Position numbers and translations under genes: made by a program. This document shows, piece after piece, positions 1 to 64,000 of a stretch of 64,000 nt of DNA; position 1 is the first letter of the stretch, and every line of letters starts with the position of its first letter. The notes under the pieces are model-generated. The model searched no databases and was not told where the DNA came from. It saw only the letters and a program-made list of their open reading frames with translations. Source of the DNA: Melioribacter roseus P3M-2 (GTDB lineage: Bacteria; Bacteroidota; Ignavibacteria; Ignavibacteriales; Melioribacteraceae); the NCBI RefSeq assembly GCF_000279145.1, contig NC_018178.1:310001-374000 (forward strand), written 5' to 3'.

Positions 1-627
1 ATATTCAGCCGCTTTAACTTCGTGATTTTCTTCGGCAAAAGGCGTTATGGGCAGTAATTGTTCCGCAACGGTTTTTTGCTGAATAATCGATCTGAATTCG
101 TTGTAAACAACCACAACCCTGTCGATTTGCCCGTTGATAAATTTATGAGTCAATTCTTTAATCAAGCCGGAAGCAAATTCAAATTTCAAGCGTGAAAAAA
201 TTCCGGGGTGAGCTCCAGCCACGTTGTAATTCCGCTTTTTGAAATAATCGAGCCCTTTCTTACCCACGCAATAAAGCTCAAGTTTACCTTCGTCGTAGTA
301 TGTTTTGTAATCGTCGTGAATTAAGTCTTCGGCGGTTCGGATCACATTCATATTAAAACTTCCGCAAAGTCCTCTGTCGGATGTAACTACAACAAACGCC
401 ACATTTTCGACTTTGCGCTCGGTCAATAACGGGTGGCTGAAATTCTTTTCGATATTTAAGAGGTGCGACAACACTTCGGAAATTTTGCGCGAATACGGGC
501 GCGCATTTATTATATTTTCCTGCGCACGACGCAGACGCGCCGCAGCGACCATTTTCATGGCTTTGGTTATCTGCTGCGTACTTTTTACGCCGACAATTCT
601 TCTTTTTATGTCCCTAAGCGTTGCCAT
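1..627 (-). CDS. atpG: ATP synthase F1 subunit gamma (3' end cut by window)
   Basis: This is the central rotor stalk of F1, which couples proton flow through F0 to ATP synthesis at the inner membrane. The 209 codons present run open to the window edge, so the C-terminal part (roughly a quarter of a normal 285-290 aa protein) is missing. The N-terminus begins MATLRDIKRRI and continues with KSTQQITKAMKMVAAARLRR, the family's diagnostic N-terminal coiled-coil helix. A further conserved segment, TSDRGLCGSFN, lies near residues 83-93. The start ATG at 627 is nine bases downstream of the atpA stop, in the usual A-G order. The window ends before it can be seen whether atpD and atpC follow; in many relatives they sit in a separate operon. 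Confidence 0.95.
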   Translation of the reverse strand, partial: MATLRDIKRRIVGVKSTQQITKAMKMVAAARLRRAQENIINARPYSRKISEVLSHLLNIEKNFSHPLLTERKVENVAFVVVTSDRGLCGSFNMNVIRTAEDLIHDDYKTYYDEGKLELYCVGKKGLDYFKKRNYNVAGAHPGIFSRLKFEFASGLIKELTHKFINGQIDRVVVVYNEFRSIIQQKTVAEQLLPITPFAEENHEVKAAEY

Positions 628-636
628 TCTTTAGAA

Positions 637-2184
<1,548 letters not shown>

Positions 2185-2193
2185 TTTTCTTTC

Positions 2194-2766
2194 CTAATTG
2201 TTCGATAAACTAATATCTTCCGATAATTTTTTTCTGAGGCGTTCCAATTGACTCTTTACGGACGCATCTATAATAGTATCTCCGTACTGAGCCTGGAATC
2301 CGCCCAATATTTTTTCGTCAATACTGTAAGAAGGAATTACATTTTTACGAGTAACCTTTTCGAGATTATCTTTCAATTCCTTTTTCAGATCCTCGGGGAT
2401 TTCAACTGCGGTGGTTACCCTGGTTCTCAGAATTCCTTTTTTCTCGTCGTATAAAGAAAGGAATTCGCGCATAATTTCTTTGAGAATGTCCTGTCTGTTT
2501 TTTTCAAGGACGAAATCGATAAAATCAATAATGAGCTTAGGCGTTTTATTTTCGAAAATCGAATGTAAAATCGCCTTTTTATCGGACTGTTTGACAACGG
2601 GATTTTTCAGAATCGTTCTGAGCTCTTTGGACGCTTCGAGCGTATTATAGACCAAATTGACATACGAAGCCGTTTCGTCGAGCAAAGCCTCGTTGTCTTT
2701 TGCTTTTTCTAGCAACAGTCCGAAAAGCGAATTAGCATAGCGATATGCGACTCTGTAAACGCTCAT
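2194..2766 (-). CDS. atpH: ATP synthase F1 subunit delta
   Basis: Peripheral stalk subunit (OSCP-like) that ties the b subunits to the top of the alpha-beta hexamer. I place the start at the ATG at 2766, giving 190 aa beginning MSVYRVAYRYANSLF, which matches the family's usual N-terminus. A longer open frame to 2802 overlaps atpF and adds an unconserved 12-residue extension, so I reject it. The C-terminal region has the family pattern, including GGFQAQYGDTIIDASVKSQL before the last helix. The start follows the atpF stop by one base, typical of tight coupling within this operon. Confidence 0.94.
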   Translation of the reverse strand: MSVYRVAYRYANSLFGLLLEKAKDNEALLDETASYVNLVYNTLEASKELRTILKNPVVKQSDKKAILHSIFENKTPKLIIDFIDFVLEKNRQDILKEIMREFLSLYDEKKGILRTRVTTAVEIPEDLKKELKDNLEKVTRKNVIPSYSIDEKILGGFQAQYGDTIIDASVKSQLERLRKKLSEDISLSNN

Positions 2767-2767
2767 A

Positions 2768-3313
2768 TCAATTCTTCGACAGGTCTTCCAGATACTTGGC
2801 AATTATTTTAACTTGTTTTTCTTTATCGAGATTCTCTCTCAAAATCTTTTCGGCGGCTGAAACGGCAATATCTGCCACCTGGTCTTTCAGTTTCGAAAAA
2901 GCCTCTGCATTTTTACGTTCTATTTCCTGAGTAGCCTCTTCGATCATTCTTTTAGCCTGTTGTTTGCTGTCTTCGAGAATTTGGTCTCTCAATTTGTCGG
3001 CATATTGACGACCCTGCTCAATAATTTTTTGAGCTTCGGCTTCGGCTTTCTTGAGATTCTCTTTATTTTGCTCGAAGAGTTTTTCAGCCTCGATTCTGGC
3101 TTTTTCCGCTTTTTCGAGAGATTCCCGTATAAAATTTTCCCTTTCATTTAAGGAATTGAGAATCGGCTTCCAAGCGAGCTTCTTTAAAATAATCAGCAAA
3201 AGAGCTACGGTAACGAGCGTCCAGATGATTAGTCCGGGATTAACATCGAGAGGACTGCCCGGAGCTTCGCCGGCGCTGAAGAGAAGCAAACCTAATGTCT
3301 TTCCAAGTATCAT
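2768..3313 (-). CDS. atpF: ATP synthase F0 subunit b
   Basis: Membrane-anchored peripheral stalk subunit, 181 aa. One transmembrane helix (about residues 27-45, GLIIWTLVTVALLLIILKKL) is followed by a conserved WKPILNSLNERE segment and a long charged coiled coil (about 55-160) rich in Glu, Lys and Ala. That is the standard b-subunit architecture. The short hydrophobic stretch before the anchor is normal for Bacteroidetes/Chlorobi-type b subunits. It sits between atpE and atpH in canonical order. Confidence 0.95.
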   Translation of the reverse strand: MILGKTLGLLLFSAGEAPGSPLDVNPGLIIWTLVTVALLLIILKKLAWKPILNSLNERENFIRESLEKAEKARIEAEKLFEQNKENLKKAEAEAQKIIEQGRQYADKLRDQILEDSKQQAKRMIEEATQEIERKNAEAFSKLKDQVADIAVSAAEKILRENLDKEKQVKIIAKYLEDLSKN

Positions 3314-3345
3314 TATTAAAATTCCTTAAATAAAAGAGCAAAAAA

Positions 3346-3564
3346 TTATTTAAGCGCCAGAAGAATACAAATAACCAAAGCAAAGAGCGAAATACCTTCG
3401 ATTAATGCCGCGGCAATAATCATAGAAGTTCTGATGTCGCCTGCCGCTTCGGGTTGACGACCGCTGGCTTCCATTGCAGAGCTGGCTAATTTACCGATGC
3501 CGAAAGCACCGCCGATAACTGTTAAAGCTGCTCCGAAACCGGCTGCTAAGTATGCGAAATCCAT
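3346..3564 (-). CDS. atpE: ATP synthase F0 subunit c (proton type)
   Basis: Proteolipid of the rotating c-ring, 72 aa: two transmembrane helices joined by the polar loop GRQPEA. The ion-carrying carboxylate is Glu56 in helix 2 (AAALIEGISLF). Sodium-type rings carry Pro and Gln in helix 1 and Ser/Thr right after the Glu, plus a Tyr nearby. Here the equivalent positions are Gly, Ile, Gly and Phe, so a proton-translocating ring is the better reading (inference from known motifs). A good ribosome-binding site (AAAGGAGG) precedes the ATG, fitting the high copy number of this subunit. Confidence 0.96.
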   Translation of the reverse strand: MDFAYLAAGFGAALTVIGGAFGIGKLASSAMEASGRQPEAAGDIRTSMIIAAALIEGISLFALVICILLALK

Positions 3565-3593
3565 TTAATTCCTCCTTTAATATCTGTTATTAA

Positions 3594-4433
3594 TTAATGT
3601 TCCTGATGATATGCCATCCCGATGAACAGGGATGAAAGCATGGTAAAGATATACGCCTGTATTAAAGCGACCAGAATTTCCAGCAAATAAATAAATAGCG
3701 CAAACGCTACGGATACAGGCACAACAATATATGTTTTAAGTATAAAGATTAATCCCAATAACGCCAGAATTACGATATGTCCCGCAGTCATGTTGGCAAA
3801 AAGACGAATAGCCAATGCAAAAGGCTTAGTAAACAATCCCAAAATTTCCACTACGAACATAATCGGTATCAGCCAGAACGGAATGCCGTGCGGAATAAGA
3901 CCTTTGAAATAGCCGAAAACCCCGTTTTTTATCATGCCGCCGACTTGAATGACAATAAACGACATAGTCGCCAAGGTAGCCGTTACGGCTATATTGCTAG
4001 TTGCGGTAGCGGCATAGGGTACAAGTCCCAGGAAATTACACGTGAGAATAAAGAAAAAGACCGTCAAAAGATATGGGAGAAATTTCTCGTAGCCGCTGCC
4101 GATTGTAGGACGCGCAATTTCATCCCGGACAAAGACAACCAGCACTTCCATTAAATTGGAAATTCCGTGCGGCACTTTCGATTTGCGATAAGCTTTCGAA
4201 ACTTTCCAGAAGATTAAAATCAATAACAAGGCGGCAAGCCACATAAATACAACATGCTTGGTAATCGACAGATCGATTCCGAAGAGATGAATTTCCGGCA
4301 GATGAATAACGCCAAAGGGTTCGAAATCGAGTTCCCTCGAATCGAGGATATGATGCATTATCCAGCCGGAATCATTTCCTCCCGATTCCGCCGCTTTTAA
4401 TGTGTCCGTTACTGCCGAGGTATTATACCACAT
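3594..4433 (-). CDS. atpB: ATP synthase F0 subunit a
   Basis: Stator half-channel subunit of F0, 279 aa, with five to six membrane helices. The essential arginine is Arg210 in PFALAIRLFANMTAGH, the helix that faces the c-ring glutamate. The region PHGISNLMEVLVVFVRDEI before it is also typical. The exact start is uncertain: the ATG at 4433 has a poor ribosome-binding site, but the start lies only six bases after the upstream gene and may be coupled to it. An internal ATG about 25 codons later begins at the conserved HHILDS segment and is an alternative. Confidence 0.94.
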   Translation of the reverse strand: MWYNTSAVTDTLKAAESGGNDSGWIMHHILDSRELDFEPFGVIHLPEIHLFGIDLSITKHVVFMWLAALLLILIFWKVSKAYRKSKVPHGISNLMEVLVVFVRDEIARPTIGSGYEKFLPYLLTVFFFILTCNFLGLVPYAATATSNIAVTATLATMSFIVIQVGGMIKNGVFGYFKGLIPHGIPFWLIPIMFVVEILGLFTKPFALAIRLFANMTAGHIVILALLGLIFILKTYIVVPVSVAFALFIYLLEILVALIQAYIFTMLSSLFIGMAYHQEH

Positions 4434-4439
4434 ATCGAA

Positions 4440-4823
4440 TTATTTACCTTTTATTGCGTCCGCTTTTGCCTTTACGGCTTTAATCTCCACTATCAAAAAC
4501 AAAATATACCATATAAAGAATGCAAATATAAACCCATATTTATCAATTTTCAAGAATTTTAAAGAAAGAAAAATCAGGAGCAGAACCAAAACCATCCGGA
4601 GTCCCATTCCTCCGAGGTTATATAGAAGAAAATTTTTGTTACTTTTGCCGTCAGATTTTCTATATAAAATTGAAAAAATGATAAAATTTACCAAAACAAT
4701 GCCGCTTGGCGTCATAACTGAGATAAAAAGACCCGTATTGATGATTCCCGCAAGAAATACTGCAAAGACAGCCAAGTTCAAAGCCAGATAGAGAATCAAT
4801 ATATTTTTTATCGATTTAATCAT
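4440..4823 (-). CDS. AtpI-like small membrane protein of the ATP synthase operon
   Basis: A 127-aa hydrophobic protein with four predicted membrane segments (about 8-27, 32-52, 70-90, 97-115). Size, topology and position between atpZ and atpB match the poorly conserved AtpI/UncI family, which helps assemble the c-ring. The sequence itself carries no decisive motif, so the assignment rests mainly on position. Its ATG overlaps the end of atpZ by eight bases, which suggests translational coupling. A general hypothetical membrane protein is the fallback call. Confidence 0.7.
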   Translation of the reverse strand: MIKSIKNILILYLALNLAVFAVFLAGIINTGLFISVMTPSGIVLVNFIIFSILYRKSDGKSNKNFLLYNLGGMGLRMVLVLLLIFLSLKFLKIDKYGFIFAFFIWYILFLIVEIKAVKAKADAIKGK

Positions 4824-5082
4824 TATTTTTTTTCTTGTTCAGAGTCATAACCGCATTAATAAAATTATAAATTCCGGCAAATCCTCCGAAAAACGAAAAA
4901 ACAATCGTCAACCAGGGATGTAATTCGAATTTTTCGTCGAGCCACCTGCCTAAAAAGAACATTAAAATTATTGTTGCAGCCAGCTGCGTACCCAAACCAA
5001 GATACGGACCTATATTTTTGTAGGTCTCTGTAAGTTTGGACGATGTATTATTGTTTTTTTTCATCCGGTTGTTTTGAGGCAT
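4816..5082 (-). CDS. atpZ: AtpZ-like ATP synthase accessory protein
   Basis: An 88-aa protein of the AtpZ / F0F1-ATPase subunit family, which sits at the head of many bacterial atp operons and is thought to help F0 assembly or ion handling. After a polar N-terminus it has two membrane helices, about residues 27-45 (GLGTQLAATIILMFFLGRWLDE) and 55-78 (HPWLTIVFSFFGGFAGIYNF). The paired pattern with GRWLD between the helices is typical of the family. The start is either the ATG at 5082 or the one at 5064; neither has a strong ribosome-binding site, and both overlap the bactofilin gene's end, so coupling is likely. Confidence 0.82.
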   Translation of the reverse strand: MPQNNRMKKNNNTSSKLTETYKNIGPYLGLGTQLAATIILMFFLGRWLDEKFELHPWLTIVFSFFGGFAGIYNFINAVMTLNKKKNND

Positions 5083-5416
5083 TCATACTGCTGTTGCCGT
5101 CGAAGACAGCGCCTTCTTCCACAATTAATACTCTCGAAACAATATCTCCTTTTATTACCGCTTTCGATTCGAGGCGCAATTTTTCGGCGGCAATGATTTT
5201 GCCTTCTACTTTTCCATTTGTAATTACATTACGGGCTTTAATTTCCCCTATTACCTGAGCCTGTTCGCCCATTGTCAAATTTCCGTTAACCGAAAGATTT
5301 CCCTTAACAATACCGTCAATCCTAACGTTTCCTTCGCTGTTAATATTGCCTTCTATCCTTACTCCGTTGCTGATAATGCTTACTTCTTCTTCGTGAATTT
5401 CTTTTTTCAATGCCAT
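5048..5416 (-). CDS. Bactofilin
   Basis: Bactofilins form cytoplasmic, often membrane-bound filaments that localise cell-wall enzymes and shape cells. From the ATG at 5416 the protein is 122 aa; the open frame extends further upstream, but that extension overlaps the peptidase gene's end and is not conserved. The body is a run of short beta repeats with regularly placed Gly and hydrophobic residues (IEGNINSEGNVRIDGIVKG, then NVITNGKVEGKIIAAEKL), the right-handed beta-helix signature of the DUF583/bactofilin family. Disordered tails flank it. The gene directly follows a LytM/M23 peptidase gene, the same pairing known from other bactofilin shape systems. Confidence 0.93.
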   Translation of the reverse strand: MALKKEIHEEEVSIISNGVRIEGNINSEGNVRIDGIVKGNLSVNGNLTMGEQAQVIGEIKARNVITNGKVEGKIIAAEKLRLESKAVIKGDIVSRVLIVEEGAVFDGNSSMNASKQPDEKKQ

Positions 5417-5424
5417 ACAAACTC

Positions 5425-6270
5425 CTATTTTACTTGAATATATTTTTCCGGGTCGACCGGCTTGCCTTTGAACCACAATTCAAAATGTAGATGAGGACCG
5501 GTGGTTTGCGTACCCGAATTACCGCTGAGAGCAATTAATTCGCCTGCGACCACATATTGTTGAGGTTTCTTCAAAAGAGCGGCGCAGTGCTTGTACATTG
5601 AGATATAATCGTTATCGTGTTGAATAATCATAGTGTATCCGTATTCTATCGTATAGTCGGCAAAGACGACCAGTCCGCCCGCGGCGGCATAAACCGGACT
5701 TCCTTCTTTTAAGCCCAAATCGAGCCCCATATGCCCTTCGGCAGGATTAAATTTATTCGTGATAACGCCTCTGGCGGGAGCGAAAAAAACGATCGTTTTC
5801 CCGGTATCATTCTTCTGTTCGAAAAATTTGTAATATAACAATGAAATCGCTTTCAGAATATTACCGCCCGGTTCAATTTTCTTTTTTATGTTTTTTCGAA
5901 GCGAATCGTAGATAGCCCGGGTTGTATCGGAAGAATCGGCGTTCGCCAGCATCATGGCATACTTTAATTTTTCGTTGGTGGAAGCAATCTTCTCCAGTTG
6001 AGATGTAAGAAAATTCACTTTACCCTGAAGTTCGTTTATCTTTTCGCGCTGGAGTTTCAGTTCCTGATTATCCAGTACAAACATAAAATTTTTGAGCGGA
6101 GTTATCGAAAGTATGAAAATCAGAAAGAACCAGGCTACGACGGTATAAATAAAAACATACGCGCTTGCGCGGAGTAAACTGAGCTTGTAAGTCTTAGTGC
6201 CCGAATCGGGGATGTTCGGTGTAAGCAGGAAGAAAACTTTTTTCAATTTTTTTAAGCTAAGCCAGTTCAT
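5425..6270 (-). CDS. Membrane-anchored LytM/M23-family peptidoglycan peptidase
   Basis: About 281 aa from the ATG at 6270. The N-terminus is cytoplasmic and basic, then one membrane helix (about 38-57), a periplasmic coiled coil (about 68-105) and a C-terminal M23 domain (about 165-280). The zinc-binding set is intact: HMGLD (about 180-184), an additional YKH, and HLHFE (about 260-264), so an active endopeptidase is expected. M23 enzymes of this layout trim peptide cross-links and often act in cell shape. The gene ends nine bases before the bactofilin start, strongly suggesting the two work together, as the CcmA/Csd-type pairs do. Confidence 0.93.
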   Translation of the reverse strand: MNWLSLKKLKKVFFLLTPNIPDSGTKTYKLSLLRASAYVFIYTVVAWFFLIFILSITPLKNFMFVLDNQELKLQREKINELQGKVNFLTSQLEKIASTNEKLKYAMMLANADSSDTTRAIYDSLRKNIKKKIEPGGNILKAISLLYYKFFEQKNDTGKTIVFFAPARGVITNKFNPAEGHMGLDLGLKEGSPVYAAAGGLVVFADYTIEYGYTMIIQHDNDYISMYKHCAALLKKPQQYVVAGELIALSGNSGTQTTGPHLHFELWFKGKPVDPEKYIQVK

Positions 6271-6307
6271 CAATAGTTCCGTATATACACGCTCTTAAAA
6301 TAACAAT

Positions 6308-7348
6308 TTAGTTCGATTTTTGCTTTTGAATCAGCAGGCGTTCCATTTCGTGAATAATAATGTCCGGATCGAGAAGATGCCCGCAATCGAACGTTTTAAT
6401 GGGGCAGGATTTATGTCCGTGAATGCCGCACGGTTTGCATTCGAGCCCGTCGTAAGAAACAACAGAGCTGAAACGCGAGTAAGGATAGAAACCGAAATCG
6501 GGTATTGTAGAACAATAAACGTCAACAACGGGCGTATCGGTAGCCATTGCCATATGCACCGGCGCGCTGTCGTTTGAAATCAGAGCGTCGCAGTTCATCA
6601 ACAGAGCCACGCTTTCAACAACCGTTAATTTCCCCGCCAAAGAAATTAAATCCGTTTCGACGTACCCCTCGCTCAAACTGTCACACAGCGAAACGTCTTC
6701 CGATCCTCCTATTAAAATGACAAAATAATTCTCTTCAATTAGCTTTTTTATTACTTCGTCGAATCTGGGATATCTTTTTGTATACCATACAGAACCGGGC
6801 GCCAAACAAATCACTTTCTTTTCCGAAGAAGGGAGAAACGATTTTATTTTTACCAATACTTTTTCTTCAATTACAAATTCCGGAAATATTTTCCAGGAAT
6901 CGTCATTCTCGGCGAAACCTATCAGTCTTAAGTTTCTTTGAACTTCGTGAACGGCGTTGTTGTATTCCGCTTGATAATTATATACGAAACTCATCACTGC
7001 TTTATCGAAGCCCGCCCTGAACTGACTTCCGGACATCAGGGCAATTAGCGATGACCGAAAAGAACGGTGAGGCGAATAAAGTCGCGTATATTCCCTGTTT
7101 CGTATTTCTTTAACTACTCGGAACAAAGCCTTCAACGACTTATCCCTTCTTTTGTCATACAAAATAAGGTCGTTCACATAAGGCGAGTATTCAAAAATTT
7201 GTTTCGATTGAGGAATCGTAAGTACGTCAATAACGCCGTCGGGGAAAGAATCTTTTAATTTCCGAATCAAGGGAAGCGTCAGAATTGCGTCGCCCAGAAA
7301 AGCGGTCTGTATAACCAGTATTTTCTCGCCCCCGTTCAATATTTCCAT
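6308..7348 (-). CDS. Glycosyltransferase family 9 (heptosyltransferase-like)
   Basis: A 346-aa GT9-family enzyme, related to the LPS inner-core ADP-heptose transferases (WaaF/RfaF type). The N-terminus ILVIQTAFLGDAILTLPLIR holds the family's acceptor-side glycine/aspartate motif. The donor-binding half has VICLAPGSVWYTKRYP and ISLAGKLTVVESVALL followed by NDSAPVHMA, the usual D-S-x-P-x-H signature. A cysteine-rich segment near the C-terminus (CKPCGIHGHKSC) is also seen in many GT9 enzymes. It overlaps the upstream acyltransferase gene by 13 bases, so both probably build lipid A/core. The exact sugar cannot be read from sequence. Confidence 0.9.
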   Translation of the reverse strand: MEILNGGEKILVIQTAFLGDAILTLPLIRKLKDSFPDGVIDVLTIPQSKQIFEYSPYVNDLILYDKRRDKSLKALFRVVKEIRNREYTRLYSPHRSFRSSLIALMSGSQFRAGFDKAVMSFVYNYQAEYNNAVHEVQRNLRLIGFAENDDSWKIFPEFVIEEKVLVKIKSFLPSSEKKVICLAPGSVWYTKRYPRFDEVIKKLIEENYFVILIGGSEDVSLCDSLSEGYVETDLISLAGKLTVVESVALLMNCDALISNDSAPVHMAMATDTPVVDVYCSTIPDFGFYPYSRFSSVVSYDGLECKPCGIHGHKSCPIKTFDCGHLLDPDIIIHEMERLLIQKQKSN

Positions 7349-8211
7349 ATTTTATGCATCCAGAAATACTGGGAAGGATATTTTTTTACGTAGCTTTCGA
7401 GAAAGGAGATATATTTTTGCGTTATGGCAATTAACTTTTCGTCGTAACTGCCCGGCAGCGCATCGTATTCCATTCTATTGGCGTAGATTTTATATTTGAA
7501 ATCCGGCTGGCGGACAGCCACCAGCAACAGGATATCGCAACCCGTTTTGAGCGCGAAAGCCGCAGCTCCCGTATTCAATGCCGTTTGTACATCGAAGAAG
7601 CGGAATCGAGGGGCGTCCGCCGGTCCTCTCTGGTCGCCGGCAATACCAACCACCTCGCCGTTTTTCAATGCGCTGAATATTTGCTTAACCGAAAGTCCGA
7701 CGGGAATAACTCTTGCGCTGCCGCGATTTCGAGTGCGCTCGAGCCACTCCGTTATATAAACATTCCGCTGCGGCTTAACCAATACGTTATATACCGCATG
7801 TACATTCACCGCCAGAGCCGACATAATAATTTCCCAATTGCCGAAGTGCCCCGTTAGCAGAATCGTTCCTTTATCATTTTTTATCACGCTTTCGACGCGC
7901 TCTCTATTATCAAAAACAATTTCGTTTCTTATGTCAGAATCTTGCAGCGACGGTAAAATCATCAGTTCGGCAAAAGTTATCGACATGTGTATATAGTTTT
8001 GCCGGGCAATATTATGAATTTCTTTTTCGGATTTATCCGGGAAAGCTTTTCGCAGGTTGCTCAAAACAGTAGATTTTCTGATAGGTATCAGATAATAAAA
8101 CAGATAGCCGATCAAGCGCGCTAATTTTCTGGTACGATTAAGACCAATTTTATTAAAAAGCGTTACCAGACTTCTGAAGAGGAAATATTCGATTTTATTT
8201 TTGTCGGGCAT
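7336..8211 (-). CDS. LpxL/HtrB-like lipid A acyltransferase
   Basis: A 291-aa member of the lysophospholipid/lipid A late acyltransferase family. It has an N-terminal hydrophobic anchor (about 28-45) and the catalytic HX4E motif as GHFGNWE (His122, Glu127). Further family blocks are GVVGIAGDQRGPADA and RFRFFDVQTALNTGAAAFALKTG. Such enzymes add secondary acyl chains to lipid A at the inner membrane. It lies two bases after the GWxTD gene and overlaps the GT9 gene. The acyl-chain specificity and whether it acts on lipid A or another lipid remain inferred. Confidence 0.88.
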   Translation of the reverse strand: MPDKNKIEYFLFRSLVTLFNKIGLNRTRKLARLIGYLFYYLIPIRKSTVLSNLRKAFPDKSEKEIHNIARQNYIHMSITFAELMILPSLQDSDIRNEIVFDNRERVESVIKNDKGTILLTGHFGNWEIIMSALAVNVHAVYNVLVKPQRNVYITEWLERTRNRGSARVIPVGLSVKQIFSALKNGEVVGIAGDQRGPADAPRFRFFDVQTALNTGAAAFALKTGCDILLLVAVRQPDFKYKIYANRMEYDALPGSYDEKLIAITQKYISFLESYVKKYPSQYFWMHKIWKY

Positions 8212-8213
8212 TA

Positions 8214-9572
8214 TTATTGAGTAGTTCTTAATCTGTATTGCCAGTTGTCGTCCCGTACTTCGCCGCGTTTATCCGAATGGAGCAGCTCGTAATTTCCAAA
8301 ACCCGTCACGTCGCCGAAAATAAAAGTAACGCCACCTTCAATTTGATTATAGAACCAGACTTCGTAGGGTTTCATATTCGATTGATTCGGGTATCTGTCG
8401 CGCTGGTCGGGTTCGCCGTAGACCAGGTAGACTCTACCGCGGTCGGTAAGATATCCCGGGCGAGAATAGTAGCTGAAGTTTTGATTTACGTATTCAACCC
8501 GTCTCATGTAATCTTCTTTAAATTCATTTACGGGCGTCGATGGGTCGGGATCTCTTCTTTGCCAGAAAGTAAAAAGAAATTCACGTTTGCCGTTCAAAGA
8601 ATCGAGCTTTTTATATTGATTAATTTCATTGCCCGAAGCTATGTATTTAATCTGGTCGAACATCTTATCGCAGTCTTCCGCGTTCATTATTGCAAATTCG
8701 CTTCCGGCAAATCCCCGGTTAATTCTGTAATGAGTAGTCGTATCGACAAAATCAGGATTATAATAATAAAATCTCTTCGATGAAATATATCCCTGATTTG
8801 TTTTGTTGTCTACCAAACTTAATTTTAACGTATAGGAGTCGGTAGGCAATTTGGACAAGTTAAAAAACCCGATATCGACTGTAGGTTTGTCGTTTTGTGC
8901 GATTTTCCTCGACTGCCCTCCTACTTTATTGCCAATCCCGTTAAAGAGCTCTTTGTAAAGAGTAAAATCGGCTTGAGGGTCTTCGAGCTTCAAATTGTAT
9001 AATTCCGCATAATAAAAGAGCACCGGCATTTTATTGCTAAAAATCATTGAAGGATTCGGAATTACTTCCAGAGTATTTTTATAGAAAATTGAATTCGGAT
9101 TGGCCCCTTCTCTTTTTATATTCGTAGCAATTTGAATATCGCTCAAAGCGTATTTATCGTTTGTAAAGGGGATCGCCTCAATTGTCTCTCTAATCTCTTT
9201 ATAAAACGAAGGTTTGTTTGCGTCGTAGGCTTTAATATATAAAGAATACTTACCTTCGGGCATAACCATACCGACAACGCCGGTATACGACTTAAGACTG
9301 TTGGCGGTATCGATCGTATTGGCAATTTTCCAATCTCTCTTAAAGAAAATAGTATCTGCGTTTGCATCTTTAATTTCAACATGAACGATTGCTTCGATTT
9401 GAAGATCCTCCGTAGCTGTCATTTTTGAGGGCATCAAATCGTAATAAAACTCGACATAAACAGAAGATGTGTCGTATTTGAATCGCGCGTAATCGAATTC
9501 GAAAGCCAGCTCGTCCTGAGCATAAATTTCAACCGCAAATAGAATAAAGAATATAGAAAATAACTTTTTCAT
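8214..9572 (-). CDS. GWxTD domain-containing protein, exported
   Basis: A 452-aa protein with a clear signal peptide (MKKLFSIFFILFAVEIYAQ). The C-terminal third carries the GWxTD domain, here as GYLTDRGRVYLVYGEPD from about residue 373, followed by a conserved aromatic segment (YEVWFYNQIEGGVTFIFGD). The family is widespread in Ignavibacteria, Acidobacteria and Bacteroidetes but has no assigned function; the N-terminal part looks like stacked beta-sandwich domains. Trp of the name motif is Tyr here, a mild variant. It heads the long operon running into the lipid A and ATP synthase genes, which suggests an envelope role. Confidence 0.88.
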   Translation of the reverse strand: MKKLFSIFFILFAVEIYAQDELAFEFDYARFKYDTSSVYVEFYYDLMPSKMTATEDLQIEAIVHVEIKDANADTIFFKRDWKIANTIDTANSLKSYTGVVGMVMPEGKYSLYIKAYDANKPSFYKEIRETIEAIPFTNDKYALSDIQIATNIKREGANPNSIFYKNTLEVIPNPSMIFSNKMPVLFYYAELYNLKLEDPQADFTLYKELFNGIGNKVGGQSRKIAQNDKPTVDIGFFNLSKLPTDSYTLKLSLVDNKTNQGYISSKRFYYYNPDFVDTTTHYRINRGFAGSEFAIMNAEDCDKMFDQIKYIASGNEINQYKKLDSLNGKREFLFTFWQRRDPDPSTPVNEFKEDYMRRVEYVNQNFSYYSRPGYLTDRGRVYLVYGEPDQRDRYPNQSNMKPYEVWFYNQIEGGVTFIFGDVTGFGNYELLHSDKRGEVRDDNWQYRLRTTQ

Positions 9573-9662
9573 TACCGGATAACCTCAATAATAATTTTCA
9601 TTGTACATATTTAATGAAATGAAAAAAGATAATCAAATTTTTTGCGCCCCATTTAAAAAGCA

Positions 9663-9685
9663 GAAGCCCTCTGTTCGAGGGCTTC
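9663..9685 (-). terminator. Rho-independent terminator after the PorV-like gene
   Basis: A perfect 9-bp inverted repeat (GAAGCCCTC / GAGGGCTTC) with a 5-base loop, followed on the minus strand by TGCTTTTT. It lies about 24 bases past the stop of the PorV-like gene and closes the TonB receptor / T9SS protein / PorV operon. The rest of the gap to the next gene (9573-9662) is AT-rich and must hold the promoter of the GWxTD operon, but I see no convincing -35/-10 pair. Confidence 0.88.
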
Positions 9686-9708
9686 CAGCTTAAATTTATA
9701 CAATCGTA

Positions 9709-10736
9709 TCAAAGTCCTAAAGTAACAGTAAATACATGATTGTCGTTGAAGAACTTCATCTGTCTGAATGCGTAATCGAGTTTTAAACCGAGACCGCCTA
9801 GATTATAGTTGATACCGAAACCGGCGGACAAACCGAAAGTATTGCTGTCGCTGTCGAGTTCCGGCATAAACATATAACCGCCGCGGATGAAGAACAGATC
9901 GTTATATGCGTATTCTGCGCCGAATCTGTATTCGTCGCCGTAGAAGTTGCTGTTCTGGAAAACGCCGTTAACGATCAAAGAATTTGTCTCGTTGAACTGA
10001 TAATTGTAACCCAATGCCAGTTCCAGAGTCGAAGGCAACTCAAATGAGGCCGCATCGATTTTGTAGTACTGAGTCGGTCTAGAAAGGTCGGTCGAAATAG
10101 CCTTTACGTTAAGACCGCTGCCGTCGTAATCCATTTGAGGACCGAGGTTTTTAAGCACAACTGCAAAGCTCAATCCGTCGATATTTCCGAGGTTTTGGTA
10201 AGAAATACCGAGGTTGAATGCAATGCCCGTAGCGGAAACGAGGTCTATTTTTTCGGATACTATATTAGTAGTAAGACCGACCGAGATACGATCGCTTAGC
10301 ATTCGAGCATATGTCATACCGATAGTAATGAACGAAGGGCTGAAAGTTTGACCGGTACCGTCGGGATTCTGAACCGTAGTAACCGGGATATCGCCCACTG
10401 CAATTGATTTAATTGAGAATGCAAGAGCTCCAAGACCTTCGATATTTGTCGAAACAGCTCCGTATTCTACATTAATGTCGGCAAAATAGTTCATATGAGA
10501 AAAGAGAGCATAAGTATTATACTCGCCGCGAGCCAAATTTGCCGGGTTCCAGTAGAGAGATTCCACGCCCGTGGCGTCGACCAGAGTAGCTCCAGCCATC
10601 GACACACCGCGCGCGCCGACGGGAACCAGAAGCTGAGATGCCCCGGCAGTTCCATTACGACTACCACCGCCTGCAAAGAGGCTGCCTGCGGTGAATAGTG
10701 TTAATAGCACTAATGTTATTAAATTTATTTTTTCAT
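9709..10736 (-). CDS. PorV/PorQ-family outer membrane protein (apparent 1-nt frameshift at its start)
   Basis: A FadL-like beta-barrel of the PorV/PorQ family. PorV acts in type IX secretion as the outer membrane shuttle that receives cargo from the translocon. The family signature SGxxGASQLLVPVGARGVSMAGA...ESLYWNPANLA begins about 30 residues in, and the protein ends in the aromatic strand HVFTVTLGL. The only good start signal is AAGGAG at 10744-10749, seven bases before an ATG at 10736, but that frame reads Met-Lys-Lys-stop. One extra A in the A6 run (10728-10733) would give a classic signal peptide, MKKINLITLVLLTLFTAG, in frame with the barrel. A TTG at 10770 opens the frame without correction but has no ribosome-binding site. 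It directly follows a T9SS cargo gene. Confidence 0.85.
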
Positions 10737-10756
10737 TTTCAATCTCCTTCAATTTT

Positions 10757-13700
10757 TTAGAATCGATCAAGAATTTGCTGTTCTTGAATTATAGCGACTT
10801 TGAGAATCTTGGTTTTTCCTAAATCCGGCATATCGATATGTACTACGTACAATCCGCTTGCTACCGGAAGGTCACTTTCATTGTTGAGATCCCATCTGAA
10901 GAATTGATCAGGCGTATCTTTATGGAGCGTTCTAACCAGTTGACCCGCCAGATTGAAGATACGGATTGTGGCTTTTTGCGGTAAGTGGTTGAACGTTACG
11001 AAACGCTGATACTTGTTGATTTCCTGCGGATTGACTCCGTAGTACGGGTTCGGGAATACGTTGATATCTTCAACGTCTTCCTTAGCCAGTTCGGGATCGT
11101 TCACAACTGAAGGAGCCTTGAAAGTATATTTGTCTTCTGCACTAATAGGCTTATTATAGTTAATTCTGATGACTGTTCCTGCCGGAGGCATTTGTCCGTC
11201 GCCGTCAAATTCGCATACAATGAATCTTCCGATCGGATAAACAAATCCGCCGTGGAAGTCTGCATTGTAATCATGTGCGTCAGGATCTACGTCAAATGCA
11301 TAATTATAGGTTGCGCCTGCGCCGCCCGATTGCAAACATGCATTTTCAAATTGCAGATATCCTGCTTGTCCGGGAGTTCTGTCTTTCGGATCCATCCAAT
11401 AGACCCAGTCGGAAGCGGGATAACCGAAATACGGATCTTCGCCGGTTGCCCAACCCCATTGGTCTGATGTTGCTACGTTGCTAAGAACAAAAGGTATCAT
11501 TCTAAAATCATCCGACGGGTCGTCCGGAGTACCGATACCGATGTTCCAGATTTCAAAAGGTACTTTTGCAATCTTATCGTCTTCAAATGCATAAACAGCG
11601 TAACCGCCGTTTTCGGTCCATCTGAATTCATAGTCATACGGCGCTGCATAATTCACATAACGATAGAGACGGTCGATTGTACCGCTGCCGCCGCCGGCTC
11701 CAACATAATATCTGTCGCCGCCTGAGGAGTTCAAGCTGTGCCATACTTTGTTTCCTTTATACGGAGCGCCTGCGGCGTCGTATTTCGAAGGATCGAGCGG
11801 AGCCCCTGCGTATGCAACTTCCACCATACCGTCGCCTTCGCCGGGACCTTTAATCATAGCGGGAGCGTCCTGTACGCCAATCTGAATACCGTCAACGATA
11901 ATAAACTCATTATCATCACCGAAATGGGTTTGATTAGCAAGAACAGTCTGTCCGTTTTTCAGCACATTCCACGTTTTGTTACCGTCTGCATCAACGTTGA
12001 ATGTAACCGTATATTCGGCGCCAGTCAATTTTGTAGGATCAACTACGATCGGCGTTACGATGCCGTCGCTAAATCCTGCCGAATGGGTTACATCCAGTAC
12101 CTGACCGGCTTTTCCTTCGTAACGGACGCCCGGTTTGGGAGTTTGCGGAATTACTTCAATAACGTTCATCGGATTTTCGAGCACTCTCGGAACCGCTTCG
12201 GGATCGGGATTATATGCATAAGAAGTAACCGCAAAGTAATATCTGCTGCCGTTATTCAGAGGCAATCCGCCTTTGAAGACGTCATTCTTAATGCTGATAT
12301 ATCTCTTAATTCCGGAATCGCTTCCGAATTTGACTACGCGATCCAAAACTACGCCAGCCGTAGCGTCGAATTCCTTATCGGTTATTTTAAGAACACCGTC
12401 GACAATATCATAAGTTGCTATTAAGCGAGCTTCGCTTGCTTGCGCATTTTTATTAGGCAATTGATATACACAATAGCCCTGGAATTCGAATCCGCCTTTC
12501 GAATATGATTCGGTGGCGTTAACTTTTGCAGGGTCGCTTCCCCATGATAAAATAATTTCTTGATCCATTTCTGCTACAACTACAGCCGGAGCCGGCGGAG
12601 GCGTGGGAACGTTAAAGAAGTTATCGTAAGCCAACTGCGCCTGCAAATCGTAGAATTTCAGCAATTGAATAGCTCCCAATCTGTCGACGCCTTCAATTGC
12701 ACCTGCTGCAATTTCTGCAACTACAACTTCCTGAGTATCGCCGTAAGCCATTTCAAACGGACCTGAAACAGAACCCAAACGGCGGTCTCCAGGCGGATGG
12801 AGCATACCGTCAATCCAACCGGTTCCAGTTATAGGATCGCCGGCTAATGTAAATTTAGTAGGTTGACCTGTAGTAGGATCTGTAAAGGGGTCGCCGGTAG
12901 TGGATACTCTTCCTCGGAAGAGATTATACCATTGCAATGTACCTGTTTCATAAAGACCCTGGTCGGGGTCGCTGTATACGTTGTCGCCGTTAATGAAGAA
13001 ATAGAAAGCGGTCATCGGTAAGTTTTTCTTACCCTGTACAAATTTGCCTTTATAGATAGCCACATCGTCAGCTTCTCCGTCTACAATCGGTCCCTGGAAA
13101 AAGTCGAAGCCTACTGCCGGAGGCGGAAGAGGATTATAAACTGCGTCGGTGGCATTAGCGTTGTAAGCATATCCCAAGCTCAATGTAGTATCGCAACCGA
13201 CATAGTCGTCGCCTGCATCGCCGACGTCAGGGTCAGACCACATCGATACGTACATTTCGGTAAAAGGTTTTTGATCGGGATTTTTATTGATAATGATATA
13301 TTTACGGAAGAGCATATTTCCCAGAGCGCCTGTTGCATTATAGCCCCAGATAGTTACCTGTTCTTCGATACCCATCGGAAGCGAACCGTACATAAAGTCG
13401 GTTTGAGCGGGGTCCAAATCGTTGCATACGAACCAGATTGTTTGATCTGCGCCCGGGACGCCTGGAATGTCGACTGAGGGATTATATTGTCCGTCGCCGT
13501 CAACGTCTTCGAACGGAGCGCCCTGGCTTGCAGGCCATTCGTTCCAGTCTTTTTCGTACTGAGCTCTAATAGCTTCGATCGAAGGACCGTCGCCGTCTGC
13601 CAATTCAGCGCTCAAATCGCCGTCTTTATAGTCTCTTCTTACGCGGTAGATCCTTACATCGGGATCACCCGGGTTGGCAGGAGTTCCGTCTGGCAATATT

Positions 13701-14038
13701 CTACCGGGAACAGTGCCCTGGCGATAAACCGAACCGCCTACGCGGAATTGACCGTCTACTTTACCGCCCCAAAGGAAACCCGACTGGAATACCGCTGTTC
13801 TGTTGCTTCCTTTTGGAAAAACGAATCCGGAATTACCGTTTTGATTGATATCGGATTCGCCGTCGTTTTTAAACCAAGTAGAGATATTATTGATATTGAA
13901 TTTTGTATAAACGGGTTCGCCTAACGCTTTGTAAAGAGAATTGGCTTTTTTATCGCCTCCTCCCTTGGCAAAGGTTAGCGCGGTAAACGCCAACAACATC
14001 AGCGTCAAGTTAATTAGTTTAATTAATTTTTTATTCAT
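10757..14038 (-). CDS. Large exported protein with T9SS type A C-terminal sorting domain
   Basis: 1093 aa. A Sec signal peptide (about 1-25, ending LTFAKGG) is followed by a long all-beta body with acidic calcium-loop-like stretches (DVDGDGQYNPSVD near 170-182). The last ~105 residues (NVFPNPYYGVNP, then IRIFNLAGQLVRTL and ASGLYVVHIDMP) match the type A sorting domain, which directs secretion through the type IX system and attachment to the cell surface. I do not recognise a catalytic domain. It lies between a TonB-dependent receptor and a PorV-like protein, 31 bases downstream of the receptor gene, so it is probably a surface partner of that receptor or a structural surface protein. Confidence 0.9.
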   Translation of the reverse strand: MNKKLIKLINLTLMLLAFTALTFAKGGGDKKANSLYKALGEPVYTKFNINNISTWFKNDGESDINQNGNSGFVFPKGSNRTAVFQSGFLWGGKVDGQFRVGGSVYRQGTVPGRILPDGTPANPGDPDVRIYRVRRDYKDGDLSAELADGDGPSIEAIRAQYEKDWNEWPASQGAPFEDVDGDGQYNPSVDIPGVPGADQTIWFVCNDLDPAQTDFMYGSLPMGIEEQVTIWGYNATGALGNMLFRKYIIINKNPDQKPFTEMYVSMWSDPDVGDAGDDYVGCDTTLSLGYAYNANATDAVYNPLPPPAVGFDFFQGPIVDGEADDVAIYKGKFVQGKKNLPMTAFYFFINGDNVYSDPDQGLYETGTLQWYNLFRGRVSTTGDPFTDPTTGQPTKFTLAGDPITGTGWIDGMLHPPGDRRLGSVSGPFEMAYGDTQEVVVAEIAAGAIEGVDRLGAIQLLKFYDLQAQLAYDNFFNVPTPPPAPAVVVAEMDQEIILSWGSDPAKVNATESYSKGGFEFQGYCVYQLPNKNAQASEARLIATYDIVDGVLKITDKEFDATAGVVLDRVVKFGSDSGIKRYISIKNDVFKGGLPLNNGSRYYFAVTSYAYNPDPEAVPRVLENPMNVIEVIPQTPKPGVRYEGKAGQVLDVTHSAGFSDGIVTPIVVDPTKLTGAEYTVTFNVDADGNKTWNVLKNGQTVLANQTHFGDDNEFIIVDGIQIGVQDAPAMIKGPGEGDGMVEVAYAGAPLDPSKYDAAGAPYKGNKVWHSLNSSGGDRYYVGAGGGSGTIDRLYRYVNYAAPYDYEFRWTENGGYAVYAFEDDKIAKVPFEIWNIGIGTPDDPSDDFRMIPFVLSNVATSDQWGWATGEDPYFGYPASDWVYWMDPKDRTPGQAGYLQFENACLQSGGAGATYNYAFDVDPDAHDYNADFHGGFVYPIGRFIVCEFDGDGQMPPAGTVIRINYNKPISAEDKYTFKAPSVVNDPELAKEDVEDINVFPNPYYGVNPQEINKYQRFVTFNHLPQKATIRIFNLAGQLVRTLHKDTPDQFFRWDLNNESDLPVASGLYVVHIDMPDLGKTKILKVAIIQEQQILDRF

Positions 14039-14069
14039 GTTTTACTCCTCTTTTTTTCAAACTTTATGA

Positions 14070-17000
14070 TTAGTATTCCAACCTGACACCTAATCTAATC
14101 TGACGAGGCGGTCCGTACATTAAATTAGTAGCCGCTCCCGGAACTCCGCCGTATCCTTCCTGATAATCGACATTAATGGCTTTATACAAGTCAATATATT
14201 TTTCTCCGTAAGTTGCAATCAACTGTTGCGACAATTCCGGATTGTAAATCACGCCGTCGTCTTCGGGAGAACCGGTTCTCAAGAATACGTTGCGGATGTT
14301 GAGATTATCGAAGAGATTAATTACGTAAACGTAAACATTCAGCGAAAGTTTATCCATAAGTCTGAATGTTTTGTCGATTCTCAGGTCTACCTGGAATTCG
14401 CCCGGTGTTGAGGAGCTGTTCAATGCTTCGATCGGTTGACGGAAGCGTGCGTCCGTCTCGGCATTCAATGAACCGATACCGCGCGTAAACGGGTGACCGC
14501 TATTGAACATTGCAAGCACGGATACTCCGAAATCGTGCAACAGAGCCGGACCGTCGTTCGGACCAAAACGATAATCGACGTTTACATTGCCTCTCAATGC
14601 CTGATTGTAGGAGAGAGGACTGATATACTTCGGTACAAAGATTGTAACACCGTCAAGAGGAGCGCCGACAATACCGCTGTTCGAGTACGGATTAGAACCT
14701 GTACCGCGCGCATCCTGGAACGACAACGAAGCGTTCATTGCCAATCTTTCGTATCTTCTCATAGTCAAAGTAATTTCAACGCCTTTTGTCGTAGCATAAT
14801 CACCGTTAGTCAACACGTTATAGCTCTGGAATGCGGAATTACGATCTGTATTTTGGAGAGTAAACTGCACCTGATCTTTTATGTCTTTATAATAACCGGT
14901 AATATCGATCGACATGAAGTCTGTTAACTGCTGTGTGAATCCTAATTCATACTGTGTGGTTCTTGTCGGTCTGAGATTGAAACCGGCAGGCTGCGGAATA
15001 AAGAAACCGCCTTTGATTTCGAATCCGATTCTGTATAAACCTCGGTAAGCGGTATTCAAAGCAGGCTGCTGAATAAATTTTCCGAACTGGGCGTGGAATA
15101 CGGTTCTATCCGTAACGGGGAACGAGAAGCCTAAACGAGGGCTTACTGCGCTGAAGGTAGGCACTTTTTCCCAGCCTTCTTCGTATAATTCGCCCGTAGT
15201 GGCATTAATGCCTAAATCAGGTCTTGTAGGATCGACCAATTTAAGATTGTCGATATCGATGTAATCGAATCTCACGCCTGCGTTGATAACGAGGTCTTCA
15301 TATTCGATTCTGTCCTGAATGTAAGCGGCTGCAAAAACAGGTTTGTGAGGAGCGTCGAAGAAGCCGTCGTCAACTTTATTTCCAAATACATCGTAACCGT
15401 AATTATTAACGCCGCGAGTAATAAGAAGCTGACGTTTGTATGCGTTCAACGAAGCTTCGGTACCGTCGTAATTCGAAGAATTAATAAACTGATCGACCGA
15501 AGCTGCAAGTCCAACCTGCGAAACAGTACCGAGAGTCCAGTTTCTCAATGTATATGTTTGATATTCGCCGCCGACTTTAAATGAATGATTTTTTCCAACG
15601 AGGAACGACAAAGACGCATTAAGAGAAATTCCCTGTCTGTCGTTCTTTCCGTAACCTATCGGAACCGTTCCGTCTCGTACAAAATCGAAACCGTAAATAT
15701 TTGCATAAGTCGGACTTACATATCTTCCAACGACGCCGTTGTCAATATCTTTGGGCGTTCTCGGGATTGTCCAGCCGGCTTCGGCATTCGCAACGCTGTC
15801 GCCGTATACCCAGATATTCGAACCGAGTCCGGGCGTATACTGTTCGTAATTAGAGAAGTAATATCCTGCCGATACTTCATAATACATCGAGGGCGTGAGC
15901 ACATGCGTAATTTTCAGGTTTAACGCGCCGTTGTTCGATTCGTATTTGCCGCGTCTGGTTTGAAGCAGATCCTGAATAGCGCTGTATGCCGAAGTAGCTC
16001 CGTTTTCAGTAGTATAAGTACCCGAAAGTCTGATAAGGACGGGTTTAAGGTCGAAATTCAGAGTACCTGTATAAGTAATAAATTCGCGCTGTTGTCCTTT
16101 GAGAGGACCAGCCGGATAATAGAAATCAATTGTATCTCTAGAGATCGGGTCGCTTATAACGCCGAGGTTCATTCCCGGCCACGGCTGTGGTTCCGGATCT
16201 CTGTCGTATCTGTAGTTAACATTAGTAAAGAACTTTACTCTATCGGAGAAAAGGGGACCGCTTAACGTTGCGCTCTGTTCGTTGTATCCCCACCAGTGAG
16301 CTCCCAGGCGTTTTTCGCCGTCGAAAGCGTCGCTTTTGCTCTTGAATGTCACGTTGTCGGTAATGTATTCATAGCTTGCTTTAAGTTGAGGTCCGCCGGA
16401 TTTGAATTGTTGACGAATAATACCAGCATTGGCGCCGCCAAACTCGGCGGTGTAACCGCCTGCCTGCACCTGAATTTCTTCAAGAGCGTCCTGCGAAATA
16501 GTAACGCCTCTTCTACCGGTAATTGGATTCTTAATAGAAACACCTTCCAGATAATATCCGACTTCGTCGTTACGACCGCCGCGGATATAAATTTCGCCAT
16601 TCTGCAAAGTAACGCCTGCGGTCAAACCGATAATATTGTTAACGCCGCGGACAGGCAAAGCCTGGATATCTTCGCTTGACGTTACGCGAATAGCGTTAGT
16701 GTTATCCTTTTGTATTAATGGTTTCTGGGCGACAATCTCAATCGTGCCCACCTGTATGTCTTCGCTCGGAAGTTCGAAATTAAGTTCCGTAGTAAGATCG
16801 GCGCTTACACGAACGTTCGAAACCGTAACTGTTTGATAACCCAGATATGAAGCTCTGACCTCATAGACGCCGGGTTCCAGGTTGATTAGCAGATATTCGC
16901 CGTTAGCATCCGTAGCAGCGCCAGTGGTTGTACCCATAACGATCACGTTGGCACCGATTAACGGATCTCCGGTTTGCATATCTACTACTTTTCCTTTAAT

Positions 17001-17078
17001 CCTACCTCTTGTTCCCGCCGATAGCAGAGCAGGAATAAGAGTAAGAAATAGCAAAAAGTATAAAATTCTTCGATGCAT
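14070..17078 (-). CDS. TonB-dependent outer membrane receptor with carboxypeptidase-regulatory-like domain
   Basis: 1002 aa. Signal peptide (1-21), then a CarboxypepD_reg-like beta-sandwich (about 25-110, with IKGKVVDMQTGDPLIGANV), a TonB plug domain (about 130-225) and a long beta-barrel ending in PPRQIRLGVRLEY, with a terminal aromatic as barrels require. This layout is that of SusC-like and other Bacteroidetes-type receptors, which import large or scarce substrates using TonB energy. No SusD-like lipoprotein is next to it; a T9SS-secreted protein and a PorV-like barrel follow instead. The substrate is unknown. A good ribosome-binding site (AAGGAG) precedes the ATG. Confidence 0.93.
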   Translation of the reverse strand: MHRRILYFLLFLTLIPALLSAGTRGRIKGKVVDMQTGDPLIGANVIVMGTTTGAATDANGEYLLINLEPGVYEVRASYLGYQTVTVSNVRVSADLTTELNFELPSEDIQVGTIEIVAQKPLIQKDNTNAIRVTSSEDIQALPVRGVNNIIGLTAGVTLQNGEIYIRGGRNDEVGYYLEGVSIKNPITGRRGVTISQDALEEIQVQAGGYTAEFGGANAGIIRQQFKSGGPQLKASYEYITDNVTFKSKSDAFDGEKRLGAHWWGYNEQSATLSGPLFSDRVKFFTNVNYRYDRDPEPQPWPGMNLGVISDPISRDTIDFYYPAGPLKGQQREFITYTGTLNFDLKPVLIRLSGTYTTENGATSAYSAIQDLLQTRRGKYESNNGALNLKITHVLTPSMYYEVSAGYYFSNYEQYTPGLGSNIWVYGDSVANAEAGWTIPRTPKDIDNGVVGRYVSPTYANIYGFDFVRDGTVPIGYGKNDRQGISLNASLSFLVGKNHSFKVGGEYQTYTLRNWTLGTVSQVGLAASVDQFINSSNYDGTEASLNAYKRQLLITRGVNNYGYDVFGNKVDDGFFDAPHKPVFAAAYIQDRIEYEDLVINAGVRFDYIDIDNLKLVDPTRPDLGINATTGELYEEGWEKVPTFSAVSPRLGFSFPVTDRTVFHAQFGKFIQQPALNTAYRGLYRIGFEIKGGFFIPQPAGFNLRPTRTTQYELGFTQQLTDFMSIDITGYYKDIKDQVQFTLQNTDRNSAFQSYNVLTNGDYATTKGVEITLTMRRYERLAMNASLSFQDARGTGSNPYSNSGIVGAPLDGVTIFVPKYISPLSYNQALRGNVNVDYRFGPNDGPALLHDFGVSVLAMFNSGHPFTRGIGSLNAETDARFRQPIEALNSSSTPGEFQVDLRIDKTFRLMDKLSLNVYVYVINLFDNLNIRNVFLRTGSPEDDGVIYNPELSQQLIATYGEKYIDLYKAINVDYQEGYGGVPGAATNLMYGPPRQIRLGVRLEY

Positions 17079-17088
17079 ACTTTACTCC

Positions 17089-17151
17089 TTAATTTGTTGG
17101 TTTATAAAAGAAAGGATATCTGAAAGGTATTTCAGTAAACATAACTTGCAA
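17089..17151 (-). CDS. Putative 20-codon leader ORF before the TonB receptor
   Basis: The leader of the TonB receptor contains AGGAGG, six bases, then TTG and 19 further sense codons (LQVMFTEIPFRYPFFYKPTN when read literally; the first residue would be Met). The stop TAA overlaps the receptor gene's own Shine-Dalgarno (TAAGGAG), so ribosomes finishing this ORF would stop on the receptor's start region. That geometry suits translational coupling or leader-peptide control. The peptide resembles nothing I know, and TTG starts are weak, so chance cannot be excluded. Confidence 0.3.
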   Translation of the reverse strand: MQVMFTEIPFRYPFFYKPTN

Positions 17152-17184
17152 TATCTACCTCCTAATTTTGTGAGAAAAAGGAAT

Positions 17185-17226
17185 TTATTTGAAAATCCCA
17201 ACAAGCCCTAGATAAGTAAACGACAC
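17185..17226 (-). CDS. Putative 13-codon leader ORF in the same leader
   Basis: An AAGGAG at about 17234-17239 is seven bases before a GTG that opens 13 codons (VSFTYLGLVGIFK, first residue Met if used) and a TAA. It lies near the 5' end of the transcript expected from the promoter at 17269-17298. With the second mini-ORF it would make a two-peptide leader. Evidence is limited to the ribosome-binding site and spacing. Confidence 0.22.
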   Translation of the reverse strand: MSFTYLGLVGIFK

Positions 17227-17268
17227 TATAAAGCTCCTTTTTCGCTTTGCTTTATAATAAGCGTTATT

Positions 17269-17298
17269 AATATAAAAGAATAACTTTAATTTTGTCAA
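17269..17298 (-). promoter_or_regulatory. Sigma70-type promoter for the TonB receptor operon
   Basis: On the minus strand TTGACA (17293-17298) is followed after 18 bases by TATATT (17269-17274). The expected start near 17262 leaves a leader of about 180 bases before the receptor's ATG. Of the 390-base gap 17079-17468 this promoter and the two mini-ORFs explain the receptor-proximal half; 17299-17468 is very AT-rich and shows nothing else I can name. Confidence 0.65.
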
Positions 17299-17468
17299 GC
17301 TAATTATATAGTATTTTCTAAAAAAAACACGCAACCGCACAAATATATTCGCTCGAAACTTAACTATCAATTATATTTTCAACAAACAACTTCATAACAG
17401 AAATAATTATTTTTAATGATGTTATTAATTTAACCGGAATAAAAAATTCTTCTTAATAATTAAATTTA

Positions 17469-17792
17469 CTATCCCAAAAGTTTTTCTAATTTTTCTACAA
17501 AAACGCTCTTGGGCACAGCTCCGATCACTGTGTCTACCACTTCGCCGTTTTTAAAGAAAAGCACTGTCGGAATGCTTCTCACGCCGTATTTGATTGCCGT
17601 TTGTTGATTTTCGTCGACGTCGAGTTTGCCTACTTTAACTTTTCCGTCGTATTCTTCCGCAAGTTCTTCAATTATGGGCGCGATCATTCTGCAGGGACCG
17701 CACCATGCGGCCCAAAAATCTACGACTACCGGTATATCAGATTTCAAAGCTTCCGCTTCGAAATTTCCGTCAGTAAATGTAAATGGTTTCAT
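17469..17792 (-). CDS. trxA: Thioredoxin
   Basis: A 107-aa cytoplasmic thioredoxin. The active site is WAAWCGPCRMIAP with Cys31 and Cys34; the conserved buried Asp lies in VVVDFWA and the cis-proline loop in YGVRSIPTVLFFKNGE. It has no signal peptide, so it acts as a cytosolic disulfide reductase. It is the last gene of a short operon after an enoyl-reductase-like SDR and an acyl-CoA dehydrogenase, 12 bases past the latter. No strong hairpin is visible behind it. Confidence 0.96.
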   Translation of the reverse strand: MKPFTFTDGNFEAEALKSDIPVVVDFWAAWCGPCRMIAPIIEELAEEYDGKVKVGKLDVDENQQTAIKYGVRSIPTVLFFKNGEVVDTVIGAVPKSVFVEKLEKLLG

Positions 17793-17804
17793 ATCGTCTC
17801 CTTT

Positions 17805-18947
17805 TTATATTTTACCGTTTTTCTTTAAAACATGACGGGCTATAATGCCCTTTTGAATTTCATTTGTGCCTTCGAATATTCTGTTGATTCTCGAATCGCG
17901 ATAGAATCTTTCAATCGGCATTTCACGCGAGTATCCCATTCCTCCGTGAATTTGCACGGCGTAATCGGCAATCTTATCGAGGGCTTCCGAACAGAACAAT
18001 TTTACAATCGCCGATTGGTGCGAAATGTCTTTTTTCAAATCGTAATCGACCGCGGTACGATAGACCATCGATTCCATAGCGTAAATCAGAGACGCCATTT
18101 CCGAAAGCATAAATTGAATTGCCTGGAAATTGGCTATTGTCGTGTCAAATTGTTTCCGTTGTTTTGCATAACGAGTCGAAAGTTCGAGAAGTTCTTTTGA
18201 AGCTCCGAGACATGCCGCTCCGAGTCCCAATCTGCCGGCGTCCAAAGTTTTCATGGCAAGTATAAATCCCCTGCCTTCCTGACCTACCATATTTTCTTTC
18301 GGGATTCTTACGTTATCGAATGTAATCGGATTTGTAGTGCTGCCTTTAATGCCCATCTTCTTTTCGGGTGGACCTGCCGAGAATCCCGGTCGGTCTGTTT
18401 CGACTATAAATGCAGTAATCCCTTTTTCGGTTCTTGCAAAGACCGAGACAATATTCGCTATTCCGCCGTTTGTAATCCAGAGCTTTTCACCGTTGATCAC
18501 CCATTCTTCTCCGTCGAGATGGGCGCGCGTTTTCAGATTGAACGAATCGGAACCCGCTTGAGCTTCGGTTAGACAAAATGCGCCAATCTTCTCGCCTTTT
18601 GCAAGCGGAACCAGATATTTCTGTTTTTGTTCTTCGTTTCCGCCGAGATAAATTACATTAGCGCCAATCGATTGATGCGCGCCGATAAAAGTCGCTGTCG
18701 ACATACAGCCGCGCGCAATCTCTTCCTGCATAATACAATATCCGACTTCCCCGAAACCGCCGCCTCCGTATTCTTCGGGGAACGAAATACCGAGCAATCC
18801 CAATTCTCCCAATTTTTTAATGAGGTCTTCGGGAATTTTTTCTTCGGCGTCGATTTTTGCAGCAATCGGTTTGATTTCGTTATCAACAAAATCCCTTACC
18901 ATGCTGCGGAGCATATTTTGCTCTTCAGTAAAGGCGAATTCATTCAT
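17805..18947 (-). CDS. Acyl-CoA dehydrogenase
   Basis: A 380-aa FAD enzyme that makes the alpha,beta double bond in acyl-CoA substrates. The three-domain fold is complete: N-terminal helices, the FAD/substrate signature AFCLTEAQAGSDSF near 125-138 with WITNGGIAN shortly after, and the C-terminal signature QIHGGMGYSREMPIERFYRD. The catalytic base is probably the Glu in RIFEGTNEIQKG, the position used by short-chain (butyryl-CoA) dehydrogenases. Chain length cannot be fixed from sequence. It is co-directional with an FabI/FabL-like reductase, 15 bases downstream of it. Confidence 0.95.
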   Translation of the reverse strand: MNEFAFTEEQNMLRSMVRDFVDNEIKPIAAKIDAEEKIPEDLIKKLGELGLLGISFPEEYGGGGFGEVGYCIMQEEIARGCMSTATFIGAHQSIGANVIYLGGNEEQKQKYLVPLAKGEKIGAFCLTEAQAGSDSFNLKTRAHLDGEEWVINGEKLWITNGGIANIVSVFARTEKGITAFIVETDRPGFSAGPPEKKMGIKGSTTNPITFDNVRIPKENMVGQEGRGFILAMKTLDAGRLGLGAACLGASKELLELSTRYAKQRKQFDTTIANFQAIQFMLSEMASLIYAMESMVYRTAVDYDLKKDISHQSAIVKLFCSEALDKIADYAVQIHGGMGYSREMPIERFYRDSRINRIFEGTNEIQKGIIARHVLKKNGKI

Positions 18948-18962
18948 TTTAACGTCCTGTAT

Positions 18963-19784
18963 CTATTTATGGCTTGATTTATCGCCGATATAATTTACTA
19001 TGTATTCGCCGCCGTCGACGCCGATTACATTGCCCGAAATCCAGTCGCACTTTTCGTCGCAGAGGGCGACAATTGCCCGGGCTACGTCTTCGGGAGTTGT
19101 GAGGCGTTTTTGCGGATTTTTATGTTCAGCCGAATAGAGCATTTTATCGAAGTTAGGAATTTTACGCCCTGCAGGAGTGTCGGTAATACCGGCCATAATA
19201 GCATTGCATGCAACCTTCATATGTCCGAGTTCCACGGTTAATTGTCTTATGTGCGCTTCTAGCGCAGCCTTTGCAGCCGAAACAGCTCCGTAATTCGGAA
19301 TTACCGTATGCGAACCGGCGCTAGTCAAGGCAAAGATTCGTCCGCGCTCGGCAAGCAAATTCCTGAAGACCAACCCTTGCGTCCAATAAACCAAAGAGTG
19401 CGCCATAACATCGAGAGTCATACTCATTTGAGCCGGAGTTATACATTCGGACGGACTCGAACCGATATAAGGTTTCAATGTGCCGAAAGCTAAAGAGTGA
19501 ATCAACACATGAACTTTATCGCTCTCTTTATCGGAGGCAAAGCGCTCTTTGATTTCGTCGAGCGTATCGTTAATTTTAATGTGATCCGCGGCGTTTATAT
19601 TAAAGAATACTGCTTGCTGTCCTTCTTTTTCTATCTTCTTAATAATTTTATTAACATTAGGCATTGTCGCCTGGCGGTCGAGATGGATTCCGAAAATGCT
19701 GTAGCCCGCTTTAGCCAACTCGACTGCGGAAGCGCCGCCAAATCCGCTCGAAGCGCCTAAAATTAACGCCCACTTCTTTTTCAT
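18963..19784 (-). CDS. FabI/FabL-like enoyl reductase of the SDR superfamily
   Basis: A 273-aa Rossmann-fold reductase. The N-terminal cofactor loop is GASSGFGGASA. The catalytic pair is Tyr165 and Lys172, spaced Y-x6-K as in enoyl-ACP reductases, not Y-x3-K as in ordinary SDRs; IHSLAFG and IPNYGAVSAAKAALEA also match that group. FabI's first tyrosine is replaced by Ser, as in FabL. It therefore probably reduces enoyl-ACP or enoyl-CoA, closing the fatty acid elongation cycle. Its partner genes (acyl-CoA dehydrogenase, thioredoxin) leave open a role in CoA metabolism. Confidence 0.8.
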   Translation of the reverse strand: MKKKWALILGASSGFGGASAVELAKAGYSIFGIHLDRQATMPNVNKIIKKIEKEGQQAVFFNINAADHIKINDTLDEIKERFASDKESDKVHVLIHSLAFGTLKPYIGSSPSECITPAQMSMTLDVMAHSLVYWTQGLVFRNLLAERGRIFALTSAGSHTVIPNYGAVSAAKAALEAHIRQLTVELGHMKVACNAIMAGITDTPAGRKIPNFDKMLYSAEHKNPQKRLTTPEDVARAIVALCDEKCDWISGNVIGVDGGEYIVNYIGDKSSHK

Positions 19785-19813
19785 TTACCTTCCCCTAATT
19801 GTTAGATGTGGTG

Positions 19814-19844
19814 CAAACTTAAGAAAATGAAAAAACAATTCAAA
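19814..19844 (-). promoter_or_regulatory. Candidate Bacteroidetes-type promoter for the SDR operon
   Basis: On the minus strand TTTG (19841-19844), 19 bases, then TAAGTTTG (19814-19821), fitting the Bacteroidetes -33/-7 pattern TTTG and TAnnTTTG. It lies about 30 bases before the ATG at 19784. The other good promoters in this window are of the TTGACA/TATAAT kind, so the match may be chance. Confidence 0.35.
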
Positions 19845-19868
19845 TCTTTCTTAATTAATAAATTTTTA

Positions 19869-22800
19869 TTATGAAGTTATGTAAATAATGTTTTCGCCGC
19901 CCAGCAGTTTTACCAATTCCGCAATCAACTCGTCATTCAATTCGATTTGATAATCGATAATATAGTCGGTATGATTGCCGTTGTCTTTTATTCTGATCAT
20001 GACGGGGATGCCGCCGCCGTATTTATCAAATAGATTATGCAGTTTATCCACGATAGTATCGTCGTGTGTTTTTGAGCTTAGAATTATACCGAGCCGTTTA
20101 GTCAATTTGTTTCTTGCTTCCGCAAGGTCGTAAACTTCTTCCACCCGAAGTTTAACTGCGTCGCCGCTGCTTTCGGCTTTCCCAATAATAATAACGGTCG
20201 ATTCCGATTCGATTAATTTTCCGTATTCCTTAAAAGCTTTCGAAAACATAATGCATTCGCAACTGCCGTAATAATCGTCGAGGCGGAAAAAAGCCATCTG
20301 GTTGCCGTTCTTGTCGGTTTTGATATTAACGTTTGTAATAACTCCGCAAGCTCTAACGACATCGCTCGGTATTGTATTAGGTTCGGCGTCGAGATGAAAA
20401 GTTGCAAACGACCTGTACTCTATATCATATTTGTTAAGAGGGTGGTCGCTCAAATAAAAACCGAGCACCTGCCTTTCCTTGGAGAGTCTTTCCTTGCTGT
20501 CCCACGGCTCGACGTCCGGTAACCGAGGTTCTTCATAAGTAAATTCTTCTGTGGCTTCAGCGAACAGACTGCTTGAATGCGATTCGCGCGCTGTTTTAAT
20601 CTTAGCGCCGATATCGATGGCTTCTTCGATAGCCGCGAAATGCTGAGCGCGCGTTCCTCCAAGTGAATCGAAAGCTCCGGCCAGCACAAGCCCTTCGATC
20701 GCTCTTTTATTTACAATGCGAGTATCTACGTGAGAGCAAAAGTCGTAGATGCTTGTAAAATCTCTTCCGAGACTTTCGTGCGCTCTTTTGATTTCTTCGA
20801 CCGCCTGAACGCCTACGTTTTTAATTGCCGCCATGCCAAAGATTATCTTTTTGTCTTTAACCTGGAAATTAACCGTAGGATGATTAATGTCGGGCGGCAT
20901 TACTTCAACGCCAAGCTTGCGGCAGTCGTCGAGATATATGGTAATTTTATCGGTGTTGTCGAATTTATTCGAAAGGTTGGCGGCAAGAAATTCTTCCAAA
21001 AAATGGGCTTTCAAATAGGCGGTTTGATACGCCACAATACTGTATGCGACCGCGTGACTTTTATTAAATCCGTAATTGGCGAATTTGTCGATAGCCTCGA
21101 AAATCTCTTCGGCAATGTTTTTGTCGATATTATTTTCGACGGCGCCTTTGATAAATTTATCGCGCTGCTCTTTCATCGCCTGGAGGTCTTTCTTGCCCAT
21201 TGCGCGACGGAGCAGATCGGCTTCGGCAAGACTCATGCCGGCGACTTTATTTGCAATCTGTATTACCTGTTCCTGATAAACAATAATGCCGTAGGTTTCT
21301 TTGAGAATCGGCTCAAGCACCGGATGCAAGTATTTAATTTCTTTCCTGCCGTGTTTTCTGTCGATAAAATCGTCGATATAATCCATCGGACCGGGACGAT
21401 AAAGAGCGTTCATTGCGGCAAGGTCTTTTATGCTGTTCGGCTTAAGTTTGCGCAGGTATTCTCTCATGGGAGCCGATTCAAACTGGAAGACCGCCGTCGT
21501 TTGACCTTTACCGAAAAGCTCGAATGTTTTTTCGTCGTCTATCGGAATATTTTCGATGTCGATTTCGATACCGCGGTTTTGCTTTACGAGGTCGATTGTG
21601 TCCCGGATAATCGACAACGTATCGAGACCGAGGAAATCCATTTTAAGAAGACCTGCGTCTTCAAGGTCTTTCATATTAAATTGCGTAACTGTGGCAGTTT
21701 CGCCCTGGTCTCCGTAGATAGCAAGCGGCACGTAATCGCTTACGTCCCCCGGTGTAATTACTACGCCGGCAGCGTGTTTCGACGCGTTGCGATTCATACC
21801 TTCGAGTATTTTAGCATGCCTTATCAATTCCTGCATCATCGGGTCGTCGGTATTATTGAGCCATTTTAATTCCGGCACTTCCTTCAAAGCCTGGTCGATA
21901 GTATAAACTTTGCCGAATTTCGAGGGGATATATTTTGTGATATTCTCCACCTGCGGAATCGGTATTTTCAAAACGCGCGCTACATCCCTTATAACCTGTT
22001 TGGAAGATAAACGGTTGAAAGTTATTATTTGAGCTACCGAATTTTCGCCGTATTTTTCCTTAACATAACTGATAACTTCGGCTCTTTTGTCGTCCGCAAA
22101 GTCGACGTCGATATCCGGCATCGACTTTCTTTCGGGATTCAGAAAACGTTCGAAGAGCAAATCGTATTCCAGCGGATTAACGTTCGTAATACCGAGCGCG
22201 TAAGCAATAAGACTGCCGGCGGCGCTTCCTCTGCCCGGTCCGACGGGAATTCCCCGTTTCCTGGAAGCGTTGATAAAATCCTGAACAATCAAAAAATAAC
22301 CGGCGTAGCCCATTTTGATGATTACGTCGAGCTCATACTTCATTCTGTCTTCGATTTCTCTCGTAACCTTTTTGAATCGTCTGTGCAACCCTTCATAAGC
22401 CAGTTGAGTTAAGTATTCCTCGAGCGTTTTAGCTTTCGAATCTTTAGGTATCGGAAAGACCGGATAGTAGTGCCCTTTGAATTCGAGTTTCAGATTTATC
22501 TTTTCTTCGATTTCGAGCGTGTTTTCGATTGCGCCTTTGTACTTTCCGAAGATTTTTTTCATTTCGTCGGCGGATTTGAAATAAATCTGATCGGTGCCGT
22601 ACCTCAATTCTTCATAATTCGAATTGCCCGATTTATCGCCGAGCATTATTAGAATATTATGAGAAATTGCGTGTTCCTTTTCGATGTAATGAGTATCGTT
22701 AGTGGCTACGAGTTTAATCCCGAGCTCGCTTGCCAGTTTGGGCATGCCTTCGAGAATCGGTTTTTCGATATCCATTCCGTGATCCTGGATTTCCAGGTAA

Positions 22801-23330
22801 AAATCTTCTCCGAACAATTCTTTCAGTTTGATTGCGGTATCCCTGGCTTTATCCCATTCGTCGTTTATAAGAGGAGTGGAGATTGGACCGGCGGGACATG
22901 CGGATGTACAAATCAAGCCGTCCTTGTATTTGCTTAAAATTTCCCAGTCGATGCGCGGTTTATAATAAAATCCTTCCGTATGACCGATGGTGGAAATTTT
23001 CATAAGATTTTTATAACCGACTTCGTTTTTAGCAAGAAGCAGAAGGTGGTTATAATGCTTCGAGCGTTTTCTGCCGTCGGTGATATCGGCTTTCTTTTCG
23101 AAGCGGCTTTTTTCGAAATCGACATAAGCTTCCATGCCGATAATCGGTTTGATTCCGGCTTTAACCGCTTTTTTATAAAACTGAAGAACGCCGTACATTA
23201 CGCCATGATCTGTTAAAGCGACGGCGTGCATATTATTCTTAACAGCCGCGTCAATCAGGTCTTCAACTCTGCAGGCGCCGTCCTGTAAACTGTAATGCGA
23301 ATGATTATGAAGATGTATAAAATCCGACAT
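19869..23330 (-). CDS. dnaE: DNA polymerase III subunit alpha
   Basis: The replicative polymerase, 1153 aa, DnaE1-like length. Domains in order: N-terminal PHP (LHNHSHYSLQDGA at about 7-19, DHGVMYGV further on), palm with PDIDVDFADDKR carrying catalytic aspartates, GPGRGSAAGSL before it, the fingers, a helix-hairpin-helix region and an OB fold near the C-terminus (VRACGVITNVNIKTDKNG). All conserved blocks are present. It is 14 bases after dut, so the two nucleotide/DNA genes share a transcript, with a flippase gene further upstream. Confidence 0.98.
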   Translation of the reverse strand: MSDFIHLHNHSHYSLQDGACRVEDLIDAAVKNNMHAVALTDHGVMYGVLQFYKKAVKAGIKPIIGMEAYVDFEKSRFEKKADITDGRKRSKHYNHLLLLAKNEVGYKNLMKISTIGHTEGFYYKPRIDWEILSKYKDGLICTSACPAGPISTPLINDEWDKARDTAIKLKELFGEDFYLEIQDHGMDIEKPILEGMPKLASELGIKLVATNDTHYIEKEHAISHNILIMLGDKSGNSNYEELRYGTDQIYFKSADEMKKIFGKYKGAIENTLEIEEKINLKLEFKGHYYPVFPIPKDSKAKTLEEYLTQLAYEGLHRRFKKVTREIEDRMKYELDVIIKMGYAGYFLIVQDFINASRKRGIPVGPGRGSAAGSLIAYALGITNVNPLEYDLLFERFLNPERKSMPDIDVDFADDKRAEVISYVKEKYGENSVAQIITFNRLSSKQVIRDVARVLKIPIPQVENITKYIPSKFGKVYTIDQALKEVPELKWLNNTDDPMMQELIRHAKILEGMNRNASKHAAGVVITPGDVSDYVPLAIYGDQGETATVTQFNMKDLEDAGLLKMDFLGLDTLSIIRDTIDLVKQNRGIEIDIENIPIDDEKTFELFGKGQTTAVFQFESAPMREYLRKLKPNSIKDLAAMNALYRPGPMDYIDDFIDRKHGRKEIKYLHPVLEPILKETYGIIVYQEQVIQIANKVAGMSLAEADLLRRAMGKKDLQAMKEQRDKFIKGAVENNIDKNIAEEIFEAIDKFANYGFNKSHAVAYSIVAYQTAYLKAHFLEEFLAANLSNKFDNTDKITIYLDDCRKLGVEVMPPDINHPTVNFQVKDKKIIFGMAAIKNVGVQAVEEIKRAHESLGRDFTSIYDFCSHVDTRIVNKRAIEGLVLAGAFDSLGGTRAQHFAAIEEAIDIGAKIKTARESHSSSLFAEATEEFTYEEPRLPDVEPWDSKERLSKERQVLGFYLSDHPLNKYDIEYRSFATFHLDAEPNTIPSDVVRACGVITNVNIKTDKNGNQMAFFRLDDYYGSCECIMFSKAFKEYGKLIESESTVIIIGKAESSGDAVKLRVEEVYDLAEARNKLTKRLGIILSSKTHDDTIVDKLHNLFDKYGGGIPVMIRIKDNGNHTDYIIDYQIELNDELIAELVKLLGGENIIYITS

Positions 23331-23344
23331 TAATAAACTTCTCC

Positions 23345-23800
23345 TTATTTGCTGCCCGTATGACCGAAACCGCCTTCGCCTCGTACGCTTTCGTTAAGCT
23401 CTTCAGTTTCAAGAATATCGGCATAATAAACTTTTGATATAACCATTTGAGCGATTCGGTCGCCGCGGTTTATTACAAAATCCGAATCCCCGAAATTGAA
23501 AAGTATAACTTTAATTTCACCCCTGTAATCCGAGTCGATCGTTCCGGGCGAATTCAATACTCCGATACCGTGATTTGCCGCCAAACCGCTCCTCGGTCTT
23601 ATCTGAATTTCGTATCCTTCGGGAATTTCGGCGCGTAAATTTGTAGGCACCAGAGCAACCTTTCCCTTTTCGATTATCAATAAGTCTTCCACTGCGGCTC
23701 TTAAATCGAGTCCGCTGCTTCCCGGCGTGGCATAAGCGGGCAATTCTATGTCGCTAAATTTTTTATCTATTCTTTGAATTTTAATTTGAATTTTTTCCAC
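23345..23800 (-). CDS. dut: Deoxyuridine 5'-triphosphate nucleotidohydrolase (dUTPase)
   Basis: Trimeric dUTPase, splitting dUTP to dUMP and pyrophosphate to keep uracil out of DNA. All five family motifs are present: PGSSGLDLRA, RPRSGLA, GVLNSPGTIDSDYRGE, RGDRIAQMV and the C-terminal RGEGGFGHTGS. I start at the GTG at 23800 (VEKIQIKIQRIDKKF), which matches the usual N-terminus and gives 151 aa; an upstream TTG at 23842 would add 14 unconserved residues. It lies just upstream of dnaE, a sensible functional pair. Confidence 0.95.
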   Translation of the reverse strand: MEKIQIKIQRIDKKFSDIELPAYATPGSSGLDLRAAVEDLLIIEKGKVALVPTNLRAEIPEGYEIQIRPRSGLAANHGIGVLNSPGTIDSDYRGEIKVILFNFGDSDFVINRGDRIAQMVISKVYYADILETEELNESVRGEGGFGHTGSK

Positions 23801-23893
23801 GACAGATCCACAATTTATTGAGAGGTTTGTATTTAAAACCAAGAGAGTTTAATGACAAAGGTACAAAATTTAGAAGAAAAATTTAGGGGGAAT

Positions 23894-25357
23894 TTATTTC
23901 CTTTTTACAAGGCGTTTCGTTAAAACGGATAATTCATTGATATCGACAATTTTTGCGATAAACAGAATTGTAACGAATACAAACAGAAGAAGGATTTTGA
24001 CTGGAATGTTAAGAATACCGTTATAATATAACAAATAATAAGCCACAGTAGCGGAAAAGATCAATGACATCAATCTTGCAATTTTACCGTATTCGTATTT
24101 TATGCGGTAAACTTTTTGAGAGAAATAAAAGAGAGCAAGAGCCATTGTAATATAACTGAAAAGAGTAGCCAGAGCCGCTCCCATAATTCCCCAAAAAGGA
24201 ATTAACAGGAAATTCGAGACAATATTTACAAGGGCGCCGCTTCCCGTCACTATCGGAAAATATTTCGTTTTTTCTTCGATATAAAGCCCCGCCTGAAAAT
24301 TGACGTACATCCCGTGGAAAATGTAAGCTAACAAGATTATGGGAACTATCGCCAGACCGCTCCAGTATTTATAACCGATAAGACTTACTCCGCCCCAAAA
24401 GCGAATTGTGGCTATATCTTCAATGAACAACGACAGCACAATCCACATTAGAGACGCGGCTATTAAAAACAAAGTCAATACTTTTGAAAATATTTCCTTG
24501 GCGTTTTCTTCTTTTGAATTAATAAGTAAAAAAGGCTGCCATGCAAACTGGAACATCTGCACTATCAGCATCATAAAGATTCCGAGTTTATAACTCGCCT
24601 GATAAATACCGAGCGTTTTTTCGTCGGTCAATGCCAGCACTATCGGACGATCCACCACCTGTACCAGAGTAGCGGCCATACTCGCCGGCAAATACGGTAT
24701 TGCAAATTTCAACATAAGTTTCAAATATCCGCCGTCGATCCTGAATTCAAAATTTTTATAAATATCGGGAAGCAATACTATAAAAGAAAAAGCCGATGCC
24801 GCCAGATTGGCTATGAATATTGCTTCAATATCCATTTTTAATTTGAGTACAAGAACGAGATTCAATAATATGTTTAACGAAATGTTGCCGAGCTTGATCA
24901 AAGTAAACTTGAGCGACTTGCGCTGCAAGCGTAAATTTGCAAACGGCACTATCGCCAACGTATCGAAGAGAATTATGAATATCAGGTAGTTGTAAAGATG
25001 TTCGTACGTATTGGGAATTTCCATCAGCCGAATCATGCCGTCTTTTCCCAGGTAAAGAAGCGCCGATAAAATTAACGATGTAATCGTCAGGAAAAGATAT
25101 GCGGTTGAATAGGTAAGCTTTTTGTCTTTGTCGGCGGCCGCCGAATTATATTTCATAAACGCGGCGTCCATTCCGTATATGAACACCACATTTAAAAACG
25201 CGATGTATGCATATATGTTCGAATAGATTCCGACATCCCGGGGCTCGAATACATTAGTGTAAAACGGCACCAGAAGGAAATTAAGAAATCTTCCCACAAT
25301 AGTACTGATGCCGTAAATGACCGTGTCTTTTGTTAATTCTTTTATTTTATCGAACAT
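23894..25357 (-). CDS. Polysaccharide/oligosaccharide flippase (Wzx/MATE-like)
   Basis: A 487-aa integral membrane protein with about 12-14 helices, beginning KELTKDTVIYGISTIVGRFLNFLLVPFYTNVF, the typical start of the polysaccharide transport (PST) branch of the MOP superfamily. Such proteins flip undecaprenyl-linked glycans across the inner membrane. It stands apart from the main exopolysaccharide block and is followed by dut and dnaE. A second PST protein at 37247-38677 has little similarity by eye, so they may serve different glycans. Transport of lipid II cannot be ruled out. Confidence 0.87.
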   Translation of the reverse strand: MFDKIKELTKDTVIYGISTIVGRFLNFLLVPFYTNVFEPRDVGIYSNIYAYIAFLNVVFIYGMDAAFMKYNSAAADKDKKLTYSTAYLFLTITSLILSALLYLGKDGMIRLMEIPNTYEHLYNYLIFIILFDTLAIVPFANLRLQRKSLKFTLIKLGNISLNILLNLVLVLKLKMDIEAIFIANLAASAFSFIVLLPDIYKNFEFRIDGGYLKLMLKFAIPYLPASMAATLVQVVDRPIVLALTDEKTLGIYQASYKLGIFMMLIVQMFQFAWQPFLLINSKEENAKEIFSKVLTLFLIAASLMWIVLSLFIEDIATIRFWGGVSLIGYKYWSGLAIVPIILLAYIFHGMYVNFQAGLYIEEKTKYFPIVTGSGALVNIVSNFLLIPFWGIMGAALATLFSYITMALALFYFSQKVYRIKYEYGKIARLMSLIFSATVAYYLLYYNGILNIPVKILLLFVFVTILFIAKIVDINELSVLTKRLVKRK

Positions 25358-25430
25358 AACAGATTGAAAATATTCGTTAAAAATTACGAAAAATAATTCA
25401 CATTAACTTTCCAAGGGTTCGTGGTTCTTG

Positions 25431-25463
25431 TTTTGGAAGTTTTGGAGTTTTGGGGTTTTGGGA
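25431..25463. repeat. Four degenerate 8-9 bp TTTTGGRR units
   Basis: On the plus strand TTTTGGAAG, TTTTGGAG, TTTTGGGG and TTTTGGGA follow one another, with TTGG and TTTGG echoes up to 25473. It lies in the 145-base gap between the thioesterase stop and the flippase start (25358-25502); the rest of this gap is AT-rich and no clear promoter is visible. The G-pairs could form a two-layer quadruplex on the plus strand. Confidence 0.6.
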
Positions 25464-25502
25464 TTGGATTTGGCGAGTTGAAATGCCAAGCAACTGCTAT
25501 TT

Positions 25503-25913
25503 TCATTCGAAATATTTTTTCAAAGCCTCTACGTAAATTTTAGGAGGACGAACGGCTTTTTTGGTATCGGCTCTTATGAAGACGTGCGTTGTGTATCCCC
25601 TGGCAATAAGCGTTCCGTCTTCTTTGCGTTTGATTTCGTATTCGATATGGACGCGAGGCGAATGGAGTTGGCTGAGCGACGCGGTTATTTGCAGTATATC
25701 GTCGTAAGTGGCGGGCGAAAAGTATTGAACTTTCGCTTCGATTAGCGGCAGTTGATAACCGTTTTTTTCCACTTCCGAATATGCCAGTCCCGTCGAACGG
25801 AGCAGTTCCGTTCTGCCTACTTCAAAATATTCGAGATATTTGCCGTTATAGACAAACTGCATTTTGTCCGTATCGGCATAACGTACTCTGATTTCAGTTG
25901 TATAAGAGAGCAT
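25503..25913 (-). CDS. Acyl-CoA thioesterase, YbgC/4-hydroxybenzoyl-CoA thioesterase family
   Basis: A 136-aa hot-dog fold thioesterase from the ATG at 25913; a TTG three codons earlier is the alternative. The signature VRYADTDKMQFVYNGKYLEYFE holds the catalytic aspartate in the YbgC-type position. Further family features are the tyrosine-rich helix and RVHIEYEIKR in the central strand. Such enzymes hydrolyse short or medium acyl-CoA; in Proteobacteria YbgC goes with the Tol-Pal system, but here the neighbour is accA, 26 bases upstream, suggesting fatty acid metabolism. Confidence 0.9.
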   Translation of the reverse strand: MLSYTTEIRVRYADTDKMQFVYNGKYLEYFEVGRTELLRSTGLAYSEVEKNGYQLPLIEAKVQYFSPATYDDILQITASLSQLHSPRVHIEYEIKRKEDGTLIARGYTTHVFIRADTKKAVRPPKIYVEALKKYFE

Positions 25914-25938
25914 CTGCAGCAACCGTATTAATCAAAAA

Positions 25939-26889
25939 TCATTCTTCGTAAACGCCCATTTTGCCAAATTTTTCGAGCCTGTTTTGTATTAACTTATCGG
26001 GTTTAATTTTTATAAGGGCGTTCAATTCTTCTTTGAGAATATCTTTAAGAATATCAGCCATTTTTTGGGGATCTTTATGAGCGCCGCCGAGGGGTTCCTC
26101 AATAATTCTGTCTATTATACCCTGCTCCAGCAAATCACCAGCGGTCAATTTAAGAGCTTCCGCCGCCTGTTCTTTAAAATCCCAACTGCGCCACAAAATA
26201 CTGGAGCACGATTCGGGACTGATAACCGAGTACCAGGTATTTTGCAGCATTAAAATTCTGTCGCCCACGCCGATGCCGAGAGCGCCGCCGCTGGCGCCTT
26301 CGCCTATAATGACAACGATTATCGGTACTTTAAGCCTGCTCATTTCGAGAAGATTTCTCGCAATTGCTTCTGCCTGTCCCCGTTGTTCGGCTTCCAATCC
26401 GGGATATGCGCCCGGCGTGTCGAGCATAGTAATTACCGGTTTGTTGAATTTTTCCGCAAGTTTCATCAGTCTGAGCGCTTTACGATATCCTTCCGGATTC
26501 GGCATTCCGAAATTGCGGTACAGATTCGATTTTGTGTCTCGCCCCTTTTGATGACCGATTATCATTACCTTTTGACCGTCGAGTTTTGCAAAACCGCCGA
26601 CAATCGCTTTATCGTCCTTAAAAAGTCGGTCGCCGTGCAGTTCCACGAAATCCGTAGTCATCATATAAATATAATCGAGAGTGGAAGGTCTTTCGGGGTG
26701 GCGCGCCAGCTGGACTTTCTGCCAGCGTGTTAAGTTCTGATAAATATTCTTTTTCAGTTCTTCTACCTTTTCTTCTAATTTTTTCACTTCACCCGAAATA
26801 TCGAGTTGTCCCTCGTATTTTTTCATTTCATCGATTTTATTTTCCAATTCGACGATTGGCTTTTCGAAATCGAGCGTATTTTTTGCCAT
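25939..26889 (-). CDS. accA: Acetyl-CoA carboxylase carboxyltransferase subunit alpha
   Basis: Subunit of the carboxyltransferase that makes malonyl-CoA for fatty acid synthesis. At 316 aa it is full length. Family blocks are seen in order: the N-terminal coiled segment, [69 protein letters not shown] and [13 protein letters not shown]. accD is not in the window. It lies between a glycosyltransferase gene (six bases) and the thioesterase gene, so a lipid gene pair is embedded at the end of the glycan cluster. Confidence 0.97.
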
Positions 26890-26895
26890 TCTTTT

Positions 26896-28896
26896 TTACT
26901 CCGTCCTTAATATCATTTTGGAAAATGTTCTGCCCAGTATTTCCAGGTCGAGCCAGATATTCTGGTTCTTAGCGTAAAACAGGTCGAGACTTTTTAGTTC
27001 CACTTCGTCGTCGGGATTAATATTTTCAACATACCAGAGCCCCGTCAATCCGGGTTTGCCTACGTAGAGGTCGCCGTAATACGAACTCTTTTTGGGACCT
27101 ACAAAACTCTTCCTGCCTTTAAGTACCTGCGGAATTTGCAGAACAAAATTGCTGAAATCCCCTTTAGAGCCTTTTCCCTTCCTGAATTTTTCGGCTAAAT
27201 ATATGAAAGGATATATTAATAGCAAAATGAAGATTAAACTCAAAATTTTATCGAATATCAGTTTCGTAATACGATGCCCGAATGAAGAAATGTTATAATT
27301 AATTTTTAAGAGCGGCAGATCTTCGAGCATCGTTACCGAAGATTTACCCACAAGATAGTCGAGTTCTTTTCCCGAGACCATAAAATCGACATTTAAACCC
27401 TGCGATTCCGAGACAGCGTAAAATATCTGGTCGTAATTAATTTCGTCCGATGAAAAGATTACCTTTTCAATTTTATGTTCGGCGATTACTTTCCGTAAAT
27501 TATCGAGCGACCCGATTACTCTATAACCGCCTACAACATCTCCTATTTTCTTTCTGTCCGTGGATATAAAACCGGTTACCTGATACAACGAAACTATATT
27601 CGATTTAAGTTTGGAAGCCAGCTCGGCCGCTTTGGCGGGCGAAGCTACAATAAGGGTTCTCGCTTTGCGCGATTCGCTTACAAGTCCCAAACCCGTAGAA
27701 ACTTTTAAAATAATACGCCATAAAGAAAAAGTAATAAAAGAAAATCCGTATGTTATCAACACCACGGCGCGGCTGAAAGCGAATTGTTTGAAGAAATATG
27801 TCAATGCGGAAAGTATTATCAATCCGTAAACGAGGGCAATTAAACTTCTAAGAACCGACAGCGCGTTTTTCTTGTACGCTCCCGCAGCGGCGGAAATAAA
27901 TATTTGCAATAACGCAGGAATAAAATAGACCCACGGTTTTGCATAGCCGGGAAATCCGAGCCAGTGTTCGTTGGCATATATTTTTTCCGCAAGGTAAACC
28001 GCTCCGCTCATCAAAATAAAATCGAACAGGACGCTTAAAAGAATAAGCTTATAGACATTGGCAAAAGCAATTAATTTGCGGACGAAAATGGCTAACCTCA
28101 GGATTCCCTGCACAATGAACGACGACGACAAATGCTTTTTGACGAAGAGATGCATTGCATCGTAAAAATATTTCGTTTCGTCTATACTGCTCCTTTTTGT
28201 ACTCTCGCCTTTGTAATGAAAAATTTCAGTCGAGTGAACGTAATAAACTTTATAACCCGCCTGTTGAGTTCTGTAACAGAGGTCGAGGTCTTCGCCATAC
28301 ATAAAAAACTGAGGATCGAATCCGCCGATTTTTTCGTAAACTTCGCGCCGCAACATCATAAAAGCGCCGCTCACCGCATCCACTTCGTACGTTTGATTTT
28401 CGTCCAGAAAAGTAAGGTTATATCTTGCGAATAATTTGCTTTTTGGAAAGAGACTGCTAAGTCCCATCACCTTTGTAAAAGACGTCCAGGGTCCCGGGAA
28501 ACTGCGCCGGCAAGCAAGTTGCAGCGTGCCGTCCGGATTTAAAACTTTGCAGCCGGCTATACCGGCGTTGGGATTCTTATCGAAAAAGTCGATCATTTTC
28601 CTGAATGTATCCTCTTTCACGATAGTGTCCGGATTGAGTAAAAGTAGATACTTGCCGCGCGCTTTTTCCAGAGCAATGTTGTTCGCCGCTCCGAAGCCTA
28701 AGTTTTTTTCGTTGGCAATTAAAATTACCTCCGGAAATTTGGTCTGAATGGCTTCAACGCTGCCGTCTTCCGAAGCGTTGTCGACCACAATCGTTTCAAT
28801 CGAAAGGTTATCAGACGCTTTGCGTATCGATTCGAGCAGATTGAGAAGAAATTCCTTTACGTTATAATTTACTATGATTATTGAAAGGTCGATCAT
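26896..28896 (-). CDS. GT2 glycosyltransferase fused to a degenerate polyprenyl-phosphate sugar transferase
   Basis: 666 aa in one continuous frame. Residues 1-290 are a GT2 enzyme of the rhamnosyltransferase kind (IIIVNYNVKEFLLNLL, VVDNASEDGS, LLNPDT, ending with FMYGEDLDLCYRTQQAGYKVYY). Then follow about four membrane helices, a CoA-binding-like Rossmann region (about 420-520) and the shell of a bacterial sugar transferase. Compared with the intact enzyme encoded at 29631-31034, the segment with KFRTM and LDEIPQ is absent: the protein passes from its re-entrant helix straight to KSFVGPKK and KPGLTGLWYVENIN. The second half is therefore probably not catalytic and may serve as anchor or scaffold for the GT2 domain. 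Confidence 0.85.
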   Translation of the reverse strand: MIDLSIIIVNYNVKEFLLNLLESIRKASDNLSIETIVVDNASEDGSVEAIQTKFPEVILIANEKNLGFGAANNIALEKARGKYLLLLNPDTIVKEDTFRKMIDFFDKNPNAGIAGCKVLNPDGTLQLACRRSFPGPWTSFTKVMGLSSLFPKSKLFARYNLTFLDENQTYEVDAVSGAFMMLRREVYEKIGGFDPQFFMYGEDLDLCYRTQQAGYKVYYVHSTEIFHYKGESTKRSSIDETKYFYDAMHLFVKKHLSSSFIVQGILRLAIFVRKLIAFANVYKLILLSVLFDFILMSGAVYLAEKIYANEHWLGFPGYAKPWVYFIPALLQIFISAAAGAYKKNALSVLRSLIALVYGLIILSALTYFFKQFAFSRAVVLITYGFSFITFSLWRIILKVSTGLGLVSESRKARTLIVASPAKAAELASKLKSNIVSLYQVTGFISTDRKKIGDVVGGYRVIGSLDNLRKVIAEHKIEKVIFSSDEINYDQIFYAVSESQGLNVDFMVSGKELDYLVGKSSVTMLEDLPLLKINYNISSFGHRITKLIFDKILSLIFILLLIYPFIYLAEKFRKGKGSKGDFSNFVLQIPQVLKGRKSFVGPKKSSYYGDLYVGKPGLTGLWYVENINPDDEVELKSLDLFYAKNQNIWLDLEILGRTFSKMILRTE

Positions 28897-28897
28897 T

Positions 28898-29614
28898 TTA
28901 ATTTTTCAGTCCGAGTAAACTTTGAAAGCGAAGTTTCCAAACCATGAATACGGCTTCGCGCACAATCTTGCGCGACATTTTTGACGTACCCTGCACTCTG
29001 TCGGCAAAAGTAATCGGAATCTCCGTAATCTTGAAATTCTTTTTCCACGCATGAAAATTCATTTCAATCTGGAACGAGTATCCGTTCGATTTGATTTTGT
29101 CGAGATCAATAGACTGAAGCACCTCGCGCCTGAAGCATTTGAAGCCTCCCGTTGCGTCTTTGACCGGCATACATGTAATAACCCGCGTATAAACATTTGC
29201 AAAATAACTCAACAACAATCTGCTTATCGGCCAATTGATAACTCTTACGCCGTTAATATAGCGGCTTCCTATAACAAGGTCGTAATCTTTGATCTTTTCG
29301 AGAAAATTCTTTATTTCGTCGGGATCGTGCGAAAAATCCGCGTCCATTTGAATTACTGCGTCGTATCCGTTTTTAAGCATAAACTTAAAACCTTCGACGT
29401 ATGCCGTGCCGAGTCCCGATTTTTTTTCTCTTTTAATAAGAAAAACCCTGCTGTCTTTATCGGAAAGTTCCTTTACGTAGTCCGAAGTTCCGTCGGGCGA
29501 ATTATCGTCGACAACCAAGACATTCAATTCGGGATATTTTTCGAGAATATAAGGAATTAGCTTCCTGACATTATCGAGCTCATTATAAGTCGGTATGATT
29601 ACAAGAGTTTTCAT
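28898..29614 (-). CDS. Dolichol-phosphate-mannose-synthase-like GT2 enzyme
   Basis: A 238-aa GT2 glycosyltransferase of the DPM1 type, which moves a sugar from a nucleotide donor to a polyprenyl phosphate on the cytoplasmic face. VIIPTYNELDNVRKL and VVDDNSPDGTSD form the nucleotide site; QMDADFSHDPDEI carries the metal-binding acidic motif; SRYINGVRV and DATGGFKCFRR are family blocks. There is no C-terminal membrane domain, as in soluble DPM1 forms. It sits between two sugar transferase genes. Donor and acceptor are inferred, not readable. Confidence 0.9.
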   Translation of the reverse strand: MKTLVIIPTYNELDNVRKLIPYILEKYPELNVLVVDDNSPDGTSDYVKELSDKDSRVFLIKREKKSGLGTAYVEGFKFMLKNGYDAVIQMDADFSHDPDEIKNFLEKIKDYDLVIGSRYINGVRVINWPISRLLLSYFANVYTRVITCMPVKDATGGFKCFRREVLQSIDLDKIKSNGYSFQIEMNFHAWKKNFKITEIPITFADRVQGTSKMSRKIVREAVFMVWKLRFQSLLGLKN

Positions 29615-29630
29615 AATTAATCTTCAATGG

Positions 29631-31034
29631 TTATTCGTAATGACCTTTGCCGAACAATACTACAAAGACTGTCCGTAAAATTATCTTGAAGTCGAGCCGA
29701 AGACTCATGTTTTCGATATAGAACAAATCGTAGCGCAATTTGATTTTGACGTCTTCTATCGACTCGTCGTATTTATGTTTTACCTGCGCCCAGCCCGTTA
29801 AACCGGGGCGCACTTTAAGTCTTCTCTTATACAACGGAATTTCTTTGGAAAGTTTCTCAACAAAGTAAGGTCTTTCGGGACGGGGTCCCACAAAGCTCAT
29901 GTCGCCTTTCAATACGTTGATAGCCTGCGGTATTTCGTCCAATCGAACTTTGCGCAGAAATTTTCCAACTTTTGTAATTCGCGGGTCTCCTTTGGACGAC
30001 CATACGGGCCCGGTATGTTTTTCGGCGTCTTTTATCATCGTACGGAATTTAATAATCTTAAAAATTTTTCCGTTCATTCCGACGCGCTCCTGTTTATAGA
30101 AAACCGGTCCTTCGCTTTCGAGTTTTATAGCAATGGCGGCTAATATTGTGGCGGGCGAAGTAACAATCAACAACAACAGAGAGAATACTATATCCATAAT
30201 CCGTTTTATTTTCTTTTCCCATTCGGGCATCAGTTCAGGCATAACGTCGATAAGCGGCGAACCGTAGAGTTGCAAAATCCGTGCTTGTCCGCTAATAATA
30301 TCGTAAAGGTCGGCAATCATCTTAATTTCCACCCTTGTGCTGTCGCACTTGTCAATTACCTTAATTATCAATTCCTCGTCGTGTCTGTCCAGCGCAATGA
30401 TTACGTTACGAATGTCGTTTTGTTCGATAATTTTTTCGAGTTCGTCGATAACGCCTTTAACTTCAATACTATCGTGAGATTTGCCTACGTGCCCTTTGTG
30501 AGTGGCTATGAAGGCTACGACGTCCAATCCGAACTCGGGATGACGCTTAATCGAATGCAGAATTTCTTTTGCTTTATCGTTAAACCCGACAATGAGAGCT
30601 TTCCTGCGACCGATGCCGTTAATCAGCAACCGGCGTTGCAAACTCCGTACTAACAATCTTCCGGAACCGACAAAGAAGAGGAAAATTCCCCAATAAAGAA
30701 GAATGAACAGACGGAACGACATTTGACCGTTTGTGGAATAGTCGTCCATAACGATAAGGAAGAAAAGAATAAAAATACCGACAAACGAAGCTTTGAAAAG
30801 AGTGGAGATTTCGTCGAAGCGCGAAAGCGCAAACCATGTTCTGTACATTCCGACGAAAATAAAGATAAGCAGCCAATAGATATAAACCGCAATCATGGGC
30901 AAGAAGAAGTCCGGTTGCGAAATCAGTTCGAACCACCCCGTATTAACCCGCAAGTAAAAGAAAAGGAACCAGGTAATATTAATCGTAACAAAATCGGTAA
31001 CGAGAAGAAGAATTTTTTCTGTCTTTTTATTCAA
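29631..31034 (-). CDS. Undecaprenyl-phosphate sugar phosphotransferase (WbaP/WcaJ-like)
   Basis: A 467-aa polyprenyl-phosphate hexose-1-phosphate transferase that starts glycan assembly on the lipid carrier. Four to five N-terminal membrane helices, a nucleotide-binding-like middle domain (about 140-260) and the complete catalytic domain are present: FYKQERVGMNGKIFKIIKFRTM, KVRLDEIPQ (catalytic Asp-Glu), KGDMSFVGPRPERP and RPGLTGWAQV. The start is a TTG at 31034 with GGAG six bases upstream. It is probably the initiating enzyme for the polysaccharide made by this region. Confidence 0.95.
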   Translation of the reverse strand: MNKKTEKILLLVTDFVTINITWFLFFYLRVNTGWFELISQPDFFLPMIAVYIYWLLIFIFVGMYRTWFALSRFDEISTLFKASFVGIFILFFLIVMDDYSTNGQMSFRLFILLYWGIFLFFVGSGRLLVRSLQRRLLINGIGRRKALIVGFNDKAKEILHSIKRHPEFGLDVVAFIATHKGHVGKSHDSIEVKGVIDELEKIIEQNDIRNVIIALDRHDEELIIKVIDKCDSTRVEIKMIADLYDIISGQARILQLYGSPLIDVMPELMPEWEKKIKRIMDIVFSLLLLIVTSPATILAAIAIKLESEGPVFYKQERVGMNGKIFKIIKFRTMIKDAEKHTGPVWSSKGDPRITKVGKFLRKVRLDEIPQAINVLKGDMSFVGPRPERPYFVEKLSKEIPLYKRRLKVRPGLTGWAQVKHKYDESIEDVKIKLRYDLFYIENMSLRLDFKIILRTVFVVLFGKGHYE

Positions 31035-31052
31035 ACTTTTCTCCGAAAGTAA

Positions 31053-32240
31053 CTATAACTTGTTCAACACGGTTTTCGAAATTTGTTCGCCGATAGCCAG
31101 AGACGCCGTTGCGGCAGGCGAAGGCGCGTTGCAGACATGTACGACTCTCTCGTCTTCCAGGATATAAAAATCGTCGAGCAGACCTCCGTTTCGGCTGCAC
31201 GCCTGGGCTCTAACGCCGGCTCCGCCCGGAATTAAGTCATCCTCCTCAATTGACGGCATTAATCTCTTCAATTCTTTCACAAACGCTCTTTTGCTAAAAG
31301 AGCGGTAAAATTCGCCAAGTCCCACTTTCCAATACTTAAATGCAACTTTATAAAATCCGGGCCATGAAAAAATATCAAAACTATCTTTAAGATTAAAATC
31401 GAATTTCGAATAACCTTCCCTTTTGAAGCTGAGCACAGCATTCGGACCGGCTTCCAATTCGCCGCCGATCATACGCGTGAAATGGACTCCCAGAAACGGG
31501 AATGCGGGATTCGGCACCGGATAGACAAGCCCGTTAACGACCGATTGATTTTTGACTTTATAATACTCGCCGCGAAAAGGAATTATACGTATATCCAGGT
31601 TTGGATGAGTCATTTTGGCAATTCTGTCCGAATGCAACCCCGCGCACGACGCCACCCATTTCGAAACGAACGTTCCTTTATCGGTGATTACTTCGCAATT
31701 GTCCGTCTTAATTTTAATGTCCTTCACGCTTGCTTTTAATTCTATTTTACCGTCGAGTTCGAGTATTCTTTCGAGATAAGCGGCGGCTACTTTTTTAAAG
31801 TCGACGATTCCGGTTTGAGGCACATAAATGGCTTTGATACCCGCGGCGTTCGGCTCTATCTTTTTAATTTCATCCGGGCCGATAATTTTGAGTCCAGTCA
31901 GCCCGTTTTCTATGCCGCGGTTGTAGATATTCTCGAGCAGAGGAATTTGATCCTTCGATACCGCAGTGATTATTTTACCCGTCAGTTTATACTCGATATT
32001 TCTTTCCTCGCAAAATTCGAGGAGCATTTGGTAGCCTCGTCTGCAATTCAGGGCTTTTAGACTGCCGGGTTTATAATAAATTCCGGAATGAATAACGCCG
32101 CTGTTATTGCCCGTTTGATGCGCGGCAATACGGGCTTCTTTTTCGATTAAAAGGATTCTCAGCTTCGGATTAGTTTCCAGCAATTTCAATCCGGTAGCAA
32201 GTCCTACAATCCCCGCGCCTATGATGATGATGTCGTGCAT
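31053..32240 (-). CDS. lhgO: L-2-hydroxyglutarate oxidase/dehydrogenase
   Basis: An FAD enzyme of the LhgO (YgaF) family, oxidising L-2-hydroxyglutarate to 2-oxoglutarate, often giving electrons to the quinone pool. The N-terminal FAD motif is IIIGAGIVGLATGLKLLE, followed by the typical HQTGNNSGVIHSGIYYKPGS. The C-terminal block GGAGVRAQACSRNGGLLDDF is also characteristic. I use the ATG at 32240 (395 aa); a TTG three codons upstream is possible. Metabolically it does not belong with the glycan genes around it, but gaps on both sides are short (19 and 42 bases), so it may share their transcript. Confidence 0.92.
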   Translation of the reverse strand: MHDIIIIGAGIVGLATGLKLLETNPKLRILLIEKEARIAAHQTGNNSGVIHSGIYYKPGSLKALNCRRGYQMLLEFCEERNIEYKLTGKIITAVSKDQIPLLENIYNRGIENGLTGLKIIGPDEIKKIEPNAAGIKAIYVPQTGIVDFKKVAAAYLERILELDGKIELKASVKDIKIKTDNCEVITDKGTFVSKWVASCAGLHSDRIAKMTHPNLDIRIIPFRGEYYKVKNQSVVNGLVYPVPNPAFPFLGVHFTRMIGGELEAGPNAVLSFKREGYSKFDFNLKDSFDIFSWPGFYKVAFKYWKVGLGEFYRSFSKRAFVKELKRLMPSIEEDDLIPGGAGVRAQACSRNGGLLDDFYILEDERVVHVCNAPSPAATASLAIGEQISKTVLNKL

Positions 32241-32282
32241 GGTATCCAATGTGGTCTTATTAAATAAATTTTATATTTGGAT

Positions 32283-33461
32283 TCATTTTTCAAAAGATAT
32301 ATTCATAAGAATTTCATTAAACTGGTTAGCAATATTTTCCCAATCATAGTACGCCTTTACATATTCGTATCCTTTTTCAGCAATATCTTTGCATAATTTA
32401 TCATCATTCAAAAGCTTAACAATCAGTTCCACATAATCTTCCGGTGTTTTTGCAACCATAATCACTTCATCTGCGCCGTCAGCAAGCCCTTTAATTGTTA
32501 ATTCGGAGGCAACACATGGTATTTTCATAGCTAATGCTTGTAATATTTTATTCTGCAATCCCGTGCCAATTTGCATTGGCGCGATAAACAATTTAGCCGA
32601 CTTATAATAGTCGCGAACATCATCCGTCCAACCTTTAATAGTAATATAGTCAGATGAAAGAGATAAAACTTTACGTGAAGGCGAAGCGCCGGCAATAAGT
32701 ACCTTTACATCATTCTTCTGCGCCAATAATTTCGGCAAGATTTTTTTAGCGATAAAAAACGAGGCATCAATATTCGGGGGATAACTTAAATTACCCGAAA
32801 AGAAAAGGTCATAAGTCTTTTCAGCCTCAATGTGGGTAAAGAAATTCAGATCGATTCCATTAGGAATTACCTTTACTTTTTCTCTGCCTTCAAAAGGAAG
32901 ATAATTGCGATCTTCGTATGAAATAATGATATGTTTATTAAAATTTTCGAATACTGACTTCTCGTATTCTATCACTCTTTTATATTCAATATTCAGCAGC
33001 CATTTAAAAAATAAATTCGATTTACTAATTCGTCTCTCAATACCTTTAGAAATAATATCCACATAATCGATAATTTTAGGGATATTTGTTATCTCAGAGA
33101 GGTATTCGGCGGGGCGTATTAACTGACAAAAAATAACATCCGGTTTAAAGCTTTTAATAGCCTTATTAATTCTTTTTTTAATCCTTTGATTATAATAAAA
33201 GGCCACTTGAAAAGGGAGCTTGGAGAATAATTTACTAATTAGATTTAAGGCAATTTTCTGTTTAGGAAGAGGGACTACTTCAATGCCTGCGCATAATCTC
33301 ATTAAAGGATTATCCTGAGGATTAAAATTTATATCTTCATCTATTGCAAATAAAAAAACATCATGTTTTTCTGACAAGTGTTTAATTTGATAGAAAGCAC
33401 GCAGTTTATCTCCCTTATCGATTGGATAGGGTACTCTGGCGGTAAGGAAAAAGATTTTCAT
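32283..33461 (-). CDS. GT4-family glycosyltransferase
   Basis: A 392-aa retaining glycosyltransferase of the GT-B fold. The N-terminus FFLTARVPYPIDKGDKLRAFYQIKHL is typical of a GT4 subgroup found in exopolysaccharide clusters; the donor half has DLFFSGNLSYPPNIDASFF and a late PMQIGTGLQNKILQALAMKIPCVAS segment with the E/Q-rich loop where GT4 enzymes bind the nucleotide sugar. The canonical E-x7-E appears in altered form (QNKILQALAM). Its ATG overlaps the stop of the next upstream GT by four bases. Confidence 0.9.
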   Translation of the reverse strand: MKIFFLTARVPYPIDKGDKLRAFYQIKHLSEKHDVFLFAIDEDINFNPQDNPLMRLCAGIEVVPLPKQKIALNLISKLFSKLPFQVAFYYNQRIKKRINKAIKSFKPDVIFCQLIRPAEYLSEITNIPKIIDYVDIISKGIERRISKSNLFFKWLLNIEYKRVIEYEKSVFENFNKHIIISYEDRNYLPFEGREKVKVIPNGIDLNFFTHIEAEKTYDLFFSGNLSYPPNIDASFFIAKKILPKLLAQKNDVKVLIAGASPSRKVLSLSSDYITIKGWTDDVRDYYKSAKLFIAPMQIGTGLQNKILQALAMKIPCVASELTIKGLADGADEVIMVAKTPEDYVELIVKLLNDDKLCKDIAEKGYEYVKAYYDWENIANQFNEILMNISFEK

Positions 33462-34675
33462 AATTGTGATTTAAAATATTGTTCCCGTTTCATATTAACT
33501 TTTTCTAATAAATAAGCCTCAATATCGCTTATAATGGTCTCTGTATTTAAGGCATCTACAATTCTTGAACTAACATCTCTCATATATGTTGTGCGAATAT
33601 TAGTGTTATTAAATATGTTAATTATTTTATCGGCAAACTCCGCAGGTGAGTCTGCTATAAAAATATATTTTTTTATTTCCTCGTTAAATCCTTTTACCGC
33701 CAAACTAGTTGCCACAGTAGGAACACCAAGAGCTAAAGCCTCAATAATTTTATTCGGAGTTCCCGCTCCAAATCTAATTGGCGCTATATTTACTTCACTT
33801 ATTAAATACTCAGTTCTTAAATCTTCCACAAACCCTTTAATAATCACATTTTCGCTTGCCATTTTTTTAACGTCTTCCGTCGGGTCTTTCCCAACTATAT
33901 ATAATTTTGCTTCTGGACACTTTTTTAATACTTTTGGAAATATTTCGTTAATAAAAAATATCACAGCATCTCGATTGGGGAAATAAGGCATGTTACCAGT
34001 AAAAATAATTCTATATTTTTCTGGTTTCGCATAACTATAATTAAATTCATCTTTATCTATTCCATTTACGAATAACTTAAAATTAGAGTCTATCTTTTTT
34101 CTTTCTAAATATTCTTTATCCACGTGCGAGCAAACAAAAGTAACATCAAATTTACTAGCAATATTCTCGTATTTTGACACTCTTTTTTTTTCAATATTAA
34201 AATATATCTTTTTCAATGGATTCTCCACAAATTCTAAAAAACGAGTTAAATACAATGAAACTGCATCTGTAAGATCGAGCACTTTAAGCGTATGAGGGCT
34301 AGATATGGCGGAATAATATTGAGCCGTTGTGAAAATATGAAAATATACTATATCATAATTATTTTCTTTTGTTAAAAAATTAATTTTTTCTTTCATTTTT
34401 TTATTTTGACGTGACAACACTTGCAACGGTAAATTAGAAAAAAAGAATTTCACGTACTTTATTAAAGATTTTATTATAGATATTTTTACAAAGTGTATTT
34501 TAATTCCCTTTTTGTCCAGTTCCTCTGCAAAAGTATAATCATTTTTATCTTTTATAAATGTAACAACAGTAATATCATTATTTCTGGATAAAATATTTAT
34601 TATGTTATAAAGTCTTAATTTATCCCCCCGATATGGTGGGTACGGTATGCTGGGTGTTACGATTAATATCTTCAT
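33458..34675 (-). CDS. GT4-family glycosyltransferase, paralogue of the downstream gene
   Basis: 405 aa, clearly related to the neighbouring 392-aa enzyme: both start with a ...PYP...GDKLR...I..L segment and share a FSGNL/FTGNMPYFPN motif and an IAPIRFGAGTPNKIIEALALGVPTVAT block with the GT4 donor-site glutamate. They overlap by four bases, so they probably arose by tandem duplication and now add different sugars. Base composition here is markedly more AT-rich than in the rest of the window. A run of nine A (34183-34191) lies in frame without disturbance. Confidence 0.9.
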   Translation of the reverse strand: MKILIVTPSIPYPPYRGDKLRLYNIINILSRNNDITVVTFIKDKNDYTFAEELDKKGIKIHFVKISIIKSLIKYVKFFFSNLPLQVLSRQNKKMKEKINFLTKENNYDIVYFHIFTTAQYYSAISSPHTLKVLDLTDAVSLYLTRFLEFVENPLKKIYFNIEKKRVSKYENIASKFDVTFVCSHVDKEYLERKKIDSNFKLFVNGIDKDEFNYSYAKPEKYRIIFTGNMPYFPNRDAVIFFINEIFPKVLKKCPEAKLYIVGKDPTEDVKKMASENVIIKGFVEDLRTEYLISEVNIAPIRFGAGTPNKIIEALALGVPTVATSLAVKGFNEEIKKYIFIADSPAEFADKIINIFNNTNIRTTYMRDVSSRIVDALNTETIISDIEAYLLEKVNMKREQYFKSQL

Positions 34676-34714
34676 TTTATTTTTTTTTGTAAAGGAAATA
34701 TAAAAAAAATTTAT

Positions 34715-34734
34715 TTACATAATAATTTATGTAA
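34715..34734. promoter_or_regulatory. Perfect 20-bp palindrome in a divergent intergenic region
   Basis: TTACATAA, TAAT, TTATGTAA: two 8-base arms around a 4-base centre, in the middle of the 92-base gap between the two divergent GT genes. It is the only head-to-head gene pair within the glycan region, so a dimeric regulator could bind here and act on both sides. High AT content raises the chance of a random palindrome. Confidence 0.4.
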
Positions 34735-34767
34735 TATTGCGTATTAATTTTTTACTAGTTAGGAATT

Positions 34768-35990
34768 ATGAACGTTTTACATATCAATAGTTACAATATA
34801 AAAGGGGGAGCAGAAACTGTATTTAATATAACAAGAAAGAACGAAAAAGTAGTCAATTATAGTGGTTTTGTTAGAACGGCTGGAAAAGAAAAACCGGATA
34901 TTAATTTTTTATCTTGGGAAACAGATAATCCTTTAATAGGAGCAATAAATTATATTTATTCCATTCAAAATAAAAATAACCTAGATAAGTTTTTATCTGC
35001 AAATGATATTCATATAATTCATCTTCATGGATTCTTTTCATCCATATCTCCCTCTATTTTATCGACTATTAAGCATCACAAAAAAGAAAAAATATTAAAG
35101 TAGTTCAGACTCTTCATGATTTCCATCTTTTATGTCCAAATGGAGGTCTATACAATTTTAATAAAAATATTATATGCGAAAAATGCATTAACAAAAAAGT
35201 TAAATACAGTATTTTTTTTAACAACTGCGACAGAAGAGGATTAATTTATTCTACTATCAAAGGCTTTAGAAGCTTAATAAGTAACAACTTATTACATCAT
35301 GAAAAGATAGTCGATAAATTTATATGTCCCAGTAAGTTTATTCAAAATAAATTAATTGAATCTGGTGTTGACCCGAATAAATTAGAGTTAATAAGAAATC
35401 CTGTTATAATCACCGAAACCAAACCGCAAGGTACAAAAGACAATATAATATGCTATTTCGGCAGACTCTCTAAAGAAAAGAATCTTGATTTTCTAATCAA
35501 TACATTTTCTTACTGGAAACAAATTACCTCCAACAATTTCAAATTATTCATAATCGGTAGCGGCGAAGAAAGAGAAAATTTATTAAATATTAGAAATAAG
35601 AGTAATTGTAAAGAAGAAATATTTTTTTTCAGTTATATGCCTTTTAATGAACTACTGAAAAAGCTAATTGATGTTAAATATTTTGCTTTAACTTCAAAAT
35701 GCTATGAAGTAGCACCGATGTCCGTTATTGAAGCTCTCTCCATAAATATCTTACCTATTGTACCCAATATAGGTGGCATGAAAGAAAGCATTGAATTAAT
35801 TAATAATATTGGAGCGGTATACGAAGCTGGAAATAAAGACTCATGGATCTCTGCTATTAATAATTTAGAGACTAATTATACCCATAAAATGTCTGAACTT
35901 TCAGAAAATAAAAACGAAATATTAAATAAGCTTAGCGTTCAGAATTACTTGAACAAAATTAGTAATTTGTATTATTCTCTAATGACTTGA
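34768..35990 (+). pseudogene. GT4-family glycosyltransferase split by a 1-nt frameshift
   Basis: The only plus-strand gene between 1 and 62 kb. The first frame (34768-35103) gives an acceptor-side half (NVLHINSYNIKGGAETVFNI, ending IIHLHGFFSSISP); from about 35091 the next frame continues without a break to the stop at 35988-35990 (KVVQTLHDFHLLCPNGG, CYFGRLSKEKNLDFLI, SKCYEVAPMSVIEALS). Joined, it is about 407 aa, normal for a GT4 enzyme with donor motif E-x7-E partly kept. The switch lies at two A6 runs (35080-35085 and 35087-35092); one more A restores the frame. Either a recent pseudogene or a sequence error. Its 3' end overlaps the convergent Wzy gene by 12 bases. Confidence 0.85.
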
Positions 35991-37235
35991 TTTTTGCTGA
36001 GCTTCGATATGTATTGTTATCGAGTAAATTAAAAAAGTATTAAAAACAAAATGAAGGAATGTCATAACCGGCACAAAAAAAGAAAATAAAATCACAAAAG
36101 TAAAAATCGAATACATTGCCACAGTATTTAAGGAAGGGGTTTTTCTCATTTTGTAATAAAAATGCGTAAAAAGAATTCCTATAAATAATGGAAATAAAAA
36201 CAAACCAAAGACTCCGTAATCCCAATAATATACAAAGAACATAGTGTATGTATTATAATTGTTAGTTATCAGATGCGGAAATTCTGGGAGCCTTAGGTAT
36301 TCAGCAATAATATGTTTCAATCCAGAAATTGCAAATATAAAATCAAAGGATAATAAACCATATGCAAAGTTTTCAATTTTATTTACTGCGTGTGAAAAAT
36401 TTTCCAAATTCATAACAACATACATGTATGGTTCAGTAAAAAATGCGTACTTTACACTGAATTTCATATCGCTCAAATAATACAAATAATTAGCGATTGT
36501 TCCTGTCAACCTAATAAACGTCATGCCAAACATAATACTAAAACCGACTATTGTTATTAATAACACATTGCGAAACCGTAGCATGTTAGTAAAATAATAC
36601 ATTGTGGCCATAATCATAATAATTGCAAAAGCGATATAGTAGCGTTGCAATAAAAATGCATATGTTAAAAAAGTAATAAGAAAAACCACTAATAAGATCA
36701 ACTTTTTGTTTCTTTCCTTCCTTGTTATTATAAAATATAAATAGATAAAATAAATTATTGAAGGAAATGATTGGACAAATAACCCGAATCCAAAAATGCC
36801 CCAATCATTTCGGGCTACACCTGGATATTTTGTAAATAATGGTATATACCCTATTACCAATGCGGATATAATGTAAGATATAATATAAGCTGTGAACAGC
36901 AGTAAAATATATTTAAAAAGAAGATCTGTATTAAATGAATTTCTGCTAATAAATTGCCTTAATGTCATAATATTAGAAATGGGCTTACCTACATTAATTG
37001 TATACACGATAAAAAAACCAAGCAAAAAAGAAGCTATTGCAATAAGCAACATTAACCAACTAAATAAAGTCCAATCATTTTGATATCGACTAAATTTAAG
37101 TTCCGTTAACCCTATTGACAGGAGCCATATAATTATAAATAAACGCGCTGGCGCAAATACATCAGTATTTTTTTTAAACAATGATAAAAATAAGATTATG
37201 GTTATTCCGAAACATATAATTGATACTAGAGGCAT
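35979..37235 (-). CDS. Wzy-like oligosaccharide repeat unit polymerase
   Basis: A 418-aa very hydrophobic protein with about 11-12 membrane helices and a larger polar loop in the second half (after AISGLKHIIAEYLRLPEFPHL), the usual look of O-antigen/exopolysaccharide polymerases. Sequence conservation is low in this family, so the call rests on topology and on its place between Wzx and the glycosyltransferases. It would join lipid-linked repeat units in the periplasm. The region is AT-rich. Its end overlaps that of the plus-strand GT gene. Confidence 0.75.
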   Translation of the reverse strand: MPLVSIICFGITIILFLSLFKKNTDVFAPARLFIIIWLLSIGLTELKFSRYQNDWTLFSWLMLLIAIASFLLGFFIVYTINVGKPISNIMTLRQFISRNSFNTDLLFKYILLLFTAYIISYIISALVIGYIPLFTKYPGVARNDWGIFGFGLFVQSFPSIIYFIYLYFIITRKERNKKLILLVVFLITFLTYAFLLQRYYIAFAIIMIMATMYYFTNMLRFRNVLLITIVGFSIMFGMTFIRLTGTIANYLYYLSDMKFSVKYAFFTEPYMYVVMNLENFSHAVNKIENFAYGLLSFDFIFAISGLKHIIAEYLRLPEFPHLITNNYNTYTMFFVYYWDYGVFGLFLFPLFIGILFTHFYYKMRKTPSLNTVAMYSIFTFVILFSFFVPVMTFLHFVFNTFLIYSITIHIEAQQKSSH

Positions 37236-37246
37236 ACTATTTTAAT

Positions 37247-38677
37247 TTATGGTATTCTATAATCTCTATGTAATAATACTTTTTTTTCTTCTTCAGACAG
37301 AAAAAAGTAAAAAATAATTACCCAGAATAATAATATTACAATTGGAACTGCAACAAACATACTAACATCTCTGAAAAACCAACATAAATACGCAATTATA
37401 ATTGAAATCGACATAAAATATAAAATTTGTTTATCCTTAAAGTATTCTTTAGCATTTTCAAAGCAGTTTAAATAATAGATTACGCCGACAAATAAATTTG
37501 TAACAAGTGAAACAGAAGCAGCGCCCCAAACTCCATATTTTGGTATAACAAAATAATTTAACAAAAAATTTAGCAGCGTAGCTATAAGAACTGTATACAT
37601 TCTAATTTTTTGTTTATTTGAAGTAGTTAGTAATAAGGCATATGTTTCTATAGAGAACCTTATTAAAAGTACAAAAGCAAAAATTCTTAGCACAAATATT
37701 GAATTTTCATAATTTTCACTACCATAGATAAATAAAATTATTTGCTCTGCATATACAAAAATTAAAATTGATATGGGAACGACTACTGCAATCAACACCT
37801 TATTCATCATTTTCCCTATCTTCTTCCACAAAGTATAATTTTCCCCATTTAGCCTTGATAACATTGGCATTAAAGTATTTACAATAATATCAGGTATTAC
37901 CAAAGGCAGCATAATTAATTTATATGCCGCTTGATATATTCCAACCGACTCATCCCCTTTCCATATTGCCAGAAGTATTGTATCCAATTGAAAGAACAAG
38001 TTATTAAATATTAGAAATACACCAAAAACTACAATTTTGCTCTTGATCTCTTGAATCCCATTAAAATAAAACTTAAATGATACATCTTGCAGAATTTTTT
38101 TGCTATACAAAATTCCTACGAAAAAACCTATCATTCGTGAAAAAGCAAATATACAAGCAATTATTACTATATTAATTTTTAGAAGAACTAAAGGCAACAC
38201 CAAAGAAATTAGCACTAAATTCATCGCCAAATTTATCTTGGTTTCGTATTCAAGAAGCTCAAATCCTTTATATAAAGCGGAGATATAGTTAGACAATGCG
38301 GAGAAAAAAGTATAAAAACTTAGAATAAATATCAGCAGTTTAGTTTCGTAACTGAAACTACCCAATATCATAACGAGCCACATTAATAACAAAGCCGTTA
38401 CTGAGAAAATAGATTTTATCGAGAATATTTGTCGAAATAGCTTTAAGGCATTGTTTCTGTTGCGCGCTATCTCTGTTGTAAGTAAAATATCGAGTCCAAA
38501 ATCCGCTATAATAATAAAATTTGCGGCTAATACCTGGGCAGAGGTAAATTGTCCAAATATTTTAGGGCCATAATACCGTGCGATTATCCAAAAAATAAAA
38601 ACATTTACCGTTAATCGAGAAAGAATTGTTATTGTAGAGAATACTGAGTTTCTCCGAACTCTAACTATCTCATGCAT
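37247..38677 (-). CDS. Wzx-like polysaccharide flippase
   Basis: A 476-aa membrane protein with about 12-14 helices of the polysaccharide transport family. The N-terminus RNSVFSTITILSRLTVNVFIFWIIARYYGPKIFGQFTSAQ and the central WKGDESVGIYQAAYKLIMLPLVIPDII are typical PST/MOP blocks. It should flip the undecaprenyl-linked repeat unit to the periplasm for Wzy. Its ATG overlaps the 3' end of the Wzz-like gene by eight bases. Composition is AT-rich like its neighbours. Confidence 0.9.
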   Translation of the reverse strand: MHEIVRVRRNSVFSTITILSRLTVNVFIFWIIARYYGPKIFGQFTSAQVLAANFIIIADFGLDILLTTEIARNRNNALKLFRQIFSIKSIFSVTALLLMWLVMILGSFSYETKLLIFILSFYTFFSALSNYISALYKGFELLEYETKINLAMNLVLISLVLPLVLLKINIVIIACIFAFSRMIGFFVGILYSKKILQDVSFKFYFNGIQEIKSKIVVFGVFLIFNNLFFQLDTILLAIWKGDESVGIYQAAYKLIMLPLVIPDIIVNTLMPMLSRLNGENYTLWKKIGKMMNKVLIAVVVPISILIFVYAEQIILFIYGSENYENSIFVLRIFAFVLLIRFSIETYALLLTTSNKQKIRMYTVLIATLLNFLLNYFVIPKYGVWGAASVSLVTNLFVGVIYYLNCFENAKEYFKDKQILYFMSISIIIAYLCWFFRDVSMFVAVPIVILLFWVIIFYFFLSEEEKKVLLHRDYRIP

Positions 38678-39926
38678 TCTTTTTCCTATTTTTCATTATC
38701 ATTCCCAAGTCGGCACTGATAGCTGCCCTAATAAAGTCATACTTCTGCGGTGCATAAATTTTCATCTTAGCAAAAAATTCTATGAGAAAAACAATGAAAA
38801 GCCCTAACATTAATGAAGATACAAAACTTACCGCCGCATAGATACTTCCCTTCGGTTTTGCTTTCCTGTCTGCAGGACCGGCTTTGTCGAGCACAAGCAC
38901 GCTTGGCGTATTTCGCACTTCTTCAACTTTAGCCTGCTCGTACAGCGGTTGAATAAATTCTAATATTTTGTATTGAATTTCCAAATTCCTGTAAATTTTA
39001 AGATATTCATTGCCCAGTTCCGGCGCTTCCTTGAACGGAATTAATAATTTTACATCCTGCTGAGACTCGTCCTTACCCGTATTGAGCAAGTCGATCTTCT
39101 TTTTAAGCTCGTTCAATTCAATTTGAGTAGTATGCGCAAGAGGATGGTCGACGCCGTACATTTGCTTTACGACATTATATTCCACTTCCTTTCGATACAT
39201 ATCAAGATAAATACTCGACATTGACTTTACTGTGGCTTCAAGCTGTTCGGGTACCGCAATTACTCCGTATTTTTCTTGGAATTTCTGCATCTCCGTTTCG
39301 AGGTTTTTAATATCCTCCAGGTTTTGCAAATATCTTTTTTCAATAAACTCCCTGTTTGCTTTTGCATTCGTAACGCTCAGTTGCGTATTGATTTCATTAA
39401 GCTTTTCAACCATATAATTAGCAATATCCGCGGCTTTTTGCGGATCCTTGTCGTACACTGTAATCGTAAGATTGCCTTCGTCCTGGATTTCCAGATCGAG
39501 ATTCGACTGCCATTCTTTGACTACTTTTTCGTAGTAGTCGTCTTCCATGTCGTATTCTTCGCGGAGCTTGAATTTTTTTATTATATCATCTGTTAAAGTA
39601 GCGCTTTTGAGAATCGCTATATACCGATCCGTTTCAGTGTTGCCGCCGGTCAATGCCGCCAAGCCTTTACTGGCTGAAAAGCCTTTTGCCAAACTCGACA
39701 ATCCGGATAACGTAGACAACAAATCGTTTCTGTCCGCCGCTAATACCGAAGCTGTCGATTTATACCATTTTGGAGCGAGCAAAGCATAAACCGTTGCTCC
39801 TACTGTTATCGTAAAGACAAACCAGAATAAAAATTTTCTGTATTTTACCAGCACCGTTAAAAATTCTATAAACGTAGCGCCCACTACTTCCGTTTTTTGT
39901 TCGGTTGGTTGATTTTCTTGATTCAT
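38670..39926 (-). CDS. Wzz-like chain length determinant / polysaccharide co-polymerase
   Basis: 418 aa with the co-polymerase plan: a membrane helix near residues 34-52 (FLFWFVFTITVGATVYALL), an extracytoplasmic domain with a long coiled coil (about 195-300) and a second helix near 380-398 preceded by the proline/glycine-rich DKAGPADRKAKPKG. There is no C-terminal tyrosine kinase domain. It controls chain length together with Wzy and bridges to the Wza-type outer membrane exporter encoded 14 bases upstream. Confidence 0.9.
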   Translation of the reverse strand: MNQENQPTEQKTEVVGATFIEFLTVLVKYRKFLFWFVFTITVGATVYALLAPKWYKSTASVLAADRNDLLSTLSGLSSLAKGFSASKGLAALTGGNTETDRYIAILKSATLTDDIIKKFKLREEYDMEDDYYEKVVKEWQSNLDLEIQDEGNLTITVYDKDPQKAADIANYMVEKLNEINTQLSVTNAKANREFIEKRYLQNLEDIKNLETEMQKFQEKYGVIAVPEQLEATVKSMSSIYLDMYRKEVEYNVVKQMYGVDHPLAHTTQIELNELKKKIDLLNTGKDESQQDVKLLIPFKEAPELGNEYLKIYRNLEIQYKILEFIQPLYEQAKVEEVRNTPSVLVLDKAGPADRKAKPKGSIYAAVSFVSSLMLGLFIVFLIEFFAKMKIYAPQKYDFIRAAISADLGMIMKNRKKNA

Positions 39927-39940
39927 AATTCTTCCGTTAA

Positions 39941-41404
39941 TTATTTAGTTACCTGCATAATTAATATTACGATTGTCGCTATGCTGCCGATTATGCTCAG
40001 CACATTGCCGGTTCTTTCCACGTAAAACCAGGTAGTTCTCGGAATTTCTTTCGGCACATAGATATAATCGCCCGGTTCTATTTTCAGTTTGTCGATTTCT
40101 TTTGTAACCCAATTTTTCTCTTTCCCTTTTATAACTACTATCTCATCTTCGTCTTTTGCAGTCTCTGCAAGTCCCCCGGCTTTTTCGATGTAATATTTAT
40201 AATTCATATCGGGCGCATACTTAAAATAACCCGCTCGGGGCACCTGCCCGAAAACGTATACATATTCGAATTTGGACGGTATCAGAATAACGTCCCCGTC
40301 TTTTATTAAAAACTTACCTTCGTCGGAATCCGGATCGCTGATTTTTGTGAAATCGACAAGCGATTCGGCTCCCAGTATTCTCAATTGATTGTCGATATTA
40401 AAGAAGAGAGAATCTTCTTCCGTAATATTTGCAAGGCGCAGCATTTCCAACAGTTCTTTTTGCTGATGCAGACGCAGTTGCGTTTCCGGCTGCAGTAAAT
40501 CGTTACGGTTTTCAACGAATTCCGGGGCGAGTTTATCCTTCCTCAAAATATTATCGGCAGTATAATTCCTCAATACTTCGGCTCTGTATAAATCGGCGTT
40601 TGGAGTAAATCCTCCCGCTCTTCGGATAACTTCGCTAACGGGCAAACCTTCGGCGGTTAAATAGACATAGCCCGGATTTTTCACTTCGCCAAGCACGAGA
40701 GTTTTATAATCGTGGCGTTTATTTTCCCCGGCAACTATTCTTATCCTGTCGCCTCTTTTTAGTTCAATGTTTTCGAAAATAGCGGTCCGAATAATTTCTT
40801 CCGACAAACCGTTTTCAGAGAGCCGATAGATTTCCGCTTTTTCTACATTTTCATATGCCTTGCTAACGCCTCCGGCGAACAATAGAGCGTCGGACAATCT
40901 GTCGCCTTCCACGAATTGAAATTTTGTCGGTTTGTTGACCGCGCCGGATATGTCGATAAAATCTTTCTCTTCGTCGTAATCCGGAAAAATTATAACGTCG
41001 TCGTTTCTCAGATACGGATTGTATCTAAAGTCGCCCGTCAGCCTGAATTTCAGCAAATCGATATTCAAGTTAGTTCCGTCAGAGCGCAAAAGTCTTATTC
41101 CTCGCAGAGGATAACTTTCCAACTGTTTCTTAACAACGTTGATAGTTTCGAGTTGGGTTAACGACGTAAGCGCTTGCTGCTGCGCTTCGATAAAAAGCGA
41201 AGTAACGAAATGATCGAGCCTTTGAACCGGAAATGCAGTAAAAGAACCCGTAACAATAAAATTACCGCCGACGGTAACTGTAATCGGCTGCGTCAATAAC
41301 GGTGACTTGTCGTTTTTCGTAGTATTGAAATCGTTTAGTTGCGCGGATGTTACAGTAGATATAAAAAATATCAGAAGGAAGAGAAATCTCTTTTGTATTC
41401 TCAT
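39941..41404 (-). CDS. Wza-like polysaccharide export protein with SLBB domains
   Basis: About 487 aa from the ATG at 41404, which begins a proper signal peptide (MRIQKRFLFLLIFFISTVTSAQ); the frame is open further upstream but that part overlaps the gap to the next gene and is not signal-like. A polysaccharide export (Poly_export) domain lies at about 45-150, followed by repeated SLBB domains (DFIDISGAVNKPTKFQFVEGD; LGEVKNPGYVYLTAEG; VFGQVPRAGYFKYAPD). A C-terminal helix is predicted at about 465-485, as in Wza. It would form the outer membrane export channel. Confidence 0.92.
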   Translation of the reverse strand: MRIQKRFLFLLIFFISTVTSAQLNDFNTTKNDKSPLLTQPITVTVGGNFIVTGSFTAFPVQRLDHFVTSLFIEAQQQALTSLTQLETINVVKKQLESYPLRGIRLLRSDGTNLNIDLLKFRLTGDFRYNPYLRNDDVIIFPDYDEEKDFIDISGAVNKPTKFQFVEGDRLSDALLFAGGVSKAYENVEKAEIYRLSENGLSEEIIRTAIFENIELKRGDRIRIVAGENKRHDYKTLVLGEVKNPGYVYLTAEGLPVSEVIRRAGGFTPNADLYRAEVLRNYTADNILRKDKLAPEFVENRNDLLQPETQLRLHQQKELLEMLRLANITEEDSLFFNIDNQLRILGAESLVDFTKISDPDSDEGKFLIKDGDVILIPSKFEYVYVFGQVPRAGYFKYAPDMNYKYYIEKAGGLAETAKDEDEIVVIKGKEKNWVTKEIDKLKIEPGDYIYVPKEIPRTTWFYVERTGNVLSIIGSIATIVILIMQVTK

Positions 41405-41491
41405 TTTCCAATGCCGGTTAATTTTAAAATATTTTTGGATATCGACCCAAAAAATAGAACATTTACCGCACCCAAACAAATATTTTCAAAC

Positions 41492-42691
41492 CTAATTCGC
41501 CTTTAATATTTTTTCGTAAACGCTTATCAACTTTTCATAATGAAAAGTCCGGTTAAATTTATTTTTTGCCGTTTGAAGCGCCCGTTCGCACATCTTCTCA
41601 TATTCCCTTTCTTCGAGAGCATAAGCCTTATATATCGAATCGGTCAGTGCGTTGATGTCGTTTGCTTTATATAAAAAACCGTTTTTTCCGTTTTCAACGA
41701 TTTCGGGAATGCCACCCGCATCCGGCGCTATTACGGGTCTGCCTGAGGCAAAAGCTTCAATTACAGCGTACGGATTGTTTTCATAAACTCTCGACGCGAT
41801 TATTACAAAATACGATTGAATAATTTTTTCTCTTATTTCGCCTCTGCCGATTCTTCCCAAAAATTTAACGTTGCTTTTAGCTGAATTTTTAAGAAGGATA
41901 TATAAACTTCCTTCGCCTGCGATTTCCAGTTTTAGCCTACCCATTTCGCCAAACGCCTCGACCAAAACGTCCGTTCCTTTGGCATATTCGATTCTTCCGA
42001 CATACAAAAAATTTTTTTTCGAAGGTTTTGTAATTCTGTTTTCAATGTTATCCGTAAAATTGTATAAAACATCCGCCCTGTTTTCTATTTCGGGAAATAT
42101 GTTTAGAAATTTCTTTCTTGTAAAAAAGCTTACAAAAAGAAAATAATCGAAATATTTTCTGAAATTAAGAAACGCGTCTCTGAAGTAACCGTCAACTGCC
42201 AGCAAAATACTCCTGAACAGACCTCTTGCCGAGCAGTTGTACAATATGCAGTTATAATATTTGCCCCCGGCGCATTTTTCGCATACGCCGTGTTTCCTGT
42301 TATAAAATTCCCATACCGGACATAAATATTTGAAACCGTGTATTGTTGCTACTATTGGAATTTTGTTTTTCTTTAATACTGGCAATATCGAGAATGTAAG
42401 TCCGCCGTTGATATTATGAATGTGGGCTATATCGGGTTTGATTTTTTCGATTACCCGTTGCAGCGCGGAAGCCGATTTAATTGAATAAAAAGAGTCGAGC
42501 GTTTTTAATAATCTTTTTCCGGGACGAGACGGGAAATATTTTAAGTATTCCGATTCGTAATTTTCAGGCGATTTCAAACCGAAGGGTATTACGGTATGAC
42601 CATATTCTGCAAGTAATTTTTCAGTGGACAAGAACAGGGTTTCCACTCCTCCGCAATGGTAATAGTTTTTATTGCAGAGTAAAATTTTCAT
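41492..42691 (-). CDS. GT4-family glycosyltransferase
   Basis: A 399-aa GT4 enzyme. The N-terminal domain has NKNYYHCGGVETLF and DIAHIHNINGGLTFSILP with TIHGFKYLCPVWEFY, a pattern seen in GT4 enzymes with a cysteine cluster (CEKCAGGKYYNCILYNC). The donor half has FLYVGRIEYAKGTDVLVEAF, LEIAGEGS and the E-x7-E region AVIEAFASGRPVIAPDAGGIPE. The plus-strand GT gene at 34768-35990 shares the HDFHLLCP...C..C layout, so the two are relatives. It lies between rfbB and the export gene. Confidence 0.93.
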   Translation of the reverse strand: MKILLCNKNYYHCGGVETLFLSTEKLLAEYGHTVIPFGLKSPENYESEYLKYFPSRPGKRLLKTLDSFYSIKSASALQRVIEKIKPDIAHIHNINGGLTFSILPVLKKNKIPIVATIHGFKYLCPVWEFYNRKHGVCEKCAGGKYYNCILYNCSARGLFRSILLAVDGYFRDAFLNFRKYFDYFLFVSFFTRKKFLNIFPEIENRADVLYNFTDNIENRITKPSKKNFLYVGRIEYAKGTDVLVEAFGEMGRLKLEIAGEGSLYILLKNSAKSNVKFLGRIGRGEIREKIIQSYFVIIASRVYENNPYAVIEAFASGRPVIAPDAGGIPEIVENGKNGFLYKANDINALTDSIYKAYALEEREYEKMCERALQTAKNKFNRTFHYEKLISVYEKILKAN

Positions 42692-42706
42692 CTATTAAGA
42701 AATAAA

Positions 42707-43726
42707 TTAATCCGATCCGTACTGCGTTTTATAATACTTTTGATACTCGCCGGAAATCACGCGTTCCCACCACGATTTATTTTCCACGTACCAATCGATA
42801 GTGTTATCGAGCGCCGTTTCGAACTCGATTTCAGGTTTCCAGCCGAGCTCGTTTTGAATTTTTGACGAGTCGATAGCATAACGGCGGTCGTGGCCAGGTC
42901 TGTCTTTCACATATTCAATCAGGTCTTCGGACTTATTCAATTTTTTCAGTATAAGTTTTACTATTTCGATATTCTTCATTTCCCTGCTAGCGCCGATATT
43001 ATATACTTCTCCCGGCTTGCCTTTTTCAAAAACCAATTCCACCGCTCTGTTATGGTCAGCCACATGAATCCAGTCCCGCACGTTTAAGCCGTCGCCGTAA
43101 ACGGGAAGTTTTTTATTGTTGAGCGCGTTGATAATCATTAACGGTATCAACTTTTCCGGAAATTGGTAGGGTCCGTAATTATTCGAACATCTTGTAATTA
43201 CCACAGGAAGTCCGTAAGTATGATGAAATGCGAGAGCCATCATATCCGCAGCGGCTTTACTCGACGAGTACGGACTGTTGGGCGACAGAGGCGTCGATTC
43301 GGTAAACAATCCCTCGGGTCCCAGACTGCCGTAAACTTCGTCCGTCGAGACCTGCAAAAATTTTTCCGCTCCGTGCCGCCGCGCCGCTTCGAGCAATACG
43401 TTCGCGCCAATAACGTTTGTTCTGAAAAAAACTTCCGAACCCAGTATGCTTCTGTCGACGTGCGATTCGGCGGCAAAATTGATAACATACTTTATATTGT
43501 ATTTGGCAAACAGATAATCGACCAGTTCCCTGTTAGCGATATCGCCTTTAACGAATGAATAATTCTTATAGCTTTCTACCGGTTTCAGATTTTCCAGATT
43601 GCCGGCATAAGTCAATTTATCGAGATTTACGACGAACCAGTCGTCGTGTTGCGGCAGCAGGTTGTTGATGAAATTGCTTCCGATAAATCCCGCGCCGCCC
43701 GTAATAAGAATTGATTTTTGACTCAT
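42707..43726 (-). CDS. rfbB: dTDP-glucose 4,6-dehydratase
   Basis: A 339-aa extended SDR that makes dTDP-4-keto-6-deoxyglucose, the precursor of rhamnose and related deoxysugars. NAD motif GGAGFIGSNF, catalytic STDEVYGSLG and YSSSKAAAD (Tyr-x3-Lys), plus NNYGPYQFPEKLIPL and the family's substrate block GDGLNVRDWIHVADH. It supplies a sugar nucleotide for the polysaccharide cluster; rfbA, rfbC and rfbD are not in the window. It ends 15 bases before the GT4 gene. Confidence 0.96.
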   Translation of the reverse strand: MSQKSILITGGAGFIGSNFINNLLPQHDDWFVVNLDKLTYAGNLENLKPVESYKNYSFVKGDIANRELVDYLFAKYNIKYVINFAAESHVDRSILGSEVFFRTNVIGANVLLEAARRHGAEKFLQVSTDEVYGSLGPEGLFTESTPLSPNSPYSSSKAAADMMALAFHHTYGLPVVITRCSNNYGPYQFPEKLIPLMIINALNNKKLPVYGDGLNVRDWIHVADHNRAVELVFEKGKPGEVYNIGASREMKNIEIVKLILKKLNKSEDLIEYVKDRPGHDRRYAIDSSKIQNELGWKPEIEFETALDNTIDWYVENKSWWERVISGEYQKYYKTQYGSD

Positions 43727-43738
43727 AATTTTACCCTC

Positions 43739-44467
43739 TCAATAAGAAAAAAAGCCGAGATAAATTCCCGTTTGAATAAAGAATGTGTTTGAATTTAAGT
43801 CCGAAGGCGCGCCTTCGATTTTTTTTCCGTTGTTAATTTCCCAATCGCCTCCGAAAGTAAAGGAATATCCCCCGCCTATTCTGAAGGCAATAAACCGATT
43901 GAGAGGAATATCGAAATTGACTGTGGGGGCAAACAGATAAGAAGTTTTGGTCAATTTATCGCTTACCTCGCGAGTCATGACATTGCTTGAGGTTTTTTGC
44001 CACAAATTTTCCCACGTATAATTCATGCTCGACTGGTAAATTTCTATTTCACTCGACGCTATTCCGATAATACCTCCGAAAGAAACAGCAACCCGGTGAA
44101 TTGAGGGAAGCGTATATTCAACCGTCAATCCTCCCAAGCCGTAGCCGTATTTAACTTCCTTATCGAATTCGCCTACTCTTCCGGAAGAGCTGATAGATCC
44201 GCTCAGTCCGATACCGCCGATTCGCAGATTTTCGACAAACATAATATAAGCATAGCCGCTTCCGCCCCAGGCAATCATTCCGTTTTCGGATAAGCCGCTC
44301 AATCCGGCGTTCTTTATTTGTTCGTTAACGGGATCGACGTTGGGGAATAAATAGACCGGATTAACGCCGCCGGCTAATCCGAAACGGGCGACCCATCCTA
44401 CCTCGGCATTCTCCTGGGCATATATTACGGAGATCGACACAATCATTAAAACCAATAGTCTTTTCAT
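43739..44467 (-). CDS. Predicted outer membrane beta-barrel protein
   Basis: 242 aa. A signal peptide (MKRLLVLMIVSISVIYAQ) is followed by alternating amphipathic strands rich in Gly, Tyr and aromatic girdle residues, ending ...FFIQTGIYLGFFSY with a terminal aromatic as in barrel proteins. No specific family is recognised. It is the first gene of the polysaccharide transcript, 12 bases before rfbB, and follows the ftsZ terminator by about 165 bases. It could be a small porin or an OmpW/OprF-like barrel; function is unknown. Confidence 0.75.
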   Translation of the reverse strand: MKRLLVLMIVSISVIYAQENAEVGWVARFGLAGGVNPVYLFPNVDPVNEQIKNAGLSGLSENGMIAWGGSGYAYIMFVENLRIGGIGLSGSISSSGRVGEFDKEVKYGYGLGGLTVEYTLPSIHRVAVSFGGIIGIASSEIEIYQSSMNYTWENLWQKTSSNVMTREVSDKLTKTSYLFAPTVNFDIPLNRFIAFRIGGGYSFTFGGDWEINNGKKIEGAPSDLNSNTFFIQTGIYLGFFSY

Positions 44468-44632
44468 ATTATTCTTTCCGAATTGTTTGTGGCAAAATAA
44501 GAAATTATCGAATAAACTTAAAAGCGGCGGGATACTAATATTTTTTACGGCTATGGATTGATACAGAATTTATTAATAGCCGGCGGTAATATTATTGAAT
44601 AATATAAGATGATTTTTATAAATACATTATAT

Positions 44633-44697
44633 AAAAAAGGCCGGACTGATTTTAATAGATTCTCTCGTCACCACAACAAGGATAATCAAATCCGGCC
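44633..44697 (-). terminator. Terminator at the end of the dcw cluster, with an unusually long loop
   Basis: GGCCGGA (44691-44697 read on the minus strand) pairs with TCCGGCC (44639-44645), followed by six T on the minus strand (44633-44638). The arms are separated by 45 bases, part of which can pair weakly (TTTGATTA against TAAAATCA). T-rich sequence also follows on the plus side, so it may act both ways. It lies 10 bases past the ftsZ stop; the remaining gap to 44468 is AT-rich and presumably holds the promoter of the barrel/rfbB operon. Confidence 0.72.
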
Positions 44698-44707
44698 CGT
44701 TTTTATT

Positions 44708-46015
44708 TTAGTCCATTATTTTTCTTAAGAACGAAGACGAGTCTTCATCGTCGTTGCTATTGTTATCTTTGTAGTCGTTTTTGTTTTTTGTTTTGAATCC
44801 GGATTGAATTTCTTCCATTTCCGTTTCGGGAAAGAGTTTCATATCTCCGCGGACACGGGAAATTGTCGGTATGTTCAGATCCTGCTCGTCAATATTTGTT
44901 TCGTTCAAAATTATTTTTTCTTTTGAAAATCCGCCGAACGAAGGCACGGACTTTTTGTCTTTGCCCGAGCTTTTACCTTCCTTTCTAAAACTGCCAATCC
45001 CGTTAGTATCGAGGTCGTCGCCGAAGCCGGTGGCAATAACCGTATATGAAATATAGTCGTTCATATCTTCTTTGTTGACAATGCCGAAAATTACGTTGGC
45101 TTCTTCGCCGGCTGCTTCGAAGATAATATTATTTCCGGCTTCGACTTCCTGCATTGTCATATTCGACGAGCCCGACACATTAAGCAGAATATTTTTTGCG
45201 CCTTTTATGGAAACGCCTTCCAGGAGCGGCGACGAAATTGCTTTTTGAGCCGCTTCGACCGCGCGATTTTCGCCGCTTGCAATTCCGCATCCCATCAATG
45301 CATGACCGCTGTCGCGCATAACGGTTCTTACGTCGGCAAAGTCGACATTGATAATTCCGGTCATTGTAATAATGTCGGCAATGCCGCGCGTGGCTTCGTA
45401 GAGAATTTCATTGGGTTTATCGAACGCGGCGCGAGCCGCTGTGGCTGTGTCGATAATACTGAGTATTCTGCTATTGGGAATAACAATGAGACTGTCAACG
45501 TATTGTTTCAATTCTTTAATGCCTTCTTCGGCGTTTTTCATCCTCTTTTTGCCTTCCCAGCTGAAAGGTTTCGTTACAATGCCAACGACGAGAGCGCCGA
45601 GACTTTTGGCTATCGAAGCCACAATGGGAGCTCCGCCTGTGCCTGTGCCGCCGCCCATTCCCGCCGTTACGAATACCATATCGCTTCCGTCGAGAATGCG
45701 CGTAATTTTTTCCCGATCTTCTTCGGCGGCTTTTTTGCCAACGTTGGGATCGGCTCCGGCGCCGAGTCCGCGCGTTACGTTTGTGCCGATTTGAATTTTA
45801 TGATGAGCGGAACTGTTCTGAAGAACCTGAGCGTCGGTATTAATTGCCACGAATTCGACTCCGGTCAAACCGCGGTGAATCATACTGTCGATTGCATTGC
45901 AGCCGCCGCCGCCGATTCCGACTACTTTCAGAACAGCCGATAAATTCTGTGTATCTTCCCTGTCGAGAGTTACAAATTTGAGTCTTTCTTTTCTTCCGTC
46001 GGTATAGTCAGTCAT
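44708..46015 (-). CDS. ftsZ: Cell division protein FtsZ
   Basis: Tubulin-like GTPase forming the Z ring, 435 aa. VVGIGGGGCNAID near 31-43 and the tubulin signature GGGTGTG at 121-127 bind GTP; the T7 synergy loop is NVDFADVRTVM. A variable acidic linker (from about 330) leads to a C-terminal peptide SSFLRKIMD, the likely binding site for FtsA. Last gene of the dcw cluster, 23 bases after ftsA, with a good ribosome-binding site (AAGGAGG). Confidence 0.98.
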   Translation of the reverse strand: MTDYTDGRKERLKFVTLDREDTQNLSAVLKVVGIGGGGCNAIDSMIHRGLTGVEFVAINTDAQVLQNSSAHHKIQIGTNVTRGLGAGADPNVGKKAAEEDREKITRILDGSDMVFVTAGMGGGTGTGGAPIVASIAKSLGALVVGIVTKPFSWEGKKRMKNAEEGIKELKQYVDSLIVIPNSRILSIIDTATAARAAFDKPNEILYEATRGIADIITMTGIINVDFADVRTVMRDSGHALMGCGIASGENRAVEAAQKAISSPLLEGVSIKGAKNILLNVSGSSNMTMQEVEAGNNIIFEAAGEEANVIFGIVNKEDMNDYISYTVIATGFGDDLDTNGIGSFRKEGKSSGKDKKSVPSFGGFSKEKIILNETNIDEQDLNIPTISRVRGDMKLFPETEMEEIQSGFKTKNKNDYKDNNSNDDEDSSSFLRKIMD

Positions 46016-46038
46016 ATTTCCTCCTTGTTGTGGTAGAT

Positions 46039-47280
46039 TTATAAATTCTCAAAAAACTCTTGTATTTTTTTGAACAGATTTATTTTAATCGGTTTCTTTT
46101 CTTTTTTAATATCTTTTGCGTCGGAAAATTCGGTAACCGATTTGCCCGGCATTCCTTTAATTAATCCCGCCGCAGTTGCAAATTCGGGGCTTTCGATTTC
46201 ACCGGAGAGTCCCGTGCCCAATTCGAGCGGCACTCCGATTCTGGCGGGCAGCCCGAAAACTTCTTCAGCCAGTTCAGTGCATCCTCTCAAAAGCGAACCT
46301 CCGCCTGTAAGCACGACGCCCGCCTTAATTTTATTTTTCAATCCAGCCTGGCGCAATTCATTATCGATAAGCATAAAAAGTTCGCGCATTCTTACGCTTA
46401 TTATTTGGGTCAACAGCGTCAAAGGAATTTTAATATTGCCCCGCGCTCCTACGCCTTTTATATAAATATCCTCGTCTTTAATAATTGCGCTTTCCAGGGC
46501 ATAGCCGTATTCTTTTTTCAATTTTTCGGCGTCGGCAGTAACAATGCCGAGAGTTTCCCGAATGTCGTTGGTAACCTGGTTGCCCGCCACTCCGATTACT
46601 TTCGTATGTTTTATCGATTTGTGATGAAAAACTGCGATGTCGGTTGTGCCGCCGCCGATATCGATTAACAGAACGCCGAGGTCTTTTTCGTTTTCCTCCA
46701 GCACCGACAAACTCGAAGCAATCGGCTGAAGAATCAGTTCTTTAATCTTATAACCGGCTCGTTCTACCGATTTTTTAATGTTTTGAATAGCCGGTACCGA
46801 AGCCAAGACCACATGATTAACCGCTTCGAGCCTCGCGCCGCACATTCCGATCGGGTCTTCGATGCCTCCCTGATAGTCGACAAAAAATTCTTCCGGTATA
46901 ATGTGAAGTATTTGTCTGTCGGACGGAATTCTTATTGTATGTACGTCCGACTTGAGACGGTTCAGGTCTTCTTCGGTAATTTCCCTTTCGGGATTGTTGA
47001 TCGTTACATAGTTTCGGTGTCTCAGACTCGTCACATGCTCGCCTGCGACGCCCACATTAATTTCTTCGACGCTCAAACCGGCTCTGTTTATTGCGATGTT
47101 CATTGCCTCGCTTATTGCCTCGGCAGTCTTGGATATATTCGCAACGAGACCGCGATTCAATCCTTCCGAGGGAGCCACGCCGAATCCTAGTATGTTAATA
47201 TTGTCCTCCGCGTGTTCGGCAATTACTGCGCAAACTTTCGTAGTCCCCAGATCGAGTCCGGCTATAATATTTCTTTTCAT
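46039..47280 (-). CDS. ftsA: Cell division protein FtsA
   Basis: Actin-like ATPase, 413 aa, tethering FtsZ to the membrane. Phosphate loop GLDLGTTKVCAVIAE, second phosphate loop LLIDIGGGTTDIAVF and adenosine motif VVLTGGGSLLRG are present, with the SHS2-type 1C domain between. The C-terminal amphipathic helix (INLFKKIQEFFENL) is the membrane anchor. The ATG overlaps the stop of ftsQ by four bases. Confidence 0.97.
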   Translation of the reverse strand: MKRNIIAGLDLGTTKVCAVIAEHAEDNINILGFGVAPSEGLNRGLVANISKTAEAISEAMNIAINRAGLSVEEINVGVAGEHVTSLRHRNYVTINNPEREITEEDLNRLKSDVHTIRIPSDRQILHIIPEEFFVDYQGGIEDPIGMCGARLEAVNHVVLASVPAIQNIKKSVERAGYKIKELILQPIASSLSVLEENEKDLGVLLIDIGGGTTDIAVFHHKSIKHTKVIGVAGNQVTNDIRETLGIVTADAEKLKKEYGYALESAIIKDEDIYIKGVGARGNIKIPLTLLTQIISVRMRELFMLIDNELRQAGLKNKIKAGVVLTGGGSLLRGCTELAEEVFGLPARIGVPLELGTGLSGEIESPEFATAAGLIKGMPGKSVTEFSDAKDIKKEKKPIKINLFKKIQEFFENL

Positions 47281-48050
47281 GTTTGATCTTCTCCCGATAT
47301 TAAACTATCTGCGGCAAAGCCGAAATAAATATGTTTGTTATACCTCAAATCGACATACTCAATTAAATTATTAGCTTCTTTCCCTTTCAGATAATTCCAA
47401 AGCGCATTGAAATAAACTATTTTTCTCGCTTCGTCGCGCCTGCCAAAAACGACAGGATAATCGAACAGAGAAAAAGTCATTACCACATCTCCCCCGTTTC
47501 TCATATCGATAACCGAAATGTTGCTGTATAACTCGGGGTTGACGAGTTTTATCCCGCTCAAAATTTTTGAGGCGGTCGCTATGTCGTTATTTTTCTTCAA
47601 ACTTATAAACGGTTTAATTTCTCCATCCAGATAAGGATTTGTAATAACAGGATAATCGACGCGTTCCGTTCCTTCCAATAACGGCACCGGTTCAAGATTG
47701 TCGGTAATCAGGAAATGCTTTTGATTATCGATTAATACGGCGTCGAATTTTTTTTCATGCAGTATAACCGTAACTTTCCCGTTATTTGCAAAACTTACAT
47801 CCGCATATTTTACGTATGGATGCTTTTCCATCCGGTCTTTGATAACCTGCAGAGTCAGTTTTCCGTAATTTTTTCTCTCCAGCAAATTTGCAAAGTCCAA
47901 GTACTTTTCTTTTGAAAGATGATTGTTGCCTTCCAGCGTAATCAAATCAATTTTGTAATTTTCTTTTTCTAGAGTAGCCGCGAAATATCCGATAATCGAA
48001 ATCAGCAGCGCCAAGAATACTATACCCGCTATGTATCCTTTGTTTTTCAT
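47277..48050 (-). CDS. ftsQ: Cell division protein FtsQ (DivIB)
   Basis: 257 aa, a single-pass divisome protein: short cytoplasmic N-terminus, one membrane helix (about 7-27, GIVFLALLISIIGYFAATL), a POTRA domain (about 35-105, IDLITLEGNNHLSKEKYLDF, MEKHPYVKYADVSF) and the beta domain. It belongs to the FtsQ-FtsL-FtsB complex that activates septal synthesis. It overlaps murC by four bases; murB and ddl, often found between murC and ftsQ, are not here. Confidence 0.9.
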   Translation of the reverse strand: MKNKGYIAGIVFLALLISIIGYFAATLEKENYKIDLITLEGNNHLSKEKYLDFANLLERKNYGKLTLQVIKDRMEKHPYVKYADVSFANNGKVTVILHEKKFDAVLIDNQKHFLITDNLEPVPLLEGTERVDYPVITNPYLDGEIKPFISLKKNNDIATASKILSGIKLVNPELYSNISVIDMRNGGDVVMTFSLFDYPVVFGRRDEARKIVYFNALWNYLKGKEANNLIEYVDLRYNKHIYFGFAADSLISGEDQT

Positions 48051-49429
48051 TTATTTTCAGATTTTAAGTAGTCGACAAACTTTTCTCCGTATTTCCAGAT
48101 GTCGCCCGCGCCGAGTGTAATTATTATGTCGCCTTTTTTATAAATCGATTTGAGCAGTTCGGGTATCTTATTTTTATCGGGTTCGTAAATCACGTTTTTA
48201 TGGCCGAATTTTTTGGCTGCCTCGGCAATCATCTGTCCGGAGACTCCTTCGATCGGTTTTTCTCTTGCCGGGTAAACGTCGGTGCAAATAAAAACGTCGG
48301 AATTAAGAAACGAGCGTCCGAATTCCAGATAAAAATCGCGCGTTCTCGAATAAAGGTGCGGCTGAAACACTGCTATCAGTCTTCTTTTCCAACCTTTGCG
48401 GATGCCGTCCAGAGTTACGTTTATTTCCGTCGGATGATGTCCGTAATCGTCTATAACCATAACATCGTTGTCGTACTTTTTCTCGAAGCGGCGGTATACA
48501 CCTGTAAACTCGCCCAGAGCTTTTTTAATCGTATCAAACGGCACTCCGAGTTCCTTTGCAATCGTAACTGCCACAAGCGAATTTTTTATGTTGTGGACGC
48601 CCGGCACGTTAAGTTTAATCCTTCCGAGTATTTCTTCTTTATAAACGACCGTATATTCTGACGAATTTTCTTTATGAGTAATATCGACCGCTTGCACGTC
48701 GGCTTGAGGCGAGAGTCCGTACGTAAAAATTTTCTTTTTAATCAAAGGTATAATGTCCTGCAGCGCCGGTTCGTCGAGGCAAAGCACGACAAAGCCGAAG
48801 AACGGCACTTTGTTGGCAAATTCTACAAACGCCGATTTAATGTCGTCCAGGTCTTTATAAGTATCGAGGTGTTCCTTTTCGAGCGTGGTAATTGCCGCAA
48901 TGACAGGAGTCAACATCAAAAAAGTTCTGTCGAATTCGTCGGCTTCGACTACAATGTAATCGCCGTTTCCCAGACGAGCGTTCGTGCCGCCCAGCCCGCT
49001 CAACTTTCCGCCTACGATTATTGTGGGATCGATGCCCGCTTCAGTCAATACCAGTCCCACCATTGACGTAGTAGTCGTTTTACCGTGAGTGCCCGCAATA
49101 CCGATACCGTATTTCATTCTCATACATTCGGCAAGCATTTCCGAACGTTTTATCACTGGAATCTTTTTTTCGATAGCGGCGCTTACTTCCGGATTATCTT
49201 TATTCACAGCCGAAGAATAAACCACTACGTCGGCTCCTTCGATATTAGCCGGATCGTGGCCTTCGTAAATTTTTATTCCGAGAGATTCAAGTCTATCCGT
49301 AATTTCCGTCTTGTTCAAGTCGGAACCCGTAATATTGAACCCTTGATTCAATAAGATTTCCGCAATTCCGCTCATGCCGATTCCGCCTATGCCCACGAAG
49401 TGAACGTTTTTTACAGTTTTCATCATCAT
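48047..49429 (-). CDS. murC: UDP-N-acetylmuramate--L-alanine ligase
   Basis: Adds L-Ala to UDP-MurNAc, the first peptide step of peptidoglycan. From the first of three consecutive ATGs (49429; AAGGAG nine bases upstream) it is 460 aa. The N-terminal UDP-binding loop is HFVGIGGIGMSGIAE, the ATP loop GIAGTHGKTTTTSM, with DDYGHHPTEI in the C-terminal domain. The frame is open upstream into murG, but that extension is not conserved. Confidence 0.97.
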   Translation of the reverse strand: MMMKTVKNVHFVGIGGIGMSGIAEILLNQGFNITGSDLNKTEITDRLESLGIKIYEGHDPANIEGADVVVYSSAVNKDNPEVSAAIEKKIPVIKRSEMLAECMRMKYGIGIAGTHGKTTTTSMVGLVLTEAGIDPTIIVGGKLSGLGGTNARLGNGDYIVVEADEFDRTFLMLTPVIAAITTLEKEHLDTYKDLDDIKSAFVEFANKVPFFGFVVLCLDEPALQDIIPLIKKKIFTYGLSPQADVQAVDITHKENSSEYTVVYKEEILGRIKLNVPGVHNIKNSLVAVTIAKELGVPFDTIKKALGEFTGVYRRFEKKYDNDVMVIDDYGHHPTEINVTLDGIRKGWKRRLIAVFQPHLYSRTRDFYLEFGRSFLNSDVFICTDVYPAREKPIEGVSGQMIAEAAKKFGHKNVIYEPDKNKIPELLKSIYKKGDIIITLGAGDIWKYGEKFVDYLKSENK

Positions 49430-49442
49430 AAAAATCGACTCC

Positions 49443-50546
49443 TTAATTGATTTGTTCCGCCATGCCGATTGCCTTTTGAGCAATAACGGAGGCGGCTTCC
49501 GGTTTTGAGAATGTTTTTATCGCATCGGATAATTTTTTAAGCTTTTCGTCGTCGTTGATTAATTCGATTAATTTGTTTTTCAATTCCGACGACAAATTTT
49601 TGTCTTCGATTAAAACCGCCGCATTCGACTCAGCCAGGGCAAGAGCGTTGAAATACTGATGATTGGCGGCAACATTCGGAGACGGCACCAGTACAGCCGC
49701 TTTACCGAGAGCGGAAATTTCGGCAATGGTTGTAGCTCCGGCTCTTGCAATTACAAGATCGGAAGCCGAATATGCCGCCCGCATATCCTCGATAAACGGC
49801 ATTGTTTTATTTTTTTCCGTATCATATTTTTTGTACGCGTCATAGTAGAGCTTTCCCGTCTGCCATATTAACTGCAAGTCTTCCTTTTCAAACAAATCCA
49901 CAATTCGAGCCGCCGATTCGTTTAAAGATCTGGCTCCCAGGCTGCCTCCCAAAATCAGTACGGTTTTTTTAGCCGGGTCCAGTCCGAATTTTTTAGCGGC
50001 TTCATTTTTATCTATTAGCGACAAATCAATCCGCACGGGATTTCCCGTAACATAAATTTTGTCCTTAAAACGGAAATACTTCTTACTTTCCTCAAACGCT
50101 ACGTGAATTTCGTTTGCCTTTCTTTCTAGCAGTCTATTAGCGATTCCCGGATAGCTGTTCTGTTCGAGCAATATAATTTTTGAGCCGATTACCGAAGCGG
50201 CCCATACTACGGGACCCGATACATAAGCGCCGCATCCGACGGCGACGCGGGGTTTAAACCGCATCATAAAGAACAGAGACTGAAATGCGGAGGCAATAAG
50301 TTTAACCGGGAACAACAGATTTCTTAAATCGAACTTCCGATAGAATCCGCTTATCCATATATTTTTGAATTCAAACCCGTATTGCGGAACCACGCGCGAT
50401 TCGATTTTATCTTTGTTTCCGAAAAAGACAATTTCGGATTCGGGATGTAATTTCTTAATATACTGAGCTACGGCAATAGCAGGATAAAGATGACCGCCAG
50501 TGCCGCCGGCGGCAAATACAAAGCGATATGGATTCGAATTCTTCAT
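49443..50546 (-). CDS. murG: UDP-GlcNAc:lipid I N-acetylglucosaminyltransferase
   Basis: GT28 enzyme that turns lipid I into lipid II at the inner face of the membrane, 367 aa. N-terminal FAAGGTGGHLYPAIAVAQ is the family glycine motif; the second motif is GGSLGARSLNE; the donor site has ARAGATTIAEISALGKAAVLVPSP. A hydrophobic patch around residues 75-90 fits membrane association. Its ATG overlaps the ftsW stop by four bases. Confidence 0.97.
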   Translation of the reverse strand: MKNSNPYRFVFAAGGTGGHLYPAIAVAQYIKKLHPESEIVFFGNKDKIESRVVPQYGFEFKNIWISGFYRKFDLRNLLFPVKLIASAFQSLFFMMRFKPRVAVGCGAYVSGPVVWAASVIGSKIILLEQNSYPGIANRLLERKANEIHVAFEESKKYFRFKDKIYVTGNPVRIDLSLIDKNEAAKKFGLDPAKKTVLILGGSLGARSLNESAARIVDLFEKEDLQLIWQTGKLYYDAYKKYDTEKNKTMPFIEDMRAAYSASDLVIARAGATTIAEISALGKAAVLVPSPNVAANHQYFNALALAESNAAVLIEDKNLSSELKNKLIELINDDEKLKKLSDAIKTFSKPEAASVIAQKAIGMAEQIN

Positions 50547-51655
50547 CCTACCTGAGCCAGTTTTAATTTTTCCGTCTGCATAGTTTGATATGCCACATTA
50601 ATTATAATTCCTATCGACACGCCCATAAAAACCACCGACGTACCGCCGAAGCTGATGAAAGGAAGCGTAATACCGGTAGTGGGAAAGAGTCCCGTTACGA
50701 CGGCGGCGTTAATGAATGCGCTTACCAGAATATTGAAACCGAGTCCGAAGACGAGCAGCTGACCGAATTTATCCTGAGCTTTTTTCGCAATAATAAGACA
50801 AATGACAAAAAGCGCGAGATAAGTGAATAAAATTAACGCGGTGCCGATAAAACCGGTTTCCTCGCCGATAATCGAAAAGATAAAATCGCCGTACGATTCC
50901 GGCAAAAAGAGGTCGCTCTGCCTGCTGTGTCCGAAGCCCAATCCTTTCAAACCTCCGCTGCCCAGAGCGATTTTTGCCTGAGTTACCTGAATATTAATAT
51001 CGCTTCCGGTCATAAGACTGTTTATATAGTCAAAAAGTCGCTCGCGTGAATGTTTATAGAGCATTACAGCCGAACCCACAAAGAAAATTCCGACGGACAG
51101 AATTCCGGAAATATGTCTGAGACTCGCTCCTCCCACGTAAAGCAGTACGAACGAAGTAAAAGCAATTATCAAACTTGTGCTTACGTTCGGCTGAAGAATG
51201 ATCAATCCGCATACGAGACCGATCCAAACAAGGGCATATGCAAAACCTTTCTTGAAGTCGGCAATCAATTCTCCTTTCCTTTCGATCAGAGCAGACAAAT
51301 GAATTATCAAAAGAATCTTAACCGCTTCGGAAGGTTGAAAACTAAGCAGTCCCAGGTCGAGCCACCTTGCGGCTCCTTTTACTTTAGGGGCAAAAATCAA
51401 AGTGGCAATCAGCAGAACGAGACCCGATATCATCATATATTTACTGTATTTACGAAAAAGGTCATACGGAGTTAATGCAAACGCCGCAATAGCGAACAGA
51501 GCCAGAACAACTTTTAAGATGTGCGACTTGAACATCGAGTAGTAATCGTTATATCTGGTCATGCTGTATGTGCCGCTGGCGGTAAATACCATAATGGCTC
51601 CCAGCAGTACGAGAGCTATAACAAGAATGATCAATATTTTTAAGAGTGTCTTCAT
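50543..51655 (-). CDS. ftsW: Lipid II polymerase FtsW (SEDS family)
   Basis: A 370-aa SEDS glycosyltransferase with ten membrane helices, making septal glycan strands with its partner FtsI. Conserved blocks: GAARWLDLGLLSFQPSEAVKI, QPNVSTSLII (with the region of the catalytic Asp in the following loop family-wide), LPESYGDFIFSIIGEETGFIG and PTTGITLPFISFGGTSVV. Cluster position favours FtsW over RodA. Its ATG abuts the corrected murD stop. Confidence 0.95.
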   Translation of the reverse strand: MKTLLKILIILVIALVLLGAIMVFTASGTYSMTRYNDYYSMFKSHILKVVLALFAIAAFALTPYDLFRKYSKYMMISGLVLLIATLIFAPKVKGAARWLDLGLLSFQPSEAVKILLIIHLSALIERKGELIADFKKGFAYALVWIGLVCGLIILQPNVSTSLIIAFTSFVLLYVGGASLRHISGILSVGIFFVGSAVMLYKHSRERLFDYINSLMTGSDINIQVTQAKIALGSGGLKGLGFGHSRQSDLFLPESYGDFIFSIIGEETGFIGTALILFTYLALFVICLIIAKKAQDKFGQLLVFGLGFNILVSAFINAAVVTGLFPTTGITLPFISFGGTSVVFMGVSIGIIINVAYQTMQTEKLKLAQVG

Positions 51656-53001
51656 TTATTTTAAGTTATTAACCGCTTCTTTAAAAACTTTTCCTCTGTG
51701 TCCGTAATTGTCGAACATATCGAAGCTGGCGCACGCCGGCGACAAAAGGACTACCGACCCCGGTTTGGCTTCTTTTCTTGCCGAAAGAACGCAGCTTTCC
51801 AATGATTGTTTATATTCGGTAGGAACAATATCCTTGAAAAAATCATAAACTTTGTTTGCCGAAGAACCGATAGCATATATTTTTTAACTTTTCGAGCTAC
51901 GAGCTCTTTGATTTTATTGTAATCGTTGCCTTTGTCCTTGCCCCCCAGAATCAAATAAATCGGTTTTTCAAAACTGTTGAGCGCATACCAGACAGAATCG
52001 ACATTAGTAGCTTTCGAATCGTTGTAATATTCAACGCCGGCAAGTTCACGGACAAATTCGATACGGTGTTCCACGCCGCGAAACGACGAAAACGCGCTTT
52101 TAATTTTCTTGTTAGGTATACCGAGTTTTTTTGCCACGGTCAAAACAGCGAGCGCATTCGAAACGTTGTGGGGACCTTTAATAAACAAATCCGAGACGGC
52201 GCAAACCGTCTCCTTGGTCTGATCCGAAAAAATCATATTTCCTTCTTTTACATAAGAACCTTTGAGCATTTCTTTTTGAAGCGAGAACCCGTATTTATTT
52301 ACATCCGCAGCAGGCATAAAATCGATAACATTCCGATCGTCGGAGTTGTAAATCAAAACATCGTTGGCAGTTTGATTTTTGAGAATATTCATTTTCGAGC
52401 GGGCGTAGAGCGCAAAGTCGTTGTTATATCTGTCCAGATGATCGGGAGTAATATTCAAGACAACTGCGAAATCGGGCTTGAAATATTTAATAAAATCGAG
52501 TTGGAAACTCGACGCCTCCAGAACTACGTAATCGTTTTCCCCTATCTCAGTAACGACATCGGAAAAAGGAGTTCCTATATTGCCGGCGGAGAATGTATTG
52601 AAGCCGCTCTGTTTCAATGTAAAGTTCATTAACGAAGTCGTAGTGGTTTTTCCGTTGGTTCCGGTAATTGCAATTGTTTTACCTTTATTGAACCAGCTTG
52701 CAAATTCGAATTCGCTGTATATTTCAATGCCTTTATCTTTTGCTTCTGCCAGAATACCCGAAAACGACGGGACTCCGGGACTCGTTACAATAAAATCGCA
52801 GTCGAATACCTTTTCGGAATGTTTGTCGGTTTCATAAGGAATATTTTCATTTTCCAGAACGGAAATCCATTTAAAAACCGACTGCCTGCTTGCGGAATCG
52901 CTAACGAAAGGCAAAGCGCCCATTTTTTTTGCAAGCTTTGCCGCAGCAATTCCGCTGTCTGCCGCGCCGATTATCGATATTTTTTTCCCTTTAATATCCA
53001 T
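51656..53001 (-). CDS. murD: UDP-N-acetylmuramoyl-L-alanine--D-glutamate ligase, split by a 1-nt frameshift
   Basis: MurD adds D-Glu to UDP-MurNAc-L-Ala and is essential. It starts at the ATG at 53001, sharing one base with the mraY stop. The ATP loop ITGTNGKTTTTSLM and NITPDHLDRYNNDF are intact, as is YNDSKATNVDSV. After LVARKVKK the reading frame is lost at an A6 run (51880-51885); the next frame supplies the true C-terminus (IYAIGSSANKVYDFFKDIVP, then VVLLSPACASFDMFDNYGHRG) and stops at 51656, right against ftsW. One extra A yields a normal 448-aa protein. Uncorrected, the product has about 45 unrelated residues instead of the end of domain 3. Confidence 0.93.
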
Positions 53002-54110
53002 TACCTTATCTTGAACGAAGTTAAACTTATAATAGCCAGTATGATCGTTATTATATAGAAACGAACTACTATTTTGGGTTCCGCCCAATTCAATTGCTCG
53101 AAATGATGATGGATAGGAGCCATTTTGAAAACGCGTCTTCCTTCGCCGTATTTTCTTTTAGTGTACTTGAAATAAAGCCTTTGAATAATTACCGACAGTG
53201 TTTCGGCAAAATAGATACCTCCGAGAATCGGTATCAACAAATCTTTCTTAATTACAATCATCATCACACCGAAAGCGCCGCCCAGAGCGAGCGAACCGGT
53301 GTCTCCCATAAATACGTCGGCCGGATAAAAATTATACCATAAGAACCCGAGTCCCGCGCCTATTAGAGCGGCGATAAATACTGTTAATTCTCCGCTGCCG
53401 GGCAGGTACATTATATTGAGATAATCCGCATAAATAACATTGCCCGTCACGTAAGCGAGTATTGCAAGCGCAAGCATTACAATAATCATCGTGCCGATTG
53501 CCAGTCCGTCGAGTCCGTCCGTTAAATTCACCGCATTTGAAGTTGCCGTTATTATAAAAACGACCCACGGAATGTAGAGATAGGAAAAATCCCAATTCAG
53601 ATTTTTAAAAAACGGCAAAGTAGTTTGAGTATTATACTGCGCAAATTCCGGCAGGTAATAGACCGCCGTCCCCACCACCAAGCCGACAAAAATTTGTCCC
53701 ATTAATTTGTACCGCGCAATCAGACCGGTCGGCAATTTTCTTACAACCTTCAGATAATCGTCAAGAAAACCGATAAAACCGAGAACAATAGTCGCAAATA
53801 GTACGAGCAGTATAAACCTGCTTTTGATATCGCTCCATAATAAAACCGGCACAATTACCGATAGCAGAATAATTATTCCGCCCATCGTCGGCGTGCCCGC
53901 TTTCTTTTTATGAGTCTTCGGACCGTCGTCTCTTATCGGCTGATCGATCTGACTCTCTTTTAATTTTCTAATAATTTTCGGGGCTATCATAAACGACATA
54001 ACAAGAGCCGTAATTGCCGACAAGGCGGATCTGAACGATAAAAACCGGAAGACGTCGAAGCCCGGCGGATTAAAAATTTCGTTTATGTAATCGAATAAAT
54101 AATAAAACAT
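53001..54110 (-). CDS. mraY: Phospho-N-acetylmuramoyl-pentapeptide transferase
   Basis: Ten-helix membrane enzyme making lipid I, 369 aa. Conserved blocks: GPKTHKKKAGTPTMGGIIIL, GFLDDYLKVV (catalytic aspartates), AVNLTDGLDGLAIG, DVFMGDTGSLALGG and the cytoplasmic MAPIHHHFEQLNWAEPKIVVRF. Complete. The ATG shares one base with the murF stop. Confidence 0.98.
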   Translation of the reverse strand: MFYYLFDYINEIFNPPGFDVFRFLSFRSALSAITALVMSFMIAPKIIRKLKESQIDQPIRDDGPKTHKKKAGTPTMGGIIILLSVIVPVLLWSDIKSRFILLVLFATIVLGFIGFLDDYLKVVRKLPTGLIARYKLMGQIFVGLVVGTAVYYLPEFAQYNTQTTLPFFKNLNWDFSYLYIPWVVFIITATSNAVNLTDGLDGLAIGTMIIVMLALAILAYVTGNVIYADYLNIMYLPGSGELTVFIAALIGAGLGFLWYNFYPADVFMGDTGSLALGGAFGVMMIVIKKDLLIPILGGIYFAETLSVIIQRLYFKYTKRKYGEGRRVFKMAPIHHHFEQLNWAEPKIVVRFYIITIILAIISLTSFKIR

Positions 54111-55519
54111 TATTCAAATCTCTCTTTTATGATTTTCACAAATTCTTCCATCGCCATACCCCTCGAGCCTTTTACGAGGATTACAGAGTTTTTTAGTTCT
54201 TCGTACTTAAGGTAAAGCGACAATTCTTCCCGATTTTTGAAGTGTATGGTTTTAATTCCTTTCTTCTTCAATTCGTTGCCTGCGTATTTCATGTAGTTGC
54301 CGATCGTTAACACATAAAGATTTTTGTCGGGTTTGAATATTTCCGCAAGTTCTTTGTGTATTTTAGCCGATTGTTTTCCGAGTTCATAAATGTCGCCGAG
54401 TATAAATATTTTTTTCTTGTATCCCTTGATTTTCTTTACGAGTTTATAAGCTGCGTCGACCGAAGCGGGACTCGAATTGTAAGTGTCGTCTATCAGAAAC
54501 ACGCCGGGTAATTTAATCGCGTTTAGTCTCCCTTTAGCTGCGATAAGATTTTTCGACGCTTTATCGAGCTCTCTCGCACCGACGCCCGCATTCAATGCGA
54601 CTGCGGCGGCCGAAAGGAAATTAATCGCATTAGCTTCGCCGTATAACGACAGAACAAACTCCCGGTCTGTCTTTTTGTAACTAATTCTAAGTCGGGTCCT
54701 GCCGTCTTCTTCATATCCCGTAATCTTTCCTTTAACCGTCGGTCTGTTTCTAAATCCGTACGTAATCACATTCCTGAAATTTTCTTTATACTTTTTTAGT
54801 ATCGGATCGTCGTAGTTGATAAAAACGGTTCCGCCTTTTCGATCGGCGGCATTCAAAAGAGCCGATTTTTCCCGGAAGACCATCTCCCTGCTTTTCAAGA
54901 ATTCGATATGCGAATCGCCTATGTTCGTTATCAATGCAAAATCGGGTTCGGCAATATTAGCCGTATATTCGATTTCTCCGAAATGATTTGTGCCGTGTTC
55001 CAATACGACGAATTCGGTCTTTTCGTCGGCCGACAAAAGAGTAAGCGGCACGCCGATATGATTGTTATTGTTTGCTTCGGTTTTAACGATTACAAATTTC
55101 TCGGAAAGAATCGAAGCCAGAATATCTTTGGTCGTAGTTTTTCCGTTACTGCCCGTAATCGAAATTATCCGCGCATTGAGTTTTTTCCGCCATATATGCG
55201 CAATTTCGCCCAAGGCTTTTACGGTATCAGGAACCGCGATTATCGCGATGCGATAAGTATCGAAGTCTTTCGATTCGAATATCTTTTTCAGTTTTCTTTT
55301 GTTTACGACGAGCGCGTCTGCTCCTTTTTTAACTGCTTCTCCGATAAAATCGTGCCCGTCGAATTTCTCGCCTTGAATAGCGACGTAAACGCACCTGCCC
55401 TTAATTTTCCTGGTGTCGATCGAAACGGCATTTTCCGGTTTATAATAGTCCGGATTATAGATTTCCGCGCCGTTAAGCTCGAACAAATCCTCCAACGATA
55501 TTTTTATTTTTCCGCTCAT
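54110..55519 (-). CDS. murF: UDP-MurNAc-tripeptide--D-Ala-D-Ala ligase
   Basis: Adds the terminal D-Ala-D-Ala, 469 aa. The ATP loop is ISITGSNGKTTTKDIL, with the carbamylated-lysine/central domain block VLEHGTNHFGEIEYTANI and DDTYNSSPASVDAAYK in the C-terminal part. Gene order E-F-mraY is standard. ATG overlaps the murE stop by four bases. No ddl is visible in the window. Confidence 0.97.
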   Translation of the reverse strand: MSGKIKISLEDLFELNGAEIYNPDYYKPENAVSIDTRKIKGRCVYVAIQGEKFDGHDFIGEAVKKGADALVVNKRKLKKIFESKDFDTYRIAIIAVPDTVKALGEIAHIWRKKLNARIISITGSNGKTTTKDILASILSEKFVIVKTEANNNNHIGVPLTLLSADEKTEFVVLEHGTNHFGEIEYTANIAEPDFALITNIGDSHIEFLKSREMVFREKSALLNAADRKGGTVFINYDDPILKKYKENFRNVITYGFRNRPTVKGKITGYEEDGRTRLRISYKKTDREFVLSLYGEANAINFLSAAAVALNAGVGARELDKASKNLIAAKGRLNAIKLPGVFLIDDTYNSSPASVDAAYKLVKKIKGYKKKIFILGDIYELGKQSAKIHKELAEIFKPDKNLYVLTIGNYMKYAGNELKKKGIKTIHFKNREELSLYLKYEELKNSVILVKGSRGMAMEEFVKIIKERFE

Positions 55520-56985
55520 AGATTTAAGTATTTAACAGCAGTTTCTTTATCGGAGAAATGTGTTCTTACTCCGTTTATTTCCTGATAATTCTCGTGACCT
55601 TTTCCTGCAATCAGAATTACGGCATCCTTTTCGGACATTTGTATTGCTTTCTTAATTGCTTCTTCGCGGTTTTCAATGACCGTATAATTGTCTTTTTTAA
55701 TGCCTTGAACAATTTCGTCAATAATGGCGGAAGGATTTTCGGTACGGGGATTATCCGAAGTAACAAAAACCTTGTCGCTCATTTCGGAAGCAATTCTGCC
55801 CATTATCGGTCGCTTGGATCTGTCGCGGTCGCCTCCGCATCCGAACACCGTATAGACCGGACGTGAATTGCCGACGATATTTCTAACGGCTTTTAACGCC
55901 TGCATAAGTGAATCGGCGGTGTGCGCGTAGTCGATTATAATTTTCTTTTCGCCTCCGGAAACAACTTCGAACCTTCCCGGAACCTGCGGCGAATTTTTGA
56001 TGGCTCTTATAACCTCGTCTGCGTCGATCGATTCCAGCAGACCCACGGCAAAAGCTGCCGTTGCATTATAAGCGTTAAAATGACCGATTAATTTTGTGTG
56101 TAACTTGTACTCTTTGTTTTTATATACGACGACGAAATCGGTCCCTTCGAGCGAATAGGTTATTTCCTTTATTCTGAAATCGGCTTTTTCCGACGCGCCG
56201 TATTTTACCACTTTTGCTTTTGTGCCTCGAACTAATTCATTTGCATTCGGGTCGTCCGCGTTTATTACAGCGGCTGCATTTTCGGGCAGCATGTCGAACA
56301 ATATTTTTTTCGCTTTGAGATAGTTATCAAAGGTCAGATGATAGTCCATATGATCCGAAGTAATATTCGTAAATATGGCGTAATCGAAATCGAGATAATC
56401 GGCGCGATGCAGATCCAAAGCATGCGACGAAACTTCCATCGAACAATAACGACAGCCGGCTTTTACCATCCTGTCGAGGAGAAAATTAATTTCATGAGAC
56501 TGCGGAGTGGTGAGCATAGTCTTCAACTCTTCGTCTCCGATATAATTCGCAATGGTTCCGATCAAGCCTGCTTTGCGCCCTGTATATTCAAAAAGCGATT
56601 TAAGAAAAAAAGCCGTCGTGGTTTTTCCTTTGGTGCCCGTTACTCCGACCAATTTAATTTTTTTGGAAGGGCTGCCGAAAAATCTGTCGGAAAATTCAGC
56701 CAGAGCTTTTCTGCTGTCTTCAACCACTATTTTGACGGCAGAGTAATGCTCGAAAATTTGATCGGGCAATGCGGCGGGATTTTGGAGAACCACAGCCCTG
56801 ACGCCTTTATTCAATGCGTCCTGAATAAATTTATGACCGTCGGTTTTAAAGCCTTCGATTGCAAAGAAGAGAGAATTTTCATTCACATTCCGGGAATCGA
56901 TCGAAATATTCGTTATTTCTTTTTCTTCGGCGTTTCCCGTCACCTGCTTCACACGCACGTTATTTAACAGTTCGTTTAATTTCAT
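55516..56985 (-). CDS. murE: UDP-MurNAc-tripeptide synthetase, meso-diaminopimelate type
   Basis: Adds the third residue of the stem peptide, 489 aa. ATP loop VGVTGTKGKTTTAFFL; central block MEVSSHALDLHRADYLDFDYAIFTNITSDHMDYH split over the active site; the specificity motif is DNPR (VTSDNPRTENPS), the form found in enzymes using meso-diaminopimelate, so the wall is of the A1-gamma Gram-negative type. One base separates it from the ftsI stop. Confidence 0.97.
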   Translation of the reverse strand: MKLNELLNNVRVKQVTGNAEEKEITNISIDSRNVNENSLFFAIEGFKTDGHKFIQDALNKGVRAVVLQNPAALPDQIFEHYSAVKIVVEDSRKALAEFSDRFFGSPSKKIKLVGVTGTKGKTTTAFFLKSLFEYTGRKAGLIGTIANYIGDEELKTMLTTPQSHEINFLLDRMVKAGCRYCSMEVSSHALDLHRADYLDFDYAIFTNITSDHMDYHLTFDNYLKAKKILFDMLPENAAAVINADDPNANELVRGTKAKVVKYGASEKADFRIKEITYSLEGTDFVVVYKNKEYKLHTKLIGHFNAYNATAAFAVGLLESIDADEVIRAIKNSPQVPGRFEVVSGGEKKIIIDYAHTADSLMQALKAVRNIVGNSRPVYTVFGCGGDRDRSKRPIMGRIASEMSDKVFVTSDNPRTENPSAIIDEIVQGIKKDNYTVIENREEAIKKAIQMSEKDAVILIAGKGHENYQEINGVRTHFSDKETAVKYLNL

Positions 56986-56986
56986 T

Positions 56987-59008
56987 TCAGTTGAGATTCA
57001 ATACTTTCTTATTAATGTTCAATTGACATTTGACGGTGCAAATTGTGCCGGCGGTAAGTTTAACGCCGGGTTCTATACTTTGCGACACTACTTTTCCGCT
57101 GCCGCTAATTTTATATTTGACGCTGAGTTCGTTTAATATTACGATTGCATCGCGTAAATTCATATTTCTTAAATCGGGCATAACGCCTTTTTGAACGTTC
57201 TGTTTGACCGGCTTTTCGGGAAGCATCTTTTTCTCGTTAGTCGGATTAAAAAACTTATCATAATTATTTTCTTTGGCGTTGATATCTTCGGCAATCAGTT
57301 CTTCTATCAATTTCTTTTTCCTTACGATTTTCTTTCTTACGGGAGCCAGATTCAAATCGTACTCAATCAACCGTTGGGCGACGTTTTTAAATACCGGAGC
57401 GGCAACCAAACCGCCGTATCTGGCAATCTCCGGCGAGTCGATCAAGATCAGGCATACAATCTGAGGATTATCCGCGGGCAAATAACCGATGAACGACGAA
57501 TTGTATTTGCCTTTAACGTACCTGCCTTCGACCAATTTTTGCGACGTGCCCGTTTTGCCGCCCGCATGAACATAATCGAGCTGAGCCGCCGTAGCAGTGC
57601 CGTTTTCCACTACGCCCACCATCATTTTCTTTATTTTATCGGACACTTCTTTATCAATCACTCTTCTGATTCTTTTCGGGTCGGCGGAGCTGAGGATTTC
57701 GCCATTTGCATCCGTAATCTTTTCGACCACATAAGGTTTGTATAGAATCCCGCCGTTTACAAGAGCGCTGAAAGCGGTAATCATTTGCAATGGAGTTACG
57801 GAAAATTCATATCCGAACGACATAAAAGCTTTTGAGAGTTTCGAAAAATTTTTCGGTTTTTTCAAATAACCTTCGGCTTCGCCCGAAATTTCGATGTGCG
57901 TCGGATTGCCGAATCCGAAATTTCGCAGATACCTGTAAAACAGTTCGTCCGATATTCGTGTGGATAATTTAGCCATAGCGACATTGCTCGATTGTTCGAG
58001 CACTTCTCTCACTGTGAGGATATCGTGAGGATGGGTGTCGGTTATTCTCGTTTTGTGAAAAATAATCTTTCCCCCTTCTACGTCGATCGGTTCGTTTTCT
58101 TCAGCAAGCTTTTCATTAAACAACATCGAAAGAATAAAAGGCTTTATCGTCGATCCCGGTTCGTAAGTATCTGTGAGCGCCCGGTTTCTCCTTTCCGAAG
58201 CGGTAAAAAGATTGTAATTGGCGGGATCGAAGTCCGGTATGTTAGCCAGCGCAAGTATGGCGCCGCTATTAGGATCCATTATTATACCCACGCCCGAATT
58301 GCCGTTGTATTTCTTAACTCCGGCGGCAAGTTCTTCCTGCAATATTTTCTGATAAGTTTTATTGATTGTCAGAACCACATTATTCCCGGGCGCCGGCGGA
58401 ACAGAATGTTTTTCGTCAACGGAAATAACTTTTCCCAAAACGTCTCTTTCGAAAAGATACATTCCGTCTTTTCCCGTTAGAATCTCGTCATAAACTTTTT
58501 CGATGCCTTCTATGCCTTTCAGTTCTCTGTTAACGTAACCGATAATATGAGCCGCTAAATTTCCGTACGGGTAGACGCGCGTAAAATCTTCCTCGTAAAA
58601 GTATCCGTCCACAATCAGTTTTTTCAGCTCGAACGCCTTCGACATGGGCACTTTCTTTGCAATACAAACGTTGCGCTTGCCGTTGCGAATAATTCTTTTA
58701 TAATAAGAAACCGGCTTGCCTAACGTTTTCGAAAACACTTTCGATATAGTATCTATTTTGGATTCGTTCATCATCCTCGTATCGACGAAGAACGATACGT
58801 TGTCTCGCGTAAACGACAACACTTCGCCGTTTCGGTCTTTAATAATTCCTCTTTCGGCTTTGATGATTTTGGGTTTGTTCTGCTGGCGTTCCGCAATCAA
58901 AGTATAGTATTCGTTTTTGAGTATTTGAATAGAAAAAAGTTTTGCCAGCAAAAGCAAAAAAAAGAGGAAAACAAATCCGGTTATAATCAAAGCTCTCGAA
59001 TTAATCAT
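56987..59008 (-). CDS. ftsI: Septal peptidoglycan transpeptidase FtsI (PBP3) with PASTA domain
   Basis: 673 aa: N-terminal membrane helix (about 7-27), dimerisation/pedestal domain, and transpeptidase with all three motifs, STIK (Ser286-Lys289), SSN (340-342) and KTG (485-487). A C-terminal PASTA domain (about 610-670, MPDLRNMNLRDAIVILNEL) follows, more common in Gram-positive PBPs and in Bacteroidetes/Chlorobi FtsI than in Proteobacteria. The ATG overlaps the ftsL stop by eight bases. Works with FtsW. Confidence 0.96.
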   Translation of the reverse strand: MINSRALIITGFVFLFFLLLLAKLFSIQILKNEYYTLIAERQQNKPKIIKAERGIIKDRNGEVLSFTRDNVSFFVDTRMMNESKIDTISKVFSKTLGKPVSYYKRIIRNGKRNVCIAKKVPMSKAFELKKLIVDGYFYEEDFTRVYPYGNLAAHIIGYVNRELKGIEGIEKVYDEILTGKDGMYLFERDVLGKVISVDEKHSVPPAPGNNVVLTINKTYQKILQEELAAGVKKYNGNSGVGIIMDPNSGAILALANIPDFDPANYNLFTASERRNRALTDTYEPGSTIKPFILSMLFNEKLAEENEPIDVEGGKIIFHKTRITDTHPHDILTVREVLEQSSNVAMAKLSTRISDELFYRYLRNFGFGNPTHIEISGEAEGYLKKPKNFSKLSKAFMSFGYEFSVTPLQMITAFSALVNGGILYKPYVVEKITDANGEILSSADPKRIRRVIDKEVSDKIKKMMVGVVENGTATAAQLDYVHAGGKTGTSQKLVEGRYVKGKYNSSFIGYLPADNPQIVCLILIDSPEIARYGGLVAAPVFKNVAQRLIEYDLNLAPVRKKIVRKKKLIEELIAEDINAKENNYDKFFNPTNEKKMLPEKPVKQNVQKGVMPDLRNMNLRDAIVILNELSVKYKISGSGKVVSQSIEPGVKLTAGTICTVKCQLNINKKVLNLN

Positions 59009-59321
59009 ATTTTTCTTGCAATAATTTTTCGAGCTGTTCTATTTGAAATTTATCCACACGGATCGTTTTGAGATTTTCAATCGGGCTTAACATCCCGAGC
59101 GTATCTTTTGCAATTTTGACAATTCTCTCCTCTGAACTCAATTTTTGAATTTCGACCGTCTTCATTTCGATACGGTTCAGTTTTTCGTTGAGCAATTCTG
59201 TTTTTGTAATTTTTTCGCGCGTCATATTTTTGATTTCGTTGACCGTGGCGACGTGCAAAAAAATCAAAAAAGCAAAAGCAAAAACAATAAAGATAAAACG
59301 TATGGTGGACGATTTGCTCAT
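59001..59321 (-). CDS. ftsL: Cell division protein FtsL-like
   Basis: A 106-aa bitopic protein: membrane helix at about 9-27 (FIFIVFAFAFLIFLHVATV) and a leucine-zipper-like coiled coil at about 30-75. Sequence is poorly conserved in the family; position between rsmH and ftsI makes FtsL the natural call. It would pair with FtsB and FtsQ to control FtsWI. Overlaps ftsI by eight bases. Confidence 0.85.
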   Translation of the reverse strand: MSKSSTIRFIFIVFAFAFLIFLHVATVNEIKNMTREKITKTELLNEKLNRIEMKTVEIQKLSSEERIVKIAKDTLGMLSPIENLKTIRVDKFQIEQLEKLLQEKYD

Positions 59322-59322
59322 A

Positions 59323-60243
59323 TTAAATCCTCTCGGCTGCTCTTAACTTTGCGCTTCTCGAGCGGCGGTTTTTTGCGATTTCCTCTTCAGTCGGCGCAAT
59401 CGGTTTGGTATTGATCAATTTGAGTCGGGCTTCTTTATCGCAGACGCAAATCGGACTCTGCGGCGGACATATACACTCGAGAGTTTCATATTTAAACTTT
59501 TCTTTAACGATTCTGTCCTCGAGCGAATGGAAAGTAATAATTGCGATTCTGCCCCCTTTTTTGAGCAAGTCGATCGACTTGTCGAGGAAAATTTCGAGTT
59601 CTTCCAGTTCATTATTCACATAAATTCTGAGAGCCTGAAATACTCGCGCAAGGGATTTATTGAGAAATTTGGGCGGCGTCAATTCGGCGATAATGCTTTT
59701 TAACTGGCTTGAGGTTTCAAACTTATTGGTCTTTCTGTATTCTGCAATTTTCCTGGCAATCTGTCTCGATTTTTTTTCTTCGCCGTACCTGAAAATAATA
59801 TCCGCCAATTCTTCTTCCGAAGCGGTGTTCAGCAGGTCGGCCGCTGATATGCCTTCCGATTTATTCATCCTCAGATCAAGGGGCGAATCCTCTCTGAAAG
59901 TAAAACCTTTTTCAGGGTCGTCGAGTTGCAGAGAAGACACCCCGAGATCTAAAAAGATGCCGTCAAACATTTCAATGAACTCGATTTTTGCAATAACGTC
60001 TATATTCGTAAAAGATGTATTATAGACGATATATCTGGATTCGTTTTCAAATTTTTTTTTGCAGTAGCTGAATGCTTCGAAATCTTTATCCGTAGCGACG
60101 AGCTTACCTTTATCGCTCAAAGAATTCAGAATTTCCCCGGCATGCCCGCCGTAGCCTGCCGTACCTTCAAAGTAAGCGCCGTCTCTGTTCCATACCAATA
60201 ACTCCACGCTCTCCCTCAGGAGAACCGGTTCGTGTCGACTCAT
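59323..60243 (-). CDS. rsmH: 16S rRNA (cytosine1402-N4)-methyltransferase
   Basis: SAM-dependent methyltransferase acting in the decoding centre of the 30S subunit (formerly MraW), 306 aa. The SAM loop is EGTAGYGGHAGEIL, with DGIFLDLGVSSLQLDDPEKGF, the helical insert around 120-200 and ITFHSLEDRIVK later; the C-terminus RRSRSAKLRAAER is typical. A run of nine A (60052-60060) is read through in frame. ATG overlaps the mraZ stop by four bases. Confidence 0.97.
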   Translation of the reverse strand: MSRHEPVLLRESVELLVWNRDGAYFEGTAGYGGHAGEILNSLSDKGKLVATDKDFEAFSYCKKKFENESRYIVYNTSFTNIDVIAKIEFIEMFDGIFLDLGVSSLQLDDPEKGFTFREDSPLDLRMNKSEGISAADLLNTASEEELADIIFRYGEEKKSRQIARKIAEYRKTNKFETSSQLKSIIAELTPPKFLNKSLARVFQALRIYVNNELEELEIFLDKSIDLLKKGGRIAIITFHSLEDRIVKEKFKYETLECICPPQSPICVCDKEARLKLINTKPIAPTEEEIAKNRRSRSAKLRAAERI

Positions 60244-60689
60244 TTTTTCTTATTCGACATTACCTGTTTGGCTATTTCAGCAAACGATAATGTATTTTCT
60301 TTCTTATGCGCTTCGTAAATAGCGGGATTCCAGATTTCGATTTTCTTGTTTTGTCCCAGGATGAGCACATCCTTTTCGATTTCGGCAAACTCGATCAACT
60401 TTTTCGGAATAAGCAACCGCGATTGAGAATCCAATTTGTCTTCAGATGCATATTCGAACAGGAGCCTTTTGAATATCGATTCTTCCGGGTCGAAATCGTC
60501 GAGTTGATTGATGCGCGGCAGCACTTCTTCGCGCCATAAGTCGAGCGGATATAAATCGATGCATTGCACAATTCCCCTTGTCATCACAAACGTCTCGTTG
60601 GCAGCTTCGTTAATATACTTCCTGAACTTGGATGGTATACTTACCCTCCCCTTTGCATCCATCGAATATGTGAAGCTACCTATAAACAT
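60240..60689 (-). CDS. mraZ: Transcriptional regulator MraZ
   Basis: 149 aa with two AbrB-like half domains, DAKGRVSIPSKFRKY near 10-24 and DSQSRLLIPKKLIEF near 88-102, each with the D-x-(K/Q)-(G/S)-R motif. MraZ forms a ring and binds repeats before its own gene to control the dcw operon. It is the first gene of the cluster, directly preceded by three such repeats. Confidence 0.96.
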   Translation of the reverse strand: MFIGSFTYSMDAKGRVSIPSKFRKYINEAANETFVMTRGIVQCIDLYPLDLWREEVLPRINQLDDFDPEESIFKRLLFEYASEDKLDSQSRLLIPKKLIEFAEIEKDVLILGQNKKIEIWNPAIYEAHKKENTLSFAEIAKQVMSNKKK

Positions 60690-60690
60690 A

Positions 60691-60720
60691 TTTCTCCACT
60701 TTTACACACTTTTTACCACT
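60691..60720 (-). promoter_or_regulatory. Three tandem MraZ-box repeats
   Basis: On the minus strand three consecutive decamers read AGTGGTAAAA, AGTGTGTAAA and AGTGGAGAAA, a strict 10-bp period of AAGTGK-type boxes, ending one base before the mraZ ATG. The last box contains the GGAG ribosome-binding site. This fits the known MraZ operators (AAAGTGK or TGGGN repeats at 10-bp spacing), so self-repression is expected; the match to the family is inference. Confidence 0.82.
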
Positions 60721-60727
60721 TGGGTGC

Positions 60728-60757
60728 AAAATAACTGTTTTTCTATGGGATTGTCAA
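60728..60757 (-). promoter_or_regulatory. Sigma70-type promoter of the dcw cluster
   Basis: TTGACA (60752-60757), 18 bases, TATTTT (60728-60733) on the minus strand. Transcription should start close to 60721, exactly where the MraZ boxes begin, so bound MraZ would sit on the initially transcribed region and ribosome-binding site. Confidence 0.7.
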
Positions 60758-60769
60758 GACATTTTTCCA

Positions 60770-60809
60770 AAAAAATAAAAAATATCCGCATTTGCGTGAT
60801 GCGGATATT
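60770..60809 (-). terminator. Rho-independent terminator after tRNA-Thr
   Basis: A perfect 10-bp inverted repeat (AATATCCGCA at 60781-60790 and TGCGGATATT at 60800-60809) with a 9-base loop, followed on the minus strand by TTTTATTTTTT. It ends the HU / zinc-ribbon-TPR / COX24-like / tRNA-Thr unit and isolates it from the dcw promoter about 15 bases further on. Confidence 0.9.
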
Positions 60810-60866
60810 CAGGGAAAAATTTAGCGTCGAGCGGATTGACTAGAAAGATTGGAGGGTAAAAACTTG

Positions 60867-60939
60867 AGCCATCTGGGGGACTTGAACCCCCGACCCGCGC
60901 ATTACGAATGCGCTGCTCTACCAACTGAGCTAAGATGGC
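60867..60939 (-). tRNA. tRNA-Thr, anticodon CGT
   Basis: A 73-base tRNA with 7-bp acceptor stem (GCCATCT / AGATGGC), D arm AGCTCAGTTGGTAGAGC, anticodon stem GCGCA/TGCGC with loop TTCGTAA (anticodon at 60904-60906, reading ACG threonine codons) and T arm GGGGGTTCAAGTCCCCC. The 3' CCA is not encoded, so it must be added by the tRNA nucleotidyltransferase. It lies 21 bases behind the COX24-like gene on the same strand. Confidence 0.97.
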
Positions 60940-60960
60940 TTATTTTAACTTATATAAATC

Positions 60961-61056
60961 TTATCTTAATTTCTTTTTGTGACGATTCTTACGAAGTCTT
61001 TTTTTCCGTTTGTGCGTCGCCATTTTATGACGTTTTCTTTTTCTACCGCAAGGCAT
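60961..61056 (-). CDS. COX24/AURKAIP1-like mini-protein (31 aa, very basic)
   Basis: An ATG at 61056 with AAAGGAG eight bases upstream opens 31 codons: MPCGRKRKRHKMATHKRKKR and then LRKNRHKKKLR. About two thirds of the residues are Lys, Arg or His. This matches the short AURKAIP1/COX24-domain proteins annotated in Bacteroidetes, Chlorobi and Ignavibacteria, thought to be small ribosome-associated proteins related to mitochondrial mS38 (inference). Its position before a tRNA gene supports a translation role. It is easily missed because of its size. Confidence 0.82.
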   Translation of the reverse strand: MPCGRKRKRHKMATHKRKKRLRKNRHKKKLR

Positions 61057-61069
61057 TTATTTTCTCCTT

Positions 61070-61760
61070 TTAATGTGAATTAATCAATTCCTGAGCTTTT
61101 TTACCGATATTGTTATTCGGATTAATTTCGACCGCTTTTCGCCACCACTCGATCGCCTCGTCGTGTTTGCCCGAAGTCAAACTAACGATTCCCAGATTGA
61201 GATGCGCTATCTGATGTTTTGGTTCGTACTTGAGAGCTTCTTTCATCCATTTTTCGGCTTCGGCATAATTCTGCAGGTCATAATAGCAAACTCCCATGTC
61301 CACGAGCACATCGGGATTCTCAGGATCGAATTTCAGATATTCTTTGTACCGGTCGATTGCTTTTTGCTTGAATCCCGAATCGTTCAACATATGAGCCAGA
61401 GTTAGAATTTTTTCTTTATCAGTCGGATTTGTTTTGAGTTCATTCTCAAGAGCGTTGATTTGTTGAAGATTCGACAGGTCTACGCCTTTGTGAACGTCCT
61501 CAAAGCTCTGGTTCGTACTTTGAGCGATTTCCGGTTCGTCGAATATTCCGGAAGAATAAAGAATAACTCCTCCGATAACAATCAGTAAAAGAACAATATA
61601 AATAATTTTATTAAAGCTAAGTTCTTTATCACCCGGGGAATTGTTTTCGGATTTTTTACTTTTTAGTTTTCCCCGTTTTGGCGCCGCAATAAGGACAATA
61701 GACGAACTCTTTTTCGAGCTTTTCGCCGCATACGATACAATTTTTCGTTTCATTGCTCAT
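61070..61760 (-). CDS. Zinc-ribbon and TPR membrane protein, apparent 1-nt frameshift
   Basis: The first frame starts at an ATG at 61760 inside the end of the HU gene and encodes a zinc ribbon with Cys8, Cys11, Cys22 and Cys25 (NCIVCGEKLEKEFVYCPYCG), then stops at 61656. The next frame continues with a linker, one membrane helix (FNKIIYIVLLLIVIGGVILYSS) and three to four TPR repeats to the stop at 61070. Removing one A from the A5 run at 61660-61664 joins them into a 229-aa protein. The continuous longer frame read over the ribbon region gives unlikely basic sequence instead. Such ribbon-TM-TPR proteins probably act as membrane scaffolds; function unknown. Confidence 0.75.
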
Positions 61761-62064
61761 TTGATTCGGCTTTTTCTTTTTCTTTCATTCCTCTGTCGAC
61801 CGCTTCCTTAAAATCTTTCGAGAATTTGAATACCGGCACATAATGTTCGTCTACGAATACCTGTTCGCCCGTTCTGGGATTGCGAGCATAGCGGGCTTTC
61901 TTCTTTTTAACCTTATAACTTCCAAATCCTCTTATTTCAATACCGTTTCCTTCCTGAAGCGCCTGAATTACCGTATTCAGAAAACCTTCAATAATTGCTT
62001 CGGTTTCAAGTTTCGTCAGTCCTGTTCCGTTTGCAACCCTTTCTACAATGTCTGCTTTAGTCAT
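61750..62064 (-). CDS. HU/IHF-family DNA-binding protein
   Basis: 104 aa. N-terminal MTKADIVERVANGTGLTKLE and the core IEIRGFGSYKVKKKKARYARNPRTGE, holding the DNA-intercalating arm with the NPRTG tip, are diagnostic. The tail (KEKEKAESNEQ) is longer than in typical 90-aa HU. It bends and compacts DNA. The end overlaps the start of the zinc-ribbon/TPR gene by 11 bases, so the two are coupled. Confidence 0.94.
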   Translation of the reverse strand: MTKADIVERVANGTGLTKLETEAIIEGFLNTVIQALQEGNGIEIRGFGSYKVKKKKARYARNPRTGEQVFVDEHYVPVFKFSKDFKEAVDRGMKEKEKAESNEQ

Positions 62065-62091
62065 CTCGGCACCTTTAACGCTATTTTAAAT

Positions 62092-62097
62092 TTTATA
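62092..62097 (-). promoter_or_regulatory. Candidate extended -10 promoter for HU
   Basis: On the minus strand TGCTATAAA gives an extended -10 (TGn plus TATAAA) about 28 bases before the HU ATG; no good -35 is seen. The 241-base divergent gap 62065-62305 holds this and, on the plus strand, the sigma54-like site; the remainder shows nothing further. Confidence 0.35.
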
Positions 62098-62247
62098 GCA
62101 CAGAAAAATATTAAATATTCCGATAAATTCCAATAATAAAATGACTTACAGATAGATCAATCGAACAAAATGTTTCATAGTGATACACAAATCTAAATTT
62201 AAGTCTGATTTTTCCGCAAAAAGCTGCATTTTTACTCTCTTTTCGCA

Positions 62248-62263
62248 TGGCACGGGAATTGAG
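62248..62263 (+). promoter_or_regulatory. Sigma54-like -24/-12 element before the small membrane protein genes
   Basis: TGGCACG, four bases, TTGAG. The -24 half is a perfect match to the sigma54 consensus and the spacing is right, but the -12 half has GA in place of the nearly invariant GC. Transcription would start around 62275, some 30 bases before the ATG at 62306. No sigma54 activator gene is visible in this window. Confidence 0.3.
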
Positions 62264-62305
62264 AGAGTAGTAATAAACATAATCGGAGAACGAAAGGAGT
62301 TCGAA

Positions 62306-62680
62306 ATGACACTGTTGCCAATTATATATACAAGCTTGATTTTCTTTTTCAGTTTGATGGTATTGGTTCTTTTGGTTTCTTATATCACCTTCAAACTGAG
62401 AAAGCAAGAGAACCCCGCGATCGTCGAAGAAAGAAATAAAGTAATCCAGAACCAGTACAACTATCCTAATCCGGCGACAGTAAAACCGTATTACCAATAT
62501 TATGAAAAACCCCGCAACGAGATCCGTCCGGTCGAAGTGAAAAAGCCGCAACGGAAGTCAAGCTCTTATCGTCGTCATCAAACTACGACCGGTAGAAAAC
62601 GAATCGAGATTATCAACGAAAAATATACCGGACAAAGCTCTTCATATAATAGCGTATTCATAAACAACTACGCGGACTAA
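62306..62680 (+). CDS. Small single-pass membrane protein, first of a paralogous pair
   Basis: 124 aa from the ATG at 62306, which has AAAGGAG upstream; the frame is open further up but without a start signal. Residues 5-30 form one membrane helix (PIIYTSLIFFFSLMVLVLLVSYITF), followed by a long, polar, Tyr/Pro/Lys/Arg-rich cytoplasmic-type tail ending with RKRIEIINEKYTG and an Asn/Tyr-rich end. It resembles the next gene in both the N-terminal helix (L.PIIY) and the RIEII motif, so the two are tandem paralogues. No known family is recognised. Confidence 0.7.
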   Translation: MTLLPIIYTSLIFFFSLMVLVLLVSYITFKLRKQENPAIVEERNKVIQNQYNYPNPATVKPYYQYYEKPRNEIRPVEVKKPQRKSSSYRRHQTTTGRKRIEIINEKYTGQSSSYNSVFINNYAD

Positions 62681-62725
62681 TTCCGAACTACTTTAATTTA
62701 AGGAGTAATTTGTATATTTTAGGTT

Positions 62726-63031
62726 ATGGAATTGATACCTATTATATACAAAATACTCCTGGTAGTATTGTTTCTCTTCCTTTTAAGCATCGGCATATCA
62801 TACGTCAAGAACAGGAAAAAGATAAACGGGGAAACTCAAAAGACAACTACTCCCGCAGTCAAAAAAAGTTTCGCTCCAAATACTCCCCCGCAGAAGCCTC
62901 GAAAAGAACCCGAGCCGAAAGAAGAAAAATTCTATAAACCTGTGGTTACCAATTCGGGCGTCAAGGGAAAGAACAGCGACAATCCCCGCATCGAAATTAT
63001 CAAAGACTTAAAATCCAAAGGGAAGAAATAG
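62726..63031 (+). CDS. Small single-pass membrane protein, second of the pair
   Basis: 101 aa: MELIPIIYKILLVVLFLFLL helix (about 4-26), a basic stop-transfer (KNRKK), a Pro/Lys/Glu-rich tail and a C-terminal RIEIIKDLKSKGKK. It shares the L-x-P-I-I-Y start and RIEII end with the preceding protein. The ATG is only weakly served by a ribosome-binding site: a good AAGGAG lies 20 bases upstream, closer to a TTG in another frame. The spacing of the two genes (45 bases) suggests one transcript. Function unknown. Confidence 0.68.
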   Translation: MELIPIIYKILLVVLFLFLLSIGISYVKNRKKINGETQKTTTPAVKKSFAPNTPPQKPRKEPEPKEEKFYKPVVTNSGVKGKNSDNPRIEIIKDLKSKGKK

Positions 63032-63121
63032 TTGAATCCGTCCGGACTTTTATTTATCCAATACAATCAAGAACAAATTTATATTCGAAAATGTTATAAG
63101 GCATATAAAAACGGAGGAATT

Positions 63122-63325
63122 ATGCAGAACAAGGAATTTAAGATTGAAGGTATGAGCTGTCATCATTGCGTTATGGCGGTTAAAAAAGAACTCTCTTCTC
63201 TTGATCTGGAATCGGCGGAAGTAGAAATAGGCAAAGCCGTAGTTTCTTACGACGAATCAAAAGTTACAGAAGAGCAGATTAAAAGCGCAATCGAAGAAGC
63301 CGGTTATAAAGTTGTTGAAAGCTGA
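63122..63325 (+). CDS. Heavy-metal-binding chaperone (CopZ-like)
   Basis: 67 aa, one HMA ferredoxin-like domain with the metal motif GMSCHHC at about 10-16 and the closing EEAGYKVVES. It should carry Cu(I) to the P-type ATPase encoded two bases later. The start is the ATG at 63122 with GGAGG upstream; the longer open frame from 63032 is not signal-supported. The extra His beside the second Cys (CHHC) is a common variant. Confidence 0.92.
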   Translation: MQNKEFKIEGMSCHHCVMAVKKELSSLDLESAEVEIGKAVVSYDESKVTEEQIKSAIEEAGYKVVES

Positions 63326-63327
63326 AA

Positions 63328-64000
63328 ATGAAAAATTATAAACTCCCCGTGGAAGGGATGACGTGCGCAAGCTGCGTTACACGCGTGGAAAAAATTATAG
63401 GGAAATTCGACGGCGTCAAAAATGTCAACGTCAATCTTGCGACCGAATCGGTTTCTTTCGAAACCGAGAAAGACATCGATATAAATAAAATTGCGGAAGC
63501 CGTTAAAGAATACGGTTACCAACTACGCACCGACGTTCTTCAAAACAAAGAGGACGCCTCCAAAGAAGAGGAAACCGACAGCTATTATTCCGAACTCAAA
63601 AAAGAGTTCTATTTTGCGCTCGCTTTTACAATTCCTGTTTTCATCATCAGCATGTTAATGGGGTATGATTTTTTTCAGACTTTATTTCCACTGACCCAAA
63701 CGCAAATTGAAAAGGTTCTTTTTCTGCTGACCACTCCGGTAATTTTCATTTCGGGTAAACGCTTTTATACGTCGTTCTGGAATAATATAAAACATTTTGC
63801 ATTCGATATGAATTCGCTAGTCGCAATAGGTACGGGAGCCGCTTACGGTTACAGTACGATTGCAATATTATTCCCCGAATTCTTCGACGTTCAGCCGCAC
63901 GTCTATTTCGACACGTCGGTTGTAATCATTACGTTGATTCTTATGGGAAAACTGCTCGAACATTCATCCAAACGAAAAACAAATACGGCTGTCCGCAAAT
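63328..64000 (+). CDS. copA: Copper-translocating P-type ATPase, N-terminal part (cut by window)
   Basis: 224 codons before the window ends. One N-terminal HMA domain with GMTCASC (about 9-15), a short linker and the first four membrane helices of a P1B ATPase, including FDMNSLVAIGTGAAYGYS (about 163-180) and FDTSVVIITLILMGKLLEHSSKRKT, the helix B/actuator entry. The CPC membrane motif and DKTGT lie beyond the edge, so copper rather than another soft metal is inferred from the HMA type and the CopZ neighbour. Confidence 0.93.
   Translation, partial: MKNYKLPVEGMTCASCVTRVEKIIGKFDGVKNVNVNLATESVSFETEKDIDINKIAEAVKEYGYQLRTDVLQNKEDASKEEETDSYYSELKKEFYFALAFTIPVFIISMLMGYDFFQTLFPLTQTQIEKVLFLLTTPVIFISGKRFYTSFWNNIKHFAFDMNSLVAIGTGAAYGYSTIAILFPEFFDVQPHVYFDTSVVIITLILMGKLLEHSSKRKTNTAVRK

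Follow-up and report, generated by a model that had tools for sequence, protein, structure and literature searches.

A one-base frame break in murD of Melioribacter roseus P3M-2 is very probably an error of the 454-based genome record

The gene examined here is murD of Melioribacter roseus P3M-2, which lies on the minus strand of a 64,000-base stretch of the genome (NC_018178.1, positions 310,001 to 374,000; hereafter the window). MurD joins D-glutamate to UDP-MurNAc-L-alanine, and the essentiality of its gene is established knowledge of peptidoglycan synthesis. As deposited, the whole protein can be read only by using two frames (Table 1). The initial annotation, made from the letters of the window, had described the zero frame as intact MurD up to LVARKVKK and unrelated thereafter, with the next frame supplying the C-terminus and stopping against ftsW. 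A profile search bore out both statements: the TIGR01087 matches of the two frames meet at a run of six A (coding strand GTT AAA AAA TAT), where the annotation had placed a one-base shift, and the zero-frame tail past the run, which contains the tryptic peptide sequence ILFLPNINNHWK, falls outside the model. The zero-frame part by itself exceeds the TIGR01087 cut-off of 211.95 bits. Past the run, the −1 frame continues as IYAIGSSANK..., and its TAA (51656-51658) stands directly against the ATG of ftsW (51653-51655). Taken alone, the 74-residue C-terminal piece gave no match in Pfam, whereas TIGR01087 does match that frame; the C-terminal part holds the conserved stretch LLSPACASFDMFDNY, aligned to residues 408-422 of E. 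coli MurD, a region that we take to make the D-glutamate contacts.

The open reading frame of murD was listed as starting at 53088 (TTG), which is probably too early, since the protein of a relative begins at the residue that matches the ATG at 53001 and since this ATG (52999-53001) overlaps by one base the stop codon of the preceding gene (53001-53003). The gene upstream is presumably mraY, judging from its look and the gene order. The murE of the window passes the cut-off of the diaminopimelate-ligase model NF001126, in line with the earlier remark that the cell has diaminopimelate peptidoglycan. An Rfam scan at the gathering threshold and ARAGORN returned nothing at the frame break, and one tRNA in the window as a whole.

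Table 1. The murD locus and the other genes found broken at A runs in the M. roseus record (window coordinates unless the contig is named)
Feature	Position	Strand	Remark
A6 run (T6 on the plus strand), murD frame break	51880..51885	-	A7 in the same-genus relative G001; murD is one of seven frame-broken genes
murD as far as the run, N-terminal and central regions (zero frame; likely ATG at 53001)	51880..53001	-	TIGR01087 positions 1-371, 331.9 bits; start by comparison with a relative
murD C-terminal part and stop, −1 frame	51656..51880	-	TIGR01087 positions 347-440, 77.7 bits
Zero-frame tail past the run, 42 codons and stop	51751..51879	-	Outside the murD model
ftsW, ATG adjoining the murD stop	50543..51655	-	Named by protein look and gene order
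AddA-like helicase-nuclease, two breaks	contig 378024-381537, outside the window		Each near an A run seemingly one base short
TPR protein, N-terminal zinc ribbon in another frame	61073-61760	-	Ribbon matches below the Pfam cut-off
RnfC-like	contig 2894495-2894714		A-run frame break
Asparagine-synthase-like	contig 892640-892868		A-run frame break
Thioredoxin-like	contig 2049373-2049552		A-run frame break
C25 peptidase	contig 2401656-2401836		A-run frame break

The initial annotation had also reported that the window holds no second murD, and this statement could be widened to the whole genome: in the single contig of 3,300,414 bases (99.94% complete), a profile search found no second gene over the TIGR01087 cut-off. 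The other matches to the model were the C-terminal piece of murD itself and four matches under the cut-off, all within adjacent genes for Mur ligases. The suggestion that the broken murD might be a pseudogene is left without support and was rejected, given the absence of a second copy and of any decay past the break.

A comparison of murD with relatives, which the initial annotation had proposed as a check, was made across 57 genomes, and in 54 of these the gene is full length, in one frame and without a stop. Two relatives carry a partial gene, with the match ending at profile position 385 in G030 and starting at position 176 in G019; a split shared with M. roseus was considered for the two and rejected, as both genes reach the end of their contig. 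The remaining relative, G021, yielded no murD over the cut-off. In G001, which belongs to the same genus as M. roseus, the frame is unbroken, the neighbouring bases are nearly identical, and the homopolymer differs by one base, with seven A in place of six. The DNA at the site could be aligned in 30 of the 54 relatives, all of which read through without a change of frame; an uninterrupted A run is present in only seven of the 30 (four with A7, three with A8) and the rest have other bases within it, so there is no conserved slippery run. Beyond the break, the M. roseus frame is 94.7% identical to the G001 protein over 75 residues, and the two differ by four non-synonymous and 22 synonymous changes, giving a dN/dS of 0.032, as compared with 0.063 before the break. 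Agreement of this degree exceeds what chance would give. The part of murD beyond the break is under strong purifying selection, and this ratio, together with the conserved C-terminal part, indicates that murD was kept whole until very recently or is whole still.

A real and recent loss of one base in the culture that was sequenced, with a substitute supplying the MurD activity or a portion of the cells doing without it, would not have altered the signs of selection in either half. Against such a loss stand the lack of a second murD in the genome, the presence in the lost part of the counterpart of E. coli MurD 408-422 with its D-glutamate contacts, and the similar one-base faults in six other sampled genes (see below), which one mutation does not explain; we regard it as extremely improbable.

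The initial annotation had left two choices, namely that the record lacks a base or that recoding takes place in the cell, and no positive sign of the latter was found. Were the DNA to have six A, a −1 slip of the P-site tRNA-Lys on AAA AAA before TAT would yield full-length MurD. Such a slip would rejoin the two parts of MurD, since in the −1 frame the preceding stop (TAA, within GTTAA) falls immediately ahead of the run and the codons directly beyond it are open. Programmed −1 ribosomal frameshifting uses a slippery heptamer of the form X XXY YYZ in the zero frame. At murD there is no such heptamer, as the zero frame GTT AAA AAA TAT gives T AAA AAA. Four stretches around the frame break showed unremarkable folding (z −0.77 to +1.09; simple folds, which leave out pseudoknots), and the change of frame is not conserved, given the single frame and the mostly interrupted run of the aligned relatives. 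Runs of six A in the same codon phase occur 256 times, 11 of them followed by TAT, across 299 unbroken M. roseus genes, a set from which nine open reading frames (murD and the pieces of the broken genes) were excluded and which with them holds 266 runs in 308. The local letters alone therefore do not force a shift, with the proviso that a low-level slip would escape notice in such a count. A literature search for a murD with programmed frameshifting gave no paper. A slip of the ribosome is, on these grounds, highly improbable.

The second form of recoding would also start from six A in the DNA, with the RNA polymerase adding an A in part of the transcripts. It has a parallel in the insect endosymbionts described in a review (PMC5009743), in which slippage rescues a cell-wall gene broken at an A run, as murD of M. 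roseus is. The endosymbionts have long A runs and reduced genomes, however, whereas M. roseus has six A at the site, is free-living and has a 3.3 Mb genome with 41% GC (PMC3534657), and the runs that the review names for efficient slippage are of nine A or T, against six in murD. Longer runs of eight and nine A are moreover present in M. roseus genes that were counted as intact. Slippage of the polymerase at murD accordingly has, in our judgement, a minute probability.

The genome of M. roseus P3M-2T was sequenced on a quarter plate of the Roche GS FLX Titanium, which gave about 114 Mb of reads, and was assembled with the GS De Novo Assembler, the gaps being closed with sequenced PCR fragments (PMC3534657). 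The description of these steps names no further sequencing machine, and the record that carries murD was thus made by 454 sequencing (PMC3534657). The main text of a multi-omics study of M. roseus (PMC5492636) returned no hit in a search for the terms frameshift, resequencing, sequencing error, MurD or peptidoglycan.

The frequency of such breaks elsewhere in the record was examined by comparing six M. roseus blocks (584,000 bases) with the matching G001 contigs (417,298 bases), using tblastn with open reading frames of at least 120 residues, a search that misses breaks near the ends of genes. Nine of the 310 matched G001 frames were flagged as broken in M. roseus, and seven were kept after the alignments had been read. 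The two dropped by hand were C55 4871-6343, whose break lies upstream of the likely start, and C65 18634-19062, which is antisense to a gene that we take to encode ribosomal protein L31. Extra flags from a pass over one block with open reading frames from 80 residues were taken as antisense or shadow frames. The seven broken genes (Table 1) account for eight events, each a difference of one base at an A run 5 to 8 long; the M. roseus record is short in six of them and long in two. For five of the events the alignments show directly that an A run has lost or gained a base; the other three, namely both in the AddA-like gene and the one in the TPR protein, were assigned by hand to the nearest A run by means of the reading frames. 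In G001 the AddA-like helicase-nuclease is an uninterrupted frame of 1,175 residues, and the TPR protein is likewise in one frame there; the M. roseus record of the latter probably has one A too many, as placed by the reading frames. The match of the thioredoxin-like gene is below the Pfam cut-off. Runs of at least five A or T make up just 4.0% of the bases in unbroken M. roseus genes, so the clustering of the breaks at A runs is not due to chance, with the caution that three of the places were assigned by hand.

In the reverse direction, two of 314 genes were broken in G001, with three events; four M. roseus frames had been flagged, of which two mirror the murD and RnfC-like breaks and two correspond to the breaks in G001. 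One of the latter, at about 89838-90242 of contig C75, is broken twice in G001 and unbroken in M. roseus, and from its look we presume it to be transporter-like; the other lies on contig C45 near 24441. The presence of broken genes in G001 also counts against an error in the M. roseus record, as the excess in M. roseus (7/310 against 2/314) is not significant (Fisher p 0.10), and the case for such an error is built on how the genome was sequenced and on what type of fault is seen, with no weight placed on a numerical excess.

Faults of this kind are known from other 454 data. In assemblies of a 454 metagenome, homopolymer errors were reported in 2.13-2.78% of the evaluated genes, with a bias to A and T and a greater frequency in longer runs (PMC3277595). 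The M. roseus breaks resemble these in being one-base errors of A or T runs and in their share of the genes (7/310, or 2.3%), although the methods of counting differ and that study treats metagenome and isolate assemblies, as opposed to one finished chromosome (PMC3277595). A closer precedent is the 454-based genome of Halomonas elongata DSM 2581T, for which 72 corrections in unique regions were reported, 48 of them frameshifts and 37 of these in polynucleotide runs (PMC5552945). Among the genes listed there under 'repair of known frameshift' is murD (Helo_1959), and the likeness to M. roseus thus extends to the same gene, with its frame broken in the record of a 454-based complete genome (PMC5552945). 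The H. elongata gene was repaired by resequencing, whereas the repair proposed here for M. roseus is deduced (PMC5552945). The type of fault in the H. elongata murD is left unstated in that listing, and the errors of that genome in general ran differently from those in M. roseus, with overlong T runs and shortened C runs, a point against the reading of the murD break as an error (PMC5552945).

Given the 454 record, the seven A of G001, the similar faults in six other sampled genes and the precedent of H. elongata murD, an error in the deposited sequence is strongly favoured over recoding, and we consider it very probable that the frame break in murD is a 454 undercall of the A run. Pyrosequencing, an older method prone to miscounting homopolymers, and the Newbler assembler would have called the run one base too short. 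In the living organism murD would be a normal single-frame gene like that of its relatives, and its product would add D-glutamate to UDP-MurNAc-L-alanine as usual. We infer seven A in the true DNA from what was observed, namely how the genome was sequenced, the A7 of G001, selection acting before and after the break, and similar breaks elsewhere. A further point to the contrary is that coverage of about 35-fold (114 Mb over 3.3 Mb) usually gives the right call for a run of six or seven A. Were six A truly present, and were the ribosomes or the RNA polymerase of M. roseus to compensate for short A runs in several genes, this free-living bacterium would rely on recoding for an essential cell-wall enzyme, which we hold to be very unlikely.

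The break in murD is almost certainly a commonplace fault of the database entry, as opposed to a novel mode of decoding. We class it as an artefact of that entry, useful only as a warning. Several dozen false frameshifts are probably present in this type-strain record: scaling seven in 310 to the 2,838 annotated genes gives about 64, provided that the sample is representative. Where the M. roseus record shows a gene as truncated or missing, as with murD, the defect calls for verification before any biological meaning is given to it.
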